This document shows, in pieces, positions 1-64,000 of a stretch of DNA of 64,000 nt. A model generated the notes under the pieces. The model was not told the DNA's origin. It saw only the letters and a list, made by a program, of their open reading frames with translations, and did no database searches. The position numbers were made by a program, and so were the translations under genes. The stretch is from Clostridia bacterium. GTDB taxonomy: Bacteria; Bacillota; Clostridia; Christensenellales; Aristaeellaceae. Where the stretch lies: positions 1 through 64,000 of the forward strand of contig JAFYVB010000009.1 of NCBI GenBank assembly GCA_017549335.1. The letters are read 5' to 3'. The number at the start of each line of letters is the position of its first letter. The first letter of the stretch is position 1.

Positions 1-406
1 AACTGTATGGGAAAGCCACGGCTGGAATTTTGTCCATGAGATCCTCGACGATATTCCCGAATTGCAGAAGGGATATGAACACTGTTTCTATTTCCAGCTG
101 ACAGAAGAAAAGAATCCTGATCGCATGGAGTTTCCTATGTTTATGATCGCCGCAATGCTTCCAAAACTGGATACAGACGATATCCGTATTGGGTGCAGCG
201 TTAACCGCAGCGACGACGGACAGAACCATTTTGTTTTGCTTCGCAGAACGTAAAAGTAATAGTGAAAATATCCTTTGCAAATCCTGGACTGCAGCATTCT
301 CTTGCTGCATTTTCTCTACTTGACGACCACAATGCGTACAAAGAACTGCGTCGTAGGGAATTTTCTCACCGCAGAATTTGCAGAATTTCATATTGCTGTT
401 TTCCAT
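1..406 (-). CDS. Zinc-ribbon protein, possibly truncated or decayed, open at left edge
   Basis: An ATG at 404-406 on the minus strand lies 9 bases after a GGAGG site (416-420). The first 35 residues form a classic double-CxxC zinc ribbon: CKFCGEK, then CTHCGRQ. Such ribbons usually begin small Firmicute proteins that continue with a linker and membrane segments. Here the frame stays open to the window edge, but beyond about residue 50 it runs antisense to a more convincing plus-strand gene and its composition becomes unusual. I read it as a genuine 5' end whose 3' part is either short or was replaced by a rearrangement. It is divergent from the XRE regulator at 518 and shares its operator region. 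Confidence 0.5.
   Translation of the reverse strand, partial: MENSNMKFCKFCGEKIPYDAVLCTHCGRQVEKMQQENAAVQDLQRIFSLLLLRSAKQNKMVLSVVAAVNAAPNTDIVCIQFWKHCGDHKHRKLHAIRILFFCQLEIETVFISLLQFGNIVEDLMDKIPAVAFPYS
2..253 (+). CDS. C-terminal part of an unknown protein (left edge)
   Basis: An open frame enters from the left edge and ends at TAA 251-253, giving 83 visible residues. The composition looks like a soluble mixed alpha/beta protein (HGWNFVHEIL near the start, IRIGCSVNRSDDG near the end). No motif allows a family call. The start codon lies outside the window, so the family and length cannot be judged. It overlaps a zinc-ribbon frame on the opposite strand codon for codon, so only one of the two is likely to be translated over 2-253. 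This frame has the more natural composition. Confidence 0.5.
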   Translation, partial: TVWESHGWNFVHEILDDIPELQKGYEHCFYFQLTEEKNPDRMEFPMFMIAAMLPKLDTDDIRIGCSVNRSDDGQNHFVLLRRT

Positions 407-440
407 AGTATTTGCCCTCCATTTAAATTTCGAATTCACA

Positions 441-484
441 ATATCACATTTTGAGATATTAGTCAATATCTCATTATGAGATTA
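441..484. promoter_or_regulatory. Twin operator between divergent zinc-ribbon and XRE genes
   Basis: There are two imperfect dyads of identical 8-3-8 design. The first is ATATCACA (441-448) with TGAGATAT (452-459). The second is ATATCTCA (466-473) with TGAGATTA (477-484). Their starts are 25 bp apart. They lie between a divergent gene pair whose plus-strand member is a small XRE protein, so autoregulation by that protein is the simplest reading. A TATAAT at 487-492 could be the -10 of the XRE gene, although its -35 is poor. Confidence 0.55.
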
Positions 485-517
485 CATATAATAAGTAAAA
501 AAAGAATGGGAGGAAGT

Positions 518-742
518 ATGCGTCTTAAAGATATCCGCGAAGATATGGATATTACGCAGCGTCAGCTGGCGGAATACCTGCATATCAGACAAAATACGCT
601 CTCCCAGTACGAAAACGGTCAGCGCAGTTTGCCCATTGATACGCTTGAAAAACTCGCCGATTATTTTGGCACCTCCACAGACTATATTCTGGGACGCACA
701 GACGAGCGTCGCCCCTATCCGAAACGCAAAACGCGCAGCTGA
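518..742 (+). CDS. Small XRE-family transcriptional regulator
   Basis: A 74-residue single-domain Cro/C1-type helix-turn-helix protein. The recognition region is ITQRQLAEYLHIRQNTLSQYENG at about residues 12-34, followed by the usual LEKLADYFGTSTDYILGRT helix pair and a basic tail. The ATG at 518 is preferred over an upstream in-frame start at 476 because GGGAGG (508-513) lies just upstream of it. It is transcribed away from the zinc-ribbon gene across twin dyads, which suggests it represses itself and its neighbour. The regulated function is unknown. Confidence 0.85.
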   Translation: MRLKDIREDMDITQRQLAEYLHIRQNTLSQYENGQRSLPIDTLEKLADYFGTSTDYILGRTDERRPYPKRKTRS

Positions 743-771
743 TTCCGCTGCGCCTATTTCATGCATTTTGC

Positions 772-800
772 TTGACAGCCCCCCTCACGCATGGTAAGAT
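772..800 (+). promoter_or_regulatory. Sigma-A type promoter for the EamA transporter
   Basis: TTGACA at 772-777 and TAAGAT at 795-800 are separated by 17 bases, and the gene starts at 832 after a GGAGG site at 821-825. Confidence 0.7.
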
Positions 801-831
801 TTGATAGATTTTTACCAATTGGAGGCGCAAT

Positions 832-1722
832 ATGTCGTCATTTACCGTTACGCTTATGATGGTGCTGTGCATCTTGTTTTTTACCTTTCAGGGCTTCTTT
901 GGCAAAATGTATGCCATCTCCTACCGCGGCAAAGAGCAAAATGCAACGCCTGTATTCTCCAGCCTGTACGGTCTGCTGGTGGGCTTTGTAACCCTCGCCG
1001 TGGGCTCGCGCTTTGCCTTCAGCGCAAGCACAGCCACCTGGCTTCTGGGACTTCTGAACGGCTTCATCCTCTTTCTTTTCAACCTCAGCACGGTCAATGC
1101 CTCCCGCACGGGTCCCTATACCCTGCAGAGTATGCTGACCTACTCCGGCAACGTAGTGATCGTGCTGCTGGTTTCCACCCTGTTCTGGCGTGACACCCTG
1201 TACTGTTATCAGTTTGTGGGCATCGCCGTGATGATCCTCTCCTTCATCGTCATCAACTGGCAGAACACCACCTTCGTCATCAAGAAGAAGAGCTATTTCG
1301 TCTGGGTGTCGATGTTGTTCCTTTCCAACGGCTTCTACGGCGTGATCATGGACGCTCAGCAGCGCATCATGCAGCAGGCGGAAAGCAACGAGATGATCAT
1401 CATCACCTTCTTCGCCTCTGCGGTGATCTCCCTTGCCTATCTTCTGCTTACCCAGAAAAAGGAATGTCTGCGCGCCTTCTCCATGGAAAAGAAGGTATGG
1501 CTGTACATCGCTCTTGCCAGCGCTTCGGCGGCTGCCGGTGTAAACAGCATGATGATGATGCTCAGCAAGATCAATTCCTCCATCTATTTCACCATCGAAA
1601 ACGGCGCCGTGCTGGCGCTGACCATCCTGCTGGGGCACTTTGTCCTCAAGGAAAAGATCACCCGCCGCATGGTAGTAGGCATCCTGCTGTGCATCGTCAG
1701 TCTGACGCTGCTGGCACTGTAA
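832..1722 (+). CDS. EamA/DMT-superfamily transporter
   Basis: A 296-residue integral membrane protein with about ten hydrophobic segments arranged as two five-helix halves, the standard length and layout of drug/metabolite transporters. The first segment starts at residue 5. Short loops and the basic IKKKSYF stretch near residue 150 mark the midpoint. The second half ends in VVGILLCIVSLTLLAL. The substrate cannot be read from sequence; relatives export amino acids, nucleosides or toxic compounds. It has its own promoter and is followed 12 bases later by an acetyltransferase, probably in the same transcript. Confidence 0.8.
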   Translation: MSSFTVTLMMVLCILFFTFQGFFGKMYAISYRGKEQNATPVFSSLYGLLVGFVTLAVGSRFAFSASTATWLLGLLNGFILFLFNLSTVNASRTGPYTLQSMLTYSGNVVIVLLVSTLFWRDTLYCYQFVGIAVMILSFIVINWQNTTFVIKKKSYFVWVSMLFLSNGFYGVIMDAQQRIMQQAESNEMIIITFFASAVISLAYLLLTQKKECLRAFSMEKKVWLYIALASASAAAGVNSMMMMLSKINSSIYFTIENGAVLALTILLGHFVLKEKITRRMVVGILLCIVSLTLLAL

Positions 1723-1734
1723 TGAGGTGATCCC

Positions 1735-2166
1735 ATGATCCATCTGGTTGAAATCGATGAAGGGAATTGGCGAATTCCCCTGAAAGTTGCAAAAGAGCAG
1801 GAATCGTATGTAGCCGCCGATACCACGATTCTGGCCAGAGCCTATGCATACCGAAATTCCGGAAGCTGCGCGCTTTTCATCTATGACGATGAAACGCCGG
1901 TGGGTATGGTTCTGTATCATCATGAAGACTCTCTCGGCACCTATGTTTTTAGTGAATTGCTCATTGATGAAAAGTATCAGAGAAAAGGATATGGACGGGC
2001 GGCAACAAGACTTATTCTGAATCGAATGAAAGAAGACGGAAAATACAACAAAGTCATCCTTTGCTATATCGAAGGAAACGAAGCTGCGAAAAAGCTGTAT
2101 GAAAGCTTCGGCTTTATTGAAACAGGCCGTGATGAGGACGAAATCATCATGGAGCTGGCCTTGTAA
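1735..2166 (+). CDS. GNAT-family N-acetyltransferase
   Basis: A 143-residue single-domain GNAT enzyme. The acetyl-CoA binding motif QRKGYGRAA is at about residues 82-90, after the strand ELLIDEKY. The C-terminal GNEAAKKLYESFGFIETG is the typical last helix-strand of polyamine and small-amine acetyltransferases of the BltD/SpeG type. An amine or polyamine substrate is therefore plausible but unproven. The start is preceded by GAGGTGA and lies 12 bases after the EamA stop, so co-transcription and a shared detoxification role are reasonable inferences. Confidence 0.8.
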   Translation: MIHLVEIDEGNWRIPLKVAKEQESYVAADTTILARAYAYRNSGSCALFIYDDETPVGMVLYHHEDSLGTYVFSELLIDEKYQRKGYGRAATRLILNRMKEDGKYNKVILCYIEGNEAAKKLYESFGFIETGRDEDEIIMELAL

Positions 2167-2183
2167 AACAACGTTAAATACAA

Positions 2184-2220
2184 ACGAGCATCCGGCGTAT
2201 TACCGGATGCTCGTTTTCTT
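2184..2220. terminator. Convergent terminator between GNAT gene and groL
   Basis: A perfect 12-bp stem, ACGAGCATCCGG (2184-2195) with CCGGATGCTCGT (2203-2214), has a 7-base loop and is followed by TTTTCTT. The opposite side is A-rich, so it can serve both converging genes. Confidence 0.85.
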
Positions 2221-2227
2221 ATTAGTC

Positions 2228-3871
<1,644 letters not shown>

Positions 3872-3891
3872 TTAATAAATCGATAAAATGC

Positions 3892-4243
<352 letters not shown>

Positions 4244-4258
4244 CTCCCTTTCATCCTT

Positions 4259-4287
4259 ATTTTATCGCAATTCAAGGATAAATACAA
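4259..4287 (-). promoter_or_regulatory. Sigma-A type promoter of groES-groEL
   Basis: On the minus strand TTGTAT (4287-4282) and TAAAAT (4264-4259) are separated by 17 bases, which places the transcription start near the CIRCE element. Confidence 0.7.
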
Positions 4288-4386
4288 GTGTTTTTCAGAA
4301 TTATTTTCCGTTTTTCACCCGCGAAACAGCGAAAGTTTGGGCGAAAATTGCGAAACGAGCTTTTTTTGCCCTTTCCAATCTTTTTC

Positions 4387-4415
4387 TTTGCAAAGCTTTT
4401 GTTTTTTGCTATACT
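4387..4415 (+). promoter_or_regulatory. Probable mutY promoter
   Basis: TTTGCA (4387-4392), 17 bases, TATACT (4410-4415), ending 29 bases before the mutY start codon. Confidence 0.55.
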
Positions 4416-4444
4416 GAATACATATCAATCAAAGGAGTTCCCCC

Positions 4445-5488
4445 ATGCCCTACACACAGCTTCTCCCATGGTATGATGAAAACAAGCGTGTTTTGCCCTT
4501 CCGCGGTACACGCGACGCTTATGCTGTGTGGATTTCGGAAATCATGCTGCAGCAAACCCGTACCGAAACGGTAAGCGGGTATTACACGCGTTTTATGGAG
4601 CGTTTTCCCGACGTTGAAGCGCTGGCTCTTGCTGATGAGCAGGAAGTGCTCAAATACTGGGAGGGGCTTGGCTATTACTCCCGTGCCCGCAATCTGCACA
4701 AGGCCGCGAAGATCGTTTATCAGGAATACGGCGGACGTTTTCCCCATTCCCACGAAACCGTCCGCGCATTGCCGGGGATCGGGGATTATACTGCAGCGGC
4801 AGTTTGCTCCATTGCCTATCGGCTGGCCTATCCCGCCATCGACGGCAATCTCACCCGTGTGATCTCCCGCGTACACGGTATCCGCGAGGACGTGGGCATT
4901 CCCTCCGTCAAGCGTCAGATTGAGGAATTGGGCAAAGCCCATATCGACCCCGATCGCCCCGGCGATTGGAATCAGGCGCTGATGGATCTGGGTGCGACCA
5001 TCTGCCTGCCCGGCACGCCGGATTGCGCCCGCTGTCCCCTGAAAGAAAAATGCGATGCCTTCCTTCAGGATGACGCCGAGCTTTTGCCCGTCCGCGCCGC
5101 CGCCAAGCCGCCCAAGCCTGTGCCCATGGGGGTGGCGCTGGTCACCCATAACGGCAAAATCCTTGTACAGCAGCGGGATGCCGCCCTTCTTAAAGGGCTG
5201 TGGGTCTTTCTGCTGCTGGAAAACGACGATACCCCCGACGGGCTTTTGAAAAAGCTGCACGGCATGGGCATCGAAGCTGCCCTCAAAAGCGATCTGGGTG
5301 AAGCCAAGCATGTTTTTTCGCACCGCATCTGGAATATGAAAATCTACCATTTTGAAGCCACCGAGGTGCGCAAAAAAACAGGCTTCCGCTTTGTCAACTC
5401 TGAAGAACTCGCCGCCCTCCCCCTGCCCACCGCCATGAAGGCAGCACGGAAACGGGCCATGGAGCTGCTGAACGCAGACATCGAATAA
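4445..5488 (+). CDS. mutY: A/G-specific adenine DNA glycosylase MutY
   Basis: A 347-residue base-excision repair enzyme that removes adenine mispaired with 8-oxoguanine. The catalytic glutamate is E32 in WISEIMLQQTR. The helix-hairpin-helix is LPGIGDYTAAAV at about residues 110-121, followed by the catalytic aspartate in AIDGNLTRV. The iron-sulfur loop is Cys-x6-Cys-x2-Cys-x5-Cys starting at CLPGTPDCARC. The C-terminal third is the Nudix-like 8-oxoG recognition domain. Length and order are standard. It starts after AAGGAGTT. A Nudix hydrolase of the MutT type occurs separately at 49.5 kb. Confidence 0.95.
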   Translation: MPYTQLLPWYDENKRVLPFRGTRDAYAVWISEIMLQQTRTETVSGYYTRFMERFPDVEALALADEQEVLKYWEGLGYYSRARNLHKAAKIVYQEYGGRFPHSHETVRALPGIGDYTAAAVCSIAYRLAYPAIDGNLTRVISRVHGIREDVGIPSVKRQIEELGKAHIDPDRPGDWNQALMDLGATICLPGTPDCARCPLKEKCDAFLQDDAELLPVRAAAKPPKPVPMGVALVTHNGKILVQQRDAALLKGLWVFLLLENDDTPDGLLKKLHGMGIEAALKSDLGEAKHVFSHRIWNMKIYHFEATEVRKKTGFRFVNSEELAALPLPTAMKAARKRAMELLNADIE

Positions 5489-5508
5489 AAATCATACGGA
5501 GAATCACC

Positions 5509-5955
5509 ATGGAATTTTTTGATACCGATTTTCTGCAATCCGACGAAATCAAGCTGGTGCTCAGCCGCGTTTCCGAGGGCAATCCCGAGCGAAACTGGGT
5601 TCCTGCCTATTATTTTGATATTTGTGATCTGCAAGATAACAAAATGGGGTTTTGCGATCTGCGAATCGGTTATACGGATGGTTTATATTACGGCGGCCAC
5701 ATTGGATACACTGTATATGAACCATACCGCGGTCATCATTATGCCGCCAAGGCATGCAAACTGCTCTTTTTGCTGGCAAAAAAGCATGAAATGGATTATT
5801 TGTACATCACCTGTAATCCGGACAATCTGCCCTCACGAAAAACATGCGATTATCTGAATGGCGAATTTCTCGGAGTAGCCGAGCTGCCTGAAGACAACGA
5901 CATGCGCTTGAACGAAGGCGAAACTCAAAAGTGCATTTATAAATTTCTCCTATAA
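5509..5955 (+). CDS. GNAT-family N-acetyltransferase (RimJ-like)
   Basis: A 148-residue acetyltransferase-fold protein. The region GGHIGYTVYEPYRGHHYAAKA at about residues 63-83 matches the strand and acetyl-CoA pyrophosphate loop of the RimJ/RimL branch, with RGHHYA in place of the usual RGxGxA. TCNPDNLPSRKTCDYLNGEFLG near residues 104-125 is the typical C-terminal NxxS..xxE segment. The substrate is unknown. It follows mutY by 20 bases and probably shares its transcript, ending in a strong convergent terminator. Confidence 0.75.
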   Translation: MEFFDTDFLQSDEIKLVLSRVSEGNPERNWVPAYYFDICDLQDNKMGFCDLRIGYTDGLYYGGHIGYTVYEPYRGHHYAAKACKLLFLLAKKHEMDYLYITCNPDNLPSRKTCDYLNGEFLGVAELPEDNDMRLNEGETQKCIYKFLL

Positions 5956-5962
5956 TATGACC

Positions 5963-5999
5963 AACGGCGTATACCCTATTTCGGTATACGCCGTTATCC
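5963..5999. terminator. Convergent terminator between two acetyltransferase genes
   Basis: A perfect 13-bp stem AACGGCGTATACC (5963-5975) with GGTATACGCCGTT (5983-5995) has a 7-base loop. It lies exactly between converging genes. The U-run is weak on both sides. Confidence 0.75.
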
Positions 6000-6437
6000 T
6001 TATTCTTCTTTTGTCGCAAACCCCGCCTTGATCGCGGCGTTTATCATCGCTTTATTGCTCTCATGCGTAGTCAGTATCGCATCTTTCCCATGCGCATGAA
6101 TCACCCCAATGCAGTATCGCACCAACCTTTGCGCATATCCCCTGCCACGGTACTCCGGGCGCGTGATCACGCCTGCCACTTCCCACTTCTCCGCATCTTC
6201 CTTCCAGATGCCCGCACGCGCGGCAATCACGCCGTCCTTGTAAATTACGTAATCCTCCCAGTGATCCTGCGAGCCTTCGGAGAAGTATTCCTCTTTAGGA
6301 AAAGACCGGCACTCGGGGCAGCTGTCATAAAAATCGCAAAGGGTTTCGTAATTTTCCCATGCGTCAAAGACGCGGACAAGACTGTCGTCCGCATCTGTGA
6401 GCGCGTTTTCTTTTTTGCAGATGAAATCAACGTACAT
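6000..6437 (-). CDS. GNAT-family N-acetyltransferase
   Basis: A 145-residue GNAT protein. The central ITRPEYRGRGYAQRLV at about residues 91-106 is a textbook acetyl-CoA loop (RxxGxA form). The C-terminal ESNKAMINAAIKAGF forms the last helix. The N-terminal third is acidic and aromatic and has no recognisable substrate motif. It starts one base after the stop of the nucleotidyltransferase-like gene, so the two are one translational unit and may act on related substrates. Confidence 0.78.
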   Translation of the reverse strand: MYVDFICKKENALTDADDSLVRVFDAWENYETLCDFYDSCPECRSFPKEEYFSEGSQDHWEDYVIYKDGVIAARAGIWKEDAEKWEVAGVITRPEYRGRGYAQRLVRYCIGVIHAHGKDAILTTHESNKAMINAAIKAGFATKEE

Positions 6438-6438
6438 G

Positions 6439-6816
6439 TTACTTGTTCATCGCCGCTTCGATCAGTGCGACATCCCGCAAATCCTTTTCGCGTCCGAGGT
6501 TCTTTTTCATTTCAAGCAGCCCCTGCATGGAGATCACCGGAAAGCCCTCCACCGTATCTACTTTGTCAAACAGCCAGTTTTCCAGCAGTTCCACGTCTTC
6601 ATTGAAGGTGATATGACGGCTGCCGTCTGCATTTCGGTGAACAGGGCAGCCCGCTTTTTCCAGCGCATCCGCCAGCTTTTTCGTGCAGCCAAGGTCGATA
6701 TCATGGGTCTTGTCGCGCAAGCCGTACAGCACCATGGCTCCGCCGGTGATCACCCAGTATTCCCTCTTATCAAAATCAAGCTGCGCAAGTGCGTTTAATA
6801 TCTCCGTACGGTTCAT
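6439..6816 (-). CDS. Nucleotidyltransferase-fold protein
   Basis: A 125-residue protein with the minimal nucleotidyltransferase signature VITGGAMVLYGLRDKTHDIDLGC: the GG and the DxD metal ligands are all present. Families with this layout include AbiEii-type toxins, aminoglycoside nucleotidyltransferase relatives and predicted domains of the DUF6036 type; I cannot choose between them. ATG 6816 is preferred over the upstream in-frame start at 6870 because GGAGGG at 6821-6826 fits it. It forms an operon with the downstream GNAT gene and lies behind aspS2 beyond a hairpin. No obvious antitoxin is adjacent. Confidence 0.7.
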   Translation of the reverse strand: MNRTEILNALAQLDFDKREYWVITGGAMVLYGLRDKTHDIDLGCTKKLADALEKAGCPVHRNADGSRHITFNEDVELLENWLFDKVDTVEGFPVISMQGLLEMKKNLGREKDLRDVALIEAAMNK

Positions 6817-6830
6817 ATTTCCCTCCGTTA

Positions 6831-6860
6831 TGCAAAGCGCCGCCCAAAGAAGGACGGCGC
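6831..6860 (-). terminator. Probable terminator after aspS2
   Basis: Stem GCGCCGCCC (6837-6845) with GGACGGCGC (6852-6860), one mismatch, followed on the minus strand by a short U-run. It lies between aspS2 and the nucleotidyltransferase and may be partly read through. Confidence 0.5.
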
Positions 6861-6869
6861 ATAAATTCA

Positions 6870-8159
6870 TCAGGGAGTGAGGCGGTTGGGGCCGCGGAAC
6901 AGGAACATGACTTCCTTGATCGGGATACCCAGCAGCAGCATGGTAAAGCGGTCGATGCCCAGACCGAAGCCGCCATGGGGCGGGCAGCCGTAGCGGAAGA
7001 ACTCAAGGTAGAACTTGACGTCCTCGCCCAGGCCCTTTTCATCCGCCTGCGCCTTGAGCTGCTCGAAGCGATGCTCGCGCTGGGCGCCGGTGGTGATCTC
7101 GGTACCGCGCCAGATCAGGTCATAGCCCAGAGGCATGCCATTCTCGTCGCGCATGTGATAGAAGGCGCGCTTTTCGGGGCCGTAATCGGTCACAAACAGG
7201 AATTCATGACCGAACTTGTCCATGCTCAGCTTGGCGCACAGATGCTCGGCTTCGGTGGTCAGGTCGTTCTTTTCGCTGTCGTCCACGGTGTAGCCGTAGC
7301 GCTCTTCCAGCTCCTTATACACATCCTGCAGCTTCATTTCGGGGAAGGGCAGGGTGGGCACGACCACTTCCTGACCGAAGAGCTCTTTGATCTGCTCGCC
7401 GTACTTTTCCTTCACGGCTTCCAGCGCGGCCTTGAGCAGCTCGGCTTCGATGTTCATTACATCGCGGAAAGAGGTGATGTAGCTCATTTCCAGGTCAAAG
7501 CCGGTGAACTCGGTGGTGTGCTTGTTGGTGAAGCTCTTTTCGGCGCGGAACACGGGGCCCACTTCGAAAATGCGGTCGAAGCCGGAGGCCATGGCCATCT
7601 GCTTATAGAACTGGGGGCTCTGGGCGAGATAGGCCTTGGTATCAAAGTACTTCACTTCGAAAACGTCGGAGCCGGACTCGGAAGCGGTGCCGATGAGCTT
7701 GGGGGTGTGGATTTCAAGGAAGCCGCGCTCACGCAGGAAGTTGCGCATAGCACCCACCATTTCGGTCTGCGCCTTGAAGATCAGGGTGTTGCGATCGGAG
7801 CGCAGGTCGATCCAGCGATAGTCCATGCGGCTGTCGATGGCGGCATCCTTGCTGATGGGCAGCGCTTCGGCGATGGACTCGATCTTCATAGCGTCAGGCA
7901 GCATTTCCTTGCCGCCCAGCTTTACATAGCTGTTTTCGACGACTTCGCCTTCCACGGTGATGACGGATTCCACCGTCAGCTGATCAACGGCCGCCGCGAT
8001 CTCGGGATACTTTTCCTTTTCCACAGTCAGCTGGATGCGGCCGGAGTAATCGCGCAGCACCAGGAAGGCCATGGTACGCTTGTTGCGGATATTCTCAACG
8101 AATCCCTGCAGTTTGTTGCGCTCGCCAAGCTTTACGTTGGCAATCAGGCTTCTTTCCAT
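6870..8159 (-). CDS. aspS: Aspartyl-tRNA synthetase, archaeal-type (AspS2)
   Basis: A 429-residue class IIb synthetase. It has an N-terminal OB-fold anticodon-binding domain (residues about 15-100), then the class II core with motif 2 FRAEKSFTNKHTTEF and motif 3 GFGLGIDRFTMLLLG, ending in FRGPNRLTP. Length and motifs match the short archaeal/AspS2 type rather than the 590-residue bacterial AspRS with its GAD insertion. Such enzymes are often non-discriminating and also charge tRNA-Asn for amidation by GatCAB, which is an inference here. A T-box leader whose candidate specifier is GAC (Asp) controls it. Asparaginyl-tRNA synthetase is the main alternative call. Confidence 0.87.
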   Translation of the reverse strand: MERSLIANVKLGERNKLQGFVENIRNKRTMAFLVLRDYSGRIQLTVEKEKYPEIAAAVDQLTVESVITVEGEVVENSYVKLGGKEMLPDAMKIESIAEALPISKDAAIDSRMDYRWIDLRSDRNTLIFKAQTEMVGAMRNFLRERGFLEIHTPKLIGTASESGSDVFEVKYFDTKAYLAQSPQFYKQMAMASGFDRIFEVGPVFRAEKSFTNKHTTEFTGFDLEMSYITSFRDVMNIEAELLKAALEAVKEKYGEQIKELFGQEVVVPTLPFPEMKLQDVYKELEERYGYTVDDSEKNDLTTEAEHLCAKLSMDKFGHEFLFVTDYGPEKRAFYHMRDENGMPLGYDLIWRGTEITTGAQREHRFEQLKAQADEKGLGEDVKFYLEFFRYGCPPHGGFGLGIDRFTMLLLGIPIKEVMFLFRGPNRLTP

Positions 8160-8203
8160 TGTTTTTTCATCCTTTCGGCAGTTTTACCTTATTTTGATGG
8201 CCC

Positions 8204-8421
8204 AAAAAGAAAAATCCCATGCCTTTGCATGGGACGAAATCTCTTTCGCGGTGCCACCCAGCTTGCGTAATACTACGCCGCTTTCTTTCCTTAACGCGGA
8301 ATTACGCCCGCTCTCACGGGTGGCTCCGGGGTGTCCCTCCTGCATTCGGGCGGGAAACTTTCAGCCGGTGATCTCCCTCTCTATGGCCTCAGAATCTGCA
8401 GGCATCTTCCCTTCACAGCCA
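8204..8421 (-). promoter_or_regulatory. T-box riboswitch leader of aspS2
   Basis: On the minus strand the conserved T-box GGGTGGCACCGCG lies at 8259-8247. It is followed by a terminator stem TCCCATGC/GCATGGGA (8215-8222 and 8227-8234) with an A-tract at 8204-8214 that reads as a U-run. Upstream lies a stem I region with the AGAGAGGGAG GA-rich motif. A GAC triplet in GGGACACCCC on the 3' side of stem I is the best specifier candidate and fits tRNA-Asp. Uncharged tRNA would stabilise the antiterminator and permit aspS2 transcription. Confidence 0.92.
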
Positions 8422-8427
8422 ATGATG

Positions 8428-8457
8428 ATTATATACTGAACAGCGGCTTTCTGTCAA
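8428..8457 (-). promoter_or_regulatory. Promoter of the T-box/aspS2 transcript
   Basis: TTGACA (8457-8452) and TATAAT (8433-8428) are both perfect, with an 18-base spacer, just upstream of the T-box leader. Confidence 0.85.
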
Positions 8458-8474
8458 GAAAATTCCGTTTCGTA

Positions 8475-8504
8475 TTGGCATTTTTACCCGGATCGTGCTA
8501 TAAT
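8475..8504 (+). promoter_or_regulatory. Promoter of the mgtC-like gene
   Basis: TTGGCA (8475-8480), 18 bases, TATAAT (8499-8504). It diverges from the aspS2 promoter. Confidence 0.7.
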
Positions 8505-8540
8505 ATATTGCTGTATTCCGTATAGAAGAAAGGTGACGAA

Positions 8541-9257
8541 ATGCTTCAGAATCTGATCCAGGCACAGGAACTGACCTATGTTGAAATGCTGATCCGTATC
8601 GGCGTGTCCATTGTGATCGGCTGCATCGTAGGCGTGGAACGCGAATATAAAAACCGTCCTGCAGGCCTTCGCACCCATGTGCTGGTATGTCTTGGCGCCT
8701 GTATGATCGCCGTGATCGAAAGTCTTTTCACCCTCAATCTGGATTCCGCAGGCGATAATGTTTCCTACAATTTCGGTCGTCTGTGCGCCCAGGTGATCAG
8801 CGGCATCGGTTTTCTGGGCGCAGGTACGATCTTTACCGCCCATAAGAAGATCGCAGGCCTTACCACCGCCGCCTCCCTTTGGAACACCGCCTGTCTTGGC
8901 ATCGCCACAGGCTACGGCTATTACTGGCTGAGCGGCTTTGGCTGCATTGTTGTGCTGCTGGTGCTGCTGCTTTTGCAAAAGGTCATTCGTGTCAATGCCG
9001 TCAAGCGCGTAGAGATCCGCTTCATCAAGCGCACCGAAACGCTGCCCTTCATCAACGATTACTTTGAGAAAATGGGCATTCGCGTGCTGGATCTTGACTA
9101 CCATTTTGAAAACGTAACCAGCCTGACCCGCGGCGAAGTAAACACCTACACCAACATTTACACCCTGCACCTCCCCCGCAAGGTCAGCTACACTGAGGTG
9201 ATCAACCACCTGTCCACGTTCCTGAACATCCTGTCCGTAAGAACGAGAACCACCTGA
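8541..9257 (+). CDS. MgtC/SapB-family membrane protein
   Basis: A 238-residue protein. The N-terminal 150 residues hold about five membrane helices with the MgtC hallmarks IGCIVGVEREYKNRPAGLRTH and GIGFLGAGTI, followed by LTTAASLW. The C-terminal 80 residues are soluble and resemble the ACT-like regulatory domain of the family. MgtC proteins are linked to magnesium limitation, membrane potential and virulence in Proteobacteria; in Clostridia the role is not settled. It has its own promoter and terminator. No magnesium riboswitch was seen upstream. Confidence 0.85.
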   Translation: MLQNLIQAQELTYVEMLIRIGVSIVIGCIVGVEREYKNRPAGLRTHVLVCLGACMIAVIESLFTLNLDSAGDNVSYNFGRLCAQVISGIGFLGAGTIFTAHKKIAGLTTAASLWNTACLGIATGYGYYWLSGFGCIVVLLVLLLLQKVIRVNAVKRVEIRFIKRTETLPFINDYFEKMGIRVLDLDYHFENVTSLTRGEVNTYTNIYTLHLPRKVSYTEVINHLSTFLNILSVRTRTT

Positions 9258-9273
9258 TATCGCCTCAAATTGT

Positions 9274-9313
9274 AAAACGCAGTGTACTTTCTTAAAATAC
9301 ACTGCGTTTTTCC
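9274..9313 (+). terminator. Terminator of the mgtC-like gene
   Basis: A perfect 13-bp stem (AAAACGCAGTGTA at 9274-9286 with its complement at 9298-9310) ends in a T-run. Confidence 0.85.
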
Positions 9314-9324
9314 ATTTTGGAATG

Positions 9325-9353
9325 ATGACAAATTTGACAATCTGTGGTAGAAT
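9325..9353 (+). promoter_or_regulatory. Probable promoter of the CNNM/CorC pair
   Basis: ATGACA (9325-9330), 17 bases, TAGAAT (9348-9353). A TTGACA at 9334-9339 is an alternative -35 but lacks a well-spaced -10. Confidence 0.5.
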
Positions 9354-9400
9354 ATGTAATTGTATAAATCTATGTCCATTTAAAAGGAGTTGGTTATTTC

Positions 9401-10405
9401 ATGGACCCTGCCAGTTGTCTACTGTTCCTGTTCTTCCTGTTCTGCTCGGCGTACTGCGCCTGCTCGGAAACGGCCTACACCGCCGTCAGCCGCGTAAGGC
9501 TTCGCACCCTCGCTGAAAAGGGCAATGTGCGCGCCAAGCGTGCACTGTGGATCTGTGATCGGTATGATAAAACGCTGACAACCATCCTGATTGGCAACAA
9601 CGTGTTCCACGCCAGCTGCGCTTCGCTGTCGGCTCTGCTCGTCATCCGCGCGTTTTCCAGCGAATTCGTGGTTTATGGCACGCTGCTGACCACCGTCATC
9701 GTCTACCTCTTCGCCGAAATGATTCCCAAATCCTTCGGCAAAGCCCGCAGCGAAGAGCTTGCGCTGGCCCTCTCGGGCAGCATGGTTTTCTTTGTCCGCA
9801 TCCTCACGCCCATCTCTGCCATCTTTACCGGCATCGGCAACGGCATTTCCAAGCTGTTCGGCACCCCGGAAGATACCGACGCCATGACCGAGGAAGATCT
9901 GCAGACCATCCTTGAAACCATCGAGGGCGAGGGCGTGCTGGATCCCGAAAAACAGGCGCTGATGAACAGCGCCATGGAGTTCGGTCACAAGACAGCCAAG
10001 GACGTGATGATTCCTATCTCTCAGGTGGTGTCCATCCCCAGCTCCATGTCCAATGACCAGCTGGCGGCCTATATCCGCACGCTGCCTCATTCCCGTCTGC
10101 CTGTATACGAGGGCAACAAAAACAACATTGTGGGCATCCTGCCCGTCAATGAGTTCCTCCGCAACTATGTCACCGGCAAGCCTGTGATGCTGCGCAAGAT
10201 CCTGCTCAAGCCCTATATTTTCGATCAGAACATCGAAACCAACGAGCTTTTGCAGCGCATGCGCCTGAACAAGCTGCAGATGGTGTTCATCTGTGATGAA
10301 AACCGCAATAAGCTGGGTATAATCACAATGGAAGACCTGCTGGAAGAGCTGGTCGGCGACATTCAGGACGAAAGCGATGCAGGCGAAGGCCTGCAGCTGC
10401 GCTGA
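9401..10405 (+). CDS. CNNM/CorC-type protein with CBS pair, lacking the C-terminal CorC_HlyC domain
   Basis: A 334-residue membrane protein. The CNNM domain (residues about 1-180) has three to four helices, including the conserved CSETAYTAVSR near residue 20 and VYLFAEMIPKSFGKA. It is followed by two CBS motifs (about 200-320) ending in ITMEDLLEELVGDIQDE. The usual C-terminal CorC_HlyC domain is absent, so it is shorter than its neighbour. Relatives take part in magnesium or cobalt transport and are often mis-annotated as hemolysins. It lies 15 bases before a second family member, which suggests a heteromeric pair. Confidence 0.85.
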   Translation: MDPASCLLFLFFLFCSAYCACSETAYTAVSRVRLRTLAEKGNVRAKRALWICDRYDKTLTTILIGNNVFHASCASLSALLVIRAFSSEFVVYGTLLTTVIVYLFAEMIPKSFGKARSEELALALSGSMVFFVRILTPISAIFTGIGNGISKLFGTPEDTDAMTEEDLQTILETIEGEGVLDPEKQALMNSAMEFGHKTAKDVMIPISQVVSIPSSMSNDQLAAYIRTLPHSRLPVYEGNKNNIVGILPVNEFLRNYVTGKPVMLRKILLKPYIFDQNIETNELLQRMRLNKLQMVFICDENRNKLGIITMEDLLEELVGDIQDESDAGEGLQLR

Positions 10406-10420
10406 GGGAGGGGCTGAACG

Positions 10421-11701
10421 ATGCAATATTTTCTGCTTGTGCTGCTCCTTATGGGCTCCGCTTTCTTCTCCGGCACAGAGATCGCCTTTACCTCTCTCAA
10501 CAAGCTGCGTCTTAAGAAAGAGGCTGATCGGGCTTCCCGCGCCGAAAAGCTTGTTCTTTACATCTGCAATCATTATGAAAACGCCCTGTCCACCGTGCTC
10601 ATCGGCAACAATCTGGTGAACATCGGCGCTACCTCCATCGCCACCGTTATCGCCGTCAGCCTTGCCTCTGCTTCGCAGGGCAAGATCAGCGATCAGACCG
10701 CTTCCAGCATTGTTACCGTGCTGATGACCGTCATTATCCTGATCGTGGGCGAAATCACCCCCAAGATGCTGGCCAAGCGTTACAACGAAACCATCGTCAA
10801 GGTGGTTTGCTGGCCGCTGATGGTGCTGATGATCATCTTCTTCCCCGCGGTGTTTATTTCCACCCGGATCGTCAATCTCTTCGGCCTGCTGTGGCGCCGC
10901 AAGGACGACGAGGATGCCGTCACCATCACCGAAGAGGATCTGGAAAGCATTCTGGACACCGTTGAAGACGAAGGCATCATCGACGAAAACCAGACCGAGC
11001 TTTTGCAATCCGCTCTGGAATTCACCGATCTTGAAGCCAGCGACATCCTCACTCCCCGCATCGACGTGATCGGCCTTGAGATCAACGATAGTCTGGATAA
11101 AGTGCTGGAGATCATCAACGAATCCCAGTTCTCACGCTATCCCGTGTATGACCGCACCATCGATCATGTGGTGGGCGTCATTTACGCCAAGCATCTGCTG
11201 CGCGAGCTGGTGGAAAACAAGAACCTGGAATGGCAGAGCTTCATGCTCAACCATATCTTCATTCCCGAATCCATGAAGCTGCATGACATCATGGAGGAAT
11301 TCCGCAAAAATCAGATGCACATGGCCATCGTAGCCGACGAATACGGCGGCACCGCCGGTATCGTCACCATGGAGGACGTGCTGGAACAGCTGGTAGGCGA
11401 AATCTGGGATGAAAATGACGATATCGTGGCCGATTGGCAGAAAATCACCGATACCCGCTATGAGTGCTCCGGCGATATGAACCTGAGCGAGTTCTGTGAC
11501 GAGCTGGATCTGGATGAAGAGGATCTGGGCTCCGATTGCGCCACCGTGGGCGGTTGGGCCACCGATGAGATCGGCGCCATGCCGGTGGAATTTGACGCCT
11601 TTGACTTCAAGCATATTACCGTCATCGTCAAGTCCATCACCGAAAGCCACCGTATCGAAAAACTGATCATTCTTCTGCATCAGTGTCCTGAAGATGATTA
11701 A
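10421..11701 (+). CDS. CNNM/CorC-family protein, full-length
   Basis: A 426-residue paralogue of the preceding gene. It has a CNNM membrane domain with SGTEIAFTSLNKLRLK near residue 20 and LIVGEITPKMLAKRY, a CBS pair (about 200-330) with the signature YGGTAGIVTMEDVLEQLVGEIWDE, and a C-terminal CorC_HlyC domain (about 345-425) that its neighbour lacks. The family mediates magnesium or other divalent cation efflux or sensing, with CBS domains binding nucleotides. The order MgtC, CNNM, CNNM suggests a local divalent-cation group, although MgtC is separated by a terminator. Confidence 0.88.
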   Translation: MQYFLLVLLLMGSAFFSGTEIAFTSLNKLRLKKEADRASRAEKLVLYICNHYENALSTVLIGNNLVNIGATSIATVIAVSLASASQGKISDQTASSIVTVLMTVIILIVGEITPKMLAKRYNETIVKVVCWPLMVLMIIFFPAVFISTRIVNLFGLLWRRKDDEDAVTITEEDLESILDTVEDEGIIDENQTELLQSALEFTDLEASDILTPRIDVIGLEINDSLDKVLEIINESQFSRYPVYDRTIDHVVGVIYAKHLLRELVENKNLEWQSFMLNHIFIPESMKLHDIMEEFRKNQMHMAIVADEYGGTAGIVTMEDVLEQLVGEIWDENDDIVADWQKITDTRYECSGDMNLSEFCDELDLDEEDLGSDCATVGGWATDEIGAMPVEFDAFDFKHITVIVKSITESHRIEKLIILLHQCPEDD

Positions 11702-11705
11702 CCAT

Positions 11706-11736
11706 AAAAAACGGAAGCATCTGCTTCCGTTTTTTT
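11706..11736 (+). terminator. Terminator after the CNNM pair
   Basis: ACGGAAGCA (11711-11719) and TGCTTCCGT (11722-11730) form a stem with a 2-base gap; flanking A and T runs extend it. The following 185 bases up to the next gene hold nothing else I can identify. Confidence 0.85.
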
Positions 11737-11925
11737 ATTTGGAAATGCTTTCCTGCGTTTTTCAAGGAAATGCCCATTCTGTCGCGCATCCATTGGAACT
11801 CTTTCCCATTTCGAATAAAAAACGCCATTTATTACCAGCATCACCATGGAACACACCCGTCTTTTGCTGCGTTTAGTGTATGAGCGATGCATAAAGCACC
11901 GCAAAACAAAGGAGGGTGTTTTATT

Positions 11926-12618
11926 ATGAAAACATCGAAAAAGTACGTTCGTGTCTTTGCCGGCGCTGTATGCGCAGCGGTGATGATGTCCGGAGCTGTC
12001 AACGCCGAATCCTTCGCTACCGTCAAGGGCGGCGGACTGAACCTGCGTGAAACGGCCTCTCTGGACGCCAAAGTCCTGGGGCAGTATCCCACGGGCACCT
12101 GGATCACCGTGCTGGAAGAAGGCGAAACGTGGCACAAGGTCTCTGTGGACGGCAAGACCGGCTACATGATGAACAAGTATCTCTCCGAAGATACCGCCGG
12201 CACCACCATGTACGTGCGCACCAACACAGGCATTGGCCTGAATCTGCGCACCAAGCCCGGCATGGACGGTCAAATCATCACCTCTTTCCGTCCCGGCACC
12301 GCCGTCAACGTGCTCAAGAAGGGCAGCGGCTGGTATCTCGTATCGGTGAACGGTCAGGAAGGCTATATGTCCAGCAGGTTCCTCGCTGCGCAGAACGTCT
12401 CTTATACCAAGCCCGTGGATCCCTTCACCGCCACGCTGAAAAACATCAATGGCGGCAGCATCGTCAACTTCCGTCTCTACCCCGGTATGAAGACCAAGAT
12501 CATCCGCACTTATCCGGTGGGCACCGAAGTGAAGGTGCTGGAAATGGGTGAAAACTGGTCGTTGGTGGAAATCGACGGTCAGCAGGGCTATGTAAGCACC
12601 TACTTCCTCAAGTACTGA
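11926..12618 (+). CDS. Exported protein with three SH3 domains
   Basis: A 230-residue secreted protein. Residues 1-27 form a signal peptide with cleavage predicted after VNAE or nearby. Three bacterial SH3 (SH3b) domains follow at about 30-90, 100-165 and 175-230. Each has the family landmarks: LNLRETAS, LNLRTKPG and VNFRLYPG, then GWYLVSVNGQEGYM-type endings. SH3b domains usually bind peptidoglycan or crosslinking peptides; no catalytic domain is present, so a cell-wall-binding adaptor is the best inference. ATG 11926 follows AAAGGAGGG, which decides it over an upstream in-frame start at 11887. Confidence 0.88.
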   Translation: MKTSKKYVRVFAGAVCAAVMMSGAVNAESFATVKGGGLNLRETASLDAKVLGQYPTGTWITVLEEGETWHKVSVDGKTGYMMNKYLSEDTAGTTMYVRTNTGIGLNLRTKPGMDGQIITSFRPGTAVNVLKKGSGWYLVSVNGQEGYMSSRFLAAQNVSYTKPVDPFTATLKNINGGSIVNFRLYPGMKTKIIRTYPVGTEVKVLEMGENWSLVEIDGQQGYVSTYFLKY

Positions 12619-12626
12619 TGCAAAAA

Positions 12627-12656
12627 GCGTGCAGCTTCGGCTGCACGCCTTTTTTA
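12627..12656. terminator. Terminator after the SH3 protein, shared with the convergent SDR gene
   Basis: A perfect stem GCGTGCAGC/GCTGCACGC (12627-12635 and 12640-12648) with a stable TTCG loop and a T-run. A-rich sequence on the other side allows bidirectional use. Confidence 0.88.
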
Positions 12657-13676
12657 TTTGATTGCCTTTGCCGACGCCTGCATGATTTCTTCCAATTGAT
12701 CGCAGAATGCCTCAAACGCCGGATCCTCCTGCCTGATTTCGGGATGGGCAAGGAAGTATTCCACCGAGCGCTTTGCGCCCTCATCAAAGGGGATGCACTT
12801 GTGGTCGTATATACCCGTCACCTGCTTTACCTTGCTGTTGTCAAAAATCACGGTATACGCCTTATCCCCCAGCAAAGAGCCGTAATAGTCATACTGTTTG
12901 CTCTCCGCCAGCAAATGAGCAGGCACATAGCAGGGCTTGAACTGACCGCCCACATGCTTGGCCATGATGGTATAAATTTCATTCCACGTCAGGCTTTCAT
13001 CGCTTGTGATATGAAATGCTTCACCGATGGCTTTTTCATTTCCCAGCAATCCGCAGAAATACACTGCAAAATCATCAGACGTTGTGGACGTCCACAGCGT
13101 CATGCCGTCACAGGCAACGGGCACGGTTTTGCCCTGCAGCATACGTTTCAGGATCACCCAGGCCGCGTGTCCGCCATGGATCTGTACAGTCAGGCTGCGT
13201 TCGGAATAGGTATGGCTGGGGCGTACGATGGTGACGGGAAAGCCCGCTTCGCGATAGGCCTGCATATATATTTTCTCGCACTGTGCCTTCAGATCGGAAT
13301 ACTTCCAGTAGCGGTTTCCCAGCGGCATATCCTCGGTAACAGGCAGTTTGGCAAGCGGTTTTTGATACACCGTCACCGTGCTGACAAACACATACTGTTT
13401 CGTTTTGCCCGAAAACAGGCGGATATCGCGCTGTGCCTGCTCCGGATTATAGACAACGAAATTGCACACCGCATCAAACGTTTGTCCTTCAAGGGCTCCT
13501 TGCACGCTTTCTTCATCGTTGATATCGGCGATCATCTGCCGGACGCGACCGCGCATCGCTTCGGGAAGCGGCGTTTTTCCGCGGTTCAGCAGTATTACCT
13601 CGTGCCCGTCTTCCAGCAGTTTCAGCGTTATGGCAGAGCTGATCACACCCGTTCCGCCGATCAAAAGTATTTTCAT
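12654..13676 (-). CDS. NAD-dependent epimerase/dehydratase (extended SDR)
   Basis: A 340-residue Rossmann-fold protein. The nucleotide-binding GGTGVISSAITLKLLEDGHEV is at the N-terminus, a YxxxK-like catalytic pair is represented by YWKYSDLKAQCEK near residue 125, and the substrate-binding half ends with a helical tail. Length and order fit the extended SDR family acting on nucleotide sugars or similar substrates; plant mRNA-binding CSP41-like SDRs share the FVVYNPEQAQRD style of this region. ATG 13676 is chosen because GGAGG ends 7 bases upstream, whereas the earlier GTG overlaps that site. Confidence 0.8.
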   Translation of the reverse strand: MKILLIGGTGVISSAITLKLLEDGHEVILLNRGKTPLPEAMRGRVRQMIADINDEESVQGALEGQTFDAVCNFVVYNPEQAQRDIRLFSGKTKQYVFVSTVTVYQKPLAKLPVTEDMPLGNRYWKYSDLKAQCEKIYMQAYREAGFPVTIVRPSHTYSERSLTVQIHGGHAAWVILKRMLQGKTVPVACDGMTLWTSTTSDDFAVYFCGLLGNEKAIGEAFHITSDESLTWNEIYTIMAKHVGGQFKPCYVPAHLLAESKQYDYYGSLLGDKAYTVIFDNSKVKQVTGIYDHKCIPFDEGAKRSVEYFLAHPEIRQEDPAFEAFCDQLEEIMQASAKAIK

Positions 13677-13749
13677 AAGCACACCTCCCCTGTTTCCGTT
13701 ATTATATTCGTTTTACCCGCAATATGCAAGGCGGCGGATGATTTTATAC

Positions 13750-13778
13750 TTGAATTGACAGCGCTGCCGTGATACAAT
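13750..13778 (+). promoter_or_regulatory. Probable mscL promoter
   Basis: TTGAAT (13750-13755), 17 bases, TACAAT (13773-13778). An overlapping TTGACA (13755-13760) with TACTTT 17 bases on is an alternative. Confidence 0.55.
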
Positions 13779-13817
13779 ACTTTCATTGAGAAAACACTAA
13801 TTTGGAGGGATTCACCG

Positions 13818-14282
13818 ATGAAAAAGTTCTTTGAAGAATTCAAGAAGTTCGCCATGCGCGGCAACGTTGTGGACATGGCAGTGGGCGTTGTGGTCGGCGG
13901 CGCGTTCAGCAAGATCGTTACCTCTTTGGTCAACGACGTGTTCATGCCCGTGATCGGCCTGCTCACCGGCGGCAAGAGCGTTTCCGGCATGTTCGCCCTG
14001 CTGGGCAAGGCTCCCGAAGGCACTGTGATCGAAACCGTTGAACAGGCCAAGGAACTGGGCATTGCCACGCTGAACTACGGTACCTTCATCCAGACCATCA
14101 TCGACTTCATTCTGGTCGCCTTCTGCATCTTCCTGGTGGTTAAGTTCATCAACAAGATGAAGAAGCCCGCCCCCGCACCGGCTCCCGCTCCCGCTCCCCG
14201 CAAGTGCCCCTTCTGCTTCGGCGTGATCGACGAAAAGGCCACCCGCTGCCCGCACTGCACCAGCCAGCTGGAAGAGAAATAA
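13818..14282 (+). CDS. mscL: Large-conductance mechanosensitive channel MscL with C-terminal zinc ribbon
   Basis: A 154-residue channel that releases solutes when membrane tension rises on osmotic downshift. The N-terminal amphipathic helix and TM1 are clear (FKKFAMRGNVVDMAVGVVVG), the periplasmic-type loop is at about 50-85, and TM2 is at about 92-112. The usual cytoplasmic helix is followed by an Ala-Pro repeat linker (about 115-126) and then a double CxxC zinc ribbon (CPFCFG, CPHCTS), making it longer than the approximately 136 residues of E. coli MscL. It is followed 21 bases later by a HAD-MazG gene. Confidence 0.95.
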   Translation: MKKFFEEFKKFAMRGNVVDMAVGVVVGGAFSKIVTSLVNDVFMPVIGLLTGGKSVSGMFALLGKAPEGTVIETVEQAKELGIATLNYGTFIQTIIDFILVAFCIFLVVKFINKMKKPAPAPAPAPAPRKCPFCFGVIDEKATRCPHCTSQLEEK

Positions 14283-14303
14283 GAAAGCGAACTGAAAAAC
14301 ACC

Positions 14304-15287
14304 ATGAAATTCACCGAGTTCTTCTGGGATTTTGACGGCACGCTGTTTGATACCTATCCGCGTATCAACCGCGCTATGATGAAAGCCCTGAATGATCTGG
14401 GCGTGAATATCGAAACGGAAGCGCTGGCCAAGCTGACGAAAGTCACCATTGGCCATGCCGCTTCCGTTTTGCTGCCCGGACAGGAAAAAGAAGTGATGCT
14501 GCGCTACCGCGAGCATATCAAAGAAGAAACCATCGATTCCTTTATTCCCTACGAAGGCGCATTCCGTATGCTCAAAAGCGTCTGCGAGCACGGCGGCCGC
14601 AATTATCTGTACACCCATAGCGGCAACTACACCATCGACGTCCTGAAGCATCTTGGCGCCGATCACCTGTTTGCCGATTTTATTACCGGCAGCGACGGTT
14701 TTCCCTCCAAGCCATTCCCCGACGCGCTGCTTTCCATGATGGAAAAACACAGCCTTGATCCCCTTAAATGCGTGATGGTCGGAGACCGTGACATTGACCT
14801 GCTTGCAGGTAAAAATGCAGGCATTTCGGGCATCATGTTCGATCCCGATGGTTATTACGCTGACTTTGACACACAGTATCGCTATCATACCTTCTTTGAT
14901 ATGATGGCCGATCAGGTATGGGAAATGAATCCCGCCGATCTTCATGTAAGCGATATGTATACCATTCAGCGTGCGCTGCAGCAGCGTCACCCCGAATGGG
15001 GCGGATTGCATCCCGGTCGCGCCAGGGATCAGCTTTTGTGGATGATCGGCGAAGCAGGCGAAGTGATCGATATCCTCAAAAAGTGCAAGCTGCAGGATGT
15101 GCAAAACAATCCTGAGCTTCGTGCCCGCTTTGTGGAAGAAGTGGTGGACGTAGCCATGTACATGAATGAAGTGTGCATGTGCCTTGGCATCACCCCCGAA
15201 GAATTTTCCGATGCCTATTTCAAAAAGCACCTGTACAACATGAATCGCGATTACAGAAAGGCCAACAAAGAACGCTACGGAAGCTGA
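14304..15287 (+). CDS. HAD hydrolase fused to a MazG-like nucleotide pyrophosphohydrolase
   Basis: A 327-residue two-domain protein. Residues 1 to about 210 form a HAD phosphatase: motif I WDFDGTLFDT, the motif II threonine/serine region YTHSGN, the motif III lysine near SKPFPD and motif IV VGDRDIDLL. Residues about 215-320 resemble a MazG-type all-alpha NTP pyrophosphohydrolase, with the metal-binding GEAGEVIDILKK and EEVVDVAMYMNEV pattern. The pairing suggests removal of pyrophosphate from a nucleotide followed by dephosphorylation of the monophosphate, as in house-cleaning or base-analogue disposal; this is inference. It starts 21 bases after mscL without a strong Shine-Dalgarno. Confidence 0.8.
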   Translation: MKFTEFFWDFDGTLFDTYPRINRAMMKALNDLGVNIETEALAKLTKVTIGHAASVLLPGQEKEVMLRYREHIKEETIDSFIPYEGAFRMLKSVCEHGGRNYLYTHSGNYTIDVLKHLGADHLFADFITGSDGFPSKPFPDALLSMMEKHSLDPLKCVMVGDRDIDLLAGKNAGISGIMFDPDGYYADFDTQYRYHTFFDMMADQVWEMNPADLHVSDMYTIQRALQQRHPEWGGLHPGRARDQLLWMIGEAGEVIDILKKCKLQDVQNNPELRARFVEEVVDVAMYMNEVCMCLGITPEEFSDAYFKKHLYNMNRDYRKANKERYGS

Positions 15288-15299
15288 GGAGGAAATGCC

Positions 15300-16334
15300 A
15301 TGTCACAGCACCGCATCATAAAGCCCGGTTTTCTTCACGATGAAAAAGGCCGCCTCAATGAGCCCGGCTATGCCACGCGTCTGATCCAAACCTACGATCG
15401 CAAGCGCATCGCCGCAAATCCCCTGCGCATCAAAGAGTGGGATTACTACTATATCGGCAACGATTGCTTCGGTCTGGCGCTCACCATCGCCGACAACGGC
15501 TATATGAGCATGGACAGTATCTCCCTTCTTGACTTTGAAACGCCGTGGGAGCAGACCACCTCCCGCATGGGGCTTCTTCCTCTGGGCAAGCGCAATCTGC
15601 CCCCCACCAGCGAAAAGGGCGATATCCACGCCAAAGGCAAGGGCTATGAAATGCACTTTGTCAATGACGGCGTAAAGCGCAGCCTGTACGGCAGCATGGA
15701 AAACTTCCGCGATGGAAAGCCTATCGTCTTTGATATTGAGCTTCGCAACGCGCCCCGCGACAGCATGGTGATCGTCACACCTTTCAAAGACGCGCCCAAA
15801 GCCTTCTACTATAATCAGAAGATCAACTGCCTGCAGGCAGAAGGCGTGGTACGCTTTGACGAACGCGAATACCTCTTCTCCCCCGCCACCGCCTTTGGCG
15901 TGCTGGATTGGGGACGCGGCGTATGGACCTATGAAAACACCTGGTACTGGGGCTCGGCCTCCGGCATCCAGCAGGGCAGAAGCTTTGGCTTTAACATCGG
16001 CTACGGTTTTGGCGATACCTCCGCCGCCAGTGAGAACATGATCTTCTGCGACGGCGTCGCCCATAAGCTGAGCCGGGTCACCTTCAATATCCCCATGAAG
16101 GACGGCAAGGAAGATTACCTCAAGCCCTGGACCTTCACCAGCGATGACCATCGCTTCGAAATGCAGTTCACCCCCATTATCGACCGCGCCTCCTGCACCG
16201 ACGTCAAGCTCATCTGCTCCGATCAGCATCAGGTCTTTGGCCGCTTCACCGGTCAGGCTGTACTGGACGACGGCGAGATCATCGACGTGAAGGACATGAT
16301 CGGTTTTGCCGAAAAAGTGCATAACAAGTGGTAA
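15300..16334 (+). CDS. DUF2804 domain protein
   Basis: A 344-residue protein with the overall pattern of DUF2804: a short N-terminal WDYYYIGND strand, repeated aromatic beta-strands and conserved tryptophans (LDWGRGVWTYENTWYWGSASG near residues 200-220). No signal peptide is visible, so it is probably cytoplasmic. DUF2804 proteins have no established activity; the lipocalin-like or AttH-like fold suggested for relatives would imply binding of a hydrophobic ligand. It begins 12 bases after the HAD-MazG stop behind GAGGAGG and likely shares the mscL transcript. Confidence 0.8.
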   Translation: MSQHRIIKPGFLHDEKGRLNEPGYATRLIQTYDRKRIAANPLRIKEWDYYYIGNDCFGLALTIADNGYMSMDSISLLDFETPWEQTTSRMGLLPLGKRNLPPTSEKGDIHAKGKGYEMHFVNDGVKRSLYGSMENFRDGKPIVFDIELRNAPRDSMVIVTPFKDAPKAFYYNQKINCLQAEGVVRFDEREYLFSPATAFGVLDWGRGVWTYENTWYWGSASGIQQGRSFGFNIGYGFGDTSAASENMIFCDGVAHKLSRVTFNIPMKDGKEDYLKPWTFTSDDHRFEMQFTPIIDRASCTDVKLICSDQHQVFGRFTGQAVLDDGEIIDVKDMIGFAEKVHNKW

Positions 16335-16340
16335 GAATTT

Positions 16341-16371
16341 CCCCCTGCTTTTCATTAAGAAAGGCAGGGGG
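16341..16371. terminator. Hairpin between convergent genes
   Basis: CCCCCTGC (16341-16348) pairs with GCAGGGGG (16364-16371); extra TTTC/GAAA pairing narrows the loop. There is no long U-run on either side, so termination is only probable. A short TATC microsatellite follows at about 16376-16390. Confidence 0.5.
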
Positions 16372-16393
16372 ATTAATCTATCTATCTATATTA

Positions 16394-17050
16394 TTAGAGA
16401 TCATTTGAATAAGAGCTATTCAAGTAAACTTCAAGAGCTTCCATCGCCTCTGTATAAAGATTCATATCTTCATATGACAATAGATCATAGTTGATCAAAT
16501 ATAAGGACAGTCCACCCGCATTAGTATAATATACGTGCTTCATTTCAAGCATAACAAAACAATCATTATACTTAATTATCCATCCAGCGTAATCGCGATC
16601 AGAAGGTTTCAAAATATTCAATTCCTTAGATGATGCATCAATCTTCGTACTAGCAATATAAGACTGTTCATTAAATAACGGTGCACCATACTTTTGAGTT
16701 AATGATGCTTTCACATCATTATAAGCTTTGTTTTGAAAAAGCATATACTGAAATTCATCCAGTTTTCCATTTTCATCAAACCAATATATAACATTCGCCT
16801 CGTATCCAATTAGAGCTGTAGAATAGGCAAGATCATAAGAATTCTCACCATAATATGTATCAACCTCATCAGCTTCATTTCCGTTATTAGTTTCGATTGT
16901 TTCTACATTATTTTTCGAGCATCCAAATTGAATACCCTTTCTAACAGAGAAGTTCTCCTCAATTTCAAAAGGTTGTACCTCTGCAAATCCAGTTGCAATG
17001 CTGCTGATTATAAGCAACGCAGCAATTATGCAAAACAACATCTTCTTCAT
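16394..17050 (-). CDS. Exported protein of unknown function
   Basis: A 218-residue protein with a signal peptide (residues 1-23, MKKMLFCIIAALLIISSIA, cleavage near GFAE). The mature part is polar and rich in tyrosine, asparagine and acidic residues. The motif-like stretch LDEFQYMLFQNKAYNDVKASLTQKYG near residues 97-122 resembles a small mixed domain seen in many exported Clostridial proteins that compare a model with a calcium or peptide ligand, but I cannot name it. Codon use is far more AT-rich than its neighbours, as in the next two genes, which suggests acquisition. The start follows AAAGGAGC. Confidence 0.65.
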   Translation of the reverse strand: MKKMLFCIIAALLIISSIATGFAEVQPFEIEENFSVRKGIQFGCSKNNVETIETNNGNEADEVDTYYGENSYDLAYSTALIGYEANVIYWFDENGKLDEFQYMLFQNKAYNDVKASLTQKYGAPLFNEQSYIASTKIDASSKELNILKPSDRDYAGWIIKYNDCFVMLEMKHVYYTNAGGLSLYLINYDLLSYEDMNLYTEAMEALEVYLNSSYSNDL

Positions 17051-17091
17051 CTTCAGTTTGCTCCTTTCACTTAAACCGTCACTTTCTCAAC

Positions 17092-17292
17092 TTAGAATTG
17101 CTTTCCTTTAGTGGAGACACAATACAGTATTTCATTATTTGAATTTGTTCCGCAAGGTATTATGTAACCTTCCTTTATAAGAAAGTTAATTTCCGATTCT
17201 GACAGTTCTCGTTTCCTCTCTAAATACAGTTTCGTAAATTGTCCTGTACCTATAAGAACAATCAGAATCGCCCTTATCCTATCTGGTGGCAT
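17092..17292 (-). CDS. Small protein, possibly winged-helix
   Basis: A 66-residue protein preceded by a GGGGGG ribosome binding site. The C-terminal half (LSESEINFLIKEGYIIPCG, then YCVSTKGKQF) has the spacing of a helix followed by a beta-hairpin wing, as in small winged-helix proteins. That similarity is weak and I do not assign a family. It is AT-rich, faces the XRE regulator across a palindromic operator region, and is followed by the exported protein 41 bases downstream. Confidence 0.5.
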   Translation of the reverse strand: MPPDRIRAILIVLIGTGQFTKLYLERKRELSESEINFLIKEGYIIPCGTNSNNEILYCVSTKGKQF

Positions 17293-17308
17293 CTTCGTCC
17301 CCCCTATT

Positions 17309-17376
17309 TACGCAAATGCGTATTTGTTAAACAAATTATAGCACAATATTCAAATTTACGCAAGTGCGTATACGCA
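17309..17376. promoter_or_regulatory. Palindromic operators and promoter between divergent genes
   Basis: Two copies of TACGCA-N2-TGCGTA occur (17309-17322 with AA, 17357-17370 with AG), 48 bp apart. A third dyad, TGCGTATACGCA (17365-17376), overlaps the second copy. On the minus strand TTGCGT (17363-17358) and TATAAT (17340-17335), spaced 17, form a promoter whose -35 lies inside the second palindrome. The XRE protein encoded at 17421 is the likely binder. Confidence 0.6.
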
Positions 17377-17420
17377 TACGCGCAAAATTTTCTATCATCC
17401 TATATAAGAGGTGATGATAG

Positions 17421-17663
17421 ATGACAGCTAAAGATGCTGTAGCCGCACGTTTTGTTGAGATTATGAAAGAGCGAAATATCCGCACAAACGAACTTGCGAA
17501 CCTCGCAGGTGTTACGCCGTCGTCCGTATATAGTATGCTCGATAGTAGCCGCCGCGAAGTATCTATCAATTTGATTAAGAAGCTATGCGATGGTCTGGAA
17601 ATTACCCTTGGAACATTCTTCAACGCCAAGGTTTTTGATGATTTGGAACAGGAAATCAAATAA
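17421..17663 (+). CDS. XRE-family transcriptional regulator
   Basis: An 80-residue Cro/C1-type DNA-binding protein. The helix-turn-helix is RTNELANLAGVTPSSVYSMLDSS at about residues 21-43, then a third helix NLIKKLCDGLEITLGTFF and a short acidic tail. The start follows GAGGTGATGAT. It is divergent from the small protein at 17092-17292 and probably controls both through the TACGCA-N2-TGCGTA palindromes. Confidence 0.85.
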   Translation: MTAKDAVAARFVEIMKERNIRTNELANLAGVTPSSVYSMLDSSRREVSINLIKKLCDGLEITLGTFFNAKVFDDLEQEIK

Positions 17664-17685
17664 TAAGCAGGATAACGCTGCTTCG

Positions 17686-17831
17686 CGGCAGGCCGATGGC
17701 GCAGCCATCGCGTCCGTGAAACGGACAAAAAAAGAGAGGAAAGACCGTTGGGCAAGCTTGCTTGCACATACGGGCTTAACTCTCTTTTTGTATAGCCTGC
17801 CGTAACATTTACACACACATAAACGCAGGCT
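17686..17831 (-). repeat. Structured repeat element, copy A
   Basis: Read on the minus strand, the core (17802-17686) is bounded by inverted ends CGGCAGGC and GCCTGCCG. Inside lie a long imperfect hairpin with tip GCAAGC-AA-GCTTGC (17752-17765) ending in a U-run, a hairpin GTCCGT-TTC-ACGGAC, and a hairpin GATGGC-TGC-GCCATC. A CCTGCG segment about 20 bases upstream is also shared with copies B and C at 49.1-49.5 kb. It occupies the convergent gap between the XRE gene and the ABC operon. Confidence 0.75.
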
Positions 17832-17843
17832 TTCGGGTGGGTC

Positions 17844-17881
17844 TTAGGGAGGGGCTTTGGCCTCCAAAGCCGCCTCCCTAA
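17844..17881 (-). terminator. Hairpin after the ABC exporter operon
   Basis: TTAGGGAGG (17844-17852) and GGCTTTGG pair with CCAAAGCC and CCTCCCTAA (17873-17881), giving a near-perfect 17-bp stem with a 3-base loop. It starts 8 bases past the ABC stop codon but lacks a U-run. Confidence 0.55.
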
Positions 17882-17888
17882 CGTCCTC

Positions 17889-19868
17889 TTATTCCAATTC
17901 AAATGCGCCGGTGTACAGCTGATAATACTGGCCCTTCTGGGCGATCAGCTGCTCATGGTTGCCGCGCTCGATGATGCGTCCGTGGTCAAGCACCATGATC
18001 ACGTCGGAATTCTGTACGGTAGACAGACGGTGCGCGATAACGAACACCGTGCGTCCGTGCATCAGGCTGTCCATGCCGCGCTGCACCAGGGCTTCGGTGC
18101 GGGTATCGATGGAGGAGGTGGCTTCGTCCAGAATCATTACCGGCGGATCTGCCACCGCAGCGCGGGCAATGGAGATCAGCTGACGCTGACCCTGAGAAAG
18201 CCCCGAACCGTCGCCCGTGAGCAACGTGTTGTAGCCCTCCGGCAGGCGGGTAATGAAATCGTGTGCGTTAGCCAGCTTGGCGGCAGCGATGCACTCCTCA
18301 TCCGTGGCGTCCAGCTTGCCATAGCGGATATTCTCCATCACCGTGCCGGTAAACAGGTTCACATCCTGCAGCACCACGCCCAAAGACCTGCGCAAGTCAG
18401 CCTTCCTGATCTTGTTGATATTGATGCCGTCATAGCGGATCTTGCCGTCCGCAATATCGTAGAAGCGGTTGATCAGGTTGGTGATGGTGGTTTTGCCTGC
18501 GCCCGTCGCGCCCACAAACGCCACCTTCTGACCGGGCTTGGCGTACAGAGAAATGTCATGCAGAACGGGCTTCCCCTCTTCATAGGCAAAGTCCACTTCT
18601 TCCAGCACCACGTCGCCTTCCAGCTTCTTATAGGTCAGCGTGCCGTCGCCGTGCAGATGCTTCCATGCCCAAATGCCCGTCTTTTCGGCGGTTTCGATCA
18701 GGTTTTCGCCTTCTTCACGAACATTGACCAGCGTTACATAGCCCTCATCGGTCTCCGGCTTCTCATCCAAAAGGCCGAAGATGCGCTCGGCACCGGCCAA
18801 AGCCATGGCCACAAAGTTGATCTGCTGCGCCACCTGATTGATGGGCTGCATGAAATTGCGGGACAGCGTGAGGAAAGAGGCGATAGCGCCCAGCGTCAGC
18901 ACGTTCAATCCGCCTGTCAGGCTGAGATTGGTGACGCCGCCGATGGCCATGGCGCCGCCTACGATAGCCAGCAGCACATATTCGATATGCCCCAGATTGT
19001 TGTTCACAGGGCCCAGAATATTGGCAAATTTATTGGCACTGGTGGCGTTATGGCACAGCTCATCGTTTCGGCGGTCAAATTCTTCCTTGGCTTCGTCTTC
19101 GTGATTAAATACCTTGACCACCTTTTGACCGTTGATCATCTCTTCAATGTAACCGTTCAAGCCGGCGAGAGACTTCTGCTGATTGACGAAGAAGCCCGCG
19201 CTCTTGCCGCCAATCTTCGCCGTGACCTTCATCATCGCAAAGGCGCACAGCAGCACCAGCAGCGTCAGCCACACAGAGCAAACCAGCATGGAAATGAAAA
19301 CAACGACGATCGATATGGCAGAGGACACCACCTGCGGCAGCGTCTGGCTCACCATCTGGCGCAGCGTATCGGTATCATTGGTGTAATAGCTCATCACCGC
19401 GCCGTGAGTGTTGGTATCAAAATAGCGGATGGGCAGCGACTGCATGTGCTCAAACATCTGATTTCGGATGCCTTTGAGCACACTGTGGGATACCACCGCC
19501 ATGATTCGCATCTGGAAATAGGAGGCGCAAATCGCCAGCACGTAAAGTCCGGCCATCTGCAGAATGGTCACAGCCAGCCCGCCGTAGCTCACGCTCTCCC
19601 CCGCCGCTGCCTGTCGCAGCATGGGCGTAATGTGATTATCGATGATACGTCCGAGGAAGGTGGCAGAGCTGACGCTGGCGACAGCGGAGATAATGATGCA
19701 CCCCATCACCAGCAGCAGCCTGGGCCAGTAAGGTTTCAGATAGCCCAGGAGGCGAATGACCGTTTTTTTATTGATGGGCTTACGCGGCCCAAACGCGCGG
19801 GGACCGCGACCGGGGCCGCCCATGGGCGGGCGCACAGGAGCGTCGTTTTTACGGTTCACGTTACTCAT
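17889..19868 (-). CDS. ABC exporter half-transporter (permease-ATPase), second subunit
   Basis: A 659-residue fused permease-ATPase. A proline/glycine-rich N-terminal extension (GGPGRGPRAFGP) precedes six membrane helices (about residues 60-340) and an ABC ATPase (about 420-655) with Walker A GATGAGKTT, signature LSQGQRQL, Walker B VMILDEATSS and the switch histidine in FVIAHRLS. A linker insertion of about 40 residues sits just before the ATPase. ATG 19868 is chosen over longer forms because GGGAGG lies upstream and ATGAGTAA overlaps the stop of the first subunit. It should form a heterodimeric exporter with that subunit; the substrate (drug, lipid or peptide) is unknown. Confidence 0.92.
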   Translation of the reverse strand: MSNVNRKNDAPVRPPMGGPGRGPRAFGPRKPINKKTVIRLLGYLKPYWPRLLLVMGCIIISAVASVSSATFLGRIIDNHITPMLRQAAAGESVSYGGLAVTILQMAGLYVLAICASYFQMRIMAVVSHSVLKGIRNQMFEHMQSLPIRYFDTNTHGAVMSYYTNDTDTLRQMVSQTLPQVVSSAISIVVVFISMLVCSVWLTLLVLLCAFAMMKVTAKIGGKSAGFFVNQQKSLAGLNGYIEEMINGQKVVKVFNHEDEAKEEFDRRNDELCHNATSANKFANILGPVNNNLGHIEYVLLAIVGGAMAIGGVTNLSLTGGLNVLTLGAIASFLTLSRNFMQPINQVAQQINFVAMALAGAERIFGLLDEKPETDEGYVTLVNVREEGENLIETAEKTGIWAWKHLHGDGTLTYKKLEGDVVLEEVDFAYEEGKPVLHDISLYAKPGQKVAFVGATGAGKTTITNLINRFYDIADGKIRYDGININKIRKADLRRSLGVVLQDVNLFTGTVMENIRYGKLDATDEECIAAAKLANAHDFITRLPEGYNTLLTGDGSGLSQGQRQLISIARAAVADPPVMILDEATSSIDTRTEALVQRGMDSLMHGRTVFVIAHRLSTVQNSDVIMVLDHGRIIERGNHEQLIAQKGQYYQLYTGAFELE

Positions 19869-21612
19869 TCTCCTCGCCTCCCTTCGTCTGGGATTCATAC
19901 ACTTCGCGGTAAATATCGCATCTTCCCAGCAATTCCTCATGGGTGCCGCAATCCGCCACAGCGCCGTTTTCAAGCACGATGATCACATCGGCGTCCATCA
20001 CGGAAGCCACGCGCTGAGCAATGATGATCTTGGTGGTTTCGGGAATATAGCTCCTGAAGCCCTCGCGGATCAGCGCATCGGTGCGGGTATCCACAGCGCT
20101 GGTGGAGTCGTCCAAAATCAGGATCTTGGGCTTTTTCAGCAGCGCGCGGGCAATGCAAAGACGCTGTTTCTGACCGCCGGAGACGTTGGTACCGCCCTGC
20201 TCGATCCACGTGTCATAGCCGTCGGGGAAATCGCGGATGAATCCGTCCGCCTGCGCAAGACGGCAGGCTTCGATCAGTTCTTCATCCGTCGCTTCCTGAT
20301 TGCCCCAGCGCAGGTTATCCTTGATGGTACCGGAGAACAGCTCATTTTTCTGCAGCACCATGGCTACGCTGTCGCGCAGCGCAACCAGATCATACTTACG
20401 GGTATCCACGCCGCCCACCTTGACAGAACCGAAGGTAGGATCATACAAACGGGGAATCAGCTGCACCAGCGTAGATTTGCCCGAGCCCGTACCGCCGAGA
20501 ATGCCCACCGTGGCGCCCGAAGGAATATGCAGATCGATATCGCTCAGGCAGTCCTTTTCGCTGCGGGCGGCATAACTGAAGCGCACGTTTTCAAAATCAA
20601 CCGAGCCGTCCTTCACTTCGGTCACGGCGTTTTCGGGAGTTTCGATGTCGGTTTTTTCGTCCAGAATCTCCACAATGCGCTGTGCCGATGCGCGGGACAT
20701 GGTGAGCATCACGAAAATAAACGAAACCATCATCAGGCTGGAGAGAATCTGGATCACATAGGTGATCAGCGTCATCAGCTGACCGGTGGTCATGCCGATA
20801 TCGGGATTATTGCCCGACGCGATGATCATCTTGGCCCCCAGCCAGGAGATCAGCAGCGTGCAAACGTAAATGCACGCCATCATCAAAGGCGAGTTGAGCG
20901 CCAGATTCTTTTCGGCCTTGGTGAAGTCATCGTAAATGGACTGGGAAATGCCGTTGAATTTGTCCACTTCATAATCGCCGCGGACAAAGCTTTTGACCAC
21001 GCGCACGCCGCGGAGATTCTCCTGCACCACGTTGTTCAGTTTATCATAGGTTTTGAAAACGCGTCGGAAAATGGGATGGGTGCGCGTCATGATCAGATAC
21101 AGGCCGCCGGCCAGAACGGGCAGACAGGCCAGAAAGATCATGGACATTTTTGCGTTAATGCTCAGCGCCATGACCACGGAAAACAAAAGCATCATGGGCG
21201 CGCGCACCGCCATGCGGATGATCATCTGGAACGAATTCTGCACATTGGTCACGTCGGTGGTCAGTCGCGTAATAATCGACGAGGTCGAATATTTATCAAT
21301 ATTGGAAAAAGAGAAATTCTGAATGTTATAGTACATTTTATGACGCAGATTGCGGGCAAATCCACTGCCTGCCGTTGCCGCCATACGGCCGCCCATGACG
21401 CCGAAATACAGCGAAATAAACGCCGCTGCCAGCAGCAAACCGCCGGTGATCCAAATATAGCGCATATTGCCCGCTTCAATACCGCGGTCAATCAGCGTTG
21501 CCATGAGCATGGGGATCATCACTTCCATCGCCACCTCACCCACCATAAACAAAGGCGTGGCGATGGTATGCTTTTTATACTTGCCGATACATTGCACCAA
21601 ACGCTTAATCAT
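19861..21612 (-). CDS. ABC exporter half-transporter, first subunit
   Basis: A 583-residue half-transporter. Six membrane helices lie in residues about 15-320, followed by an ATPase with Walker A GGTGSGKST, the degenerate-looking but intact signature VSGGQKQRL, Walker B ILILDDSTSAVD and AQRVASVMDAD in place of the usual AHR switch histidine. The Asp after Walker B and Gln in place of His indicate a degenerate ATP site, as in heterodimeric BmrCD/TM287-288 type exporters. The start overlaps the MarR stop by ATGA. Expression is probably controlled by that MarR protein. Confidence 0.93.
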   Translation of the reverse strand: MIKRLVQCIGKYKKHTIATPLFMVGEVAMEVMIPMLMATLIDRGIEAGNMRYIWITGGLLLAAAFISLYFGVMGGRMAATAGSGFARNLRHKMYYNIQNFSFSNIDKYSTSSIITRLTTDVTNVQNSFQMIIRMAVRAPMMLLFSVVMALSINAKMSMIFLACLPVLAGGLYLIMTRTHPIFRRVFKTYDKLNNVVQENLRGVRVVKSFVRGDYEVDKFNGISQSIYDDFTKAEKNLALNSPLMMACIYVCTLLISWLGAKMIIASGNNPDIGMTTGQLMTLITYVIQILSSLMMVSFIFVMLTMSRASAQRIVEILDEKTDIETPENAVTEVKDGSVDFENVRFSYAARSEKDCLSDIDLHIPSGATVGILGGTGSGKSTLVQLIPRLYDPTFGSVKVGGVDTRKYDLVALRDSVAMVLQKNELFSGTIKDNLRWGNQEATDEELIEACRLAQADGFIRDFPDGYDTWIEQGGTNVSGGQKQRLCIARALLKKPKILILDDSTSAVDTRTDALIREGFRSYIPETTKIIIAQRVASVMDADVIIVLENGAVADCGTHEELLGRCDIYREVYESQTKGGEENE

Positions 21613-22070
21613 CCCAAAGGCTCCTCTCTGCTCAGTTCTTTCAAATTGTTTTTCATCCTGTCAAGATATGCAAACAGCTGCGTGAGTTCTTCCTCATCAA
21701 AGCCCTTTCTCAGCGCCGTTTCAAACCTGATATGGTCTTCATCCATTAGCTTTTTCAGCTCCATGGATTTTTCGGTGAGCACCAGCTTTTTCAGCCTTGC
21801 ATCGCATGCTACACTTTGCCGCGCCAGCAACCCTTTCTGCACCATCAGGTCGACCACCTTGGATACCGTGGATCGGGTAATGCCCAGCCGCGTTTGCAGA
21901 TCGCGCTGATACACTTCCTCCCCTGCCTCGGTCTTATCGCCGATATAGCCAATGATCCAGCTGTTGGGACCCGTGATGGCGTCGATACACTTTTTATGGG
22001 AGTATTGTTCAAAATACCGCCGCGTTAAATTGGACAGCTTCCGCAGTTCCAATCCCAGCGCCTTTTCCAT
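21609..22070 (-). CDS. MarR-family transcriptional regulator
   Basis: A 153-residue winged-helix regulator. The recognition helix region is LQTRLGITRSTVSKVVDLMVQKGLL at about residues 57-81, followed by the wing RQSVACDARLKKLVLTEK. ATG 22070 is preferred because GGAGGATC precedes it. It is the first gene of an operon with two ABC half-transporters, the common layout for drug-responsive exporters that are repressed until a ligand binds MarR. Confidence 0.88.
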   Translation of the reverse strand: MEKALGLELRKLSNLTRRYFEQYSHKKCIDAITGPNSWIIGYIGDKTEAGEEVYQRDLQTRLGITRSTVSKVVDLMVQKGLLARQSVACDARLKKLVLTEKSMELKKLMDEDHIRFETALRKGFDEEELTQLFAYLDRMKNNLKELSREEPLG

Positions 22071-22084
22071 AAAGATCCTCCAAA

Positions 22085-22149
22085 ATAAAATGTACGCCGT
22101 CCAACTGTACGACATACAACATTTTATCCCGACACATTTTCACTGTCAA
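22085..22149 (-). promoter_or_regulatory. Promoter and candidate operator of the MarR-ABC operon
   Basis: TTGACA (22149-22144) and TAAAAT (22126-22121) are 17 bases apart. Just downstream, an imperfect dyad reads TTGTATG...GTACAG (about 22119-22102), the position where a MarR repressor would act. A 9-bp inverted repeat ATAAAATGT/ACATTTTAT (22085-22093 and 22119-22127) brackets it. Confidence 0.6.
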
Positions 22150-22245
22150 TCGATTTTTGCTTTTCTTCACATATATTTAAAATTTGAGCGGATATCCCTC
22201 CCTTTTCCGGCGCATACTGCATATATCAAACTTCGGAGGAAGGCT

Positions 22246-22434
22246 ATGAAAACCGCCTTTTGTATTCTGTTGTGCTTTACGTTGCTCTTTACGCTGTCTG
22301 CCTGCGAGCCGCCGAAAAAAGTTGCGGCGTGGTGGGGACTGTTCTTTCCCCAAATGTTCGCCGCCCCCAACGGAAGCGAGCAGGTTACCTTTGAATGGCC
22401 GCTGATCACCCGGTTTTTAAGGTTGTTTGGATAA
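22246..22434 (+). CDS. Tiny lipoprotein
   Basis: A 62-residue protein with a strong start (CGGAGGAAGGCT before ATG 22246). Residues 1-20 are a lipoprotein signal with lipobox LSAC at positions 17-20. The mature part is only 42 residues, rich in Trp, Phe and Pro (AAWWGLFFPQMFAAP), so it should be attached to the outer face of the membrane. It is divergent from the MarR-ABC operon and ends at its own terminator. No family is recognised. Confidence 0.65.
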   Translation: MKTAFCILLCFTLLFTLSACEPPKKVAAWWGLFFPQMFAAPNGSEQVTFEWPLITRFLRLFG

Positions 22435-22438
22435 AGAC

Positions 22439-22466
22439 AGCCCGCAGGATATCCTGCGGGCTCATT
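22439..22466. terminator. Terminator between the tiny lipoprotein and the membrane XRE gene
   Basis: A 24-base perfect palindrome built on GCCCGCAGGATA (22439-22462), followed by CATTTT; it lies between converging genes. Confidence 0.7.
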
Positions 22467-22467
22467 T

Positions 22468-23733
22468 TCAGTTTGCTTTTTTCTTTTTATAAATCATCAC
22501 GGCGGAAAGGATCTCGATGAGATACAGCAGAGAATACGCTCCATTGATTCCAGCAAATACTCTCTCGGCGGCGTAGTAATCCTGCATCGTCCATACGCGG
22601 ATGGGCAGCACCGTGCCATCTCCGCGCTCGCAGGAAATCCCGTAGACGTTGGGATTGCGACGCAGATAGGTACAGACCGTTTTACCGTTCATATCCTCCA
22701 GCGTTTCGGTCATCGCCTCTTCTTCGCTTGTCTCATTGCCGTCCGAATCATAATATTCGACTCCCGCAACAATCTCCGTAACACCGTAGCGGTCGGTGAA
22801 AGGATCATTGCGGTTCATATACTCCTTGAAGGCGTCGTAATCCTTAAACTCGATGCCGTAAGAATCAATGATAGAGTCCAGATCCCATATGTTACCGTTG
22901 CCGATTGCATGAAACAGTATGGTCGCGATCAGCACACAGGCAAGAATGCAGGCGTATTTCTTTTTGAGATCGCGGTTTCCCTCTTCTTTTTTAGAAAGGA
23001 TGTAAAGGCCTTTTTTCAGCAGCGCACTGTTGATGCAATATACCACAACGGCATAGACGATCAAAAGTAACGCAGTCCAAAGAACGCCCATAGGCAGAAA
23101 AGACTCAAATCCCAACCCCCAGTAGGCGTCCCCCACCATGGTCAGCGGCAAGGTAAAGCCGATCAAAGCTACGGTCAACGCAAGCGCTTTTTCCGTAAGG
23201 GTAATGACTTTCTTTTTGTAATCGGCCAGCGTTTTTTCCTCTACATCCGCATCTTCCACACTTGAGAACGCCTTATTGAGGAAAACGGCATGACAGATAG
23301 CGCCTGCCGTATAAAATACCATACCAATTAAAAAACCAAGGATGGCTTTGAGAAAGGCAAAATTGCAGATCAGCGCTGCGATCAGGCCCAGCGCCGAGAT
23401 CCCCACCGCAATCAGCGTTTGATTGCGGTATTGCGCGAGGGCGGACTTGATCAGATGCTGACGCTGCTTATCGGCTTTGGGAAAAGTTTCCTCCTGCGTC
23501 AATTCCACTCGCCCGGCAGGAGATTTGCGCTGCCCGCGGAGCAGTTCATCACAGGTGACGTCAAAAATCTCGGCAATCACGGGGATCACAGATAAATCAG
23601 GCGCACCCTCGTCCCGCTCCCAGCGACTCACCGTTTTATCGGATACATTCAGCCGCTCCGCCAGATCCTTTTGGGTCATACCGTTTGCTTTGCGCAGTGC
23701 AGCAATAAAGGTGCCCATCGTTTTCTTTTCCAT
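22468..23733 (-). CDS. XRE regulator fused to a membrane domain
   Basis: A 421-residue protein. Residues about 7-65 are an XRE helix-turn-helix (MTQKDLAERLNVSDKTVSRWERD). After a polar linker there are about six hydrophobic segments between residues 105 and 290 and one at the C-terminus. A hydrophilic stretch of about 100 residues (about 295-390, rich in acidic residues, with VEYYDSDGNETSEEE) lies between the last two. DNA-binding N-terminus plus membrane body is a known layout in Firmicutes for membrane-tethered transcription factors; the signal is unknown. The start follows AAAGGAGGA. Confidence 0.8.
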   Translation of the reverse strand: MEKKTMGTFIAALRKANGMTQKDLAERLNVSDKTVSRWERDEGAPDLSVIPVIAEIFDVTCDELLRGQRKSPAGRVELTQEETFPKADKQRQHLIKSALAQYRNQTLIAVGISALGLIAALICNFAFLKAILGFLIGMVFYTAGAICHAVFLNKAFSSVEDADVEEKTLADYKKKVITLTEKALALTVALIGFTLPLTMVGDAYWGLGFESFLPMGVLWTALLLIVYAVVVYCINSALLKKGLYILSKKEEGNRDLKKKYACILACVLIATILFHAIGNGNIWDLDSIIDSYGIEFKDYDAFKEYMNRNDPFTDRYGVTEIVAGVEYYDSDGNETSEEEAMTETLEDMNGKTVCTYLRRNPNVYGISCERGDGTVLPIRVWTMQDYYAAERVFAGINGAYSLLYLIEILSAVMIYKKKKAN

Positions 23734-23841
23734 AAGAGTCCTCCTTTGGATGGATTTTGTGCCTTCATTCTAATATTCCGGCAGTGAGAATACCACCCAA
23801 ACGGCTTGGAATTACTCTCGTATTCCGAGAATTATGGTTTT

Positions 23842-24684
23842 TTAGCCTTCATATGCATTGGCAAGGGCAGCAAATTCCGAAAGATTCAGCGCTTCGCCGC
23901 GAACGCCGCTGCCCAGCCCGGCACGTTCGATCCAGGCAACAGCCGCCTCGCGATCGATTCGGAAAGCGTTCATCAGATTATTGGTCAGCGTCTTTCTGCG
24001 CATGGCAAATGCGGCATTGACCACGCGGAAAAACAGCTTTTCATCCTTTACGCTCACTGCAGGGGCATCGCGCCACGGCATACAAACAAAGGCGCTGTCC
24101 ACCTTGGGCGGCGGAGTAAAGCAGGCGGCGGGCACGATCTGCGCGATCTCCGGTTCGGTGTGATACTGGGCACGCACCGCCAGGGGGCCGTATTCCACCG
24201 TGGAGGGTGCTCCCACCAAACGCTGGGCGGCTTCCTTCTGCACCATGACGTTGATGGACTTGATAGGCAGATTGCTGGAAAGCAGCATCTGCATCAAATC
24301 GGTGGTCAGATAATAGGGAATGTTGGCGACCACATGAAACGCGCCCTTCTCTGCCATGATCTCGGGCAGATTCACCCGCAGGATATCCCCCTGCACGATG
24401 CACACGTTATCGTATTTTTCCAGCTTGATACGCAGGAAAGGCAGCAGCGTTTCGTCGATTTCCACCGCCGTTACGCTTTTGCAGCGCTGGGCAAGAATAT
24501 TGGTCATGATACCCGCGCCGGGGCCGACCTCAAGGATATGATCCTCTGCGCCCACTTTTGTTGAATCCACCAGGGAGGCTACCAGCGCCTCATCCTCCAG
24601 AAAATTCTGTCCGAGGCTGTGCTTATGGTGAAATTCACCTTTTTTCTGCGCAGGTTTTCCGTAAAACGGTTTCTTTTTATTCAC
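23842..24684 (-). CDS. rsmA: 16S rRNA dimethyladenosine transferase RsmA (KsgA)
   Basis: A 280-residue methyltransferase that dimethylates two adjacent adenines near the 3' end of 16S rRNA during 30S maturation. Motifs: HSLGQNFLEDE at the N-terminus, SAM-binding ILEVGPGAGIMT, acidic AVEID, and catalytic VVANIPYYLTT (NIPY). GTG 24684 is chosen because GGGAG lies 7 bases upstream and it gives the usual family length; a longer frame upstream is antisense noise over rpe. It starts 2 bases after the rpe stop and is the last gene of the long leftward cluster. Confidence 0.95.
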   Translation of the reverse strand: MNKKKPFYGKPAQKKGEFHHKHSLGQNFLEDEALVASLVDSTKVGAEDHILEVGPGAGIMTNILAQRCKSVTAVEIDETLLPFLRIKLEKYDNVCIVQGDILRVNLPEIMAEKGAFHVVANIPYYLTTDLMQMLLSSNLPIKSINVMVQKEAAQRLVGAPSTVEYGPLAVRAQYHTEPEIAQIVPAACFTPPPKVDSAFVCMPWRDAPAVSVKDEKLFFRVVNAAFAMRRKTLTNNLMNAFRIDREAAVAWIERAGLGSGVRGEALNLSEFAALANAYEG

Positions 24685-24686
24685 AG

Positions 24687-25331
24687 TCAATCTCCCAATG
24701 CTTTGCAGGCCTTGACCACTGCCGCGGGATCTTCCGCCTTGAGCAGCGCCGTGCCCATTACCAGCGCATCCGCGCCTGCGGCGACGGCTTCCTTTGCTGT
24801 TTCGGCGTTGATGCCGCCGTCCACCATGATCTGCCCCTGATAGCCCATCTCGCGCAGCGCACGGATTTTGGGCATCATATCCGGCATAAATTTCTGCCCG
24901 CCGAAGCCCGGCTCCACCGTCATCACCAGCACCAGATCGCACAGCGGCAAAAGATCACGGATCGCTTCCGCATCCGTCCCGGGCTTTACGGAAACGCCCG
25001 CCTTGATGCCTTTTTCGCGGATGTGCCCAAGAATCTCCTGCACATTTCCGGGAATCTCGGCATGGATCGTCACCGCGCCTGCACCGTTTGCAATGAAGGT
25101 ATCAATATAGTTTTCGGGATGATCCATCATCAGATGCACGTCCTGATGATAGCAAGGAAACTCCTTTTTCAGCGCAGCCGACACAGCAGGGCCAAAGGAT
25201 AAATTGGGCACGAAGTGCGCATCCATGATGTCCACGTGCAGGCTGTCCACGCCGGCTTCCTGCATCCGACGCACGTCAGCACCCATATTCAGCACGTCGC
25301 TTGCCAAAATAGACGATAAAATCTCAATCAT
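24687..25331 (-). CDS. rpe: Ribulose-phosphate 3-epimerase
   Basis: A 214-residue TIM-barrel enzyme that interconverts ribulose 5-phosphate and xylulose 5-phosphate in the pentose phosphate pathway. Diagnostic segments are LHVDIMDAHFVPNLSFGP (metal-binding His and Asp), HLMMDHPE, VMTVEPGFGGQKF and VDGGINAETA. ATG 25331 follows GGAGGG and overlaps the rsgA stop by 8 bases. Adjacency to rsgA and the PASTA kinase is the standard Firmicute order. Confidence 0.96.
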   Translation of the reverse strand: MIEILSSILASDVLNMGADVRRMQEAGVDSLHVDIMDAHFVPNLSFGPAVSAALKKEFPCYHQDVHLMMDHPENYIDTFIANGAGAVTIHAEIPGNVQEILGHIREKGIKAGVSVKPGTDAEAIRDLLPLCDLVLVMTVEPGFGGQKFMPDMMPKIRALREMGYQGQIMVDGGINAETAKEAVAAGADALVMGTALLKAEDPAAVVKACKALGD

Positions 25332-26199
25332 AGCGTTCCCTCCATAGCTGACGTGTTTTTTCAAGCAATTGACGGTAGCGTTCCACGCGCACGGCGCTGA
25401 GCTTTCCTTCCTGCACGGCACGACTCACGGCACAGCCGGGTTCGTTTCCGTGATAGCAAGGCTGAAAGCGGCACTCGCCCAGATAATCGGCAAACTCAGG
25501 ATAATACTCCATCAGTTCGGCGGGATCCATCACCTGTTCAAACTCAAACAGACTGAAGCCCGGGGTATCCATCACCCGCAGGCCGTCGATCTCAAGAAGC
25601 GCTGCGTGGCGGGTGGTATGCTTGCCGCGCTCGATGCGGCTGATATCCCCCGTTTCAAGGCTGAGCCCCAGCAACGCGTTGAGCAGCGTGCTTTTACCCA
25701 CACCCGACTGTCCGGCAAAGCAGGTGGTCTCCCCGCGCATGATCTCTTTGAGCGCATCCAGTCCCTCTGCCTTATGCGCGCTGACGCGCAGGATCTGCAC
25801 ATCGGCATTCGCATAATCGCGCGTTGCTTCTTCAATGGCACTTTCACCCAGGTCGCACTTATTGCAGACGATGACCGTTTTCATATTCTGCATTTTGGCG
25901 CCCAGAAGCAGCTTATCGATCAGCAGCCAATCGGGCGCGGGCGCGGGCGCAAGCACCAGCGCAAGCAGCGTAATATTGGCAACCGGCGGACGCAGGCACT
26001 CGCTTTGACGGGGCAGGATCTCCTCCAGCCATCCGTGTTCATCGCCGGTGCCCGGCGTAAAATCCACCAGATCGCCGACAAGCGGTTTTACATGCTGGCG
26101 GCGGAATTTCTTCTTTGCCCGCAGCACATATTCCGCTTTATCCTCGCCGCGCACGGTATAAAGCCCGCCGCGGCCTTCTATGATCTGACCTTTCATCAT
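25324..26199 (-). CDS. rsgA: Ribosome small subunit-dependent GTPase RsgA
   Basis: A 291-residue circularly permuted GTPase that helps mature the 30S subunit. After an N-terminal OB-fold, the G motifs appear in permuted order: NKCD (G4) at about 113, then GQSGVGKST (G1) near 166, then DTPGF (G3). The C-terminal zinc-binding region has Cys-x4-Cys-x-His-x5-Cys (CRFQPCYHGNEPGC). Its start overlaps the kinase stop. Confidence 0.95.
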   Translation of the reverse strand: MMKGQIIEGRGGLYTVRGEDKAEYVLRAKKKFRRQHVKPLVGDLVDFTPGTGDEHGWLEEILPRQSECLRPPVANITLLALVLAPAPAPDWLLIDKLLLGAKMQNMKTVIVCNKCDLGESAIEEATRDYANADVQILRVSAHKAEGLDALKEIMRGETTCFAGQSGVGKSTLLNALLGLSLETGDISRIERGKHTTRHAALLEIDGLRVMDTPGFSLFEFEQVMDPAELMEYYPEFADYLGECRFQPCYHGNEPGCAVSRAVQEGKLSAVRVERYRQLLEKTRQLWRERYD

Positions 26200-27899
26200 T
26201 GCGCTTGACCTTCCTGAGGCTGCTGAGTGGCAGCGGGCGCCGCCGTATTCGCAGGCTTTGGCACATACACCAGCAGGGTGATTTTTTCGTTATACATCAC
26301 ACGCTCACCGGATTTGGGCTGCTGATCGGCAATACGCTCGTACTGCATCTCATCGGCTGTGGGATACTCCACAAACTGTAGACTGATCAGCCCCGTCTGG
26401 TCAGCCAGCGTGATCGCCTGACTGCGGGTGAGCCCCACAAAAGGAGGCACGGTCACGCTGCCGCTGATCACCACCTGTACGATCTCGCCGTAAGCCAGCA
26501 TTTCGCCCTTGGCAGGCGTTTGCTCAATCACGGTATTGAGCGGCTTTTCGGAATCTGCATACTGGGTAACCAGGAGATTGAAACCGTACTTCTCCGCTTC
26601 GATCCTGGCTTCTTCCAGAGAGTAGCCCGTCAGCTGGGGTACACCCTGTTCCTTGGGGCCCGTGCTGACGGTGATGACGATCACGTCGCCCCGCTTCATC
26701 TCATACTGATATTCACGGGACTGCAAAATAACGTGACCCGCAGGCACTTTATCATCGCTTTGGCGCACCACTTCCACGATAAGACCGCTTTCGCGGCCGA
26801 TCCTGATGGCTTCCTTCTCGGTTTCACCCAGCAGGAAAGGCGCAGTGGTGGCATTGACGATATCCGATACGATGCGCACCGTGCCCCAGGCAAGGCCGCC
26901 AAGGATCAGCACCGTCAAAAGCAGCACGATGGCTATATTGCCCATGCGCTTTTTCTTTTTGCGGCGCGCAGCGGCGGCATTTGTACGCACACCTGCATTG
27001 GTGTTTGTATTGGTAGCAGTGTTGGTCTGCGTACGCATATCCGTTGTCTGCGTATACCCAAGACCGGTATCGGGAATATCGGGATGGTTGAGCGCCGCGC
27101 GGATGGCACGGGCCATATCCGCTGCGCTGTGATAACGGTTATTCGGATCTTTGTTCAGCGCCGCAAGAACAACGCGCTCCATGGCAGGAGACACCTGCTC
27201 GTTCACCGTACGCAGAGGCTGAGGCAAAGAAGAAATATGCTGCAGGGCAATCGCCACGGGCGTGTCCCCGTCAAAGGGCACTTTTCCCGTAAGCATTTCA
27301 TACATCACAACGCCCACGCTGTACACGTCGCTGGCAAAGCTTACGTCATCACCCCGTGCCTGTTCGGGAGAGAAATAATGGGCCGAACCCATCACGCTGT
27401 CGTTTTTGCTCAGCGTGTTACTGCCGGCCACGCGGGCAATGCCGAAATCCGCCACCTTGATATGGCCTTCGGCATTCACAAGAATGTTGGCAGGCTTGAT
27501 ATCGCGGTGGATGATGCCGTTGCTGTGGGCGTGCTGCAAGGCAGAGAGAATGCGGATGGCGATCTGCGACACCACGGATTCAGGCAGCTTGCCTTTCTCC
27601 GCAATGACCGCCTTAAGCGTTCTGCCGTGCATATATTCAAGCACCAAATAATGATAACCGTCTTCCTCGCCCACGTCCAGCAGGTTGACAATATTATGAT
27701 GGCTCATTTTACTGGCAGCCAGCGCTTCACGGCGGAAACGCTGGATAAATTCCTGATCGCCGCTGAATTCGGGACGCAGGATCTTCACCGCCACGTCATG
27801 CTCCGTGCGCATATCCTTGGCACGGAATACCAGCGCCATGCCGCCCTTGCCGATGAACTCCTCCAGCTGATACCGCTGGGCAAACACATGACCGATCAT
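26196..27899 (-). CDS. prkC: PASTA-domain Ser/Thr protein kinase (PrkC/PknB type)
   Basis: A 567-residue membrane kinase. The kinase domain (about 10-270) has the glycine loop GKGGMALVF, the lysine in VAVKIL, catalytic HRDIKPAN and DFGIARV. After a threonine/asparagine-rich linker comes one membrane helix (about 318-342) and then three extracellular PASTA repeats (about 345-555), which bind muropeptides or lipid II in relatives. A Gln/Pro tail ends the protein. It overlaps its cognate phosphatase gene by ATGA, the usual antagonistic pair for control of cell wall growth, dormancy exit and translation. Confidence 0.95.
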   Translation of the reverse strand: MIGHVFAQRYQLEEFIGKGGMALVFRAKDMRTEHDVAVKILRPEFSGDQEFIQRFRREALAASKMSHHNIVNLLDVGEEDGYHYLVLEYMHGRTLKAVIAEKGKLPESVVSQIAIRILSALQHAHSNGIIHRDIKPANILVNAEGHIKVADFGIARVAGSNTLSKNDSVMGSAHYFSPEQARGDDVSFASDVYSVGVVMYEMLTGKVPFDGDTPVAIALQHISSLPQPLRTVNEQVSPAMERVVLAALNKDPNNRYHSAADMARAIRAALNHPDIPDTGLGYTQTTDMRTQTNTATNTNTNAGVRTNAAAARRKKKKRMGNIAIVLLLTVLILGGLAWGTVRIVSDIVNATTAPFLLGETEKEAIRIGRESGLIVEVVRQSDDKVPAGHVILQSREYQYEMKRGDVIVITVSTGPKEQGVPQLTGYSLEEARIEAEKYGFNLLVTQYADSEKPLNTVIEQTPAKGEMLAYGEIVQVVISGSVTVPPFVGLTRSQAITLADQTGLISLQFVEYPTADEMQYERIADQQPKSGERVMYNEKITLLVYVPKPANTAAPAATQQPQEGQAQ

Positions 27900-28603
27900 G
27901 CTTCTACCTCCAGCAGCATTGCACTGATATTGTCCTTGCCGCCGCCCTCCAGCGCCAGCTGCAAGAGCTGCAGCACAGCTTCCTTAGGGAGGTGCATCAC
28001 AAGCGTCTGTATGATCCTGTCATCCTCCACCATATCCGTCAGACCGTCGGAGCAAAGGAGCCACAGATCGCCTTTATTTTTGATGATCCTGAATACGTCA
28101 GGCTGCAGTTTTTCATCCGTGCCCACAGCCTGCGTGATCACATTGCGGTAGGGATGCGTACGCGCAGCTTCTTCCGTGATGGCGCCCGAGCGTAAAAGCT
28201 CGCCCACCATGGAATGATCCTCCGTCATCTGACGGAAAGATCTTTCCCGCAGAAGATAAGCGCGGCTGTCGCCCACGTGACCGATATACACATAATCGGG
28301 GCCTTCCCACAAAACGGTCAGCGTGGTGCCCATCCCCCGCATCTCGGGATCGGACAGCTGCTTTTCATACACCTTGGCATTCGCCTGCATGATGGCATCG
28401 CGCAGAGCTTCGGTGGAGGGCTGTCGATCCTTGAGCGCACGCTCAAGCACATCGGCTGTCATGCTGCTGGCGATTTCGCCTGCCAGATGACCGCCCATGC
28501 CGTCAGCCAGTATATACAGCCCATCAACGATCTGCGAAACGCGGACGGTATCCTCATTCTGCTTTCGCACAAGGCCGGTATGCGTTACAGGATATGCTTT
28601 CAT
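27896..28603 (-). CDS. prpC: PP2C-family Ser/Thr phosphatase
   Basis: A 235-residue metal-dependent phosphatase that reverses the adjacent kinase. Motifs include RKQNEDTVRV, LADGMGGHLAGEIAS (metal-binding Asp and Gly), GHVGDSRAYL, and near the C-terminus LCSDGLTDMVEDD with GGKDNIS. It overlaps both neighbours by ATGA (rlmN upstream, kinase downstream). Confidence 0.95.
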   Translation of the reverse strand: MKAYPVTHTGLVRKQNEDTVRVSQIVDGLYILADGMGGHLAGEIASSMTADVLERALKDRQPSTEALRDAIMQANAKVYEKQLSDPEMRGMGTTLTVLWEGPDYVYIGHVGDSRAYLLRERSFRQMTEDHSMVGELLRSGAITEEAARTHPYRNVITQAVGTDEKLQPDVFRIIKNKGDLWLLCSDGLTDMVEDDRIIQTLVMHLPKEAVLQLLQLALEGGGKDNISAMLLEVEA

Positions 28604-29652
28604 TTTGCATCCTCCTGACCCTTTAAATGCTTGCGGCGCAACTGACCGCAGGCGCCGTCGATATCATCGCCCATTTCGCGGCGGCGGGTGACCGAAATAT
28701 GCCGGTCGCTCAATTCCTGCATAAAGCGGTTGATCGCCCGCTCGTCACAGCCCTTGAGGGCATTTTCCTCCACCGAATTAAGAGGGATCACATTCACATG
28801 GCACTGCATACCGCGCAGGCGGGAAGCCAGCTCGGCTGCGTGCTCGGGAAGAGAATTCAGTTTATCCACCAGCGCGTATTCAAAAATCACGCGGCGGCCC
28901 GTTTTGTCAATATAATTGCGGCAGGCCTTGAGCACGTCCTCCATTTTATACGCCTTGGCAACGGGCATCAGCTGTTTGCGAATGTCATCGTTGGGCGCAT
29001 GGAGGGACAGCGAAAGCGTAACGGGCAGTTTTTCTTCCGCCAGTTCGTACATTTTGGGCACAAGGCCGCAGGTGCTCAAAGAGATATGCCTAAGGCCGAT
29101 ATTCAGCCCCTTTTCATGGCTGACCAGCCGCAAAAAACGCATAACCTCATCGTAATTGTCCAGCGGCTCGCCGCTGCCCATGAGCACCAGATTGGAAATA
29201 TGATCGCCGGGGATCATTTTGGATGCGCACAGCACCTCGCCCATCATTTCGGCGGCGGTGAGATTGCGCACGCAGCCTTCCAGCGTGCTGGCGCAAAAAG
29301 CACACCCCATGCGGCAGCCCACCTGTGTGGACAGGCACAGCGTATAGCCGTGATGATAGTGCATCAGCACCCCCTCCACGCAGTTGCCATCGCCCATGGC
29401 ATACAAAAGCTTGCAGGTGTCGTCAAGCTGCGACCGCTTCTGAGAAAGCACGGTCACAGGCTGATCGATATACTGCATTTTCAGCTTTTCGCGCAGCTCC
29501 TTGGAGAGATTGGTCATCTCGTCAAAGCCCGCGCCCTTGTGCAGCCAGGAAAAGATCTGTCCCGCCCGGAAGGCAGGCAGCCCCAGAGTTTTCATCTCCG
29601 CTGCCAGCTCCTCGGGAAACAGCCCCAGCAATTCCTTTTTCACATTATCCAA
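28600..29652 (-). CDS. rlmN: 23S rRNA (A2503-C2) and tRNA methyltransferase RlmN
   Basis: A 350-residue radical SAM enzyme that methylates C2 of A2503 in 23S rRNA and A37 of some tRNAs. The iron-sulfur cluster motif is CRMGCAFCAS near residue 113. The methyl-carrying cysteine lies in the C-terminal part near CDERAINRF. The family segments GEPLDNYDEV and SLHAPNDDIR are present. The best start is a TTG at 29652, since GAGGA lies about 9 bases upstream, giving an 8-base overlap with rsmB; a GTG at 29643 is the alternative. Confidence 0.95.
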   Translation of the reverse strand: MDNVKKELLGLFPEELAAEMKTLGLPAFRAGQIFSWLHKGAGFDEMTNLSKELREKLKMQYIDQPVTVLSQKRSQLDDTCKLLYAMGDGNCVEGVLMHYHHGYTLCLSTQVGCRMGCAFCASTLEGCVRNLTAAEMMGEVLCASKMIPGDHISNLVLMGSGEPLDNYDEVMRFLRLVSHEKGLNIGLRHISLSTCGLVPKMYELAEEKLPVTLSLSLHAPNDDIRKQLMPVAKAYKMEDVLKACRNYIDKTGRRVIFEYALVDKLNSLPEHAAELASRLRGMQCHVNVIPLNSVEENALKGCDERAINRFMQELSDRHISVTRRREMGDDIDGACGQLRRKHLKGQEDAK

Positions 29653-31141
29653 TGCGCTTCATCCTCGCAACAAAGAATCCTTCCACGCCGTCGCGGCAGG
29701 GAAGCAGCTGCAAACCGTATTCACCCGCCTGATTCCGAAGCTTTTCCGGAATGCTTTCGGGGAGCGTATCCATTTGGAACTCGGGATGTTTCGCCAGGAA
29801 ACCCTTGATCTGCCGCTCGTTTTCATCCTTGAGGATGGAGCAGGTGGAGTATACAAACGTTCCGCCCTTTTTGACGTAGCGGCAGCAGGTATCCAAAAGC
29901 TTACGCTGGGTATTGACCAGTTCGGCTACGCTTTCCTTGGTGTGACGGTACTTGACGTCGGGCTTGTCATCCATTACGCCAAGGCCGGTGCAGGGCGCAT
30001 CCAGCAGCACAGCGTCCATGCTGTCGATCATATCGTCGCGCAGCACGGAGGCGTCGCGAGCGCCGACGCGCACATTATCCAGATTCAGTCTGCGTACGGC
30101 TGCACGGATCAGATCGGCGCGGTGCTGATGCAGATCCCACGCATGTATACGGCCCGTGCCCTCCATGCGCTCCGCCATGTACGCCGTCTTACCGCCGGGG
30201 GCGGCGCAGCAATCCAGTACGTTCATGCCGCGCTTGACGTTCACAGCCTCGGCAGCAATCATACTGCCCTCGCCCTGAATGGAGAATACGCCGGACAGGA
30301 ACTCGCTGTCGCGGGCGATCTGCATGGCGCCGAACACACGCACGGCGCCGGGCATGATGCCCGCTTCCTTTTCCCATACCTTGCGGTCAAGCCCTCTTTT
30401 GAATTCTGCTTCCCGACCGAAGGTGGGACGCAATGTAATGAAATGCTTTTCCGTGCGGAAGGAAGCAATCTCACCGGCCAGCGCTTCGCCGTAGTCCTCC
30501 GTCAGCTGCTGTGCCAGCCATTCGGGCATGGAATACTTGATGGACAGAAACTTGGCGCCCTCGCTTTCCTTGGGCCAGACGATGTTATCCTTGCCCTCCG
30601 CCAGACGGCGCAGCACAGCGTTGACCATACCGGCCAGCGGCTCCATGCCGATATCGCGGGTAAGCTTCACGCCCTCGTTGACAGCGGCGCTGTCGGGCAC
30701 GCGGTCATGAAGCAGGATCTGGCAGGCAGCGGTACGCAAAATATTGCGCACACGGCTTTCCACCGCATCGGCGTCACGCAGATACTGAGAAAGAGCGTAA
30801 TCGATCATGTACAGATTTTCCAGCGTTCTGTATACGATACTGGCGCACAGACGGCGGTCCAGCTGATTGAGGTTCACTTCGCTCAGACGCTCATCCAGCG
30901 AAAGGGAGGCGTAGGCGTCCGCATTGAGCACGTCGCACACCACATTGAGCGCCACGCGGCGGGGATTGGCATTGCTGCGGGGCATAACGGGGCCGCGCAT
31001 TTCAGGCTTGTCGGCATAGGGACGGGGACGGGGAGCGGCGTTTTTCATGCCGGGCTTTCCCGTGCCGGGACGGGCATTGCGGGGTCTGTCCCCCTGAGGA
31101 CGCTGGGAGCGGAAATTGCTGCTGCCGGGTTTATTCTGCAT
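29645..31141 (-). CDS. rsmB: 16S rRNA (C967-C5) methyltransferase RsmB
   Basis: A 498-residue enzyme with three parts. The first is a basic, glycine/proline-rich tail of about 50 residues (SQRPQGDRPRNARPG). The second is a NusB-like RNA-binding domain (about 60-190). The third is a Rossmann methyltransferase with SAM-binding LDCCAAPGGKT and the two catalytic cysteines in DAPCTG and STCS. It methylates C967 of 16S rRNA. The N-terminal tail is longer than usual and probably adds RNA contact. The ATG at 31141 lies inside the end of fmt; a TTG nine bases upstream is possible. Confidence 0.94.
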   Translation of the reverse strand: MQNKPGSSNFRSQRPQGDRPRNARPGTGKPGMKNAAPRPRPYADKPEMRGPVMPRSNANPRRVALNVVCDVLNADAYASLSLDERLSEVNLNQLDRRLCASIVYRTLENLYMIDYALSQYLRDADAVESRVRNILRTAACQILLHDRVPDSAAVNEGVKLTRDIGMEPLAGMVNAVLRRLAEGKDNIVWPKESEGAKFLSIKYSMPEWLAQQLTEDYGEALAGEIASFRTEKHFITLRPTFGREAEFKRGLDRKVWEKEAGIMPGAVRVFGAMQIARDSEFLSGVFSIQGEGSMIAAEAVNVKRGMNVLDCCAAPGGKTAYMAERMEGTGRIHAWDLHQHRADLIRAAVRRLNLDNVRVGARDASVLRDDMIDSMDAVLLDAPCTGLGVMDDKPDVKYRHTKESVAELVNTQRKLLDTCCRYVKKGGTFVYSTCSILKDENERQIKGFLAKHPEFQMDTLPESIPEKLRNQAGEYGLQLLPCRDGVEGFFVARMKRIG

Positions 31142-32069
31142 CGGTTTCAACGGGAACGATATTCGTCCCTACCTCCATCTTATGTCCGCGCAAGTAATCG
31201 CAGGCGTTCATGGCTTTGCTGCCGGGAGCCTGCATGATCTCGATCTTCAGAGCATCCTTGCCGGTCTTGATCACAAGCCCCTGCTTGGGATCGGCGGTAA
31301 GGATGGTACCGGGTTCTTCATTGCCCTCATGGGCAATCACCTTGGTCTTGAGCACCTTGTAGCCGCCTGCGTAGGCTCCGGGCCAGGGCGTCATGCCGCA
31401 GACAAAGTCATGCAGCTCCTCCGCAGGCTTGCTCAGGTCCATTTTGCCCATTTCCTTTTTCAGCATGGGATAGTAGCTTGCCTTGCTTTCATCCTGCTTT
31501 TCCCGGGGACAGGTGCCGTTTTCCATGGCTTTGAGCGTTTCGATCAAAAGCTCCGCGCCCACCTTGGCCAGACGCCCGGTGAGTTCTCCTGCCGTTTCAT
31601 AAGGCAGAACGGTCACTTCGCGCTTGAGCAGAATATCACCGGTATCCATACCCTTGTCCGTCATCATGGTGGTAACGCCCGTGACCTTTTCGCCCTTGAT
31701 CAGCGCCCAGTTGATGGGTGCACTGCCGCGGTATTCGGGCAGCAGGGAGGCGTGAACGTTCACCGTGCCAAGGCGCGGGATATCCAGCACTTCCTGAGAA
31801 AGAATATGGCCGAAAGCCGCCGTTACGCACAGATCGGGCGCAAGATTGCGCAGCGGTTCCACGCCGTCCACGCGGGTGCGCAGAGGCTGGAACACAGGAA
31901 TATCATGCTCCACGGCATACTGCTTGACGGGACAGAAGACGATCTTCTTGCCGCGTCCCGAGGGTTTATCGGGCTGACAGAACACACCCACCACATCGTA
32001 GCCGTTTTCCACCAGCGCTTTAAGGGATTCCGCGCCGTAGTCGGGCGTACCCATGAACACAATGCGCAT
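31131..32069 (-). CDS. fmt: Methionyl-tRNA formyltransferase
   Basis: A 312-residue enzyme that formylates initiator Met-tRNA. It starts with RIVFMGTPDYGAESL, has the 10-formyl-THF binding and catalytic region NVHASLLPEYRGSAPINWA (Asn, His) with the family aspartate in DTGDIL, and a C-terminal tRNA-binding OB domain (about 205-312). The stop of def overlaps its ATG as TAATG. Confidence 0.97.
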   Translation of the reverse strand: MRIVFMGTPDYGAESLKALVENGYDVVGVFCQPDKPSGRGKKIVFCPVKQYAVEHDIPVFQPLRTRVDGVEPLRNLAPDLCVTAAFGHILSQEVLDIPRLGTVNVHASLLPEYRGSAPINWALIKGEKVTGVTTMMTDKGMDTGDILLKREVTVLPYETAGELTGRLAKVGAELLIETLKAMENGTCPREKQDESKASYYPMLKKEMGKMDLSKPAEELHDFVCGMTPWPGAYAGGYKVLKTKVIAHEGNEEPGTILTADPKQGLVIKTGKDALKIEIMQAPGSKAMNACDYLRGHKMEVGTNIVPVETDAE

Positions 32070-32545
32070 TACGCTTCCTCCTCGTCTTCGGGCAGGATCT
32101 CATGATCCTCTACGTCAATGTAGAGCTTGCCGTCCAGATGATCGATCTCATGACAGAAAGCACGGGCCAAAAGACCTTCGCCCGTCAATTCAAACCACTT
32201 GCCGTGACGATCCTGTGCGCGTACAGTCACCTTATTGGGACGGCGCACGAAGCCCTGACGGCCGGGCTTGCTAAGGCACCCTTCGGGGCCTGCCTGCTCG
32301 CCCTCCACGTGGATGATCTCGGGGTTGATCAGCTCGATCAGACCGTTTTCGTCATCCACGTCAATGACTACCACACGGCGCAGAATGCCGATCTGCGGCG
32401 CGGCAAGGCCCACGCCCTCGGCTTCATACATGGTATCGGCCATATCGCGCAGAAGCAGCCACAGACGGAGGTTGAACTTTTCCACCTTATGGGACACCTT
32501 GCGCAGCGTTTCGTTTTCAAACAGGATAATTTCTTTCTTGGCCAT
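32069..32545 (-). CDS. def: Peptide deformylase
   Basis: A 158-residue metalloenzyme that removes the formyl group from new proteins. The three family motifs are complete: GVGLAAPQIG, EGCLS (metal-binding Cys) and HEIDHLDG (metal-binding His and catalytic Glu). It is translationally coupled to fmt, the enzyme that adds the formyl group to the initiator tRNA. An acidic tail (DEEEA) ends it. Confidence 0.97.
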   Translation of the reverse strand: MAKKEIILFENETLRKVSHKVEKFNLRLWLLLRDMADTMYEAEGVGLAAPQIGILRRVVVIDVDDENGLIELINPEIIHVEGEQAGPEGCLSKPGRQGFVRRPNKVTVRAQDRHGKWFELTGEGLLARAFCHEIDHLDGKLYIDVEDHEILPEDEEEA

Positions 32546-32556
32546 TTTTTATCTCC

Positions 32557-34782
32557 TTATGCCATCGAAGCGGGATTGATTTCAAGCTGTACGGTGCAGG
32601 GCCATTCGCTGTCAGCCAGCTCCTGCATCATACCCAGTACTTCGCGGCTGTCCTTATGTTCCAGCAGCTTCACCAGCACCTGCGCACGGCAGAAGCCGCG
32701 AAGATGCTTGATGGGCGCGTCATCCTGACGCATAAACAGCACGCGCTTGCGAAGAAGGGGCTTTTCTTTTACAAAAGCGTTGAGTTTCGTGTAAATTTCC
32801 TTGCTGACCGCCTGAGCGACCGCTTCGTTCTTTGCCGTACAAAGCAGCCTTGCCATCATCGTAAAAGGCGGATAGAGGGAGCGGCGGCGGCGGGCGAACT
32901 CCGTTTGATAGAATGCCCTGTAATCCTGCGCCGCAGTGGTTTCGATGGCATAATGTTCAGGCATATAGGTCTGAATGACCACCTGACCATTCTTTTCGGC
33001 ACGGCCTGCGCGGCCCGCCACCTGAGTGAGCAGCTGGAAGGTGCGCTCGGGGGCACGGTAATCGGGCATATTCAGCGAGGTATCGGCGAGAATGGCGCCC
33101 ACCAGCGTGACCTCAGGAAAATCCAGCCCTTTGGCGATCATCTGCGTGCCCACCAATACCTGTGCCTCACGGGCGCGGAAGCGGCTGAGCAGTTTTGCGT
33201 GTCCGTCCTTGCCCGACGTGGTATCGTTATCCATCCGGATCACGCCCACATTCGGGTATCTTTTTTTGATCTCCTGCTCCACCCGCTGGGTACCCACGCC
33301 GCAGGCACGGATATAGCGGCTTTCGCAGGAGGGACATTTCTCCGGCATGGGAATCTGCTGACCGCACCAGTGGCAGTGCAGGCTATGATCGGTTTCGTGG
33401 TAGGTCATGCTCACGTCGCAGTTGCTGCAGCGGATGGGATTGCCGCAGGAGCGGCAGTTGACAAACTGGGCATAGCCGCGGCGGTTGATAAAGAGCATGG
33501 CCTGCTGACCGTCCGAAATGCACCGATCCAGTTTTTCCAGCAGCGTCTGGGAGAAGATCCCCTTGTTGCCAAGGCGCAGCTCTTCCCGCATATCGCATAC
33601 CGTTACCTCAGGCAGCGGACGCTGATGCACGCGCTTGCGCATTTCAAGCAGGGTATAATCCCCTCTTTCCATGCGCGCAAAGCTCAAAATGGAAGGCGTT
33701 GCGCTGGCCAGCACAAGGGCGGCATTTTCGCGTTTTGCCCTTGACAGGGCAATCTCCCGCGCATCATACTGGGGAAAATGCTCGCTCTGATAGCTTTGCT
33801 CGTGTTCTTCATCCACCACGATCAGGCCCAGATTCTCCACCGGTGCGAACACCGCCGAACGTGCGCCGATGACCACGCGGGCAGCCCCGTGACGGATGCG
33901 CCGCCACTCGTCAAAACGTTCACCGGCGGACAGCCTTGAATGCAGAACGGCCGCCACGTCTCCAAAGCGCGCGCGGAACCATGTGACCATCTGCGGTGTA
34001 AGCACGATCTCGGGCACAAGCACGATAGCGCCCTTGCCAAGCGCCAGACATCTGCGCACAGCGCGAATGAAAACCTCGCTTTTTCCGCTGCCTGTGACGC
34101 CGTGAAGCAAAAAGACGCCGGACCCACGCGTGACGGCAGGCAGAAGATCACTTAAAACATCCTCCTGCTCCCGGGTCAACACGGGGTCGGGCGCCTGTAA
34201 AAGCGTATCCGGATAGGGCGAGCGCAGTATTTCGCGCTCAATGAGCTCCGCGTATCCACGCTCGCACAGGTCGTTAAGACCCTTACGGGCATCATGAACA
34301 AGAGGGGAGATTTCACTCACCGGACGGCATTTTCCGTCCGAAAGCATCTCCAATAACAGTCTGCGCTTGCGGGCGTTTTTGCATTCTGCCATCGCCTTTT
34401 CAAGCGCCTCGCCGCCGATTGTCAAACGGCAGACCGTTTCGGTCTTGACTTTGATGCGTCCCCCGCGCATTTCGGCAGGAAGCATCAGCCGCAGGGCTTC
34501 GGCCAAAGGACAGTGGGTATCATGGGCAATTTCCTTTGCCAGATCGATCAGCGGCGGCAAAAGCGCGGGATAATCCTCCAACGGCTCTTTTACCTCGCGG
34601 ATCCTGCCTGCGTCAAAATCCGTTTCTTCGGTGATTTCCAATACATACCCTTCCTTAGCCTGATGGCCGAAGGGGACTTTCACACGCATACCGCGTTCAA
34701 GATGCATGCCCTCGGGGATCCGATAGGTATACATCCGATCGACCTTTTCATGCGCGATATCCACGATCACAAGCGCGTACAT
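32557..34782 (-). CDS. priA: Primosomal replication-restart helicase PriA
   Basis: A 741-residue 3'-5' helicase that reloads the replisome at stalled forks. The N-terminal 3'-DNA-binding domain is followed by the helicase core with Walker A GVTGSGKSE, the DEEH box in VVDEEHEQSY, and a zinc-binding insertion with paired cysteines (CRSCGNPIRCSNC, CHWCG, CPSC). The C-terminal helicase lobe contains GTQMIAKGLDFP and QVAGRAGR. ATG 34782 overlaps the coaBC stop as TGATG. Confidence 0.97.
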   Translation of the reverse strand: MYALVIVDIAHEKVDRMYTYRIPEGMHLERGMRVKVPFGHQAKEGYVLEITEETDFDAGRIREVKEPLEDYPALLPPLIDLAKEIAHDTHCPLAEALRLMLPAEMRGGRIKVKTETVCRLTIGGEALEKAMAECKNARKRRLLLEMLSDGKCRPVSEISPLVHDARKGLNDLCERGYAELIEREILRSPYPDTLLQAPDPVLTREQEDVLSDLLPAVTRGSGVFLLHGVTGSGKSEVFIRAVRRCLALGKGAIVLVPEIVLTPQMVTWFRARFGDVAAVLHSRLSAGERFDEWRRIRHGAARVVIGARSAVFAPVENLGLIVVDEEHEQSYQSEHFPQYDAREIALSRAKRENAALVLASATPSILSFARMERGDYTLLEMRKRVHQRPLPEVTVCDMREELRLGNKGIFSQTLLEKLDRCISDGQQAMLFINRRGYAQFVNCRSCGNPIRCSNCDVSMTYHETDHSLHCHWCGQQIPMPEKCPSCESRYIRACGVGTQRVEQEIKKRYPNVGVIRMDNDTTSGKDGHAKLLSRFRAREAQVLVGTQMIAKGLDFPEVTLVGAILADTSLNMPDYRAPERTFQLLTQVAGRAGRAEKNGQVVIQTYMPEHYAIETTAAQDYRAFYQTEFARRRRSLYPPFTMMARLLCTAKNEAVAQAVSKEIYTKLNAFVKEKPLLRKRVLFMRQDDAPIKHLRGFCRAQVLVKLLEHKDSREVLGMMQELADSEWPCTVQLEINPASMA

Positions 34783-35987
34783 CACTTGCCCCGCAGTTCC
34801 ATTGCCCGATCGAAAATAACCTGCGCCAGCTCCGTCTTTTTCATCAGCGGAAGCTCCTCCACGCCCGCATCCGCCAGGATGGAAGCGATGTTGGTATCCA
34901 CGTCAAAGCCTGCGCCGGGACGGGTCACATCGTTGGCAACGATCATATCAAGATTTTTGCGATTCAGCTTCTTTTCGGCGTTCTCATGCAGATTTTCGGT
35001 TTCCGCTGCAAAGCCGATCAGAACCTGACCCGCTTTTTTGATTTCGCCCACTGCCTTTGCCACGTCCTGCGTGGGAACAAGGGTCAGCACGAGCTTTTCA
35101 TCGCCCTGCTTTTTCATTTTCTGGGCAGCCACCGTTTCAGCCTTATAATCCGCAGGCGCAGCCGACTGCACGATGACGTCCTGCATAGGCGCAAGCGCCA
35201 TCATGGCGTTATAAAGATCCTCCGTGGACTGCACGGGCACTACCTTGACGCCTGCAGGCGCGGCAATGGAAACGGGACCCGAGACCAGCGTGACCTGCGC
35301 ACCGCGCTGCTGCGCGTTTTCCGCCAGCGCGTAACCCATCCGTCCGGAGGAGCGATTGGTCACAAAGCGCACGGGATCCAGCGCTTCACGGGTGGGGCCG
35401 GCGGTGACCAGCACCTTGAGTCCCGCCATATCCTGCTTGATGGCAAGCAGGTGCTCGATCTCCCCGACAATGTCTTTGGGCTCGCTCATGCGGCCTGCGC
35501 CGGTATCTCCGCAGGCGAGGAAACCGCCTTCGGGGCCGATAAAATGCACGCCGCGGGCTTTGAGCACCTGCAGGTTTTCCTGCGTAGCCGCACTCTCCCA
35601 CATCCCGGTGTTCATGGCAGGGGCCATCAGGATCGGAGCACGGGTGGCAAGCACGGTGGTGGACAGCATATCATCGGCAATGCCGTGGGCCATCTTGGCC
35701 ATGATATTGGCTGTTGCCGGCGCGATCACGAAAAGATCGGCTGCCTTCGCCAGCGCAACGTGCTCTACCTCCCAGCGCTCGGGGCGCGCAAAGGTATCCG
35801 TCACGCAGGGGTGATTGGACAGCGTTTCAAACGTTAAGGGCGTGACAAACTCACAGGCGTTCTTCGTCATGATCACATGAACCTTGGCGCCTGCCTTGCG
35901 AAGCCGGGACACGATCTCGCAGCTTTTATAGGCTGCGATACCGCCCGTCACACCCAGAACAACGGTCTTTCCGTTCAGTGCCGGCAT
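34782..35987 (-). CDS. coaBC: Bifunctional CoaBC (phosphopantothenoylcysteine synthetase/decarboxylase)
   Basis: A 401-residue bifunctional enzyme of coenzyme A synthesis. The N-terminal flavin decarboxylase (CoaC, about 1-185) has GVTGGIAAYKS, the FMN site ATANIMAKMAHGIADD and the PAMNTGMWE motif. The C-terminal synthetase (CoaB, about 190-400) has VTAGPTREALDPVRFVTN, the lysine-containing PADYKAE segment and GFAAETEN. It lies 5 bases after rpoZ. Confidence 0.97.
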   Translation of the reverse strand: MPALNGKTVVLGVTGGIAAYKSCEIVSRLRKAGAKVHVIMTKNACEFVTPLTFETLSNHPCVTDTFARPERWEVEHVALAKAADLFVIAPATANIMAKMAHGIADDMLSTTVLATRAPILMAPAMNTGMWESAATQENLQVLKARGVHFIGPEGGFLACGDTGAGRMSEPKDIVGEIEHLLAIKQDMAGLKVLVTAGPTREALDPVRFVTNRSSGRMGYALAENAQQRGAQVTLVSGPVSIAAPAGVKVVPVQSTEDLYNAMMALAPMQDVIVQSAAPADYKAETVAAQKMKKQGDEKLVLTLVPTQDVAKAVGEIKKAGQVLIGFAAETENLHENAEKKLNRKNLDMIVANDVTRPGAGFDVDTNIASILADAGVEELPLMKKTELAQVIFDRAMELRGK

Positions 35988-35992
35988 GGAAA

Positions 35993-36205
35993 TTACACCT
36001 CGTCTTCCAGATTGCGGCGATAGGTCAGCAGACCGCGGTTGATCTCTTCAACAGCGACCGTCACAGGCTTATTATCCTTGGGATCGATCAGGGGCGTAGC
36101 ACCGGCCACCAGCTGGCGGGCACGCTTGGAAGCCTCGATCACCAGGGTGTAGCGGCAGTCTACCTTTTCGGTCAGTTCACGGATACCGGGCTTATTGATA
36201 GGCAT
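35993..36205 (-). CDS. rpoZ: RNA polymerase omega subunit
   Basis: A 70-residue subunit that aids assembly of RNA polymerase. The conserved core is CRYTLVIEASKRARQL followed by KPVTVAVEEINRG. It lies between gmk and coaBC, the standard order, with GGAGG before the start. The family is short, and this length is normal. Confidence 0.93.
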   Translation of the reverse strand: MPINKPGIRELTEKVDCRYTLVIEASKRARQLVAGATPLIDPKDNKPVTVAVEEINRGLLTYRRNLEDEV

Positions 36206-36232
36206 AACTTTTTTCCTCCAAATAATCCTTTA

Positions 36233-36835
36233 TTAGTCCTCGATGATGGGGAAATAGCGCTTGCTGCGCTGTTTTTCGGCGTCCACGATGCTTTTGAGCT
36301 GTTCGTAGGCTGCGTCCAGATCATCGTTGATCACAAGATAGTCGTATTTGTCCTTGAGTGCGATCTCGCCTCTGGCATTGGCAAGGCGGGTCTCCACCTT
36401 TTCGGGAGTCTCGGTGCCGCGGCCTTCCAGACGCCTTCTCAGCTCGCTCATGGACGGGGGGAGAATGAAAACGGAAACGCAGTCGGGCATGGATTTCATC
36501 ACGTTGAGCGCGCCCTGCGGGTCGATATCCAGCACCATGTTCAGGCCCTTTTCCATGGCCTCGATCACGGGCTGCACCGGCGTTCCGTAGCGACCGCCGT
36601 GCACCACGGCGTATTCAAGGAAGCCGTTCTTTTTGACCATTTCGTCAAACACTTCGTTGGTAACAAAATGATAATCGCGACCGTCTACCTCGCCGGGGCG
36701 GGGATCGCGGGTGGCATAGCTGACGGAAAAGGTCATGGTTTCATCCTGCGCAAGCAGCTTCTTGAACAGCGTGCCCTTGCCCACGCCAGACGGCCCCGAA
36801 ATGACCAGCAACATACCCTTTCGTGTTTCACGCAT
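36233..36835 (-). CDS. gmk: Guanylate kinase
   Basis: A 200-residue enzyme that phosphorylates GMP to GDP. The P-loop GPSGVGKGT is at about residues 14-22, the GMP-binding segment is SYATRDPRPGEVDGRDYHFV, and the lid region follows with EYAVVHGGRYGTP. In this gene order it would normally be preceded by remA, which is absent here. Confidence 0.97.
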   Translation of the reverse strand: MRETRKGMLLVISGPSGVGKGTLFKKLLAQDETMTFSVSYATRDPRPGEVDGRDYHFVTNEVFDEMVKKNGFLEYAVVHGGRYGTPVQPVIEAMEKGLNMVLDIDPQGALNVMKSMPDCVSVFILPPSMSELRRRLEGRGTETPEKVETRLANARGEIALKDKYDYLVINDDLDAAYEQLKSIVDAEKQRSKRYFPIIED

Positions 36836-36866
36836 GGACCTTGTCTCCTTTGCACTAAATCAACGG

Positions 36867-37739
36867 TTATTCTACGTTCTGGATCTGCTCGCGGAGCTTT
36901 TCGATCTCGGACTTGGCGTCCACCACCATTTTGGCGATATCGGCATCCATCGCCTTGGAGCCGATGGTGTTAACCTCGCGGTTCATCTCCTGAACCAGGA
37001 AATTGAGCTTGCTGCCGCACATTTCTTCGCCGTCCATCAGTTTATGCGCCTGACGGATATGGGAATCAAGGCGGGAGATCTCTTCATCGATGGCGGCACG
37101 GTCGGCAAAAATGGCCACCTCCTGAATCAGACGCTGCTGATCGATCTCCGTCACGCCGCTCTCCGCCACGCGCTGCAACAGGCGAACGCGGTATTCTTCG
37201 GTAACGCCGGGGGCGCGCTCGGCAATCTGCAGTCTGAGGCTTTCAAGGCCGTCCAGATGCACATTCAGATCGGCTTTCAGCGCTTCGCCCTCACGCAGAC
37301 GCATGGCATCCGCTTCTTCGAGGGCGGCTTTGAGGGTATCGATGAGCAGTTCGCCCACCGCCTCGCGGTCTTCCTCCTGCTCGGTGACGGTCAGCACGTC
37401 GGGCAGCTGCGCGTACTCGTAAAGCGATACGTTGTTTTCTGCGCCGGTGGCCTGAGCAAGCTCTGCCATAGCATCTCTGTAAGCGGCGGCAAGCGCTGCA
37501 TCACAGGTAACCTTGCGGGCGTCGGAACGGGCATTGCGGTAGGTGACAAACACATCCACATGACCGCGCTGCATGGCTGCGGAAATCTGCTTGCGGAGCA
37601 TATCCTCCGCAAACCCCAGATGTCTGGGCAATCTGGGTGAAACGTCCAGAAAACGGTGATTGACGGACTTGACTTCCACCGTCATTTCTCTGCCGTCACG
37701 AACATTCTGCGTGCGGCCGTAACCGGTCATGCTGCGCAT
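36867..37739 (-). CDS. yicC: YicC-family endoribonuclease
   Basis: A 290-residue protein of the YicC/YloC family, recently described as endoribonucleases involved in RNA turnover. It begins with the signature MRSMTGYGRT and contains VEVKSVNHRFLDVSPRLP. The C-terminal DUF1732 part has IDEEISRLDSHIRQ and LDFLVQEMNRE-like LNFLVQEMNREVNTIGSKA. It is the first gene of the housekeeping cluster after a terminator. The next gene is gmk at 31 bases, with no remA between. Confidence 0.93.
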   Translation of the reverse strand: MRSMTGYGRTQNVRDGREMTVEVKSVNHRFLDVSPRLPRHLGFAEDMLRKQISAAMQRGHVDVFVTYRNARSDARKVTCDAALAAAYRDAMAELAQATGAENNVSLYEYAQLPDVLTVTEQEEDREAVGELLIDTLKAALEEADAMRLREGEALKADLNVHLDGLESLRLQIAERAPGVTEEYRVRLLQRVAESGVTEIDQQRLIQEVAIFADRAAIDEEISRLDSHIRQAHKLMDGEEMCGSKLNFLVQEMNREVNTIGSKAMDADIAKMVVDAKSEIEKLREQIQNVE

Positions 37740-37820
37740 AGCTTACCCCTCCCTTGCTATCAAATTATTATAGCACAAAATGCAGATTCTGAAAAGACTG
37801 AATCCGCCCAAAAATAGCGA

Positions 37821-37845
37821 AAGCCCGGATAAAAAATCCGGGCTT
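37821..37845 (-). terminator. Probable terminator after ftsK
   Basis: AAGCCCGGAT (37821-37830) pairs perfectly with ATCCGGGCTT (37836-37845) around an A-rich loop. A broken U-run follows on the minus strand. Confidence 0.65.
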
Positions 37846-37852
37846 GATCGCG

Positions 37853-40642
37853 TTATTCATCCAGAATTTGCGCCTGCATTTTGGCATAATCTTCGCGGGT
37901 GATCAGTGTCCTGCGGGGCTTGGGGCCTTCGTCCTGGGATACGATGCCCATGTTGGCCAGTTTATCAATGAGCTTGCCGGCGCGGGAATGCCCCAGGCCC
38001 AGCCTTCTGCGCAGCATACTGATGGACATCTGTCCGCTTTCGATGGCCATTTCAATGGCCCGCTGCAAAAGCTCGTTTTCGGTATTGGTCTGATACTCGG
38101 GATCGTTCTGATGGTTATTGGCGGCCATGGAAGCCTCCATTTCCTCAATGGCGGCGCGCTCCATGTGCTCATCCACGCGATCGTCATATTCGGCGGTGTT
38201 GTTTGCCTTGATGTATTCCGTAACGTCCGCCACTTCTTCATCCGAAACAAAGCAGCCCTGCACGCGAACGGGCACGAATTCCTCACGGGGATAGTAGAGC
38301 ATATCGCCCTTACCCAGCAGCTTTTCGGCGCCCACAGAATCGATAATGGTGCGGCTGTCCACGTTATTGGCCACAGCAAAGGCAATCCGGCTGGGGATAT
38401 TCGCCTTGATGATACCGGTAATCACGTCAACGGAGGGTCGCTGGGTGGCGACGATCATGTAAATACCGGCGGCACGGGCCAGCGCAGCCAGACGCTGAAT
38501 GGATTCTTCCACCTGTTTGCGGCACTGTACCATCAGATCGCTGAACTCATCGATGATGACCACGATATCGGGCATGCGGTCGCTTTCACAGGCTATCTTT
38601 TTGTTGTATCCCTCGATGTTGCGGGCTCCCGTTTGCTGGAACTTGCGGTAGCGCTCGCCCATTTCCTGAACCACCCAATCCAGCGCAGCCGCCGCCTTCT
38701 TGGGATCGCTGACCACTTCGGTCAAAAGATGGGGAATGCCGTTGTAGGGCTGCAGTTCCACCATCTTGGGATCGATCATCAGCAGGCGCACCTGCTGAGG
38801 CGTGGCGCGGTACAGAATGCTCATGATAATGGCGTTGATACACACCGATTTACCGCTGCCGGTGGCGCCTGCGATCAGCAGATGGGGCATCTTGGACAAT
38901 TCGCAGATGATGGGCGTACCCGTAATATCCTTACCGATAGCTACAGCCGTGGGCGAAGGATTATTGCGCATCTGATCGCTGTCAAGCACTTCCTTGAAGG
39001 TGACCTTGCTCACCTTCCGGTTGGGCACTTCAATGCCTACCAGCGAAGTATTGGGAATGGGAATCTCGGTACGCAGCCCCGTGGACTGCATGGCCATCGC
39101 CAGGTTTTTGGTAATATTATTCAGGCGGTTGACGTTGATGCCGTCTGCCAGCCGCAGCGCAAACCGGGTGATGGCGGGGCCGTGAATCACATACTGAACC
39201 TTGGCTTCAATACTGAAGGACGCCAGGGTTTTTTCCAGCAGCCTTGCGCGTTCCTCATCTTCCTCCGCGTAATTGGTCAGATTGCGCTCAGGCTCATTGA
39301 GCATTCGCAGCGAGGGCTTTGCATACTCGCTGTCCATGGTACGCATGGCTTCTCGTGTATGCTTTTGCTCAAAGGGATCAATGCGCGGCGCTTCCTCGCT
39401 GCGGGGATTGATGGCAATGCGCTTGCCTGCCATATCCACGGCGGGATCGGTATATACCTGCTTGACTTCTCCCGTCACATGGCTGCCGCTGCGTACGGCG
39501 GGCGTCTTCTTTTCGGGCGCAGGCTGCACAGCCTTGGGCTCGGACACCTTAACGCGGGGCGCGTCAAAGGTTTGCTGCTGCACTTCGGGCTCGGCATAAA
39601 CCGTTTCCTGAACGGGCGCTTTTTTCTCAACAGGCAGGGGCATTTCCACCTGAACAGTCTGCGCAGGCTGCTCCGTTTCAGTTTCCTGCGCTGCATGGCG
39701 TGCGCTGCGGCGGCCGGGCGCTTTCTTTTTCTCTTCCCTGACAGGCTTATAATCATCGCCCACGGGGATATGTTCTTCATACAGCACGTCCGTTTGAACG
39801 GGGACAAAGCCGCGGGATTCAGGAGTAGAGCGATCCTCATAGGCTTCATACTGCGGCTGTTCGGGCACAAGATAACTCTCCTGCACGTCGCTGTGCACGC
39901 TGGTTTCCCGGGAATAGGTAACCTGCTGCTGCGGGATCAATGGCTGCATCTGAACAGGATGGTAGACAGGCTCGGGAGGCATCTCCTCCTGCGCCTCTTC
40001 GTTCTGCGCAGTCCGTTCGGCACGGCGCACGCTGACCGTTCTCCACGCTTCAAAAGGATTAAATCGAAGCAGCACCAGCAAAAGCACCAGTTCCAGCGCG
40101 CACAGGATAAACGCGCTGCCCGCCGAAGCAAAATTGGTTTTGTACAAGGGACAGGCGATCAGCATACCCAGCAGACCGCCGCCGGCAAGCATACCGTTAT
40201 TGAAAGAGCGCAGATGATACGCGCCCGTAAGGTACGCACCGAACGTGGTATTTTCCCGCAAACCAAGCCAGTTTTTATTACCGTTGGCAATATAGACCAG
40301 CAGCGTCTGATCGCCGGCTCTGCCCAAAAGCGTTACAATGGCCAGCAGCAGCCAGTACATCAAAAGCACGATGACGTAGGCGCGTACCGTCACCTTATGC
40401 TTGGCGGATACGCAAAGCAGCGCACCGCCCCACAGCGCAAAGAAAGGCAGCAAAGAGCACAGCGTACCGCCGAGGCCGTGCGCCGTATCGCGGAAAAAGC
40501 GAAGGGTATTAAAAACCGATGCATTGGCAAGCAGCCCCAGCGCCCAACCAAAGCCAACGGCAATGAGCACGCAGCCCAACGTCAGCCGCACCGGGCCGCC
40601 CCTTGTGCTGGTTGTGATCTGCTGCTTTTTATTCTGCGCCAT
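37853..40642 (-). CDS. ftsK: DNA translocase FtsK/SpoIIIE
   Basis: A 929-residue membrane-anchored DNA pump for chromosome segregation at the septum. Four membrane helices occupy about residues 20-185. A low-complexity Gln/Glu/Pro-rich linker runs to about 430. The motor (about 440-850) contains Walker A GATGSGKSV and Walker B VVIIDEFSDLM, with the arginine-rich TQRPSVDVITG. The C-terminal gamma winged helix (about 860-925, SMLRRRLGLGHSRAGKLIDKL) would read KOPS/SRS polarity sequences. FtsK and SpoIIIE cannot be told apart by sequence alone. Confidence 0.96.
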   Translation of the reverse strand: MAQNKKQQITTSTRGGPVRLTLGCVLIAVGFGWALGLLANASVFNTLRFFRDTAHGLGGTLCSLLPFFALWGGALLCVSAKHKVTVRAYVIVLLMYWLLLAIVTLLGRAGDQTLLVYIANGNKNWLGLRENTTFGAYLTGAYHLRSFNNGMLAGGGLLGMLIACPLYKTNFASAGSAFILCALELVLLLVLLRFNPFEAWRTVSVRRAERTAQNEEAQEEMPPEPVYHPVQMQPLIPQQQVTYSRETSVHSDVQESYLVPEQPQYEAYEDRSTPESRGFVPVQTDVLYEEHIPVGDDYKPVREEKKKAPGRRSARHAAQETETEQPAQTVQVEMPLPVEKKAPVQETVYAEPEVQQQTFDAPRVKVSEPKAVQPAPEKKTPAVRSGSHVTGEVKQVYTDPAVDMAGKRIAINPRSEEAPRIDPFEQKHTREAMRTMDSEYAKPSLRMLNEPERNLTNYAEEDEERARLLEKTLASFSIEAKVQYVIHGPAITRFALRLADGINVNRLNNITKNLAMAMQSTGLRTEIPIPNTSLVGIEVPNRKVSKVTFKEVLDSDQMRNNPSPTAVAIGKDITGTPIICELSKMPHLLIAGATGSGKSVCINAIIMSILYRATPQQVRLLMIDPKMVELQPYNGIPHLLTEVVSDPKKAAAALDWVVQEMGERYRKFQQTGARNIEGYNKKIACESDRMPDIVVIIDEFSDLMVQCRKQVEESIQRLAALARAAGIYMIVATQRPSVDVITGIIKANIPSRIAFAVANNVDSRTIIDSVGAEKLLGKGDMLYYPREEFVPVRVQGCFVSDEEVADVTEYIKANNTAEYDDRVDEHMERAAIEEMEASMAANNHQNDPEYQTNTENELLQRAIEMAIESGQMSISMLRRRLGLGHSRAGKLIDKLANMGIVSQDEGPKPRRTLITREDYAKMQAQILDE

Positions 40643-40663
40643 GATTTTCTCTCCTTCGCGTGC

Positions 40664-41728
40664 TCATCGGGCGATCTCCACCGCAGAAAGCACGTCATTT
40701 ACATCGTAATACAGAATCAGGTCATATTCGCCCGCGGTATAAACGTCAAGCATCCCCTCGGCGATACGGTAGCTTTCCGCCGTGTCGGGATCCAGAAGCG
40801 CACTGCCGCGGGGTTTGCCCAAGGCGTTTATGCATTCTTTCCGCGTAGACACGCCCGTTTTAAGGCCCTGCATATCAAGTCTTTGAGAACGGATGCCCTT
40901 GAGCCTTTCCCCTGTATCGGCGTCTCTTGCCATGATAAAGCTTACGCCGCGCAAAGAAGGCTCTTCCACCTCGTAAATTTCACCGTTTACAATAAAATCG
41001 GATTCATTCAGGCCGCCGAAAGCATTCAGCACACTTTCCAGCGTCATATCAAGGGACACCTGTCCCACGCCGAAAAGCTTTCCTTCCGCCGCCAGGGTAA
41101 GAACGTCGCCTTCCCCTGCAGCGCCGATCCCCTCATTTTCCAGTTCCAGTTCAAAATATTTGATCTCCACCGCGCCGCTGTTTCCCGAGAAAAAGCTGAA
41201 GCGATCGGAGGGGTAATGAACGGTCAGGCCGTCATGGGAAAGATAGATGTTCTCAAGGGGTACAGGCAGAAGCTCCGCCGCATCCAGATAGGTGTTGAGC
41301 TGCGGCAAAACGGTTTCTTCCACGTACAGATCCAAACGGGAGGAGAGCCCGTCCATATCGGAAAACACGCTGTCAAGAGAAGCTTCCGAGCCTTCCGTCA
41401 GGTTGATCAGCACCGTTTCCACCGTTTGTCCGTAGCGGCCGAAGCGGATCTTTCCCTGCTGGATAAATCGCAAAGACGCATAGGAAACCCCGTCTTTTTC
41501 AAACAGGTACAGATCGCTTTTCCCTGTGATCTCCGTTCCGCTGCGAAGGAGGATGAGTGCATCGGCAATTCCCAGATGCGAAGAAAGAAGCTCGTTTAAG
41601 GCATCATCATCCGCCGTGACGTAGGTGATCTGACCCCTATCCGTTTTTTCCGTTTTCATTTGTAATTCCGCACCGGCGGAAAGACATACCGTCATCAAAA
41701 GCAAAAGTGCGACCAGAAATTTGCGCAC
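40664..41728 (-). CDS. Exported protein of unknown function downstream-coupled to ftsK
   Basis: A 354-residue exported protein. GTG 41728 is chosen because GGAGG ends 8 bases upstream; an earlier GTG overlaps that site. Residues 1-21 form a signal peptide (LVALLLLMTVCLSAGA). The C-terminal 130 residues appear to hold two related units, each with a pattern like LxxVLxAFG or xxECINALG followed by strands, reminiscent of BamE/SmpA-type or DUF4309-like repeats; this is a weak resemblance. It is transcribed just ahead of ftsK with a 21-base gap, so it may share its promoter and have a wall-related role. Confidence 0.65.
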   Translation of the reverse strand: MRKFLVALLLLMTVCLSAGAELQMKTEKTDRGQITYVTADDDALNELLSSHLGIADALILLRSGTEITGKSDLYLFEKDGVSYASLRFIQQGKIRFGRYGQTVETVLINLTEGSEASLDSVFSDMDGLSSRLDLYVEETVLPQLNTYLDAAELLPVPLENIYLSHDGLTVHYPSDRFSFFSGNSGAVEIKYFELELENEGIGAAGEGDVLTLAAEGKLFGVGQVSLDMTLESVLNAFGGLNESDFIVNGEIYEVEEPSLRGVSFIMARDADTGERLKGIRSQRLDMQGLKTGVSTRKECINALGKPRGSALLDPDTAESYRIAEGMLDVYTAGEYDLILYYDVNDVLSAVEIAR

Positions 41729-41810
41729 AGTCCTCACCTCCGTTCCCTTTCATTTTACCGCATATTACAATTATGTGTCAAACCAAAGTTATATTTTTTC
41801 TAATTTGTTA

Positions 41811-41844
41811 CAAAGAAAAAGGGCGCGGCATTCCGGCCGCGCCC
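41811..41844 (-). terminator. Terminator after the MATE gene
   Basis: On the minus strand GGGCGCGGC (41844-41836) pairs with GCCGCGCCC (41829-41821), followed by TTTTTCTTTG. Confidence 0.88.
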
Positions 41845-41858
41845 GATGGCAGATATTT

Positions 41859-43223
41859 TTACGCCGCTGCCTGTTTGGCTTTGAGATTTTTTTCCCAGCG
41901 TCCGCTGCGATAAACCAGCGTCGTGGCGATGCTGGCCACCACCCAGCCTGCGGGATAGCTCATACCCACAAACAGCGGGCTGGTGATGAACTGCGTGCCG
42001 ATAATAAGATACAGCTGCCTGAATACCACGAAAGAACCGATGGTGATGATCATGGGCGACAGGCTGTCTCCCGCTCCGCGCAGCGCGCCGGAATAGATCA
42101 GCATCGCACAGTACGGGATATAGAAGGGCGACAGCCACAAAACGAACATCCGCCCGTATTCCAGTACGTTGGGATCGCTGTTGAAAAGCTTGAGCGCGGT
42201 GTCGGAAAACAGCATCAGCACGGCCACGATCACCGCTGTACCGACTGCAGACAGGATCAGACCGGCATTGACGCCCTTCTTGACACGGTCGATCCTGCCC
42301 GCGCCCAGATTCTGTCCCACAAAGGTGGTATTGGCCATGCCCACGCACATCATCAGCAGCCACGCGAAGGCGTCCAGACGGCTGTAGCTGGTCCAGCCGG
42401 CCATGCAGTCGGACTGGAATTCGTTGATATACGCCTGAACGAACACATTTGAGAAGGACACCACACTGGTCTGAATCCCGGCAGGCAGACCGATTCTGAG
42501 AATACGCTTGAGCTCCCCGCCATGGATATGCAGCCGGGACAGCTGCAGCTGATGGTCTTCTTTCGTTTTGGCAAGCACGATCAGGATCAGCACCGCCGAT
42601 GCGCACTGCGAAACAACCGTCGCCCACGCAACGCCGGCCACACCCATACGGAAGAAAATCACAAAAACAAGATCAAGCACCACATTCAGGCAGGCAGAAA
42701 AAATCAGAAAATACAAAGGTCTTTTGCTGTCGCCCACCGCACGAAGAATGCCTGCGCCGATGTTATACACCATCAGCCCCACGATGCCGCCAAAATAAAT
42801 CCGCAGATACGCAGAGGCTTCGGCAAACACGTCTTCGGGGGTTGACATCATGCGCAGCAGCGGATCGGTTGCAACCAGCCCCAGCACTGTGCAGAAAAGC
42901 GCCGCGCCAATCGTCAGTGCCATGGCCGTATGAACCGCATTATGCACGCCGCGCTTATCCCTGGCGCCAAAGCACTGGCTGATCACAACACCCGCGCCCA
43001 TGGAAAGGCCGGAGAAAAAGCCGATCAGCGCATTGATGACGCTGCCGGTGGAGCCCACCGCAGCCAGCGCCTGCTTGCCCACGAACTGTCCCACCACCAC
43101 GCTGTCCACCGTGTTATAAAGCTGCTGAAAAATCTGTCCGATCAGCAGCGGCATCGCAAAGACGATCAGGTGCTTGAGGATCGGCCCCTGCGTCATGTCC
43201 ACGCTCTTTTTCCCCTTGGGCAT
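41859..43223 (-). CDS. MATE-family multidrug efflux transporter
   Basis: A 454-residue transporter with twelve membrane helices in two six-helix halves. Family landmarks are PLLIGQIFQQLYNTVDSVVVGQFVG near residues 25-49, GAGVVISQCFGARDK, and the second-half repeats ending in RGAGDSLSPM. MATE proteins export cationic drugs using sodium or proton gradients; the real substrate is unknown. ATG 43223 follows GGGAGAAAG and yields the normal N-terminus; upstream in-frame ATGs would extend it by 26 residues. A TATAAT (43265-43260) may be its -10. Confidence 0.92.
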   Translation of the reverse strand: MPKGKKSVDMTQGPILKHLIVFAMPLLIGQIFQQLYNTVDSVVVGQFVGKQALAAVGSTGSVINALIGFFSGLSMGAGVVISQCFGARDKRGVHNAVHTAMALTIGAALFCTVLGLVATDPLLRMMSTPEDVFAEASAYLRIYFGGIVGLMVYNIGAGILRAVGDSKRPLYFLIFSACLNVVLDLVFVIFFRMGVAGVAWATVVSQCASAVLILIVLAKTKEDHQLQLSRLHIHGGELKRILRIGLPAGIQTSVVSFSNVFVQAYINEFQSDCMAGWTSYSRLDAFAWLLMMCVGMANTTFVGQNLGAGRIDRVKKGVNAGLILSAVGTAVIVAVLMLFSDTALKLFNSDPNVLEYGRMFVLWLSPFYIPYCAMLIYSGALRGAGDSLSPMIITIGSFVVFRQLYLIIGTQFITSPLFVGMSYPAGWVVASIATTLVYRSGRWEKNLKAKQAAA

Positions 43224-43297
43224 TTTAATCTTTCTCCCATCCAAATTGATACGCATCCCATTATACCATTTTATTTTCTGTTGGAAAGTAAAAAACA

Positions 43298-43492
43298 TCA
43301 TAAAAACAACATCCTTCCCTTCTCGCTTCCCGGAAGGATGTTGCCGCTGCGGACAGCTGCCGCATAAATATCTCCCACCGATTGCACCGCCGAAGCCTCT
43401 CCCGGCTTATACGGTTCGTTGAACACGGGGAATGCATAATACCGTTCCGCAGCGAAGACGGTCTTGCGGGAAAACTCCCCCTTAACCTTCAT
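43298..43492 (-). CDS. Small protein translationally coupled to the MFS gene
   Basis: A 64-residue protein whose ATG (43492) overlaps the MFS stop codon as ATGA, with AAGGA just before it. The sequence is soluble and contains FAAERYYAFPVFNEPYKPG and SVGDIYAAAVRSGNILPG. It has natural composition, no known domain and no membrane segment. The transcript terminator hairpin lies within its last codons, which is unusual. Coupling to the transporter suggests a common purpose, but none can be named. Confidence 0.55.
   Translation of the reverse strand: MKVKGEFSRKTVFAAERYYAFPVFNEPYKPGEASAVQSVGDIYAAAVRSGNILPGSEKGRMLFL
43302..43343 (-). terminator. Terminator of the MFS operon, inside the last codons of the small gene
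   Basis: A perfect 12-bp stem, CAACATCCTTCC (43307-43318) with GGAAGGATGTTG (43332-43343), is followed on the minus strand by TTTTT (43306-43302). Confidence 0.85.
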
Positions 43493-44763
43493 TCCTTCAG
43501 CTTTCCCTTTTTGATGAGAACCTTTCGTACGTAAATCATTGCCGCCACCGTCAGCACAAGGCTGATGGCCGACAGCACCTGCTGTGCGTAAACGGTCACG
43601 CCCCAAATGCTGTTTCCGCCGTTTTGCATCCGGGTCACCAGCGGGCTGATGCACACCGTTGTCACAAATCCGGCAATGCCTGCCGCAGCCTGACTGATGG
43701 CAAGAGCATCGGAGCGCATTTCAAAGGGAGCGTAATCAAACACCATGTTCACCATGGCGCTGTTTATGCCGCCCATGGCAATGCCATGGAACAGATAATA
43801 AAGCACGAACATGATTAGGCCGTTTAAAGGCGTGGCGAACATAACGCAGACGGCGCTGACCGCAAGAAAAGCAAAGCACTTTTCAATCATCACGGCAAAG
43901 GAGCGTTTATCGGCGTACTTTCCCCAGGCTTTCGATACCGCAATGCGCGATACGCTGCTCACAAGCGCCGCAAGGGCCACCGTTTTCAGATCAAGCCCCA
44001 GTTCGCCGATCATATATGTGCCGTAAAAGGGCACGGATACATAATGCGAAATGTTGTAAATGACGTACACCGTCGTCACTTTCAGTATTTTTTTATTCCG
44101 CATCACGGCAGCGATGCTCTGCCGGACAGAACGCTTTTGAGGACTGTTCTCTGCCGGCTCAAAGATATTTGCCATCATCAGCGTATGGATAAGCAGCAGC
44201 GCGCCCACCACGAAGGCCATGATCGGAAAGCTGTCCGTAACGCGTTCCCGGGCGCTGAAGCGATCCATCACCGCGCCCATGGCATAGGAAAACGCCATGC
44301 CGCCGATGAGCGAAACAATTTCCTTGTTCGCAGTAAAGCTGCCCCGCTTTTTATCCTCTACAAGGGACATAAGCCAGCTCATTTTTCTGGGATGGGCCAT
44401 GTTGTAAATCAGATAGGCCGACAGGATCGAAACGATGAACAGCGCCGTCTTGACTCCGTCGGGCAGCGCCGTAAGAGGAATGATATAAAGCATCATGAAC
44501 AGCAGCTGATTCGCAACGCTCATGAAGATCACAAACTTTTTGGTTTTTTCAGTCTTTAAAAGCACCGACAAAAGCTGAAACGTACACCCCAGGGCGATCA
44601 CAGACGATATGACCCCCGTAAGGCTGTCCGAGAAATTCAGGGATTTTGTAACAGTCGCAAGAAACGATCCCATCATCAGGATCGAAATCAGGTATTCGAC
44701 CAGCGCTTCAAAAATATACAGGATCCGGCCGCGCTTGAAAAGCGCCTCGTTATTACTATTCAT
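43489..44763 (-). CDS. MFS-family transporter
   Basis: A 424-residue membrane protein with eleven to twelve helices and a basic central loop (about 195-215, SPQKRSVRQSIAAVMRNKK), the layout of the major facilitator superfamily. Loop 2-3 has weak similarity to the usual GxxxDRxGRR motif. The substrate is unknown. ATG 44763 is chosen over an ATG two codons upstream because the GGAGG at 44774-44770 would abut the latter. It overlaps a 64-residue downstream gene. Confidence 0.85.
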   Translation of the reverse strand: MNSNNEALFKRGRILYIFEALVEYLISILMMGSFLATVTKSLNFSDSLTGVISSVIALGCTFQLLSVLLKTEKTKKFVIFMSVANQLLFMMLYIIPLTALPDGVKTALFIVSILSAYLIYNMAHPRKMSWLMSLVEDKKRGSFTANKEIVSLIGGMAFSYAMGAVMDRFSARERVTDSFPIMAFVVGALLLIHTLMMANIFEPAENSPQKRSVRQSIAAVMRNKKILKVTTVYVIYNISHYVSVPFYGTYMIGELGLDLKTVALAALVSSVSRIAVSKAWGKYADKRSFAVMIEKCFAFLAVSAVCVMFATPLNGLIMFVLYYLFHGIAMGGINSAMVNMVFDYAPFEMRSDALAISQAAAGIAGFVTTVCISPLVTRMQNGGNSIWGVTVYAQQVLSAISLVLTVAAMIYVRKVLIKKGKLKE

Positions 44764-44823
44764 AAGCATCCTCCGCGAGCATCATCATAGCACACAAATC
44801 CGCCGATTTCTACAATCTGACGC

Positions 44824-44852
44824 AAAAAAAGCAGCGGCATGACAGCCGCTGC
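44824..44852 (-). terminator. Terminator of the tig-clpP-clpX operon
   Basis: GCAGCGGC (44831-44838) pairs with GCCGCTGC (44845-44852); the A-run 44824-44830 reads as a U-run on the minus strand. Confidence 0.9.
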
Positions 44853-44879
44853 TTCTCAACTTTGTATGTTGCCGGATTT

Positions 44880-46190
<1,311 letters not shown>

Positions 46191-46198
46191 TTGTCACC

Positions 46199-46795
46199 TC
46201 AGGCTTTGTTATTGCGGGGATAATAGATCTGGTCGATGATATGATAATCCAGCGCTTCCTCGGCGGTCATGAAATAATCGCGTTCGCAGTCCTGACGCAC
46301 CTTGTCCTCGGGCTGCTCGGTCATTTCGCTCATCATGCGGATCATCTTATCCTTGGTGCGCATCAGCCACTTGGCGCGGATCTCCACGTCGGTGGCCTGA
46401 CCGCTGGCGCCGCCCAGGGGCTGGTGGATCATCACTTCGCTGTTGGGCAGCGCCAGACGCTTGCCCTTGGTGCCCGCCATCAGCAGGAAGGCGCCCATGG
46501 AAGCGGCCATGCCCACGCACACGGTGCGCACGTCGCACTTGATGTAATTCATGGTGTCGTAGATCGCCATGCCGGCTGTGACCGAACCGCCGGGGCTGTT
46601 GATATACAGCGAGATATCGGCGTCGGGGTTGTCCATTTCAAGGAACAGCAGCTGGGCAATGACGATATTGGCCACCTGATCGGTGATCTCGTCCGTCAGG
46701 AAGATGATACGGTCCTTGAGCAGACGGGAGTACAGATCATAGCCGCGCTCACCGTTGCTGGTGCGCTCGACAACATTGGGAATGAGAATGCTCAT
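46199..46795 (-). CDS. clpP: ClpP protease proteolytic subunit
   Basis: A 198-residue serine peptidase that forms the tetradecameric chamber of ClpXP. The catalytic triad is visible: S99 in [12 protein letters not shown]124 in MIHQPLGG and D173 in ERDYFMT. The N-terminus begins [28 protein letters not shown], as usual. GGAGG precedes the start. It sits between tig and clpX in the classic order. Confidence 0.97.
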
Positions 46796-46835
46796 ACCTG
46801 TTTCCTCCTGAAAAAATGTACCTAAAAAGCATATG

Positions 46836-46868
46836 ACGCAAGCGCGGGTTTTATGCCCACGCTTGCGT
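46836..46868 (-). terminator. Hairpin between tig and clpP
   Basis: ACGCAAGCG (46836-46844) and CGCTTGCGT (46860-46868) pair perfectly, extended by GGG/CCC. There is no U-run, so it may act as an attenuator or RNA processing site that separates the expression levels of tig and clpXP. Confidence 0.5.
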
Positions 46869-46899
46869 TAAATGTTTTGTTTATTTACCGGTCGCGGGC

Positions 46900-48210
46900 T
46901 TATTCAGCCTTTTCTTCCTTGGTCTCGGTGATCTTGGCGTTTTCCTTGATGAAGTCGATGGTCTTCTTGATGGTGGCGGTCTCCTTCAGATAGGCGATCT
47001 GGCCTTCGGAGAGGGACTTCTTGAATTCCTCGACGTCACGGCCCATGCGGGCAGCCTGATCGGCGATGGTGGCCTGCTCGTCTTCCTCGGTGGCGGCGAT
47101 GCTTTCAGCCTTGGCCAGCGCTTCCAGAACCAGCTGGGTCTTTACGCGGTTCTTGGCTTCGGCCTTGTAGCCTTCACGCAGCTGGGCTTCGTCCTGACCG
47201 GTGTACTTGAGGTAGTCGGCCATGCGGATGCCCTGATACATCATGCGCATTTCCATTTCGCGCAGCATGGTGGTGACTTCGTCTTCAACCATGGCTTCGG
47301 GAATGTCGCAGTCGGCAGCGTCCACAACCTTCTGCACCAGAGCGTCTTCCAGCTCGGCTTCGGCGCGCTCGGCAGCGTTCTTTTCCAGAGTCTCAACGAT
47401 GTTCTGCTTGTAAGCTTCGAAGGTGTCGAACTCGGAAACGTCGGCGGCGAAATCGTCATCCAGCTCAGGGCGAACCTTTACCTGGATGCCGTTGACCTTT
47501 ACGTGGAAGATGGCAGCCTTGCCGGCCAGCTCTTCAGCATGATACTGTTCGGGGAAGGTGACGGACAGATCCTTCTCTTCGCCGATGGCCATGCCGATCA
47601 TCTGCTCTTCGAAGCCGGGGATGAACATACCGCTGCCGATGGTCAGGGTCTGCTTTTCGGCAGTGCCGCCCTGGAAGGCAACGCCGTCCACGCTGCCGGC
47701 GTAGTCGAGGTTGACGATGTCGCCGTTTTCAACAGCGCGATCGGTCACGTCCATGGTGGAGCTGGCGCGCTCGGCGTCGCTCTCGATGCGGGCGTTCACG
47801 GCTTCTTCGCTGACAGCCTGAACCTTCTTTTCGGCTTCAACGCCCTTGTACTCGCCCAGGGTAACTTCGGGCTTTACGAACACTTCGATGGTGTACTTCA
47901 GCTCCATGCCGGTGCCGATCTGCTCGATGTTCACTTCGGGGCGGTCAACGGGCTGCAGGTTTTCAGCCTTGATGCACTCTTCGTAAGCGGGCTGAGCGAC
48001 CGCTTCGAAAGCATCGTCATAGAAAATGGCTTCGCCGTACAGGTTCTCGATCATCTTGCGGGGAGCCTTGCCCTTGCGGAAACCCTGCACATTGATCTGG
48101 CCGCGGTTCTTCAGGTAGGACTTCTGCATAGCCTCGGCAAAGGACTCGGCGGAAGCGACAAACGCGATCTTGATCTTATTGCTCGCGATCTTTTCAACAG
48201 TGTAGCTCAT
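46900..48210 (-). CDS. tig: Trigger factor
   Basis: A 436-residue ribosome-bound chaperone and prolyl isomerase. The N-terminal ribosome-binding domain has GFRKGKAPRKM near residue 44 (family GFRxGKxP). The FKBP-type isomerase domain lies at about 150-235 (GDIVNLDYAGSVDGVAFQGG), and the C-terminal helical domain at about 240-430. A Lys/Glu-rich tail ends it. ATG 48210 follows GGAGG, whereas the longer frame would add 18 unrelated residues. Confidence 0.96.
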   Translation of the reverse strand: MSYTVEKIASNKIKIAFVASAESFAEAMQKSYLKNRGQINVQGFRKGKAPRKMIENLYGEAIFYDDAFEAVAQPAYEECIKAENLQPVDRPEVNIEQIGTGMELKYTIEVFVKPEVTLGEYKGVEAEKKVQAVSEEAVNARIESDAERASSTMDVTDRAVENGDIVNLDYAGSVDGVAFQGGTAEKQTLTIGSGMFIPGFEEQMIGMAIGEEKDLSVTFPEQYHAEELAGKAAIFHVKVNGIQVKVRPELDDDFAADVSEFDTFEAYKQNIVETLEKNAAERAEAELEDALVQKVVDAADCDIPEAMVEDEVTTMLREMEMRMMYQGIRMADYLKYTGQDEAQLREGYKAEAKNRVKTQLVLEALAKAESIAATEEDEQATIADQAARMGRDVEEFKKSLSEGQIAYLKETATIKKTIDFIKENAKITETKEEKAE

Positions 48211-48272
48211 TTGGAAACCTCCAATTGTTATGATAGCTCTTTCAGTCTGCGCGCATTCGCACACAGCAAGAT

Positions 48273-48301
48273 ATTATATCAAAGAAAAAACCGATTTGCA
48301 A
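48273..48301 (-). promoter_or_regulatory. Promoter of the tig-clpP-clpX operon
   Basis: On the minus strand TTGCAA (48301-48296), 17 bases, TATAAT (48278-48273). The rest of the 227-base gap to the divergent kinase gene holds only that gene's promoter. Confidence 0.7.
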
Positions 48302-48382
48302 GCATTTACCGGGTCTGTTTATGCAAGAATATGGCTTTTTTCGCCGTGTTTTCAAATTTCTTTGAAATTAGCGGCAAGTTTC

Positions 48383-48412
48383 TTGACATATCCTGTCGTT
48401 TTACTGTATGCT
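48383..48412 (+). promoter_or_regulatory. Promoter of the uridine kinase gene
   Basis: TTGACA (48383-48388), 18 bases, TATGCT (48407-48412). Confidence 0.65.
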
Positions 48413-48437
48413 AAACAAAATACGGAGGTGGCTTCCC

Positions 48438-49055
48438 ATGATATTCATCGGTATCTGCGGTGCCAGCGGCTCGGGCAAAACCACGCTGGCCAACGAACTG
48501 TGTCACGCGATCGGCGCATCCAGCACGCTTATCAGTCAGGATGCCTATTATCTTGACCATCCCGATCTTTCCTTCGAAGAACGCTGCAAGCTCAATTACG
48601 ATGAACCTTGCATTTTTGACCATGACCAGCTGTACCAGGACGTTTGCGACCTGATGGAGGGCAAGTCCGTGCCCCGCAAGGCCTACGATTACGGCGATCA
48701 CCGCCGTGCTCCCTCCACGGAGATGATGCATCCCGCGGACGTGATCATCGTGGAAGGTATCCATTCCTTCTTTGACGAGCGCCTTTGCGACAAAATGTTC
48801 CTGAAGCTGTACGTCAATGTGGATCCCGATATCTGTCTGCTTCGCCGCATTAACCGCGACATCATCGAGCGTGGCCGCCATATTGAAAACATCACCGACC
48901 AGTATCTGGCCACCGTTCGTCCCATGTACGAAAAGTATATCCGCAATTACATCAACAACGCCGACGTCATCGTTGCCCGCGGCGGCAAGAACGCCAAGAT
49001 CGTGGAGATCCTTGCCGGCTATATGCACGATGCTCTGGCAGGAGATGCGGAATAA
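48438..49055 (+). CDS. udk: Uridine/cytidine kinase
   Basis: A 205-residue P-loop kinase that phosphorylates uridine and cytidine in pyrimidine salvage. Walker A is GASGSGKTT at residues 8-16. The substrate segment DAYYLDHPDLSFEERCKLNYDEPCIFDHD and the lid region RDIIERGRHIENITDQYLATVRPMYEKYI match the family. ATG 48438 with GGAGG at about 48425-48429 gives the normal start; an upstream in-frame start lacks a site. Phosphoribulokinase is the related alternative, but length and motifs favour uridine kinase. Confidence 0.92.
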   Translation: MIFIGICGASGSGKTTLANELCHAIGASSTLISQDAYYLDHPDLSFEERCKLNYDEPCIFDHDQLYQDVCDLMEGKSVPRKAYDYGDHRRAPSTEMMHPADVIIVEGIHSFFDERLCDKMFLKLYVNVDPDICLLRRINRDIIERGRHIENITDQYLATVRPMYEKYIRNYINNADVIVARGGKNAKIVEILAGYMHDALAGDAE

Positions 49056-49104
49056 GAAAAACGGAGGGAGGACGTTTCTTTCTTGAGTCAAGAAAGAAAC
49101 AAAG

Positions 49105-49265
49105 AACCTGCGTTATATCGTTCATTGGCTGCATTATTGGCGCGGCAGACTATACGAAAAAGAAGACGGAAACCCGAATATGCAAGCAAGCTTGCCTCTC
49201 GGTTTTCCGTCTCTTTTTCTTGTCCTTTTCACGGACACGATCACGCAAGCGTGACCGGTCTGCCG
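49105..49265 (+). repeat. Structured repeat element, copy B
   Basis: The core (49143-49265) is bounded by CGGCAGAC and GTCTGCCG, preceded by the shared ACCTGCGTT and GGCTGC segments. Hairpin tip GCAAGC-AA-GCTTGC (49182-49195) sits on a long stem AGACGGAAA.../...TTTCCGTCT and is followed by CTTTTTCTT. Further hairpins are GTCC.../...GGAC with a TTTTCAC loop and TCACGC-AA-GCGTGA. It shares sequence and architecture with copy A on the opposite strand at 17.7 kb. Confidence 0.75.
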
Positions 49266-49319
49266 CTTGGGATTCCCGCTTGCTGCATCGAAGCACACGC
49301 CGCACAGCCCGCAACGGAG

Positions 49320-49478
49320 CGGCAGTTTGGACGGCGCAGCCGGACAGGTTTGCGAAGCAAACGAAAAAGGACGGGGAAGATCAGCGGATCGAGTTTACTC
49401 GAATCCCTGAGATTCTTCGTCCTTCTTCATATACTGCCGCGCCGATAACGCAGCCGGTTTCCGATCCAAACGCAGGTT
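49320..49478 (-). repeat. Structured repeat element, copy C (inverted next to B)
   Basis: Read on the minus strand the core (49439-49320) is bounded by CGGCAGT and ACTGCCG, preceded by ACCTGCG and GGCTGCGTTATCGGCG as in copy B. The hairpin tip is TCGAGT-AA-ACTCGA (49402-49389), then GTTTGC-TTC-GCAAAC and CGGC-TGC-GCCG. Stem sequences differ from A and B while pairing and loops are kept. Together, B and C fill the 441-base gap 49056-49496, in which I see no gene. Confidence 0.72.
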
Positions 49479-49496
49479 TTCTGCTTCTCTTTTAAC

Positions 49497-49901
49497 TCAA
49501 AAGAGAAGCGTCTCCCCCACTTTCGCAGCAATCTTCACGTCCGCAGGAGAAAGCTCAAGCTCCATCAGCTCCCGCGCGTTCACCCATCGGATCTCATCAT
49601 GCACGCGAAGTTCAAACTCGCCCGCCAGCCACTCAAAAACATACGCGCACAAGAGAATGCTCTCCCCCTGCGCGCCGTACACATACCGGCTGTCGGTCAC
49701 GTGCTGAAGCGTCCTGCCCGTAATGCCGAATTCTTCGGACATCTCGCGCTCAAGGCATTTTTCATCGGTTTCCCCCGCTTCCACCTTGCCGCCGGGGAAC
49801 TCCCACATGCCTTCATTTTTCTGACCTTTTGCACGGCGTGCGGCGAGCACCCTGCCGCCTCGCAGCACAACAGCCGCCGTCACGCGGCGTTCGCCAGTCA
49901 T
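49497..49901 (-). CDS. Nudix hydrolase, MutT-like (8-oxo-dGTP diphosphatase)
   Basis: A 134-residue single-domain Nudix protein. The Nudix box GGKVEAGETDEKCLEREMSEEFG (about residues 37-59) is complete. The preceding EGMWEFPGGK is typical of MutT-like enzymes that hydrolyse 8-oxo-dGTP. It could act with the MutY at 4.4 kb in oxidised-guanine repair, but a nucleotide-sugar or other substrate cannot be excluded. Its ATG overlaps the stop of the upstream lipid kinase gene by ATGA. Confidence 0.87.
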   Translation of the reverse strand: MTGERRVTAAVVLRGGRVLAARRAKGQKNEGMWEFPGGKVEAGETDEKCLEREMSEEFGITGRTLQHVTDSRYVYGAQGESILLCAYVFEWLAGEFELRVHDEIRWVNARELMELELSPADVKIAAKVGETLLF

Positions 49902-50848
49902 ACCGCTTTTTCCGCTGCGGCAGGCGCTTCGCTGATGGCATGCACAGCGCCGCGGGGCACGATAAAGTTCACGCCGCCGGGGATCATTTCAATGTCAAAG
50001 CGCTCCGCGGAATGGATTTCGCCGTCCAGCGCCATGATAAATTCGCCGTCGCTTTCGATGGTCACCTTCCGTGCACGGCGGTAGGTAATATACGGAAGCA
50101 GGTAATCGCTGTCCAGATGCCCGCCCTTCTGATAAATCCCGATGGCCTTGGGAACTTTGAGAATGGACAGGGACTTGACCGCGCACACTTCGATCAAGCC
50201 GTCCTCCACGCTTGCGCGGGGCGCGGCGCGGAAGGAGCCGCCTTCGTATTCGCCGTTGGCCATGGTGCAAAGAATCATGTCCCCGTCAAAGATCTTTTCA
50301 CCGTCGGCGATGATGCGGCATTTGTTATGCATGCCGTCGAAAAGCGTCATCACGATGGCAGGATAATACGCCCGCTGGCTGGTGAAGAAGGAGAAGCGGC
50401 GGAATCGCGCCATGCGGTCGGCCACCTTGGATTCAAAGCCCGCATTGGCTACATTGATGCAGTACTTATCGTTGACGCGCATCAGGTCAACGGGTTTTTC
50501 CTGCCCCGCAAGCACGGCGCCGATATCGCTGAAATGCTTTTTCCCGCCAAAATACTTGATAAAATCGTTGCCGCTGCCGCAGGGAAAACACCCTACCGCC
50601 GCATGGCTGTGCAGCGCCGCGCCGTTAACCACCTCATTGAGCGTGCCGTCGCCGCCGCAGGCATAAAAGCGCATGGGCTCATCACAGGAAGCGCATTTTT
50701 CGCGCACAAAGCGCGTGGCGTCCCCCGCCGCCTGCGTGACGTAGATCTCATATTCAAACTGGCCCTTGAAGCCTTCCAGCGCCTTTTGCACAACGGGTGT
50801 GCAATCGCTGGGACCTGAGGTGGGATTGACAATGAAGTAATGGCGCAT
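49898..50848 (-). CDS. Diacylglycerol/lipid kinase family protein
   Basis: A 316-residue protein of the DagK/YegS/BmrU family. The nucleotide-binding loop is YACGGDGTLNEVVNG near residues 60-74, followed by GCFPCGSGNDF. The C-terminal beta-sandwich ends with ALDGEIHSAERFDIEMIPGGVNF. Members phosphorylate diacylglycerol or related lipids for phospholipid recycling. ATG 50848 follows GGGAGG and gives the typical RHYFIVNPTSG start. Confidence 0.9.
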   Translation of the reverse strand: MRHYFIVNPTSGPSDCTPVVQKALEGFKGQFEYEIYVTQAAGDATRFVREKCASCDEPMRFYACGGDGTLNEVVNGAALHSHAAVGCFPCGSGNDFIKYFGGKKHFSDIGAVLAGQEKPVDLMRVNDKYCINVANAGFESKVADRMARFRRFSFFTSQRAYYPAIVMTLFDGMHNKCRIIADGEKIFDGDMILCTMANGEYEGGSFRAAPRASVEDGLIEVCAVKSLSILKVPKAIGIYQKGGHLDSDYLLPYITYRRARKVTIESDGEFIMALDGEIHSAERFDIEMIPGGVNFIVPRGAVHAISEAPAAAEKAV

Positions 50849-51007
50849 GATGCCGCCTCCCCGATTCTTTTGTATGCACAAAAAAGCATTGCTATCTTTC
50901 CGCGCATCGGTTACAATATATGTACGCGTATTTCCGCATATGAAACGGTATCGATTATAACTTAAGTATTATAACGGAATGCAGGTTTTATTGTCAAGGA
51001 GGTTCCC

Positions 51008-51676
51008 ATGAGCAAAAAAGTAAAAAAGATCAATCCCTACGCCAAAAAGAAAAAGAAGGACAGCCGTCCGCTGATCGTTGCCGTCGTTGTAATCCTTTGT
51101 CTGTGCGCGCTCGTCGCCGGTCTCATTCTTCGGAACAAAAACGATGCCCCCGCCGTCCCCGGCACCGCCGAGCTTATGACGGTCACCCACCGCGTGGAGA
51201 TCGATATTCAGGATTACGGTACCGTCAAGGCTGAGCTTTACGGCGATATGGCGCCCATCACCGTGGATAATTTCGTGAAGCTTGCCAAAGAGGGCTTTTA
51301 TGACGGGCTTACCTTCCACCGCATCATCAGCGGCTTTATGATTCAGGGCGGCGATCCTCAGGGGAACGGCTACGGCGGCTCGGACGTAACGATCAAGGGT
51401 GAATTTTCTGCCAACGGCGTAAACAACCCCCTCGCTCACACCCGCGGCGTACTCTCCATGGCCCGCTCCGCCGCCTATAACAGCGCCTCCTCCCAGTTCT
51501 TCATCATGCACAAGGACTATCCTTCCCTCAACGGCCAGTACGCCGCCTTCGGCAAGGTGACGGAGGGCATTGAGATCGTTGATCAGATCTGCGCCAAAAC
51601 CCCCGTAATCGACCGAAACGGTTCTGTCGCCAAAGCGAATCAGCCCGTAATCACCGCCGTCCGCGTGGTGGAATAA
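51008..51676 (+). CDS. Membrane-anchored cyclophilin-type peptidyl-prolyl isomerase
   Basis: A 222-residue protein. A lysine-rich cytoplasmic stub (residues 1-19) and one helix (about 21-41, LIVAVVVILCLCALVAGLIL) anchor it with the catalytic domain outside. The cyclophilin core (about 60-220) has FHRIISGFMIQGGDP, a serine/alanine-rich MARSAAYNSASSQFFI and FGKVTEGIEIVD, including the catalytic Arg in FHR. It likely assists folding of exported proteins. It starts after AAGGAGG and ends in a strong terminator. Confidence 0.92.
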   Translation: MSKKVKKINPYAKKKKKDSRPLIVAVVVILCLCALVAGLILRNKNDAPAVPGTAELMTVTHRVEIDIQDYGTVKAELYGDMAPITVDNFVKLAKEGFYDGLTFHRIISGFMIQGGDPQGNGYGGSDVTIKGEFSANGVNNPLAHTRGVLSMARSAAYNSASSQFFIMHKDYPSLNGQYAAFGKVTEGIEIVDQICAKTPVIDRNGSVAKANQPVITAVRVVE

Positions 51677-51684
51677 GCAAACAA

Positions 51685-51717
51685 AAACTGCGTACCTTTC
51701 CGGGTACGCAGTCTTTT
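51685..51717. terminator. Convergent terminator after the cyclophilin gene
   Basis: ACTGCGTACC (51687-51696) and GGTACGCAGT (51703-51712) form a perfect stem with a 6-base loop followed by CTTTTTT; an A-run lies on the other side. Confidence 0.9.
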
Positions 51718-52305
51718 TTATTGTTCGATCAGATACGCTCTGCAGGGAGCCCCTTCGCAGCCTGCCAGATTCAACGGCGCGGCGCTGAGAAAATACCGTC
51801 CCTCCGCCACATCCTTCAGCACGATCCCCTCCAGCAAAACCACCTGTGCGGAGAGCAGGATCCGATGCACCTCCATGGGCGCATCCTCCGGTCCCACGCT
51901 TTGGCTTTCGTTGCCCAGAAGTTTGACGCCCGCAGCAGCAAACACCCTTGCCGCATCCGCCGTGACCACAGCGTCTCCCGCGATCAGGATACGCTCCGTT
52001 CCCGCTGCTTTTTTCAGCATTTCCCCGGCGTCATCCGCCGATACGTTCCCGGTGTGGCGCAGGACAAGGCAATCGCCCGTGAAGTACTCCAGCGGGATCT
52101 CGTCCACCGTTTTTCCTTCTTTCATGAAGTGCGCCGGCGCGTCGACATGGGTGCCGTTGTGGACGCACATGGAAAACCGGGAGAGATTATACGTATCGCC
52201 CCTGTTCATATCCATGATCCTTTCCACCTCGGGCGCAGGATCACCGGGATATACACGGCAGGAGAACACCTCCTGCGAAATATCGATCACTCTCATACGT
52301 TTCAT
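51718..52305 (-). CDS. Cyclase-family (kynurenine formamidase-like) hydrolase
   Basis: A 195-residue metal-dependent hydrolase. The metal-binding signature HNGTHVDAPAHF is near residue 48, with the supporting N-terminal IDISQEVF and a C-terminal LEGIVLKDVAEGRYFLSAAPLNLAG. The family includes bacterial kynurenine formamidase and isatin hydrolase, so amide or lactam hydrolysis is likely; the substrate is not evident. ATG 52305 overlaps the stop of the J-domain gene (TGATG), so it belongs to the Hsp70 operon, although its activity has no obvious chaperone link. Confidence 0.87.
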   Translation of the reverse strand: MKRMRVIDISQEVFSCRVYPGDPAPEVERIMDMNRGDTYNLSRFSMCVHNGTHVDAPAHFMKEGKTVDEIPLEYFTGDCLVLRHTGNVSADDAGEMLKKAAGTERILIAGDAVVTADAARVFAAAGVKLLGNESQSVGPEDAPMEVHRILLSAQVVLLEGIVLKDVAEGRYFLSAAPLNLAGCEGAPCRAYLIEQ

Positions 52306-52961
52306 CAGCACGGGCACAGGCAGAAGCGCAATCCGCCGCATCCGCCGCCGCAGCACATATTAAAGAGAAGGCAGGTCAGGCAGGGATTGCCGCAAACAGC
52401 ATTCTGAATACCGCCGAAATTGACGCCCTGCTGGCGGTAGGCTTCGCCGCCTGCCATCAAATCATTGACAAAATCGGTATACTCGCGGTTGCCGGGATCC
52501 ATATTGGCCGCCTGACGGGCAAAATTCAGCGCCGAAATATCATCGCCCAGCCCCTGACGGGCGCGGGCGCACAGATAATACCACTCCGCCGAATGCTCGT
52601 TCATCTGCTGGAGGATCTGCAGTGCCTCAAAGTATCTGCCCATGGAAAGATACTGCCGCACAATGGCAAACCGCTGAGCCCCCGAATAGCCGTTTCCGCC
52701 GTAATTGCCATAGCCGCTTTGGCTGTATCCCCCGTAGGGATTGCCCCAGCCGCCCGAAGAATAAGAGGAGGAGCCGCCGTTTTTGCGCATATCCATGATC
52801 TGCGCGTAGGCGTCGTTCACCTGCATCATCATTCTTTCGGCTTCGGGAGAGCCGTTATTGTGATCGGGATGATATTTCTTGGCCAGCCGCCTGTAAGCGG
52901 CCTTTACCTCGTCATCCGTTGCCGACGATGAAACGCCCAGCAGCTGATAAGGATCGGTCAT
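52305..52961 (-). CDS. J-domain protein with TPR-like segment and Cys-rich tail
   Basis: A 218-residue protein. The J domain (about 2-60) has the Hsp70-stimulating HPD in KKYHPDHNNG. A Gly/Ser/Tyr-rich linker (about 62-95) replaces the G/F region. A helical stretch (about 98-165, YFEALQILQQMNEHSAEWYYLCARARQGLG) resembles tetratricopeptide units. The last 33 residues hold ten cysteines (CCGGGCGG, CLCPC), suggesting metal or redox chemistry. It lacks the zinc-finger and substrate domains of DnaJ. The operon with an Hsp70 suggests a dedicated partner. Confidence 0.88.
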   Translation of the reverse strand: MTDPYQLLGVSSSATDDEVKAAYRRLAKKYHPDHNNGSPEAERMMMQVNDAYAQIMDMRKNGGSSSYSSGGWGNPYGGYSQSGYGNYGGNGYSGAQRFAIVRQYLSMGRYFEALQILQQMNEHSAEWYYLCARARQGLGDDISALNFARQAANMDPGNREYTDFVNDLMAGGEAYRQQGVNFGGIQNAVCGNPCLTCLLFNMCCGGGCGGLRFCLCPC

Positions 52962-53791
52962 CAATCAGTTTCCTTTCGTTTGCTCTGAATCAAAGCATAC
53001 TTTCCCCATACGCCGGAATAGAGGATATTGCGCAAAAGCGCGCTGTCCTGCTCCAGCGGCAGACAGTCAAGAGCCCGGACGCATTTGCCCATCTGCAGGA
53101 TGAGTATATCCTGCATCCGCTCCTGGTAATCGCTTTGCGCGTGCAGCGCTTTGAGGGGATTATACCGCCCGCGCTTTATGTCTTCGTCATAGTCCTCGTA
53201 GGCGTCCATCAGGTAGATAAATCCGCCCAGCGCCGATGCGACGCCGCGAAGATAGGGTTCAAAAGCATCCTGTTTCCACAGAAAGGTTTCGGCAAGCATT
53301 TGACCGCTCAGGCGCACCAGCGCGTCGATTTCTTCGCTGTTTTCTTTTTCAAGAGCGGCGATGGCGTCCAGGCATTCTTTCACCTTTTCGCACTTTTCGG
53401 GATAGCGTTCCCTTACTTTTTTATACGCGCTGCAAAGAAGCCTTTCGCCCGTTCTGCCCTTCAGTGATTTTTCATCGCCCACGTCGTCCAGACATTTGAA
53501 ATACGCAAGGAGGATATTCATATCCGCAGCGTATTCGGCGGCGCGGCTGACAACGGCCTGATGTTTTTTGACGGGATGGAGCACACACCGCTCATCATAG
53601 CACGTTTCATCCGGTTCGTAAAGCGAAGAAAGCAGCAGCGACAGGAAGGTCATATCATTGCTCAGCGTCAGCCGTCCCGCGTCGCCGTATTTTTCATGCA
53701 GCACGTGACACAGCCCGCAGTAGCAGGCGCGGAAGCGCTTCTTTTCTTCCTCGGACAGCATTTTGCAGTTGACCTGAATATATCCAAACAT
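52961..53791 (-). CDS. DUF5685 family protein
   Basis: A 276-residue mostly helical protein with conserved cysteines near the N-terminus (RACYCGLCHVL at about residues 21-31), then a segment DDVGDEKSLKGR near 102-113 and DAYEDYDEDIKRGRYNPL near 197-214. The acidic D-x-x-D pairs around helices recall the metal-binding aspartates of isoprenoid synthase or ferritin-like helical bundles, but I claim no activity. It lies between Hsp70 and the J protein and is joined to the J gene by a stop-start overlap, so involvement in the chaperone module is likely. Confidence 0.8.
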   Translation of the reverse strand: MFGYIQVNCKMLSEEEKKRFRACYCGLCHVLHEKYGDAGRLTLSNDMTFLSLLLSSLYEPDETCYDERCVLHPVKKHQAVVSRAAEYAADMNILLAYFKCLDDVGDEKSLKGRTGERLLCSAYKKVRERYPEKCEKVKECLDAIAALEKENSEEIDALVRLSGQMLAETFLWKQDAFEPYLRGVASALGGFIYLMDAYEDYDEDIKRGRYNPLKALHAQSDYQERMQDILILQMGKCVRALDCLPLEQDSALLRNILYSGVWGKYALIQSKRKETD

Positions 53792-53793
53792 CC

Positions 53794-55572
53794 TTACTCC
53801 TGTACGTCGGCATCCATGCTTCCGTCATCGTTTACGGGGCTTTCATAGCCCTGCGCAGGCTGCGTGTAGCTGCTCTGCGCACCGATGATGCTCTCCATCA
53901 GAGCGCAGGCGTCGTTCAGCTCCTGGGGATTCTTTGCACGCATAGCCCTTTGGATGCGCTTTTGCGCTTCTTTGATCTCATTTTTCCGGGGATGATTTTT
54001 CTGGTTTTTCAGCAGCGCATCCGAAGCATAAACCAACTGCTCGGCACGGTTGCGAAGCTCGCTTTCTTCCTTATGCCTGCGGTCGTCCGCCGCGTAGCGC
54101 TGCGCATCCTCCATGGCACGGCGGATCTCAGCTTCGCTCATGTTGGAGGAACCCGTAATGGTGATCTCCTGAGCGCGGCCTGTGGCCTTATCGCAGGCAG
54201 ACACGTTGACGATGCCGTTGGCGTCGATGGAGAAGGTCACTTCGATCTGGGGCTGCATCATCATGGAACGCTTGATGCCTGTCAGGCGGAAGCGACCGAT
54301 GGATTTATTGGCGGATGCGATCTCCCGCTCGCCCTGCAAAACGTTGATATCCACCGAGCTTTGGAAAGGCGAAGCGGTGGTATAGATCTGCGAGCGCTTG
54401 ACGGGAATGGTGGTGTTGCGCTCCACAATACGCGAAAACATATTGCCCATGGTTTCAACGCCGAGAGACAAAGGCGTTACGTCCAGCAGCAGAAGACTTT
54501 TCACCGTTCCCAGCATCACGCCGCCCTGAATGGCTGCGCCCAGCGCCACGCATTCATCGGGATTGATCCCCTTGAACGGTTCTTTGCCGGTAAAGCGCTT
54601 CACTGCCGTCTGCACAGCCGGAATGCGGGAAGATCCGCCCACCAGCAGCACTTTGGAAAGCTCGTTTACGCTCAGCCCCGCATCCCGCATGGCCTGCTGC
54701 ACGGGCCCCATGGTGGCATCCACCAGATGCGCCGTCAGATCGTCAAACTTGGCGCGGGTGAGCTGCATTTCAAGATGCACGGGGCCTTCTTTTCCCTGTG
54801 CGATAAAGGGCAGGTTGATCGTGGTCGCCATGCCGGAGGACAGTTCGATCTTCGCCTTTTCGGCAGCCTCGCGCACGCGCTGCATGGCAGCGGCATCGCG
54901 GCTTAGATCAACGCCCGACGTGCGGCGGAACTCATGGACGATATAATCCGTGACGCATTTGTCAAAATCGTCGCCGCCCAGACGGTTATTGCCCGCCGTA
55001 GCCAGCACTTCGATCACGTCGCTGTTGATATCCAGCACCGACACGTCAAAGGTGCCGCCGCCAAGATCATACACCATGATCTTCTGCGCCTGCTCCTTAT
55101 CAATGCCGTAGGCCAGCGCCGCTGCAGTGGGCTCGTTGATGATGCGCTTGACCTCCAGCCCCGCAATGCGTCCGGCGTCCTTGGTGGCCTGCCGCTGGGC
55201 GTCGGTAAAATACGCAGGCACGGTGATCACAGCCTCCGTTACCGCTTCCCCCAGATAGTCTTCGGCATCCTTTTTCAGCTTCTGCAAAATCATGGCGCTG
55301 ATTTCCTGGGGCGTATACTGTCTTCCGTCGATCTTCACCCGGTAATCGCTGCCCATTTCGCGCTTGACGGACTGCACCGTGCGCCCATGGTTGACCACCG
55401 CCTGACGCTTGGCCACTGCACCCACAAGACGCTCTCCGTCCTTGCTGAAAGCCACGACGCTGGGCGTGGTGCGCGCACCGTCCGCCGAAACGATCACAGT
55501 GGGCTGCGCGCCCTCCATCACCGCCACGCAGCTGTTTGTGGTGCCAAGGTCAATGCCGATCACTTTACTCAT
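53794..55572 (-). CDS. dnaK: Hsp70-family chaperone (DnaK-like)
   Basis: A 592-residue Hsp70. ATPase motifs are [13 protein letters not shown] (phosphate 1), [13 protein letters not shown] (phosphate 2) and [13 protein letters not shown] (adenosine). The substrate-binding domain starts near residue 375 after the linker [14 protein letters not shown]. The C-terminal lid is shortened and ends in GSMDADVQE rather than the classic acidic tail. It is not next to grpE, hrcA or a canonical dnaJ, and no CIRCE was found upstream, so it may be a paralogue of the main DnaK. ATG 55572 follows GGAGGG; three codons upstream are excluded. Confidence 0.93.
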
Positions 55573-55737
55573 AAGATACACCCTCCGAAGCAGGCAAAAA
55601 ATCTCTCAGTTCGCATCATATCATATAATCCGATTGTAAAGTCAGTATGAACACAAAAATTATTTTTAAACTTCACATTCAGTTGACAAAACTGTGTTAG
55701 AATAGTTGTGTAATGACAGGATCGGAGGTTTCCCGCC

Positions 55738-56151
55738 ATGAACTTTTGGGAACGCATCAAATTCAATCTTTCCCGCTTTATGTACGGCCGTTACGGCGCC
55801 GATCAGCTTTCCCGCACGGTGATCAATACCAGCCTTGCACTGCTGGTGCTGCATTTCCTTACGGGCATCTCCCTGTTTTGGACGGTATCGCTCATCGGCT
55901 ACGTATACGCCATTTTCCGTATGTTCTCCCGCAACGTCGAAAAACGAAACGAAGAAAACCGCATCTATCTTGATAAAACGGCCAAGTGGCGCACGGAGTA
56001 CAGCCAGTTCAAGGTCAGATGGCGCAACCGCAAGCAGTATAAATATTTCAAATGTCCCCAGTGCCGCACCCGTATGCGTCTGAGCCGCGGCGCAGGCGAA
56101 AAGGTGGTTTGCTGCCGCAGCTGCAGCCATGTTTTCAAGCAAAAAGCCTGA
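55738..56151 (+). CDS. Membrane protein with C-terminal zinc ribbon
   Basis: A 137-residue protein. Two membrane segments lie at about residues 27-65 (SLALLVLHFLTGISLFWTV and SLIGYVYAIF). A basic cytoplasmic stretch (RNVEKRNEENRIYLDKTAKWRTE) precedes a zinc ribbon with CPQC (about 107-110) and CRSC (about 126-129). It looks like the Clostridial family often annotated as zinc-ribbon membrane proteins of unknown function. It is divergent from the Hsp70 operon and 27 bases ahead of the next membrane gene. Confidence 0.72.
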   Translation: MNFWERIKFNLSRFMYGRYGADQLSRTVINTSLALLVLHFLTGISLFWTVSLIGYVYAIFRMFSRNVEKRNEENRIYLDKTAKWRTEYSQFKVRWRNRKQYKYFKCPQCRTRMRLSRGAGEKVVCCRSCSHVFKQKA

Positions 56152-56178
56152 TTTATACAACGAAAGGAATTCTGCTCC

Positions 56179-56898
56179 ATGCTCCGTCCCCGCACCGAAA
56201 AGCTGACCCGGTTTGTGTATCTGTTCACGCTTTTCAGTTTTATTGTCCCCCTTGCTTTCATCATTTATTGCCTGTGCATCTGGAACGACGCCGTAGCCGC
56301 AGCCACGGGCCGTGTATATTCCGATTACGTACTGATGCTGCTGCAGTGTTTGCTGGGCATTATTACCATCCACATTCCCATGTTCTTCTCAAGGCAGTTC
56401 AAGGTAGAATTGCCCACGCCCCTGTACCTGATGTACATCTGCTTCCTGTATGCCGCCATTTTCCTCGGCGAGGTGCGTTCTTTCTATTATAAAATTCCTT
56501 CGTGGGATAACATTCTCCATGGTTTCAGCAGCATGATGACAGGCTGCCTTGGCTTTATGCTGGTGGCGCTGCTCAACCGCAGCAAACAATCGGGCATTCA
56601 TCTTTCCCCTTTCTTTGTGGCTATGTTCGCTTTCTGCTTTTCGCTGACGGTGGGCGCCGTTTGGGAGATCTACGAATTTCTCTCCGACGCCATCCTCAAA
56701 ACCAATATGCAGAAGTTCATCACCGCAGAGGGCACGATTCTCATCGGCCATGAAGCGCTGCGGGATACCATGCACGATTTTATGATCGACGCGCTGGGCG
56801 CCTTCATCGCTTCCGCAGCAGGCTTCTTCTCTCTGAAAAGCGGCAAGGGCTGGGCAAGCGATCTGATCGCCAAATACGGCCGACCGGGGATCAAATAA
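56179..56898 (+). CDS. YjdF/DUF2238-like membrane protein
   Basis: A 239-residue membrane protein with about six helices. The conserved polar motifs WDNILHGFSSMM (about 114-125), VGAVWEIYEFLSDAIL (about 158-173) and DTMHDFMIDALGAFIAS (about 196-212) match the YjdF/DUF2238 group, in which charged residues inside helices (Asp, His, Glu) are invariant. The function is unknown. AAAGGAATT precedes the start. It follows the zinc-ribbon membrane gene and ends at a terminator. Confidence 0.75.
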   Translation: MLRPRTEKLTRFVYLFTLFSFIVPLAFIIYCLCIWNDAVAAATGRVYSDYVLMLLQCLLGIITIHIPMFFSRQFKVELPTPLYLMYICFLYAAIFLGEVRSFYYKIPSWDNILHGFSSMMTGCLGFMLVALLNRSKQSGIHLSPFFVAMFAFCFSLTVGAVWEIYEFLSDAILKTNMQKFITAEGTILIGHEALRDTMHDFMIDALGAFIASAAGFFSLKSGKGWASDLIAKYGRPGIK

Positions 56899-56910
56899 AA
56901 AGAATTCGAT

Positions 56911-56947
56911 AGCCGAAGTGCAAAAATTGCATTTCGGTCTTTTTTTC
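56911..56947 (+). terminator. Terminator after the YjdF-like gene
   Basis: GCCGAAGTGC (56912-56921) pairs with GCATTTCGGT (56929-56938) with G-U pairs, followed by CTTTTTTT. Confidence 0.8.
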
Positions 56948-57013
56948 GCAGAGGTTTTGTGTTATACTGTATCCGTATGTTGTAAAATCCATCCTGAAGG
57001 AGGAATCATTTTC

Positions 57014-57715
57014 ATGCAATACACGCGCGAAGTCGAAGAGATGGTCTGTGTTGCGAAGGGCCCCAACCACGGCCCCGCTCCCATTCCCGAAGAGGGCAAA
57101 TGGATTCAGGCCAAGGAAATCAAGGACATTTCCGGTTATACCCACGGCATCGGCTGGTGCGCCCCTCAGCAGGGCACCTGCAAGCTGTCCCTGAATGTTA
57201 AGAACGGCATCATCGAAGAAGCGCTGGTGGAAACCATCGGCTGCTCCGGCATGACCCATTCTGCCGCCATGGCCAGCGAAATCCTGCCCGGCAAGACCAT
57301 TCTGGAAGCGCTCAATACCGACCTGGTCTGCGACGCTATCAACACCGCCATGCGCGAGCTGTTCCTGCAGATCGTGTACGGCCGCACCCAGTCTGCCTTC
57401 TCCGATGACGGTCTGCGCATCGGCGCCGGTCTGGAAGACCTGGGCAAGGGCCTGCGCTCCATGGTTGGTACCATGTACGGCACCAAGGCCAAGGGCACCC
57501 GTTATCTGGAAATGACCGAAGGCTACGTCGTTAAGATGGCGCTGGACGAGAATGACCAGGTTTGCGGCTATCAGTTCCTGTCTCTGGGCAAGATGATGGA
57601 CGATATCAAGAAGGGTATCTCCCCCAACGAAGCCTATGAGAAGAACATTGGCACCTACGGCCGTTTCAAGGCCGAAGACGGCGCGGTCAAGTGGATCGAC
57701 CCGCGCAAAGAGTAA
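57014..57715 (+). CDS. Iron-sulfur scaffold-like protein, partner of the GGGtGRT protein
   Basis: A 233-residue protein whose core recalls NifU/IscU scaffolds: strands LSLNVKNGIIEEALVETIGCSGMTHSAA resemble the IscU region around GCGSA, with C77 in IGCSGMTH. Other cysteines are C12, C49, C56 and C106. GWCAPQQGTC (C49, C56) could add metal ligands. In databases the gene paired with GGGtGRT is often labelled iron-sulfur cluster assembly scaffold protein; that is from memory. The C-terminal half (about 110-233) has no named domain. Codon choice is strongly biased, suggesting high expression. It starts after GGAGG and is followed by the GGGtGRT gene at 18 bases. Confidence 0.8.
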   Translation: MQYTREVEEMVCVAKGPNHGPAPIPEEGKWIQAKEIKDISGYTHGIGWCAPQQGTCKLSLNVKNGIIEEALVETIGCSGMTHSAAMASEILPGKTILEALNTDLVCDAINTAMRELFLQIVYGRTQSAFSDDGLRIGAGLEDLGKGLRSMVGTMYGTKAKGTRYLEMTEGYVVKMALDENDQVCGYQFLSLGKMMDDIKKGISPNEAYEKNIGTYGRFKAEDGAVKWIDPRKE

Positions 57716-57733
57716 GCAGGAGGTGCTCAGATA

Positions 57734-58753
57734 ATGGCTCTGTTTGAAAACTACGAAGGTCGTATGCCCCAGCTGCAGCCTGTGCTGGACAAGTACGGCT
57801 TCAAGAATTTTGAAGAAGTAAAGGCTTTCACCAACGCCCATGGCGTTGACGCCTACAAGATCGTGGAAAGCACCCAGCCCATCTGCTTCGAAAATGCGAA
57901 GTGGGCCTACGAACTGGGCGCTGCCATCGCCCTGAAGAAGGACGTTAAGACCGCTGCCGAAGCCGCCAAGTGCATCGGCGAAGGCCTGCAGGCCTTCTGC
58001 ATCCCCGGCTCCGTTGCCGACCAGCGTCAGGTTGGTTACGGTCACGGCAACCTGGGCGCCATGCTGCTGGATGAAGAGACCGAGTGCTTCGCCTTCCTGG
58101 CCGGCCACGAGTCCTTCGCCGCCGCCGAAGGCGCCATCAAGATCGCCCTGAACGCCAACAAGGTTCGCAAGAACCCCCTGCGCGTGATCCTGTGCGGTCT
58201 GGGCAAGGATGCCGCTATGATCATCAGCCGCATCAACGGCTTCACCTATGTGGAGACCAAGTATGACTACCTGTCTGCTGACGTGAAGGAAGACCACGCT
58301 CTGACTATCGTCAACAAGACCCCCTACTCCACCGGCGATCGCGCCAAGGTTAACTGCTACGGCGCCGATGACGTTCGCGAAGGCGTTGCCATCATGTGGC
58401 ACGAGAATGCCGACGTCTCCATCACCGGAAACTCCACCAACCCCACCCGCTTCCAGCATCCCGTTGCCGGTACCTATAAGAAGGAACGCATCGAAGCCGG
58501 CAAGAAGTACTTCTCCGTCGCTTCCGGCGGCGGCACGGGCCGTACCCTCCATCCCGACAACATGGCTGCCGGCCCCGCCTCTTACGGCCTGACCGACACC
58601 ATGGGCCGCATGCACGGCGACGCCCAGTTCGCTGGTTCCTCTTCCGTGCCTGCCCACGTTGAGATGATGGGCTTCCTGGGCATGGGCAACAACCCCATGG
58701 TCGGCGCCACCGTCGCCGTTGCCGTGGCCGTTGCCGTTGCGCAGAACAAGTAA
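57734..58753 (+). CDS. GGGtGRT protein
   Basis: A 339-residue protein of the family named for its invariant motif, here SGGGTGRTLHPDNMAAGPAS at about residues 264-283, followed by DTMGRMHGDAQFAGSSS. The N-terminal third is helical and contains CFENAKWAYELG. The middle (about 95-165) has GYGHGNLGAMLLDEETECFAFLAGHESFAAAEGA and looks Rossmann-like. It ends in a hydrophobic Ala/Val repeat. Its function is unknown. The start follows GGAGG 18 bases after the scaffold-like gene, and codon bias is extreme for highly used codons, so both proteins are probably abundant. Confidence 0.9.
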   Translation: MALFENYEGRMPQLQPVLDKYGFKNFEEVKAFTNAHGVDAYKIVESTQPICFENAKWAYELGAAIALKKDVKTAAEAAKCIGEGLQAFCIPGSVADQRQVGYGHGNLGAMLLDEETECFAFLAGHESFAAAEGAIKIALNANKVRKNPLRVILCGLGKDAAMIISRINGFTYVETKYDYLSADVKEDHALTIVNKTPYSTGDRAKVNCYGADDVREGVAIMWHENADVSITGNSTNPTRFQHPVAGTYKKERIEAGKKYFSVASGGGTGRTLHPDNMAAGPASYGLTDTMGRMHGDAQFAGSSSVPAHVEMMGFLGMGNNPMVGATVAVAVAVAVAQNK

Positions 58754-58764
58754 TTCCCGTTTTC

Positions 58765-58805
58765 AAACCCGTCCTGTGGGATTTATCCTGCAGGGCGGGT
58801 TTTTG
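58765..58805 (+). terminator. Terminator of the GGGtGRT operon
   Basis: AAACCCG and CCTG (58765-58776) pair with CAGG and CGGGTTT (58791-58802), joined by a T-G wobble, followed by TTTT. Confidence 0.88.
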
Positions 58806-58832
58806 TATGTCCAAGGCAGTCCCCCCTTTGTC

Positions 58833-58888
58833 TTGACAACCTTTCAAAAGGTCAATATAATGAACTCAAATGCGATGAACAGGTTCAC
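58833..58888 (+). promoter_or_regulatory. Promoter and operator of the GH39-like gene
   Basis: TTGACA (58833-58838), 17 bases, TATAAT (58856-58861): a perfect consensus. Thirteen bases downstream lies ATGAAC-AG-GTTCAC (58875-58888), followed by TCATCCT. The same motif and geometry recur before the sugar-binding protein at 60.4 kb, so one regulator probably controls both. Confidence 0.75.
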
Positions 58889-58936
58889 ACTCATCCTGAA
58901 ATACCCTTGCATCAAAGCATGAAAGGAGTTTTCATT

Positions 58937-60280
58937 ATGCCCGTTGTTTCGGTAGATTTTTCCGGTCGGCCGATCGGTTCCGTGCGTCCGCTGCACGGCG
59001 TCAATTCCGGTCCCATGACCAAAGTGTTCACCTATGATGCGCGGCCGCAGTTCATCGAAGCCGGCTTTCCCTATGCCCGTCTGCACGACGTTGAATACCC
59101 CTACGGCTCCGGCGAGTTTGTGGATATCCCCTGCATTTTTAAAAATTATGACGCAGACGAAACCGATCCCGCCAATTACAACTTTGGCCTGACGGACGAG
59201 TATCTCAAAGTCTGCATGGAAGTGGGCAGCGAACCGCTGTTCCGTCTGGGCGTTTCCATTGAGCACGCGCCTGTCAAACGCTATGTTTATCCTCCGGCCG
59301 ATTATGAAAAATGGGCGCGGATCTGCGAACACATCATCCGTCATTACACCGAAGGCTGGGCAAACGGTTTTCACTGGCAGATCAAATACTGGGAGATATG
59401 GAACGAAGCCGACAACTGCATCAAGGGCTCGACCAATATGTGGCTTGGCACGCCGGAGCAGTTTTTTGAACTCTATTGCGTTGCCGCTGCCCATTTGAAA
59501 GAAAAATTCCCCCACCTGAAGATCGGCGGCTGCGGATTTACCCGGGCATACAGCCCGTTCATGGAGGATTTTTTCAAATACCTCTGTGCAAAACCCCAGC
59601 GGATTCCGTTGGATTTCTACTCCTGGCATCTTTATTACAGCGATGTTTCCGAGCTTCTGGCCTCGGCTGTGCAAGCGGATGATTTGAAAAAGCGCTACGG
59701 CTATGAAAACGCCGAAAATATTTTTGACGAGTGGAATTATATGCACGACTGGAGTAATCAGCCGGAAAGCTATCCCAAGATCAAAAATCACATCGGCGCT
59801 GCCCACTGCGCGGCAACGCTGTGCGCCATGCAATCAAAGACAAGCATTGCGCTGGCAACCTATTTTGAAGCGGACGTTGTCAAGGAATGGTGCGGGCTTT
59901 TTGAGGTGGACAAAATGAGTCACGGCAAGCAAAAAGCCACCGTCAGACCCCTTAAGCCCTTCTATGCCTTCAAGGCGTTCAACGAGCTGTACAAAATGAA
60001 GCACGCCGTTGCCGCCCGCTGCGATTCGGAAAACATTTATGCCTGTGCATCCTCCGACGGAAAACGTGCAGGCGTGCTTGCAGCCAATTATATGAATGAA
60101 GATACGGTGCTTACCTTTGATCTGCAGGGCATTCCCGCAGGGGAAGTGCTTGAAGTAAGAATTATCGATGAAGACAAAACCTTTGATACACTGATAACGC
60201 TGGAAGGCAACAATTCTGTCAGATTCTCCCTGCCCCTGAAAAGCAATGCGGTTGTTTATATCGGAAGCAAAATCATATAG
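58937..60280 (+). CDS. GH39-like glycoside hydrolase, cytoplasmic
   Basis: A 447-residue TIM-barrel glycosidase. The likely acid/base is E157 in YWEIWNEAD and the likely nucleophile is E265 in FDEWNY, the pattern of clan GH-A families such as GH39 (beta-xylosidase) and relatives. A small beta-sandwich of about 85 residues ends the protein. There is no signal peptide, so it acts on imported oligosaccharide. ATG 58937 follows AAAGGAG at the right distance; upstream in-frame starts would disrupt this. The gene precedes a sugar ABC importer that has an equal operator. Xylosidase, glucuronidase or mannanase-type activity cannot be separated here. Confidence 0.8.
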   Translation: MPVVSVDFSGRPIGSVRPLHGVNSGPMTKVFTYDARPQFIEAGFPYARLHDVEYPYGSGEFVDIPCIFKNYDADETDPANYNFGLTDEYLKVCMEVGSEPLFRLGVSIEHAPVKRYVYPPADYEKWARICEHIIRHYTEGWANGFHWQIKYWEIWNEADNCIKGSTNMWLGTPEQFFELYCVAAAHLKEKFPHLKIGGCGFTRAYSPFMEDFFKYLCAKPQRIPLDFYSWHLYYSDVSELLASAVQADDLKKRYGYENAENIFDEWNYMHDWSNQPESYPKIKNHIGAAHCAATLCAMQSKTSIALATYFEADVVKEWCGLFEVDKMSHGKQKATVRPLKPFYAFKAFNELYKMKHAVAARCDSENIYACASSDGKRAGVLAANYMNEDTVLTFDLQGIPAGEVLEVRIIDEDKTFDTLITLEGNNSVRFSLPLKSNAVVYIGSKII

Positions 60281-60296
60281 AACAGTACATGTTCAA

Positions 60297-60323
60297 AAAG
60301 ACCGGCTTTCGTCCGGTCTTTTA
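60297..60323 (+). terminator. Terminator of the GH39-like gene
   Basis: AAAGACCGG (60297-60305) and CCGGTCTTT (60313-60321) with a 7-base loop and a T-run. Confidence 0.88.
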
Positions 60324-60376
60324 TCGTTGGATTTTTTAAAAAACTATTAAAACAATCAGGGAAAAACTATTTATTA

Positions 60377-60440
60377 TTGACAAAAATATAGAAGATGAAT
60401 ATAATAATCCCAACAGGATGAACAGGTTCATGTTCATCCT
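60377..60440 (+). promoter_or_regulatory. Promoter and operator of the sugar ABC operon
   Basis: TTGACA (60377-60382), 17 bases, TATAAT (60400-60405). Twelve bases downstream is ATGAAC-AG-GTTCAT (60418-60431), a perfect dyad, and a second GTTCATCCT (60432-60440) that forms a 9-8-9 inverted repeat with AGGATGAAC (60415-60423). The three half-sites could give cooperative repression. Confidence 0.78.
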
Positions 60441-60482
60441 AAAATGATTATTCCTCAAAGTAGGAAAGGAAGGAAACCCAAT

Positions 60483-61778
60483 ATGAAGAAACTGCTGGCC
60501 CTGATTCTGGCTGCGCTCATGCTGGCTTCCATGGTTCCCGCCATGGCCGCGACCGAGTATGACGTAACCGAACCCATCACCATCACCTGGTGGCACGCTC
60601 ACGAAGGCGCTTACGCCGACGATATGGAGTGGATGGTTAACAAGTTCAACACCGAAAACAACATGGGCATCACCGTTGTACCTCAGTACATCGGCTCCTA
60701 CACCGAAATCAACACCCAGTTCATCGCTGCTGACGCTGCCGGCACCGGCACCGTTCCCGCTCTGGTGACCTGCAATACCTCCTATCCCGCCGGTTACGGC
60801 AACGACGGTCTGTGCGAAGTGCTCGATCCCTACATCGACGCTTTCGAATATGACCTCGAAGACTTCGGCGAAGGCCTGATCGCCTCCACCAGCTTCGACG
60901 GCGAGCAGATCTGCCTGCCCTACCTGATCTCCACCCAGTGCATCTACTACAACAAGACCGCTGCTCAGGAAGAAGGCATCACCATCCCCACCAAGTTCGA
61001 AGAACTGGATGAGTTCCTGGCGAAGGCCACCCTGTTCAACGAAGACGGCACCACCAAGCGTTACGGCCTCGTATTCGGCGGCTGGGACTACTGGTACTAT
61101 GAAATGTTCTACAAGAACAACGGCGTTCAGTGCGTCCTGCCCGATGGCACCACCGACGTGAACTCCGAAAAGGCCGTTGCCATCACCACCAAGATCAAGG
61201 AATGGATCGACAAGGGCTACGCTTACTATGCCTACGGCACCGGCGCTTCCACCAACATGCGCGAGCTGTTCTGGACCGACATGGGCGCTTTCGCCGTTTC
61301 CCACACTTCCTCCATGTATGACACCTACGTATCCAAGGTTGGCGACAAGTTCGAAGTTGGTATGGCTTGGCAGCCCAACAGCGACGGCGAGTCCTACAAG
61401 TCCGAAGTTGGCGGCTCCGCCATCCTGATCCCCGCCAAGGCTTCTCAGGCTGAAAAGAACGCTGCCTGGCAGTTCCTGATGTTCATGACCAGCCCCGAAA
61501 TCAACCTGTACTGGGCTGACAAGACCGGTTACTTCCCCACTCGTCAGAGTGTTGAAGGCACCCCCGCTTACGATGAGTATCTGCAGCGCAAGCCCGAGAT
61601 GAAGAACATCGTCTCCATGGCTCAGTGGATCAACCCCCGCAACCAGCATCCCGCTTACGACGCCTGCGCGAACCTGTGGCGCACCGCTCTGTATGAAATC
61701 TTCAACAACAACGCTCCCATCCAGGCCACTCTGGATCAGCTGGCTGTCGAAATCACCGAAACTCTGGCTGACAACTAA
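60483..61778 (+). CDS. Sugar ABC transporter substrate-binding protein
   Basis: A 431-residue extracellular solute-binding protein of the family 1 (MalE-like) type. Residues 1-22 are a signal peptide (KKLLALILAALMLASMVPAMA) with cleavage at AMA-A and no lipobox cysteine, so membrane tethering by lipid is not predicted. The mature part starts with ITITWWHAHEG and contains the family helix and strand landmarks, including FGGWDYWYYEMFYKNNG near 195-210. Codon use is strongly biased, so high expression is likely. It is the first gene of an importer operon with two permeases and stands behind a regulated promoter. Confidence 0.9.
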   Translation: MKKLLALILAALMLASMVPAMAATEYDVTEPITITWWHAHEGAYADDMEWMVNKFNTENNMGITVVPQYIGSYTEINTQFIAADAAGTGTVPALVTCNTSYPAGYGNDGLCEVLDPYIDAFEYDLEDFGEGLIASTSFDGEQICLPYLISTQCIYYNKTAAQEEGITIPTKFEELDEFLAKATLFNEDGTTKRYGLVFGGWDYWYYEMFYKNNGVQCVLPDGTTDVNSEKAVAITTKIKEWIDKGYAYYAYGTGASTNMRELFWTDMGAFAVSHTSSMYDTYVSKVGDKFEVGMAWQPNSDGESYKSEVGGSAILIPAKASQAEKNAAWQFLMFMTSPEINLYWADKTGYFPTRQSVEGTPAYDEYLQRKPEMKNIVSMAQWINPRNQHPAYDACANLWRTALYEIFNNNAPIQATLDQLAVEITETLADN

Positions 61779-61805
61779 TCAATCTGTCTGATTGATTCTC
61801 CCAAC

Positions 61806-61832
61806 GGGAGGGGAAGATTTTCTTCCCCTCCC
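61806..61832 (+). terminator. Strong hairpin after the binding-protein gene
   Basis: A perfect 12-bp stem GGGAGGGGAAGA (61806-61817) with TCTTCCCCTCCC (61821-61832) and a TTT loop. There is no proper U-run, so it more likely protects the upstream mRNA or attenuates read-through to the permeases than stops transcription. Confidence 0.65.
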
Positions 61833-61845
61833 TTAACCCTGTCTA

Positions 61846-61938
61846 TAGGGGCGGGGCATGCCCCGCCTGATGGCCCCTTCGAACCATCTCATCCCGCACA
61901 ATTCGGGATATTCTGCTACGAGGCATGGTTCGCCCCTA
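61846..61938. repeat. Palindromic intergenic repeat
   Basis: The ends TAGGGGCG (61846-61853) and CGCCCCTA (61931-61938) are inverted. Inside are GGGGC-AT-GCCCC, CGAACCAT/ATGGTTCG, and within the latter ATCCCG/CGGGAT, forming nested hairpins. Elements of the type GTAGGGGCG...CGCCCCTAC are familiar from gut Firmicutes genomes. It sits between the binding-protein and permease genes and can form in the mRNA. Confidence 0.7.
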
Positions 61939-61971
61939 CACGACATAAAACAACGAATGAGGTTGGTAAAC

Positions 61972-63693
61972 GTGAAAACTGCAGCAGATCGCGCGTTCAA
62001 AAAAGCAATGCGCGCCCATGAAAGACGACTGATTTCCAAGCGTCAGCGTGTCAGCGGCTTGGTACTGATCGTGCTGGGCATCCTGTTCCTGTCCGTGGGT
62101 CTGTTCGGCTGGCTGGTCGGCGATATGCAGCTCGCCTCCCTGTCCACTCTGACCGAGCAGGTCTATGCCGCCCGTGAAACCGCCCAGAGCGCCGGCACCG
62201 GCGTTTTCGGCGCCTTCGACCTGGATGGTGAGGACAGCGGCGCCCGTATCTTCTACGCCGAATACACTTCCGGCGAAGAAAAAGGCTCCATCAACGCACA
62301 GGATTTCAAGATCGAGGAGAACAAAAAGTCCCTCAAGGGTGAGGGTCTCCAGTTCCCCGGCACCAAGGATTACCCCAATCTGGTGGTTGCCGAAGAAAAG
62401 CCCGTCAAGCTTGACAACGGTATGGAATTCACCCAGAGCGTGAAGCTCCGCGGCGCCGGTTCCAGCAAATACCGCAGTCTGAAGCTGACCGTGGATGCTC
62501 CCGGCACGCTGAACGTTTGGGCCGTTTCTTCCAAGGCCGGTCAGGAACGCAAGCTGGTTCTGTACAACACCAAGGGCACTGAAGTTGCCGAAGTGATGGC
62601 TCCTGCCAGCGCCGAAGGCACACTGACCGCTCTGACCTTTGCCATCCCCGGCAGCGGCACGTACTATGTGTCCTCCAAGGGTGACATTCCCATCGCTCCC
62701 GTCAGCACCATCATGAACCTGGCCATCGTGCTGCTGATCATCGGCGGTATGCTGATTTTCAACGGTATCGTTATGCGCATCCAGCGTTGGGAGAGCATGA
62801 AGGACCTGTTCTTCGTCGAACCCGTCATTCTGTTCTTCATGATGTTCGTTTACTATCCCATGGTTGACCTGGTTCGTATTTCCTTCACGAACATGGGCAT
62901 CCTGACCACCGGTATGCAGGAGTTCGTCGGCTGGAACAACTACGACTGGTTCATCAATCAGTCCGGTTCCCGCTACTTCTGGCAGAGCCTGGGCGTAACC
63001 GCCACCTACACCTTCTGGGAGATCGTGATCACCCTGATCGGCGGCATCCTGCTGGCGCTTCTGTTTAACCGCATGACCCGCACCTTCAACGCCTTCCGTG
63101 CCATCGTGTTCATGCCCAAGTACATCGCCGTTTCCACCAGTGCCGTAGTATTCATGTGGATCCTGTATGCTCCCATGGCCGGCGGCGCGGGCGCCCAGAA
63201 CGACGGTATTCTGAACTTTGCGCTGAGCCGTTTCGGCATTCAGGGCCCCCGCTGGCTGATTGACGAAGCCACCGCCCTGACCGGCGTTCTGATCCTCACC
63301 GGCTGGCGCGTTGTAGGCTACGCCATGATGATCTACCTCTCCGCCATGCAGGGTATCCCGAAGGATTACTACGAGGCTGCCTCCATCGACGGCGCCGACG
63401 GCGTACAGCAGTTCCGCTACATCACCGTTCCGCTGCTGGCTCCCACCACCCTGTTCCTGTTCGTAACCACCTTCATCGCCAGTATGAAGGTATTCCAGTC
63501 GGTAGACGTTATGACAGGCGGCGGTCCCGGCTACGCCACCAACGTAATGGTACAGTGGATTTACAACCTGACCTTCAAGGACTTCCGCACCGCCCGCGGC
63601 GCGGCCGTCTCGCTGGTGTTCTTCCTGATCCTGCTGGTGTGCACCACCGCTACCATGAAGTACTCCAAGAAGAACGTCAACTACGATTCGTAA
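61972..63693 (+). CDS. Sugar ABC transporter permease with inserted extracytoplasmic domain
   Basis: A 573-residue MalF-type permease. TM1 lies at about residues 27-49. Residues about 50-243 form a large extracytoplasmic region whose second half (about 145-240) has the pattern NGMEFTQSVKLRGAGSS, LKLTVDAPGTLNVWAVSS, ERKLVLYNTKG and GSGTYYVSS, resembling beta-domains attached to pectate lyases. TM2 lies at about 247-268, then the usual six-helix core. The EAA loop contains EAASIDGADG, which contacts the ATPase. GTG 61972 is chosen because GAGGTT precedes it; an ATG 5 codons upstream is possible. The extra domain is not part of standard MalF. Confidence 0.9.
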   Translation: MKTAADRAFKKAMRAHERRLISKRQRVSGLVLIVLGILFLSVGLFGWLVGDMQLASLSTLTEQVYAARETAQSAGTGVFGAFDLDGEDSGARIFYAEYTSGEEKGSINAQDFKIEENKKSLKGEGLQFPGTKDYPNLVVAEEKPVKLDNGMEFTQSVKLRGAGSSKYRSLKLTVDAPGTLNVWAVSSKAGQERKLVLYNTKGTEVAEVMAPASAEGTLTALTFAIPGSGTYYVSSKGDIPIAPVSTIMNLAIVLLIIGGMLIFNGIVMRIQRWESMKDLFFVEPVILFFMMFVYYPMVDLVRISFTNMGILTTGMQEFVGWNNYDWFINQSGSRYFWQSLGVTATYTFWEIVITLIGGILLALLFNRMTRTFNAFRAIVFMPKYIAVSTSAVVFMWILYAPMAGGAGAQNDGILNFALSRFGIQGPRWLIDEATALTGVLILTGWRVVGYAMMIYLSAMQGIPKDYYEAASIDGADGVQQFRYITVPLLAPTTLFLFVTTFIASMKVFQSVDVMTGGGPGYATNVMVQWIYNLTFKDFRTARGAAVSLVFFLILLVCTTATMKYSKKNVNYDS

Positions 63694-63709
63694 GGAAGGA
63701 GGCGACAAT

Positions 63710-64000
63710 ATGCTTAACAATCAGAAAAAACTCGGCATTGCTCTCGTATTGACCGCAAGCGTCCTCTTGGTCGCCGCTTTCCTCGCGGTACCCTTCGGCG
63801 CCACTTCTGCGGTGCGCACCACGCTGGCCATCATTGGCGCCGTTCTCCTGCTCTGTGCCGCCCCGATCATGTGGAAAGACGGCATCAAGCGCATTAAAGA
63901 CGAGCCCCGTCGCAAGGGTAGCCTGCTGACCATGCGTCAGAGCGGTTTCTTCGATTTCATCGTTCTTCTGCTGATCGTTGCCACCATCCTGGCCGCCATG
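63710..64000 (+). CDS. Second permease of the sugar importer, N-terminal part (right edge)
   Basis: The first 97 residues of a gene that continues past the window. The start follows AAGGAGG, 16 bases after the first permease. Two hydrophobic segments are visible at about residues 9-28 and 36-54, then a basic loop (DGIKRIKDEPRRKG), then another hydrophobic start at about 82-97. By position it should be the MalG-type partner permease, although its N-terminus has additional helices before the core. No EAA motif is yet in view. Confidence 0.7.
   Translation, partial: MLNNQKKLGIALVLTASVLLVAAFLAVPFGATSAVRTTLAIIGAVLLLCAAPIMWKDGIKRIKDEPRRKGSLLTMRQSGFFDFIVLLLIVATILAAM

Follow-up and report, generated by a model that had tools for sequence, protein, structure and literature searches.

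A mosaic palindromic repeat family in the 3' flanks of clostridial genes, probably serving as bidirectional transcription terminators

The DNA analysed here is a 64,000-nt stretch (the window; G000:C6:1-64000) of a Clostridia genome, G000, that is assembled into 41 contigs totalling 2.09 Mb and is 86% complete. Three copies of a structured core lie in the window, at 17686-17802 on the minus strand (core A), 49143-49265 on the plus strand (core B) and 49320-49439 on the minus strand (core C). The architecture that a preliminary description had proposed for these copies is indeed shared, as all three are matched by one covariance model (R1). Cores A and B, which belong to the training set of the model, are found with 122.9 bits (E 7e-31) and 106.8 bits (E 1.6e-26), and core C, which lies outside the training set, with 64.8 bits (E 3.2e-15).

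Core A is part of a unit that adjoins the TAA stop codon (17889-17891) of an ABC-transporter gene. On the minus strand, the unit opens with a purine-rich spacer carrying GACG (17881-17888), followed by a terminal hairpin, hp1 (17845-17880; TAGGGAGG..CCTCCCTA with a one-base bulge), whose stem has paired variants among copies when judged by eye. Next comes a linker with CGAAAGCCTGCG (17803-17844), delimited from the flank alignment and earlier reported as an upstream CCTGCG segment, and then the core itself. The unit had been described as spanning 17686-17831; the true extent is larger, about 17686-17888, beginning at the ABC-transporter stop codon and including linker and terminal hairpin. Most aligned copies that have a left end start with a similar pattern of stop codon, purines and ACG. 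In the window, cores measure 117-123 nt and the GACG-bordered terminal hairpins 27-36 nt.

The core is a four-way junction of about 120 nt, made of an outer helix, a long arm and two hairpins. In core A, an 8-bp outer helix (17795-17802 paired with 17686-17693) encloses the arm (17729-17789) and, from sequence and fold, hairpin 3 (17712-17726, GTCCGT-TTC-ACGGAC) and hairpin 4 (17694-17710, CGATGGC-TGC-GCCATCG). A long hairpin followed by a U-run had been noted before and is present, with an A-tract also preceding it, so that the arm (A-tract, stem with GCAAGC tip, T-tract) has the shape of a terminator on both strands. The R1 model matches the arm on the plus strand as well, and the arm scores as a terminator, at -26.2 kcal/mol.

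The other two cores, first taken for two further copies, are real; they belong to a single element (about 49056-49515), in which each occupies one of two facing halves, located between a uridine kinase gene and a Nudix-family gene. The left half starts (49056-49142, plus strand) with a spacer behind the uridine kinase stop codon (49053-49055), hp1 (49074-49100) and a linker, and continues into core B. A centre (49266-49319) separates this core from core C, beyond which the right half ends (49440-49515, minus strand) with a linker, hp1 (49483-49509) and GACG. Both cores were identified by R1 match and fold. There are two core types, distinguished by hairpin 3: core B is A-type, and core C, with GTTTGC-TTC-GCAAAC as its hairpin 3, is B-type. 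The called stop codon of the Nudix-family gene (TGA, 49497-49499) falls inside hp1, and the element may therefore have altered the end of this protein at this place (49497-49509). Elsewhere in the window, a 54-nt repeat (76%) occurs at 58833-58927 and 60377-60470, in the start regions of two genes, with each copy preceded by a perfect TTGACA-17-TATAAT.

The claim that core A folds is well founded, with a predicted energy of -61 kcal/mol and a z value of -8.26 without flanks (-5.25 with them); the z values of cores B and C are -8.35 and -7.45. For all three cores, the antisense strand folds equally well or better. The paired differences reported among the copies hold for the arm tip, which is GCAAGC/GCTTGC in A and B and TCGAGT/ACTCGA in C, and for the outer helix, which changes from GGC/GCC in A to GAC/GTC in B. 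For the short hairpins the earlier account was partly right. Hairpin 3 is as described in A and C, whereas only five pairs form in B, and hairpin 4, which was said always to pair, is interrupted by a mismatch in B and by two unpaired segments in C.

Covariance-model searches of the source genome and related genomes recovered many additional copies. At least 39 cores are present in G000, consisting of 38 model matches at E<=4e-10 plus core C of the window, and a blastn search with copy A finds 23 places at E<1e-16 in this genome, copy A itself counted. R1 derives from 36 cores, of which 21 belong to G000 and 15 to a second species of the genus (G008), and a later model, R2, derives from 106 copies. 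Both models include the A- and T-tracts and are thus biased toward finding tract-bearing copies, and at loose E-values the palindromic arm also contributes antisense echoes to the match counts.

Covariation in the fold is as strong as had been proposed. In a MAFFT alignment of 36 A-type cores that was not fitted to the model, 26 of the 44 base pairs show two-sided change and 90.8% of cells are paired, compared with 36-46% when partners are slid. The set of 106 copies comes from G000, G008, G002, G003, G004, G006, G007 and G055, the last being from another genus. In this alignment, which was fitted to the model and therefore has raised pairing, two-sided change is seen in 43 of 44 pairs, and 94.6% of cells are paired (38-46% with slid partners). 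The outer helix reaches 96.9%, hairpin 3 99.2% and hairpin 4 98.1% in these copies, most of which are from G000 and G008. Under a null model of our own, in which columns evolve independently along the tree of the copies, each with its own number of changes, 64% of cells would be paired (maximum 70%), 34 pairs would be two-sided (maximum 39) and the score would be 0.17 (maximum 0.22). The observed score is 0.68, and none of 200 null draws reaches the observed pairing, pair count or score; 22 of the 44 pairs individually exceed all of 400 null draws. Chance is excluded as the cause of the fold and its covariation by the slid-partner controls, the tree null and the fold z values. By eye, the stems in G055 and in G003-G007 are almost wholly unlike those of G000 in their letters, and the same helices form. 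The element family is a clear example of a shape that is conserved while its sequence turns over.

Flank alignments reveal a common order for each half-element, which runs from stop codon through purine tract with GACG(A/T)T or similar, hp1, linker (CCTGCG or similar) and core to a variable centre. The ends of the element are inverted (GGACG..hairpin / hairpin..CGTCC), and by eye few bases outside the hairpin are conserved. Among the 55 cores placed in stretches of G000 and G008, 44 form 22 facing pairs, each pair sharing one intergenic space. The parts of the element also appear to be reassorted. When modules are clustered in G000, both hairpin-4 types are found with arm type 1 and again with arm type 3, a violation of the four-gamete rule which suggests that copies exchange modules; this comparison applies to G000, as G008 has a single hairpin-4 cluster.

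Other palindromic repeats are nested in hp1 or in the centre at several loci. One of these, about 105 nt long (CAATTCGGCATTGTCG ... TGTGCCTCATTGGAACT ... GTTCCCC), lies within the 3' part of hp1 or replaces it in several copies (L010, L034, L044; G008 C47 at 65.4-65.9 kb and C54 at 26.2-26.6 kb). Another (GGCTTCCCCTTGAGGGGAAGCTGTC ... GATGAGGTGTAGC) is found in or beside some elements, as at L034 and at G000 C41 30330-30640.

The placement of the element relative to genes was evaluated in 11 stretches of G000 and G008 by using our own simple gene caller, which missed a short ORF at 17421-17663. From 63 matches, 55 cores were placed, and the remaining eight were left out as antisense echoes of the palindromic arm. 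The 51 cores with genes on both sides comprise 36 in convergent, 15 in codirectional and none in divergent spaces. The 260 background intergenic spaces of at least 100 bp in the same stretches include 35 convergent, 145 codirectional and 80 divergent ones (Fisher p 5e-16 for the convergent excess and 8e-8 for the divergent depletion). In 47 of 53 cases, the gene preceding the core has the sense orientation.

Further analysis was restricted to the 45 gene ends that have a sense core within 260 nt and whose neighbour is either convergent and at least 25 nt away or codirectional and at least 120 nt away. At 34 of these, the core starts 79-104 nt past the stop codon, and at four more the distance is 57-58 nt; one of these four is the end of the Nudix-family gene of the window, whose called stop lies inside hp1. 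This tight spacing is a trait of G000 and G008 rather than of the family, because it is loose (104-252 nt) in G203, a genome of genus g46, where the same fold stands behind similar hairpins. In this genome (15 of 19 matches used, the rest being antisense echoes of the arm), a sense gene in front is missing for 5 of the 11 cores that have a called neighbour, and an ordinary terminator precedes one element.

Several features of the arm resemble those of intrinsic terminators. At its foot, the 36 A-type cores share four A columns and four T columns without variation. Of 38 copies drawn from G002, G003, G004, G006, G007, G055 and G203, 37 have A4 within the 5' half of the arm and 35 have T4 within the 3' half, with no copy showing the reverse of either, and AGCNNGCT is present at the arm tip in 37. 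For the L125 copy (minus strand), the arm centre was set on a wrong AGC match, and this copy stands among the T4 misses and among the tip hits. A simple test for a stem followed by a T-run predicts the arm itself to be a terminator at 41 of the 45 sense gene ends. Other terminators are scarce at these ends: one starts within 60 nt of the stop codon at only 6 of the 45, whereas 116 of the 207 ends that lack an element have one (Fisher p 1.2e-7). Three of these six are the arm or the hp1/linker stretch, and the other three are ordinary terminators, with the core displaced to 134, 141 and 244 nt.

Orthologous gene ends exist with and without the core. There are 11 element ends in G008 with a match in G000, and nine are usable, since two alignments end too early. 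The core is present in both genomes at four of the nine and absent from G000 at five. Among these five G000 ends, an ordinary terminator is clear at one and weak, overlapping the stop codon, at another; a third has another repeat, and two have hp1 and linker only. The last two look like core loss, not like an ordinary terminator in the slot. For example, the gene at G000 C41:16452 (minus strand) has an ordinary terminator behind it and its G008 ortholog an element, and another gene has a bidirectional terminator in G000 and two cores in G008. No clean empty site was seen among the ortholog ends. Where the core is missing, the end has different neighbours, a different terminator, a different repeat or only the hairpin.

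The uridine kinase gene (udk) of the window provides a broader comparison. G000 has the full element behind this gene, and G008 a version that lacks the left core. The nearest named uridine kinase record is from a sheep-rectum Clostridia MAG (90% identity), whose letters match the G008 locus, and the next are Clostridia MAGs, many of them from herbivore guts. Among 37 public udk ends with a readable stop, seven (L154, L155, L158, L159, L162, L164, L166) have an ordinary terminator within 60 nt past the stop, two of which, L154 and L158, carry the same letters past the stop as G009 and G010. The end that matches G008 (L148) has its terminator score inside hp1/linker, and L153 (68% identity) carries an element whose core lies 135 nt past the stop, and no terminator is scored there. 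The remaining 28 lack both element and scored terminator within 60 nt, and in many of them the next gene is close.

Some copies mark changes in gene order between the two species. A segment of about 15 kb is inverted between G000 C41 (30620-44435) and G008 C46 (33889-49350), with elements at both ends. When G000 C41 was compared with sampled G008 stretches, an element was found in at least one genome at 7 of 17 alignment-block ends and in both at 5, whereas intergenic spaces carrying the element number 7 of 100 and 20 of 155. Some of the 17 block ends are broken alignments, and thus the association between element and rearrangement is suggestive.

So far the element has been seen in some uncultured gut Clostridia, all of one clostridial family. 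R1 gives 80 matches at E<=0.01 in G000 and 148 in G008 (antisense echoes included), and none in G001 and G010. In surveys of the family and the order with R2, in which 18 candidates were scored per genome so that copy counts are lower bounds, 21 of 200 genomes of the family are positive (seven of this genus, ten of genus g46, three of g10 and one of g65). When 200 genomes from across the order were scored, a set that includes family members, only G000 and G055 had matches. Four genomes, G080, G106 and G127 of g10 and G074 of g65, have a single match each (E 7e-7 to 3e-14, with 18 candidates scored per genome), which might represent transfer, a relic or contamination.

Known entities that could account for the element were sought in databases. 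A known RNA family was rejected on the basis of the Rfam 15 search, which gave no covariance-model match in the 64-kb window and, for six loci at E<=1, four matches that are all far below the gathering score. Domains of Y1 transposases (PF01797), IS110 transposases (PF01548) and reverse transcriptases (PF00078) have no match in G000 or G008, although at 86% and 82% completeness these genomes could be missing a transposase gene. PF01797 is above its cut-off in 4 of 18 genomes (G007, G009, G093, G203). Movement by RAYT, IS110 or reverse transcriptase was rejected on the grounds that the domains are absent from G000 and G008 and that matches elsewhere do not track the element. An origin in phages or plasmids was likewise rejected, as one full element had no match by DNA similarity among phage and plasmid records, a comparison that likewise brought up no known MITE, and exact core patterns were found neither in viral contigs nor in genome contigs, a collection from which near relatives may be absent. 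No paper on this element family was found in a literature search that covered few subscription journals.

Given these observations, the element probably belongs to a mosaic palindromic repeat family, REP- or MITE-like, that settles in gene 3' flanks and acts there as a bidirectional transcription terminator. A full element consists of two facing half-elements, each past a stop codon and each comprising terminal hairpin, linker and four-way-junction core, and the A-tract, stem and T-tract of the arm would serve as an intrinsic terminator in either direction. Transcription that runs out of a gene would end at the arm, about 125-180 nt past the stop codon in most copies, and any transcription that reads through would meet the second core, so that convergent genes would be insulated from each other. 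Some copies stand behind a resident terminator, and most would be the sole terminator. In this account, the element would arrive by movement, and before the resident terminator is lost.

Intergenic repeats are mostly regarded as parasites or as stabilisers of mRNA. A purely selfish REP- or MITE-like repeat, whose terminator shape is incidental or limits harm, would land in 3' flanks because insertion elsewhere is harmful. High copy number in some species of the genus and absence from others fit such a repeat, as do the shuffled modules, the other repeats nested inside, the loose placement in G203 and the loss of the core at some orthologous ends. However, a selfish repeat accounts poorly for the scarcity of other terminators at element ends (6/45 vs 116/207), for an arm polarity that is kept despite turnover of the stem letters, and for the tight spacing to the stop codon in G000 and G008, and we consider this explanation unlikely. 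A still smaller chance is given to a DNA-level role, in which the junction extrudes, or forms on single-stranded DNA, for recombination or chromosome structure and termination is secondary. Near-perfect pairing on both strands and the cores at block ends, including both ends of the 15-kb inversion, would be in keeping with this role, but few block ends were sampled, some of them being broken alignments, and recombination between copies is expected of any repeat.

The preliminary description had proposed selection for a folded RNA or DNA, and covariation does demonstrate that the fold is kept. A discrete folded RNA, in contrast, is unsupported. If the whole junction folded as an RNA with its own function, such as a 3'-end stabiliser, an sRNA or an RNA-protein particle, covariation throughout the fold (outer helix included) and the near-invariant arm tip would be explained, and G-U cells do slightly exceed A-C cells (56 to 30 and 91 to 59). 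This asymmetry was discounted as proof of a sense-strand RNA, as the signal is weak and the alignments are fitted to the model. Moreover, G-U cells are nearly absent from hairpins 3 and 4, the antisense strand of every window copy gives a fold that is at least as good, the arm has the shape of a bidirectional terminator, and the sole promoter-like match inside a window core (49407, plus strand, 9/12) is weak. The T-tract lies within the fold, and the full junction would thus form only upon read-through, which also argues against an RNA with its own function, an explanation that we find improbable.

Termination alone does not account for covariation of the outer helix and of hairpins 3 and 4, all of which are located past the sense T-tract. 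A speculative addition to the terminator interpretation, which we regard as doubtful, is that the whole junction is selected because a trans-acting protein recognises the fold, in DNA or RNA form and with its near-invariant AGC-NN-GCT apex; such a protein would copy the elements or make them uniform, and would replace ordinary terminators with them. If this were true, the family would represent a terminator-colonising mobile system that lacks a known transposase, with letters replaced between genera and the shape kept. At some orthologous ends, a repeat shaped like a bidirectional terminator occupies the place of the ordinary terminator found in relatives, which makes it testable whether repeats were domesticated as terminators or terminators amplified as repeats.

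The conclusion of the preliminary description that no named family has this architecture is correct with respect to Rfam, but the kind of element is one already known. This is a real family, unmatched in the libraries searched, and a variant within the mosaic palindromic repeats found at gene 3' ends. EFARs have a modular make-up and, on integration, take the place of stem-loop targets. Efa elements of Enterococcus faecalis are reported to lie preferentially near gene 3' ends, with Efa-1 predicted to form a pair of stem-loops on both strands (PMC3733652, PMC2267715, PMC1590033). Like EFAR and Efa-1, the elements described here are miniature repeats of Firmicutes near gene 3' ends; in description, the difference is that Efa-1 has two adjacent stem-loops and our element an outer helix around an arm and two hairpins. 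A study of the human microbiome lists 250 palindromic candidate structured RNAs, of which 230 have predicted intrinsic terminators; the four examples displayed are mostly or wholly from Bacteroidetes, and the comparison is one of description, not of sequence (PMC8040213).

REP and BIME sequences offer both parallels and differences (PMC3733652, a paper whose main text contains neither 'Clostridi' nor 'Firmicutes'). REPs are hairpins of 20-40 bp with a GTAG or CGTC tag that are linked to Y1 transposases (RAYT), and roles in termination and mRNA stability have been hypothesised for REPs and BIMEs. Both kinds are high-copy palindromic repeats, often arranged head-to-head and mainly located behind genes, between convergent or codirectional ones, as is the present element with its 22 facing pairs (44/55 cores) and its 36 convergent and 0 divergent placements out of 51. 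The terminal hairpin of the present element is bordered by GACG/CGTC, which may be a further likeness. In contrast, a four-way junction of about 120 nt with terminal hairpin and linker replaces the 20-40 bp hairpin, a size that does not fit a short REP, and the Y1 transposase has no match in G000 or G008. Among low-GC Firmicutes, the stem-loops behind genes have four As before and four Ts after them, with the reverse very rare, according to Petrillo et al. (PMC1590033). These terminators resemble the arm in being hairpins close past the stop codon with As before and Ts after, and they differ in being single hairpins. In the present element, whose nearest known kinds are REP/BIME, EFAR and the bidirectional terminators of Firmicutes, the terminator shape is one arm inside a larger, repeated and covarying four-way-junction fold.
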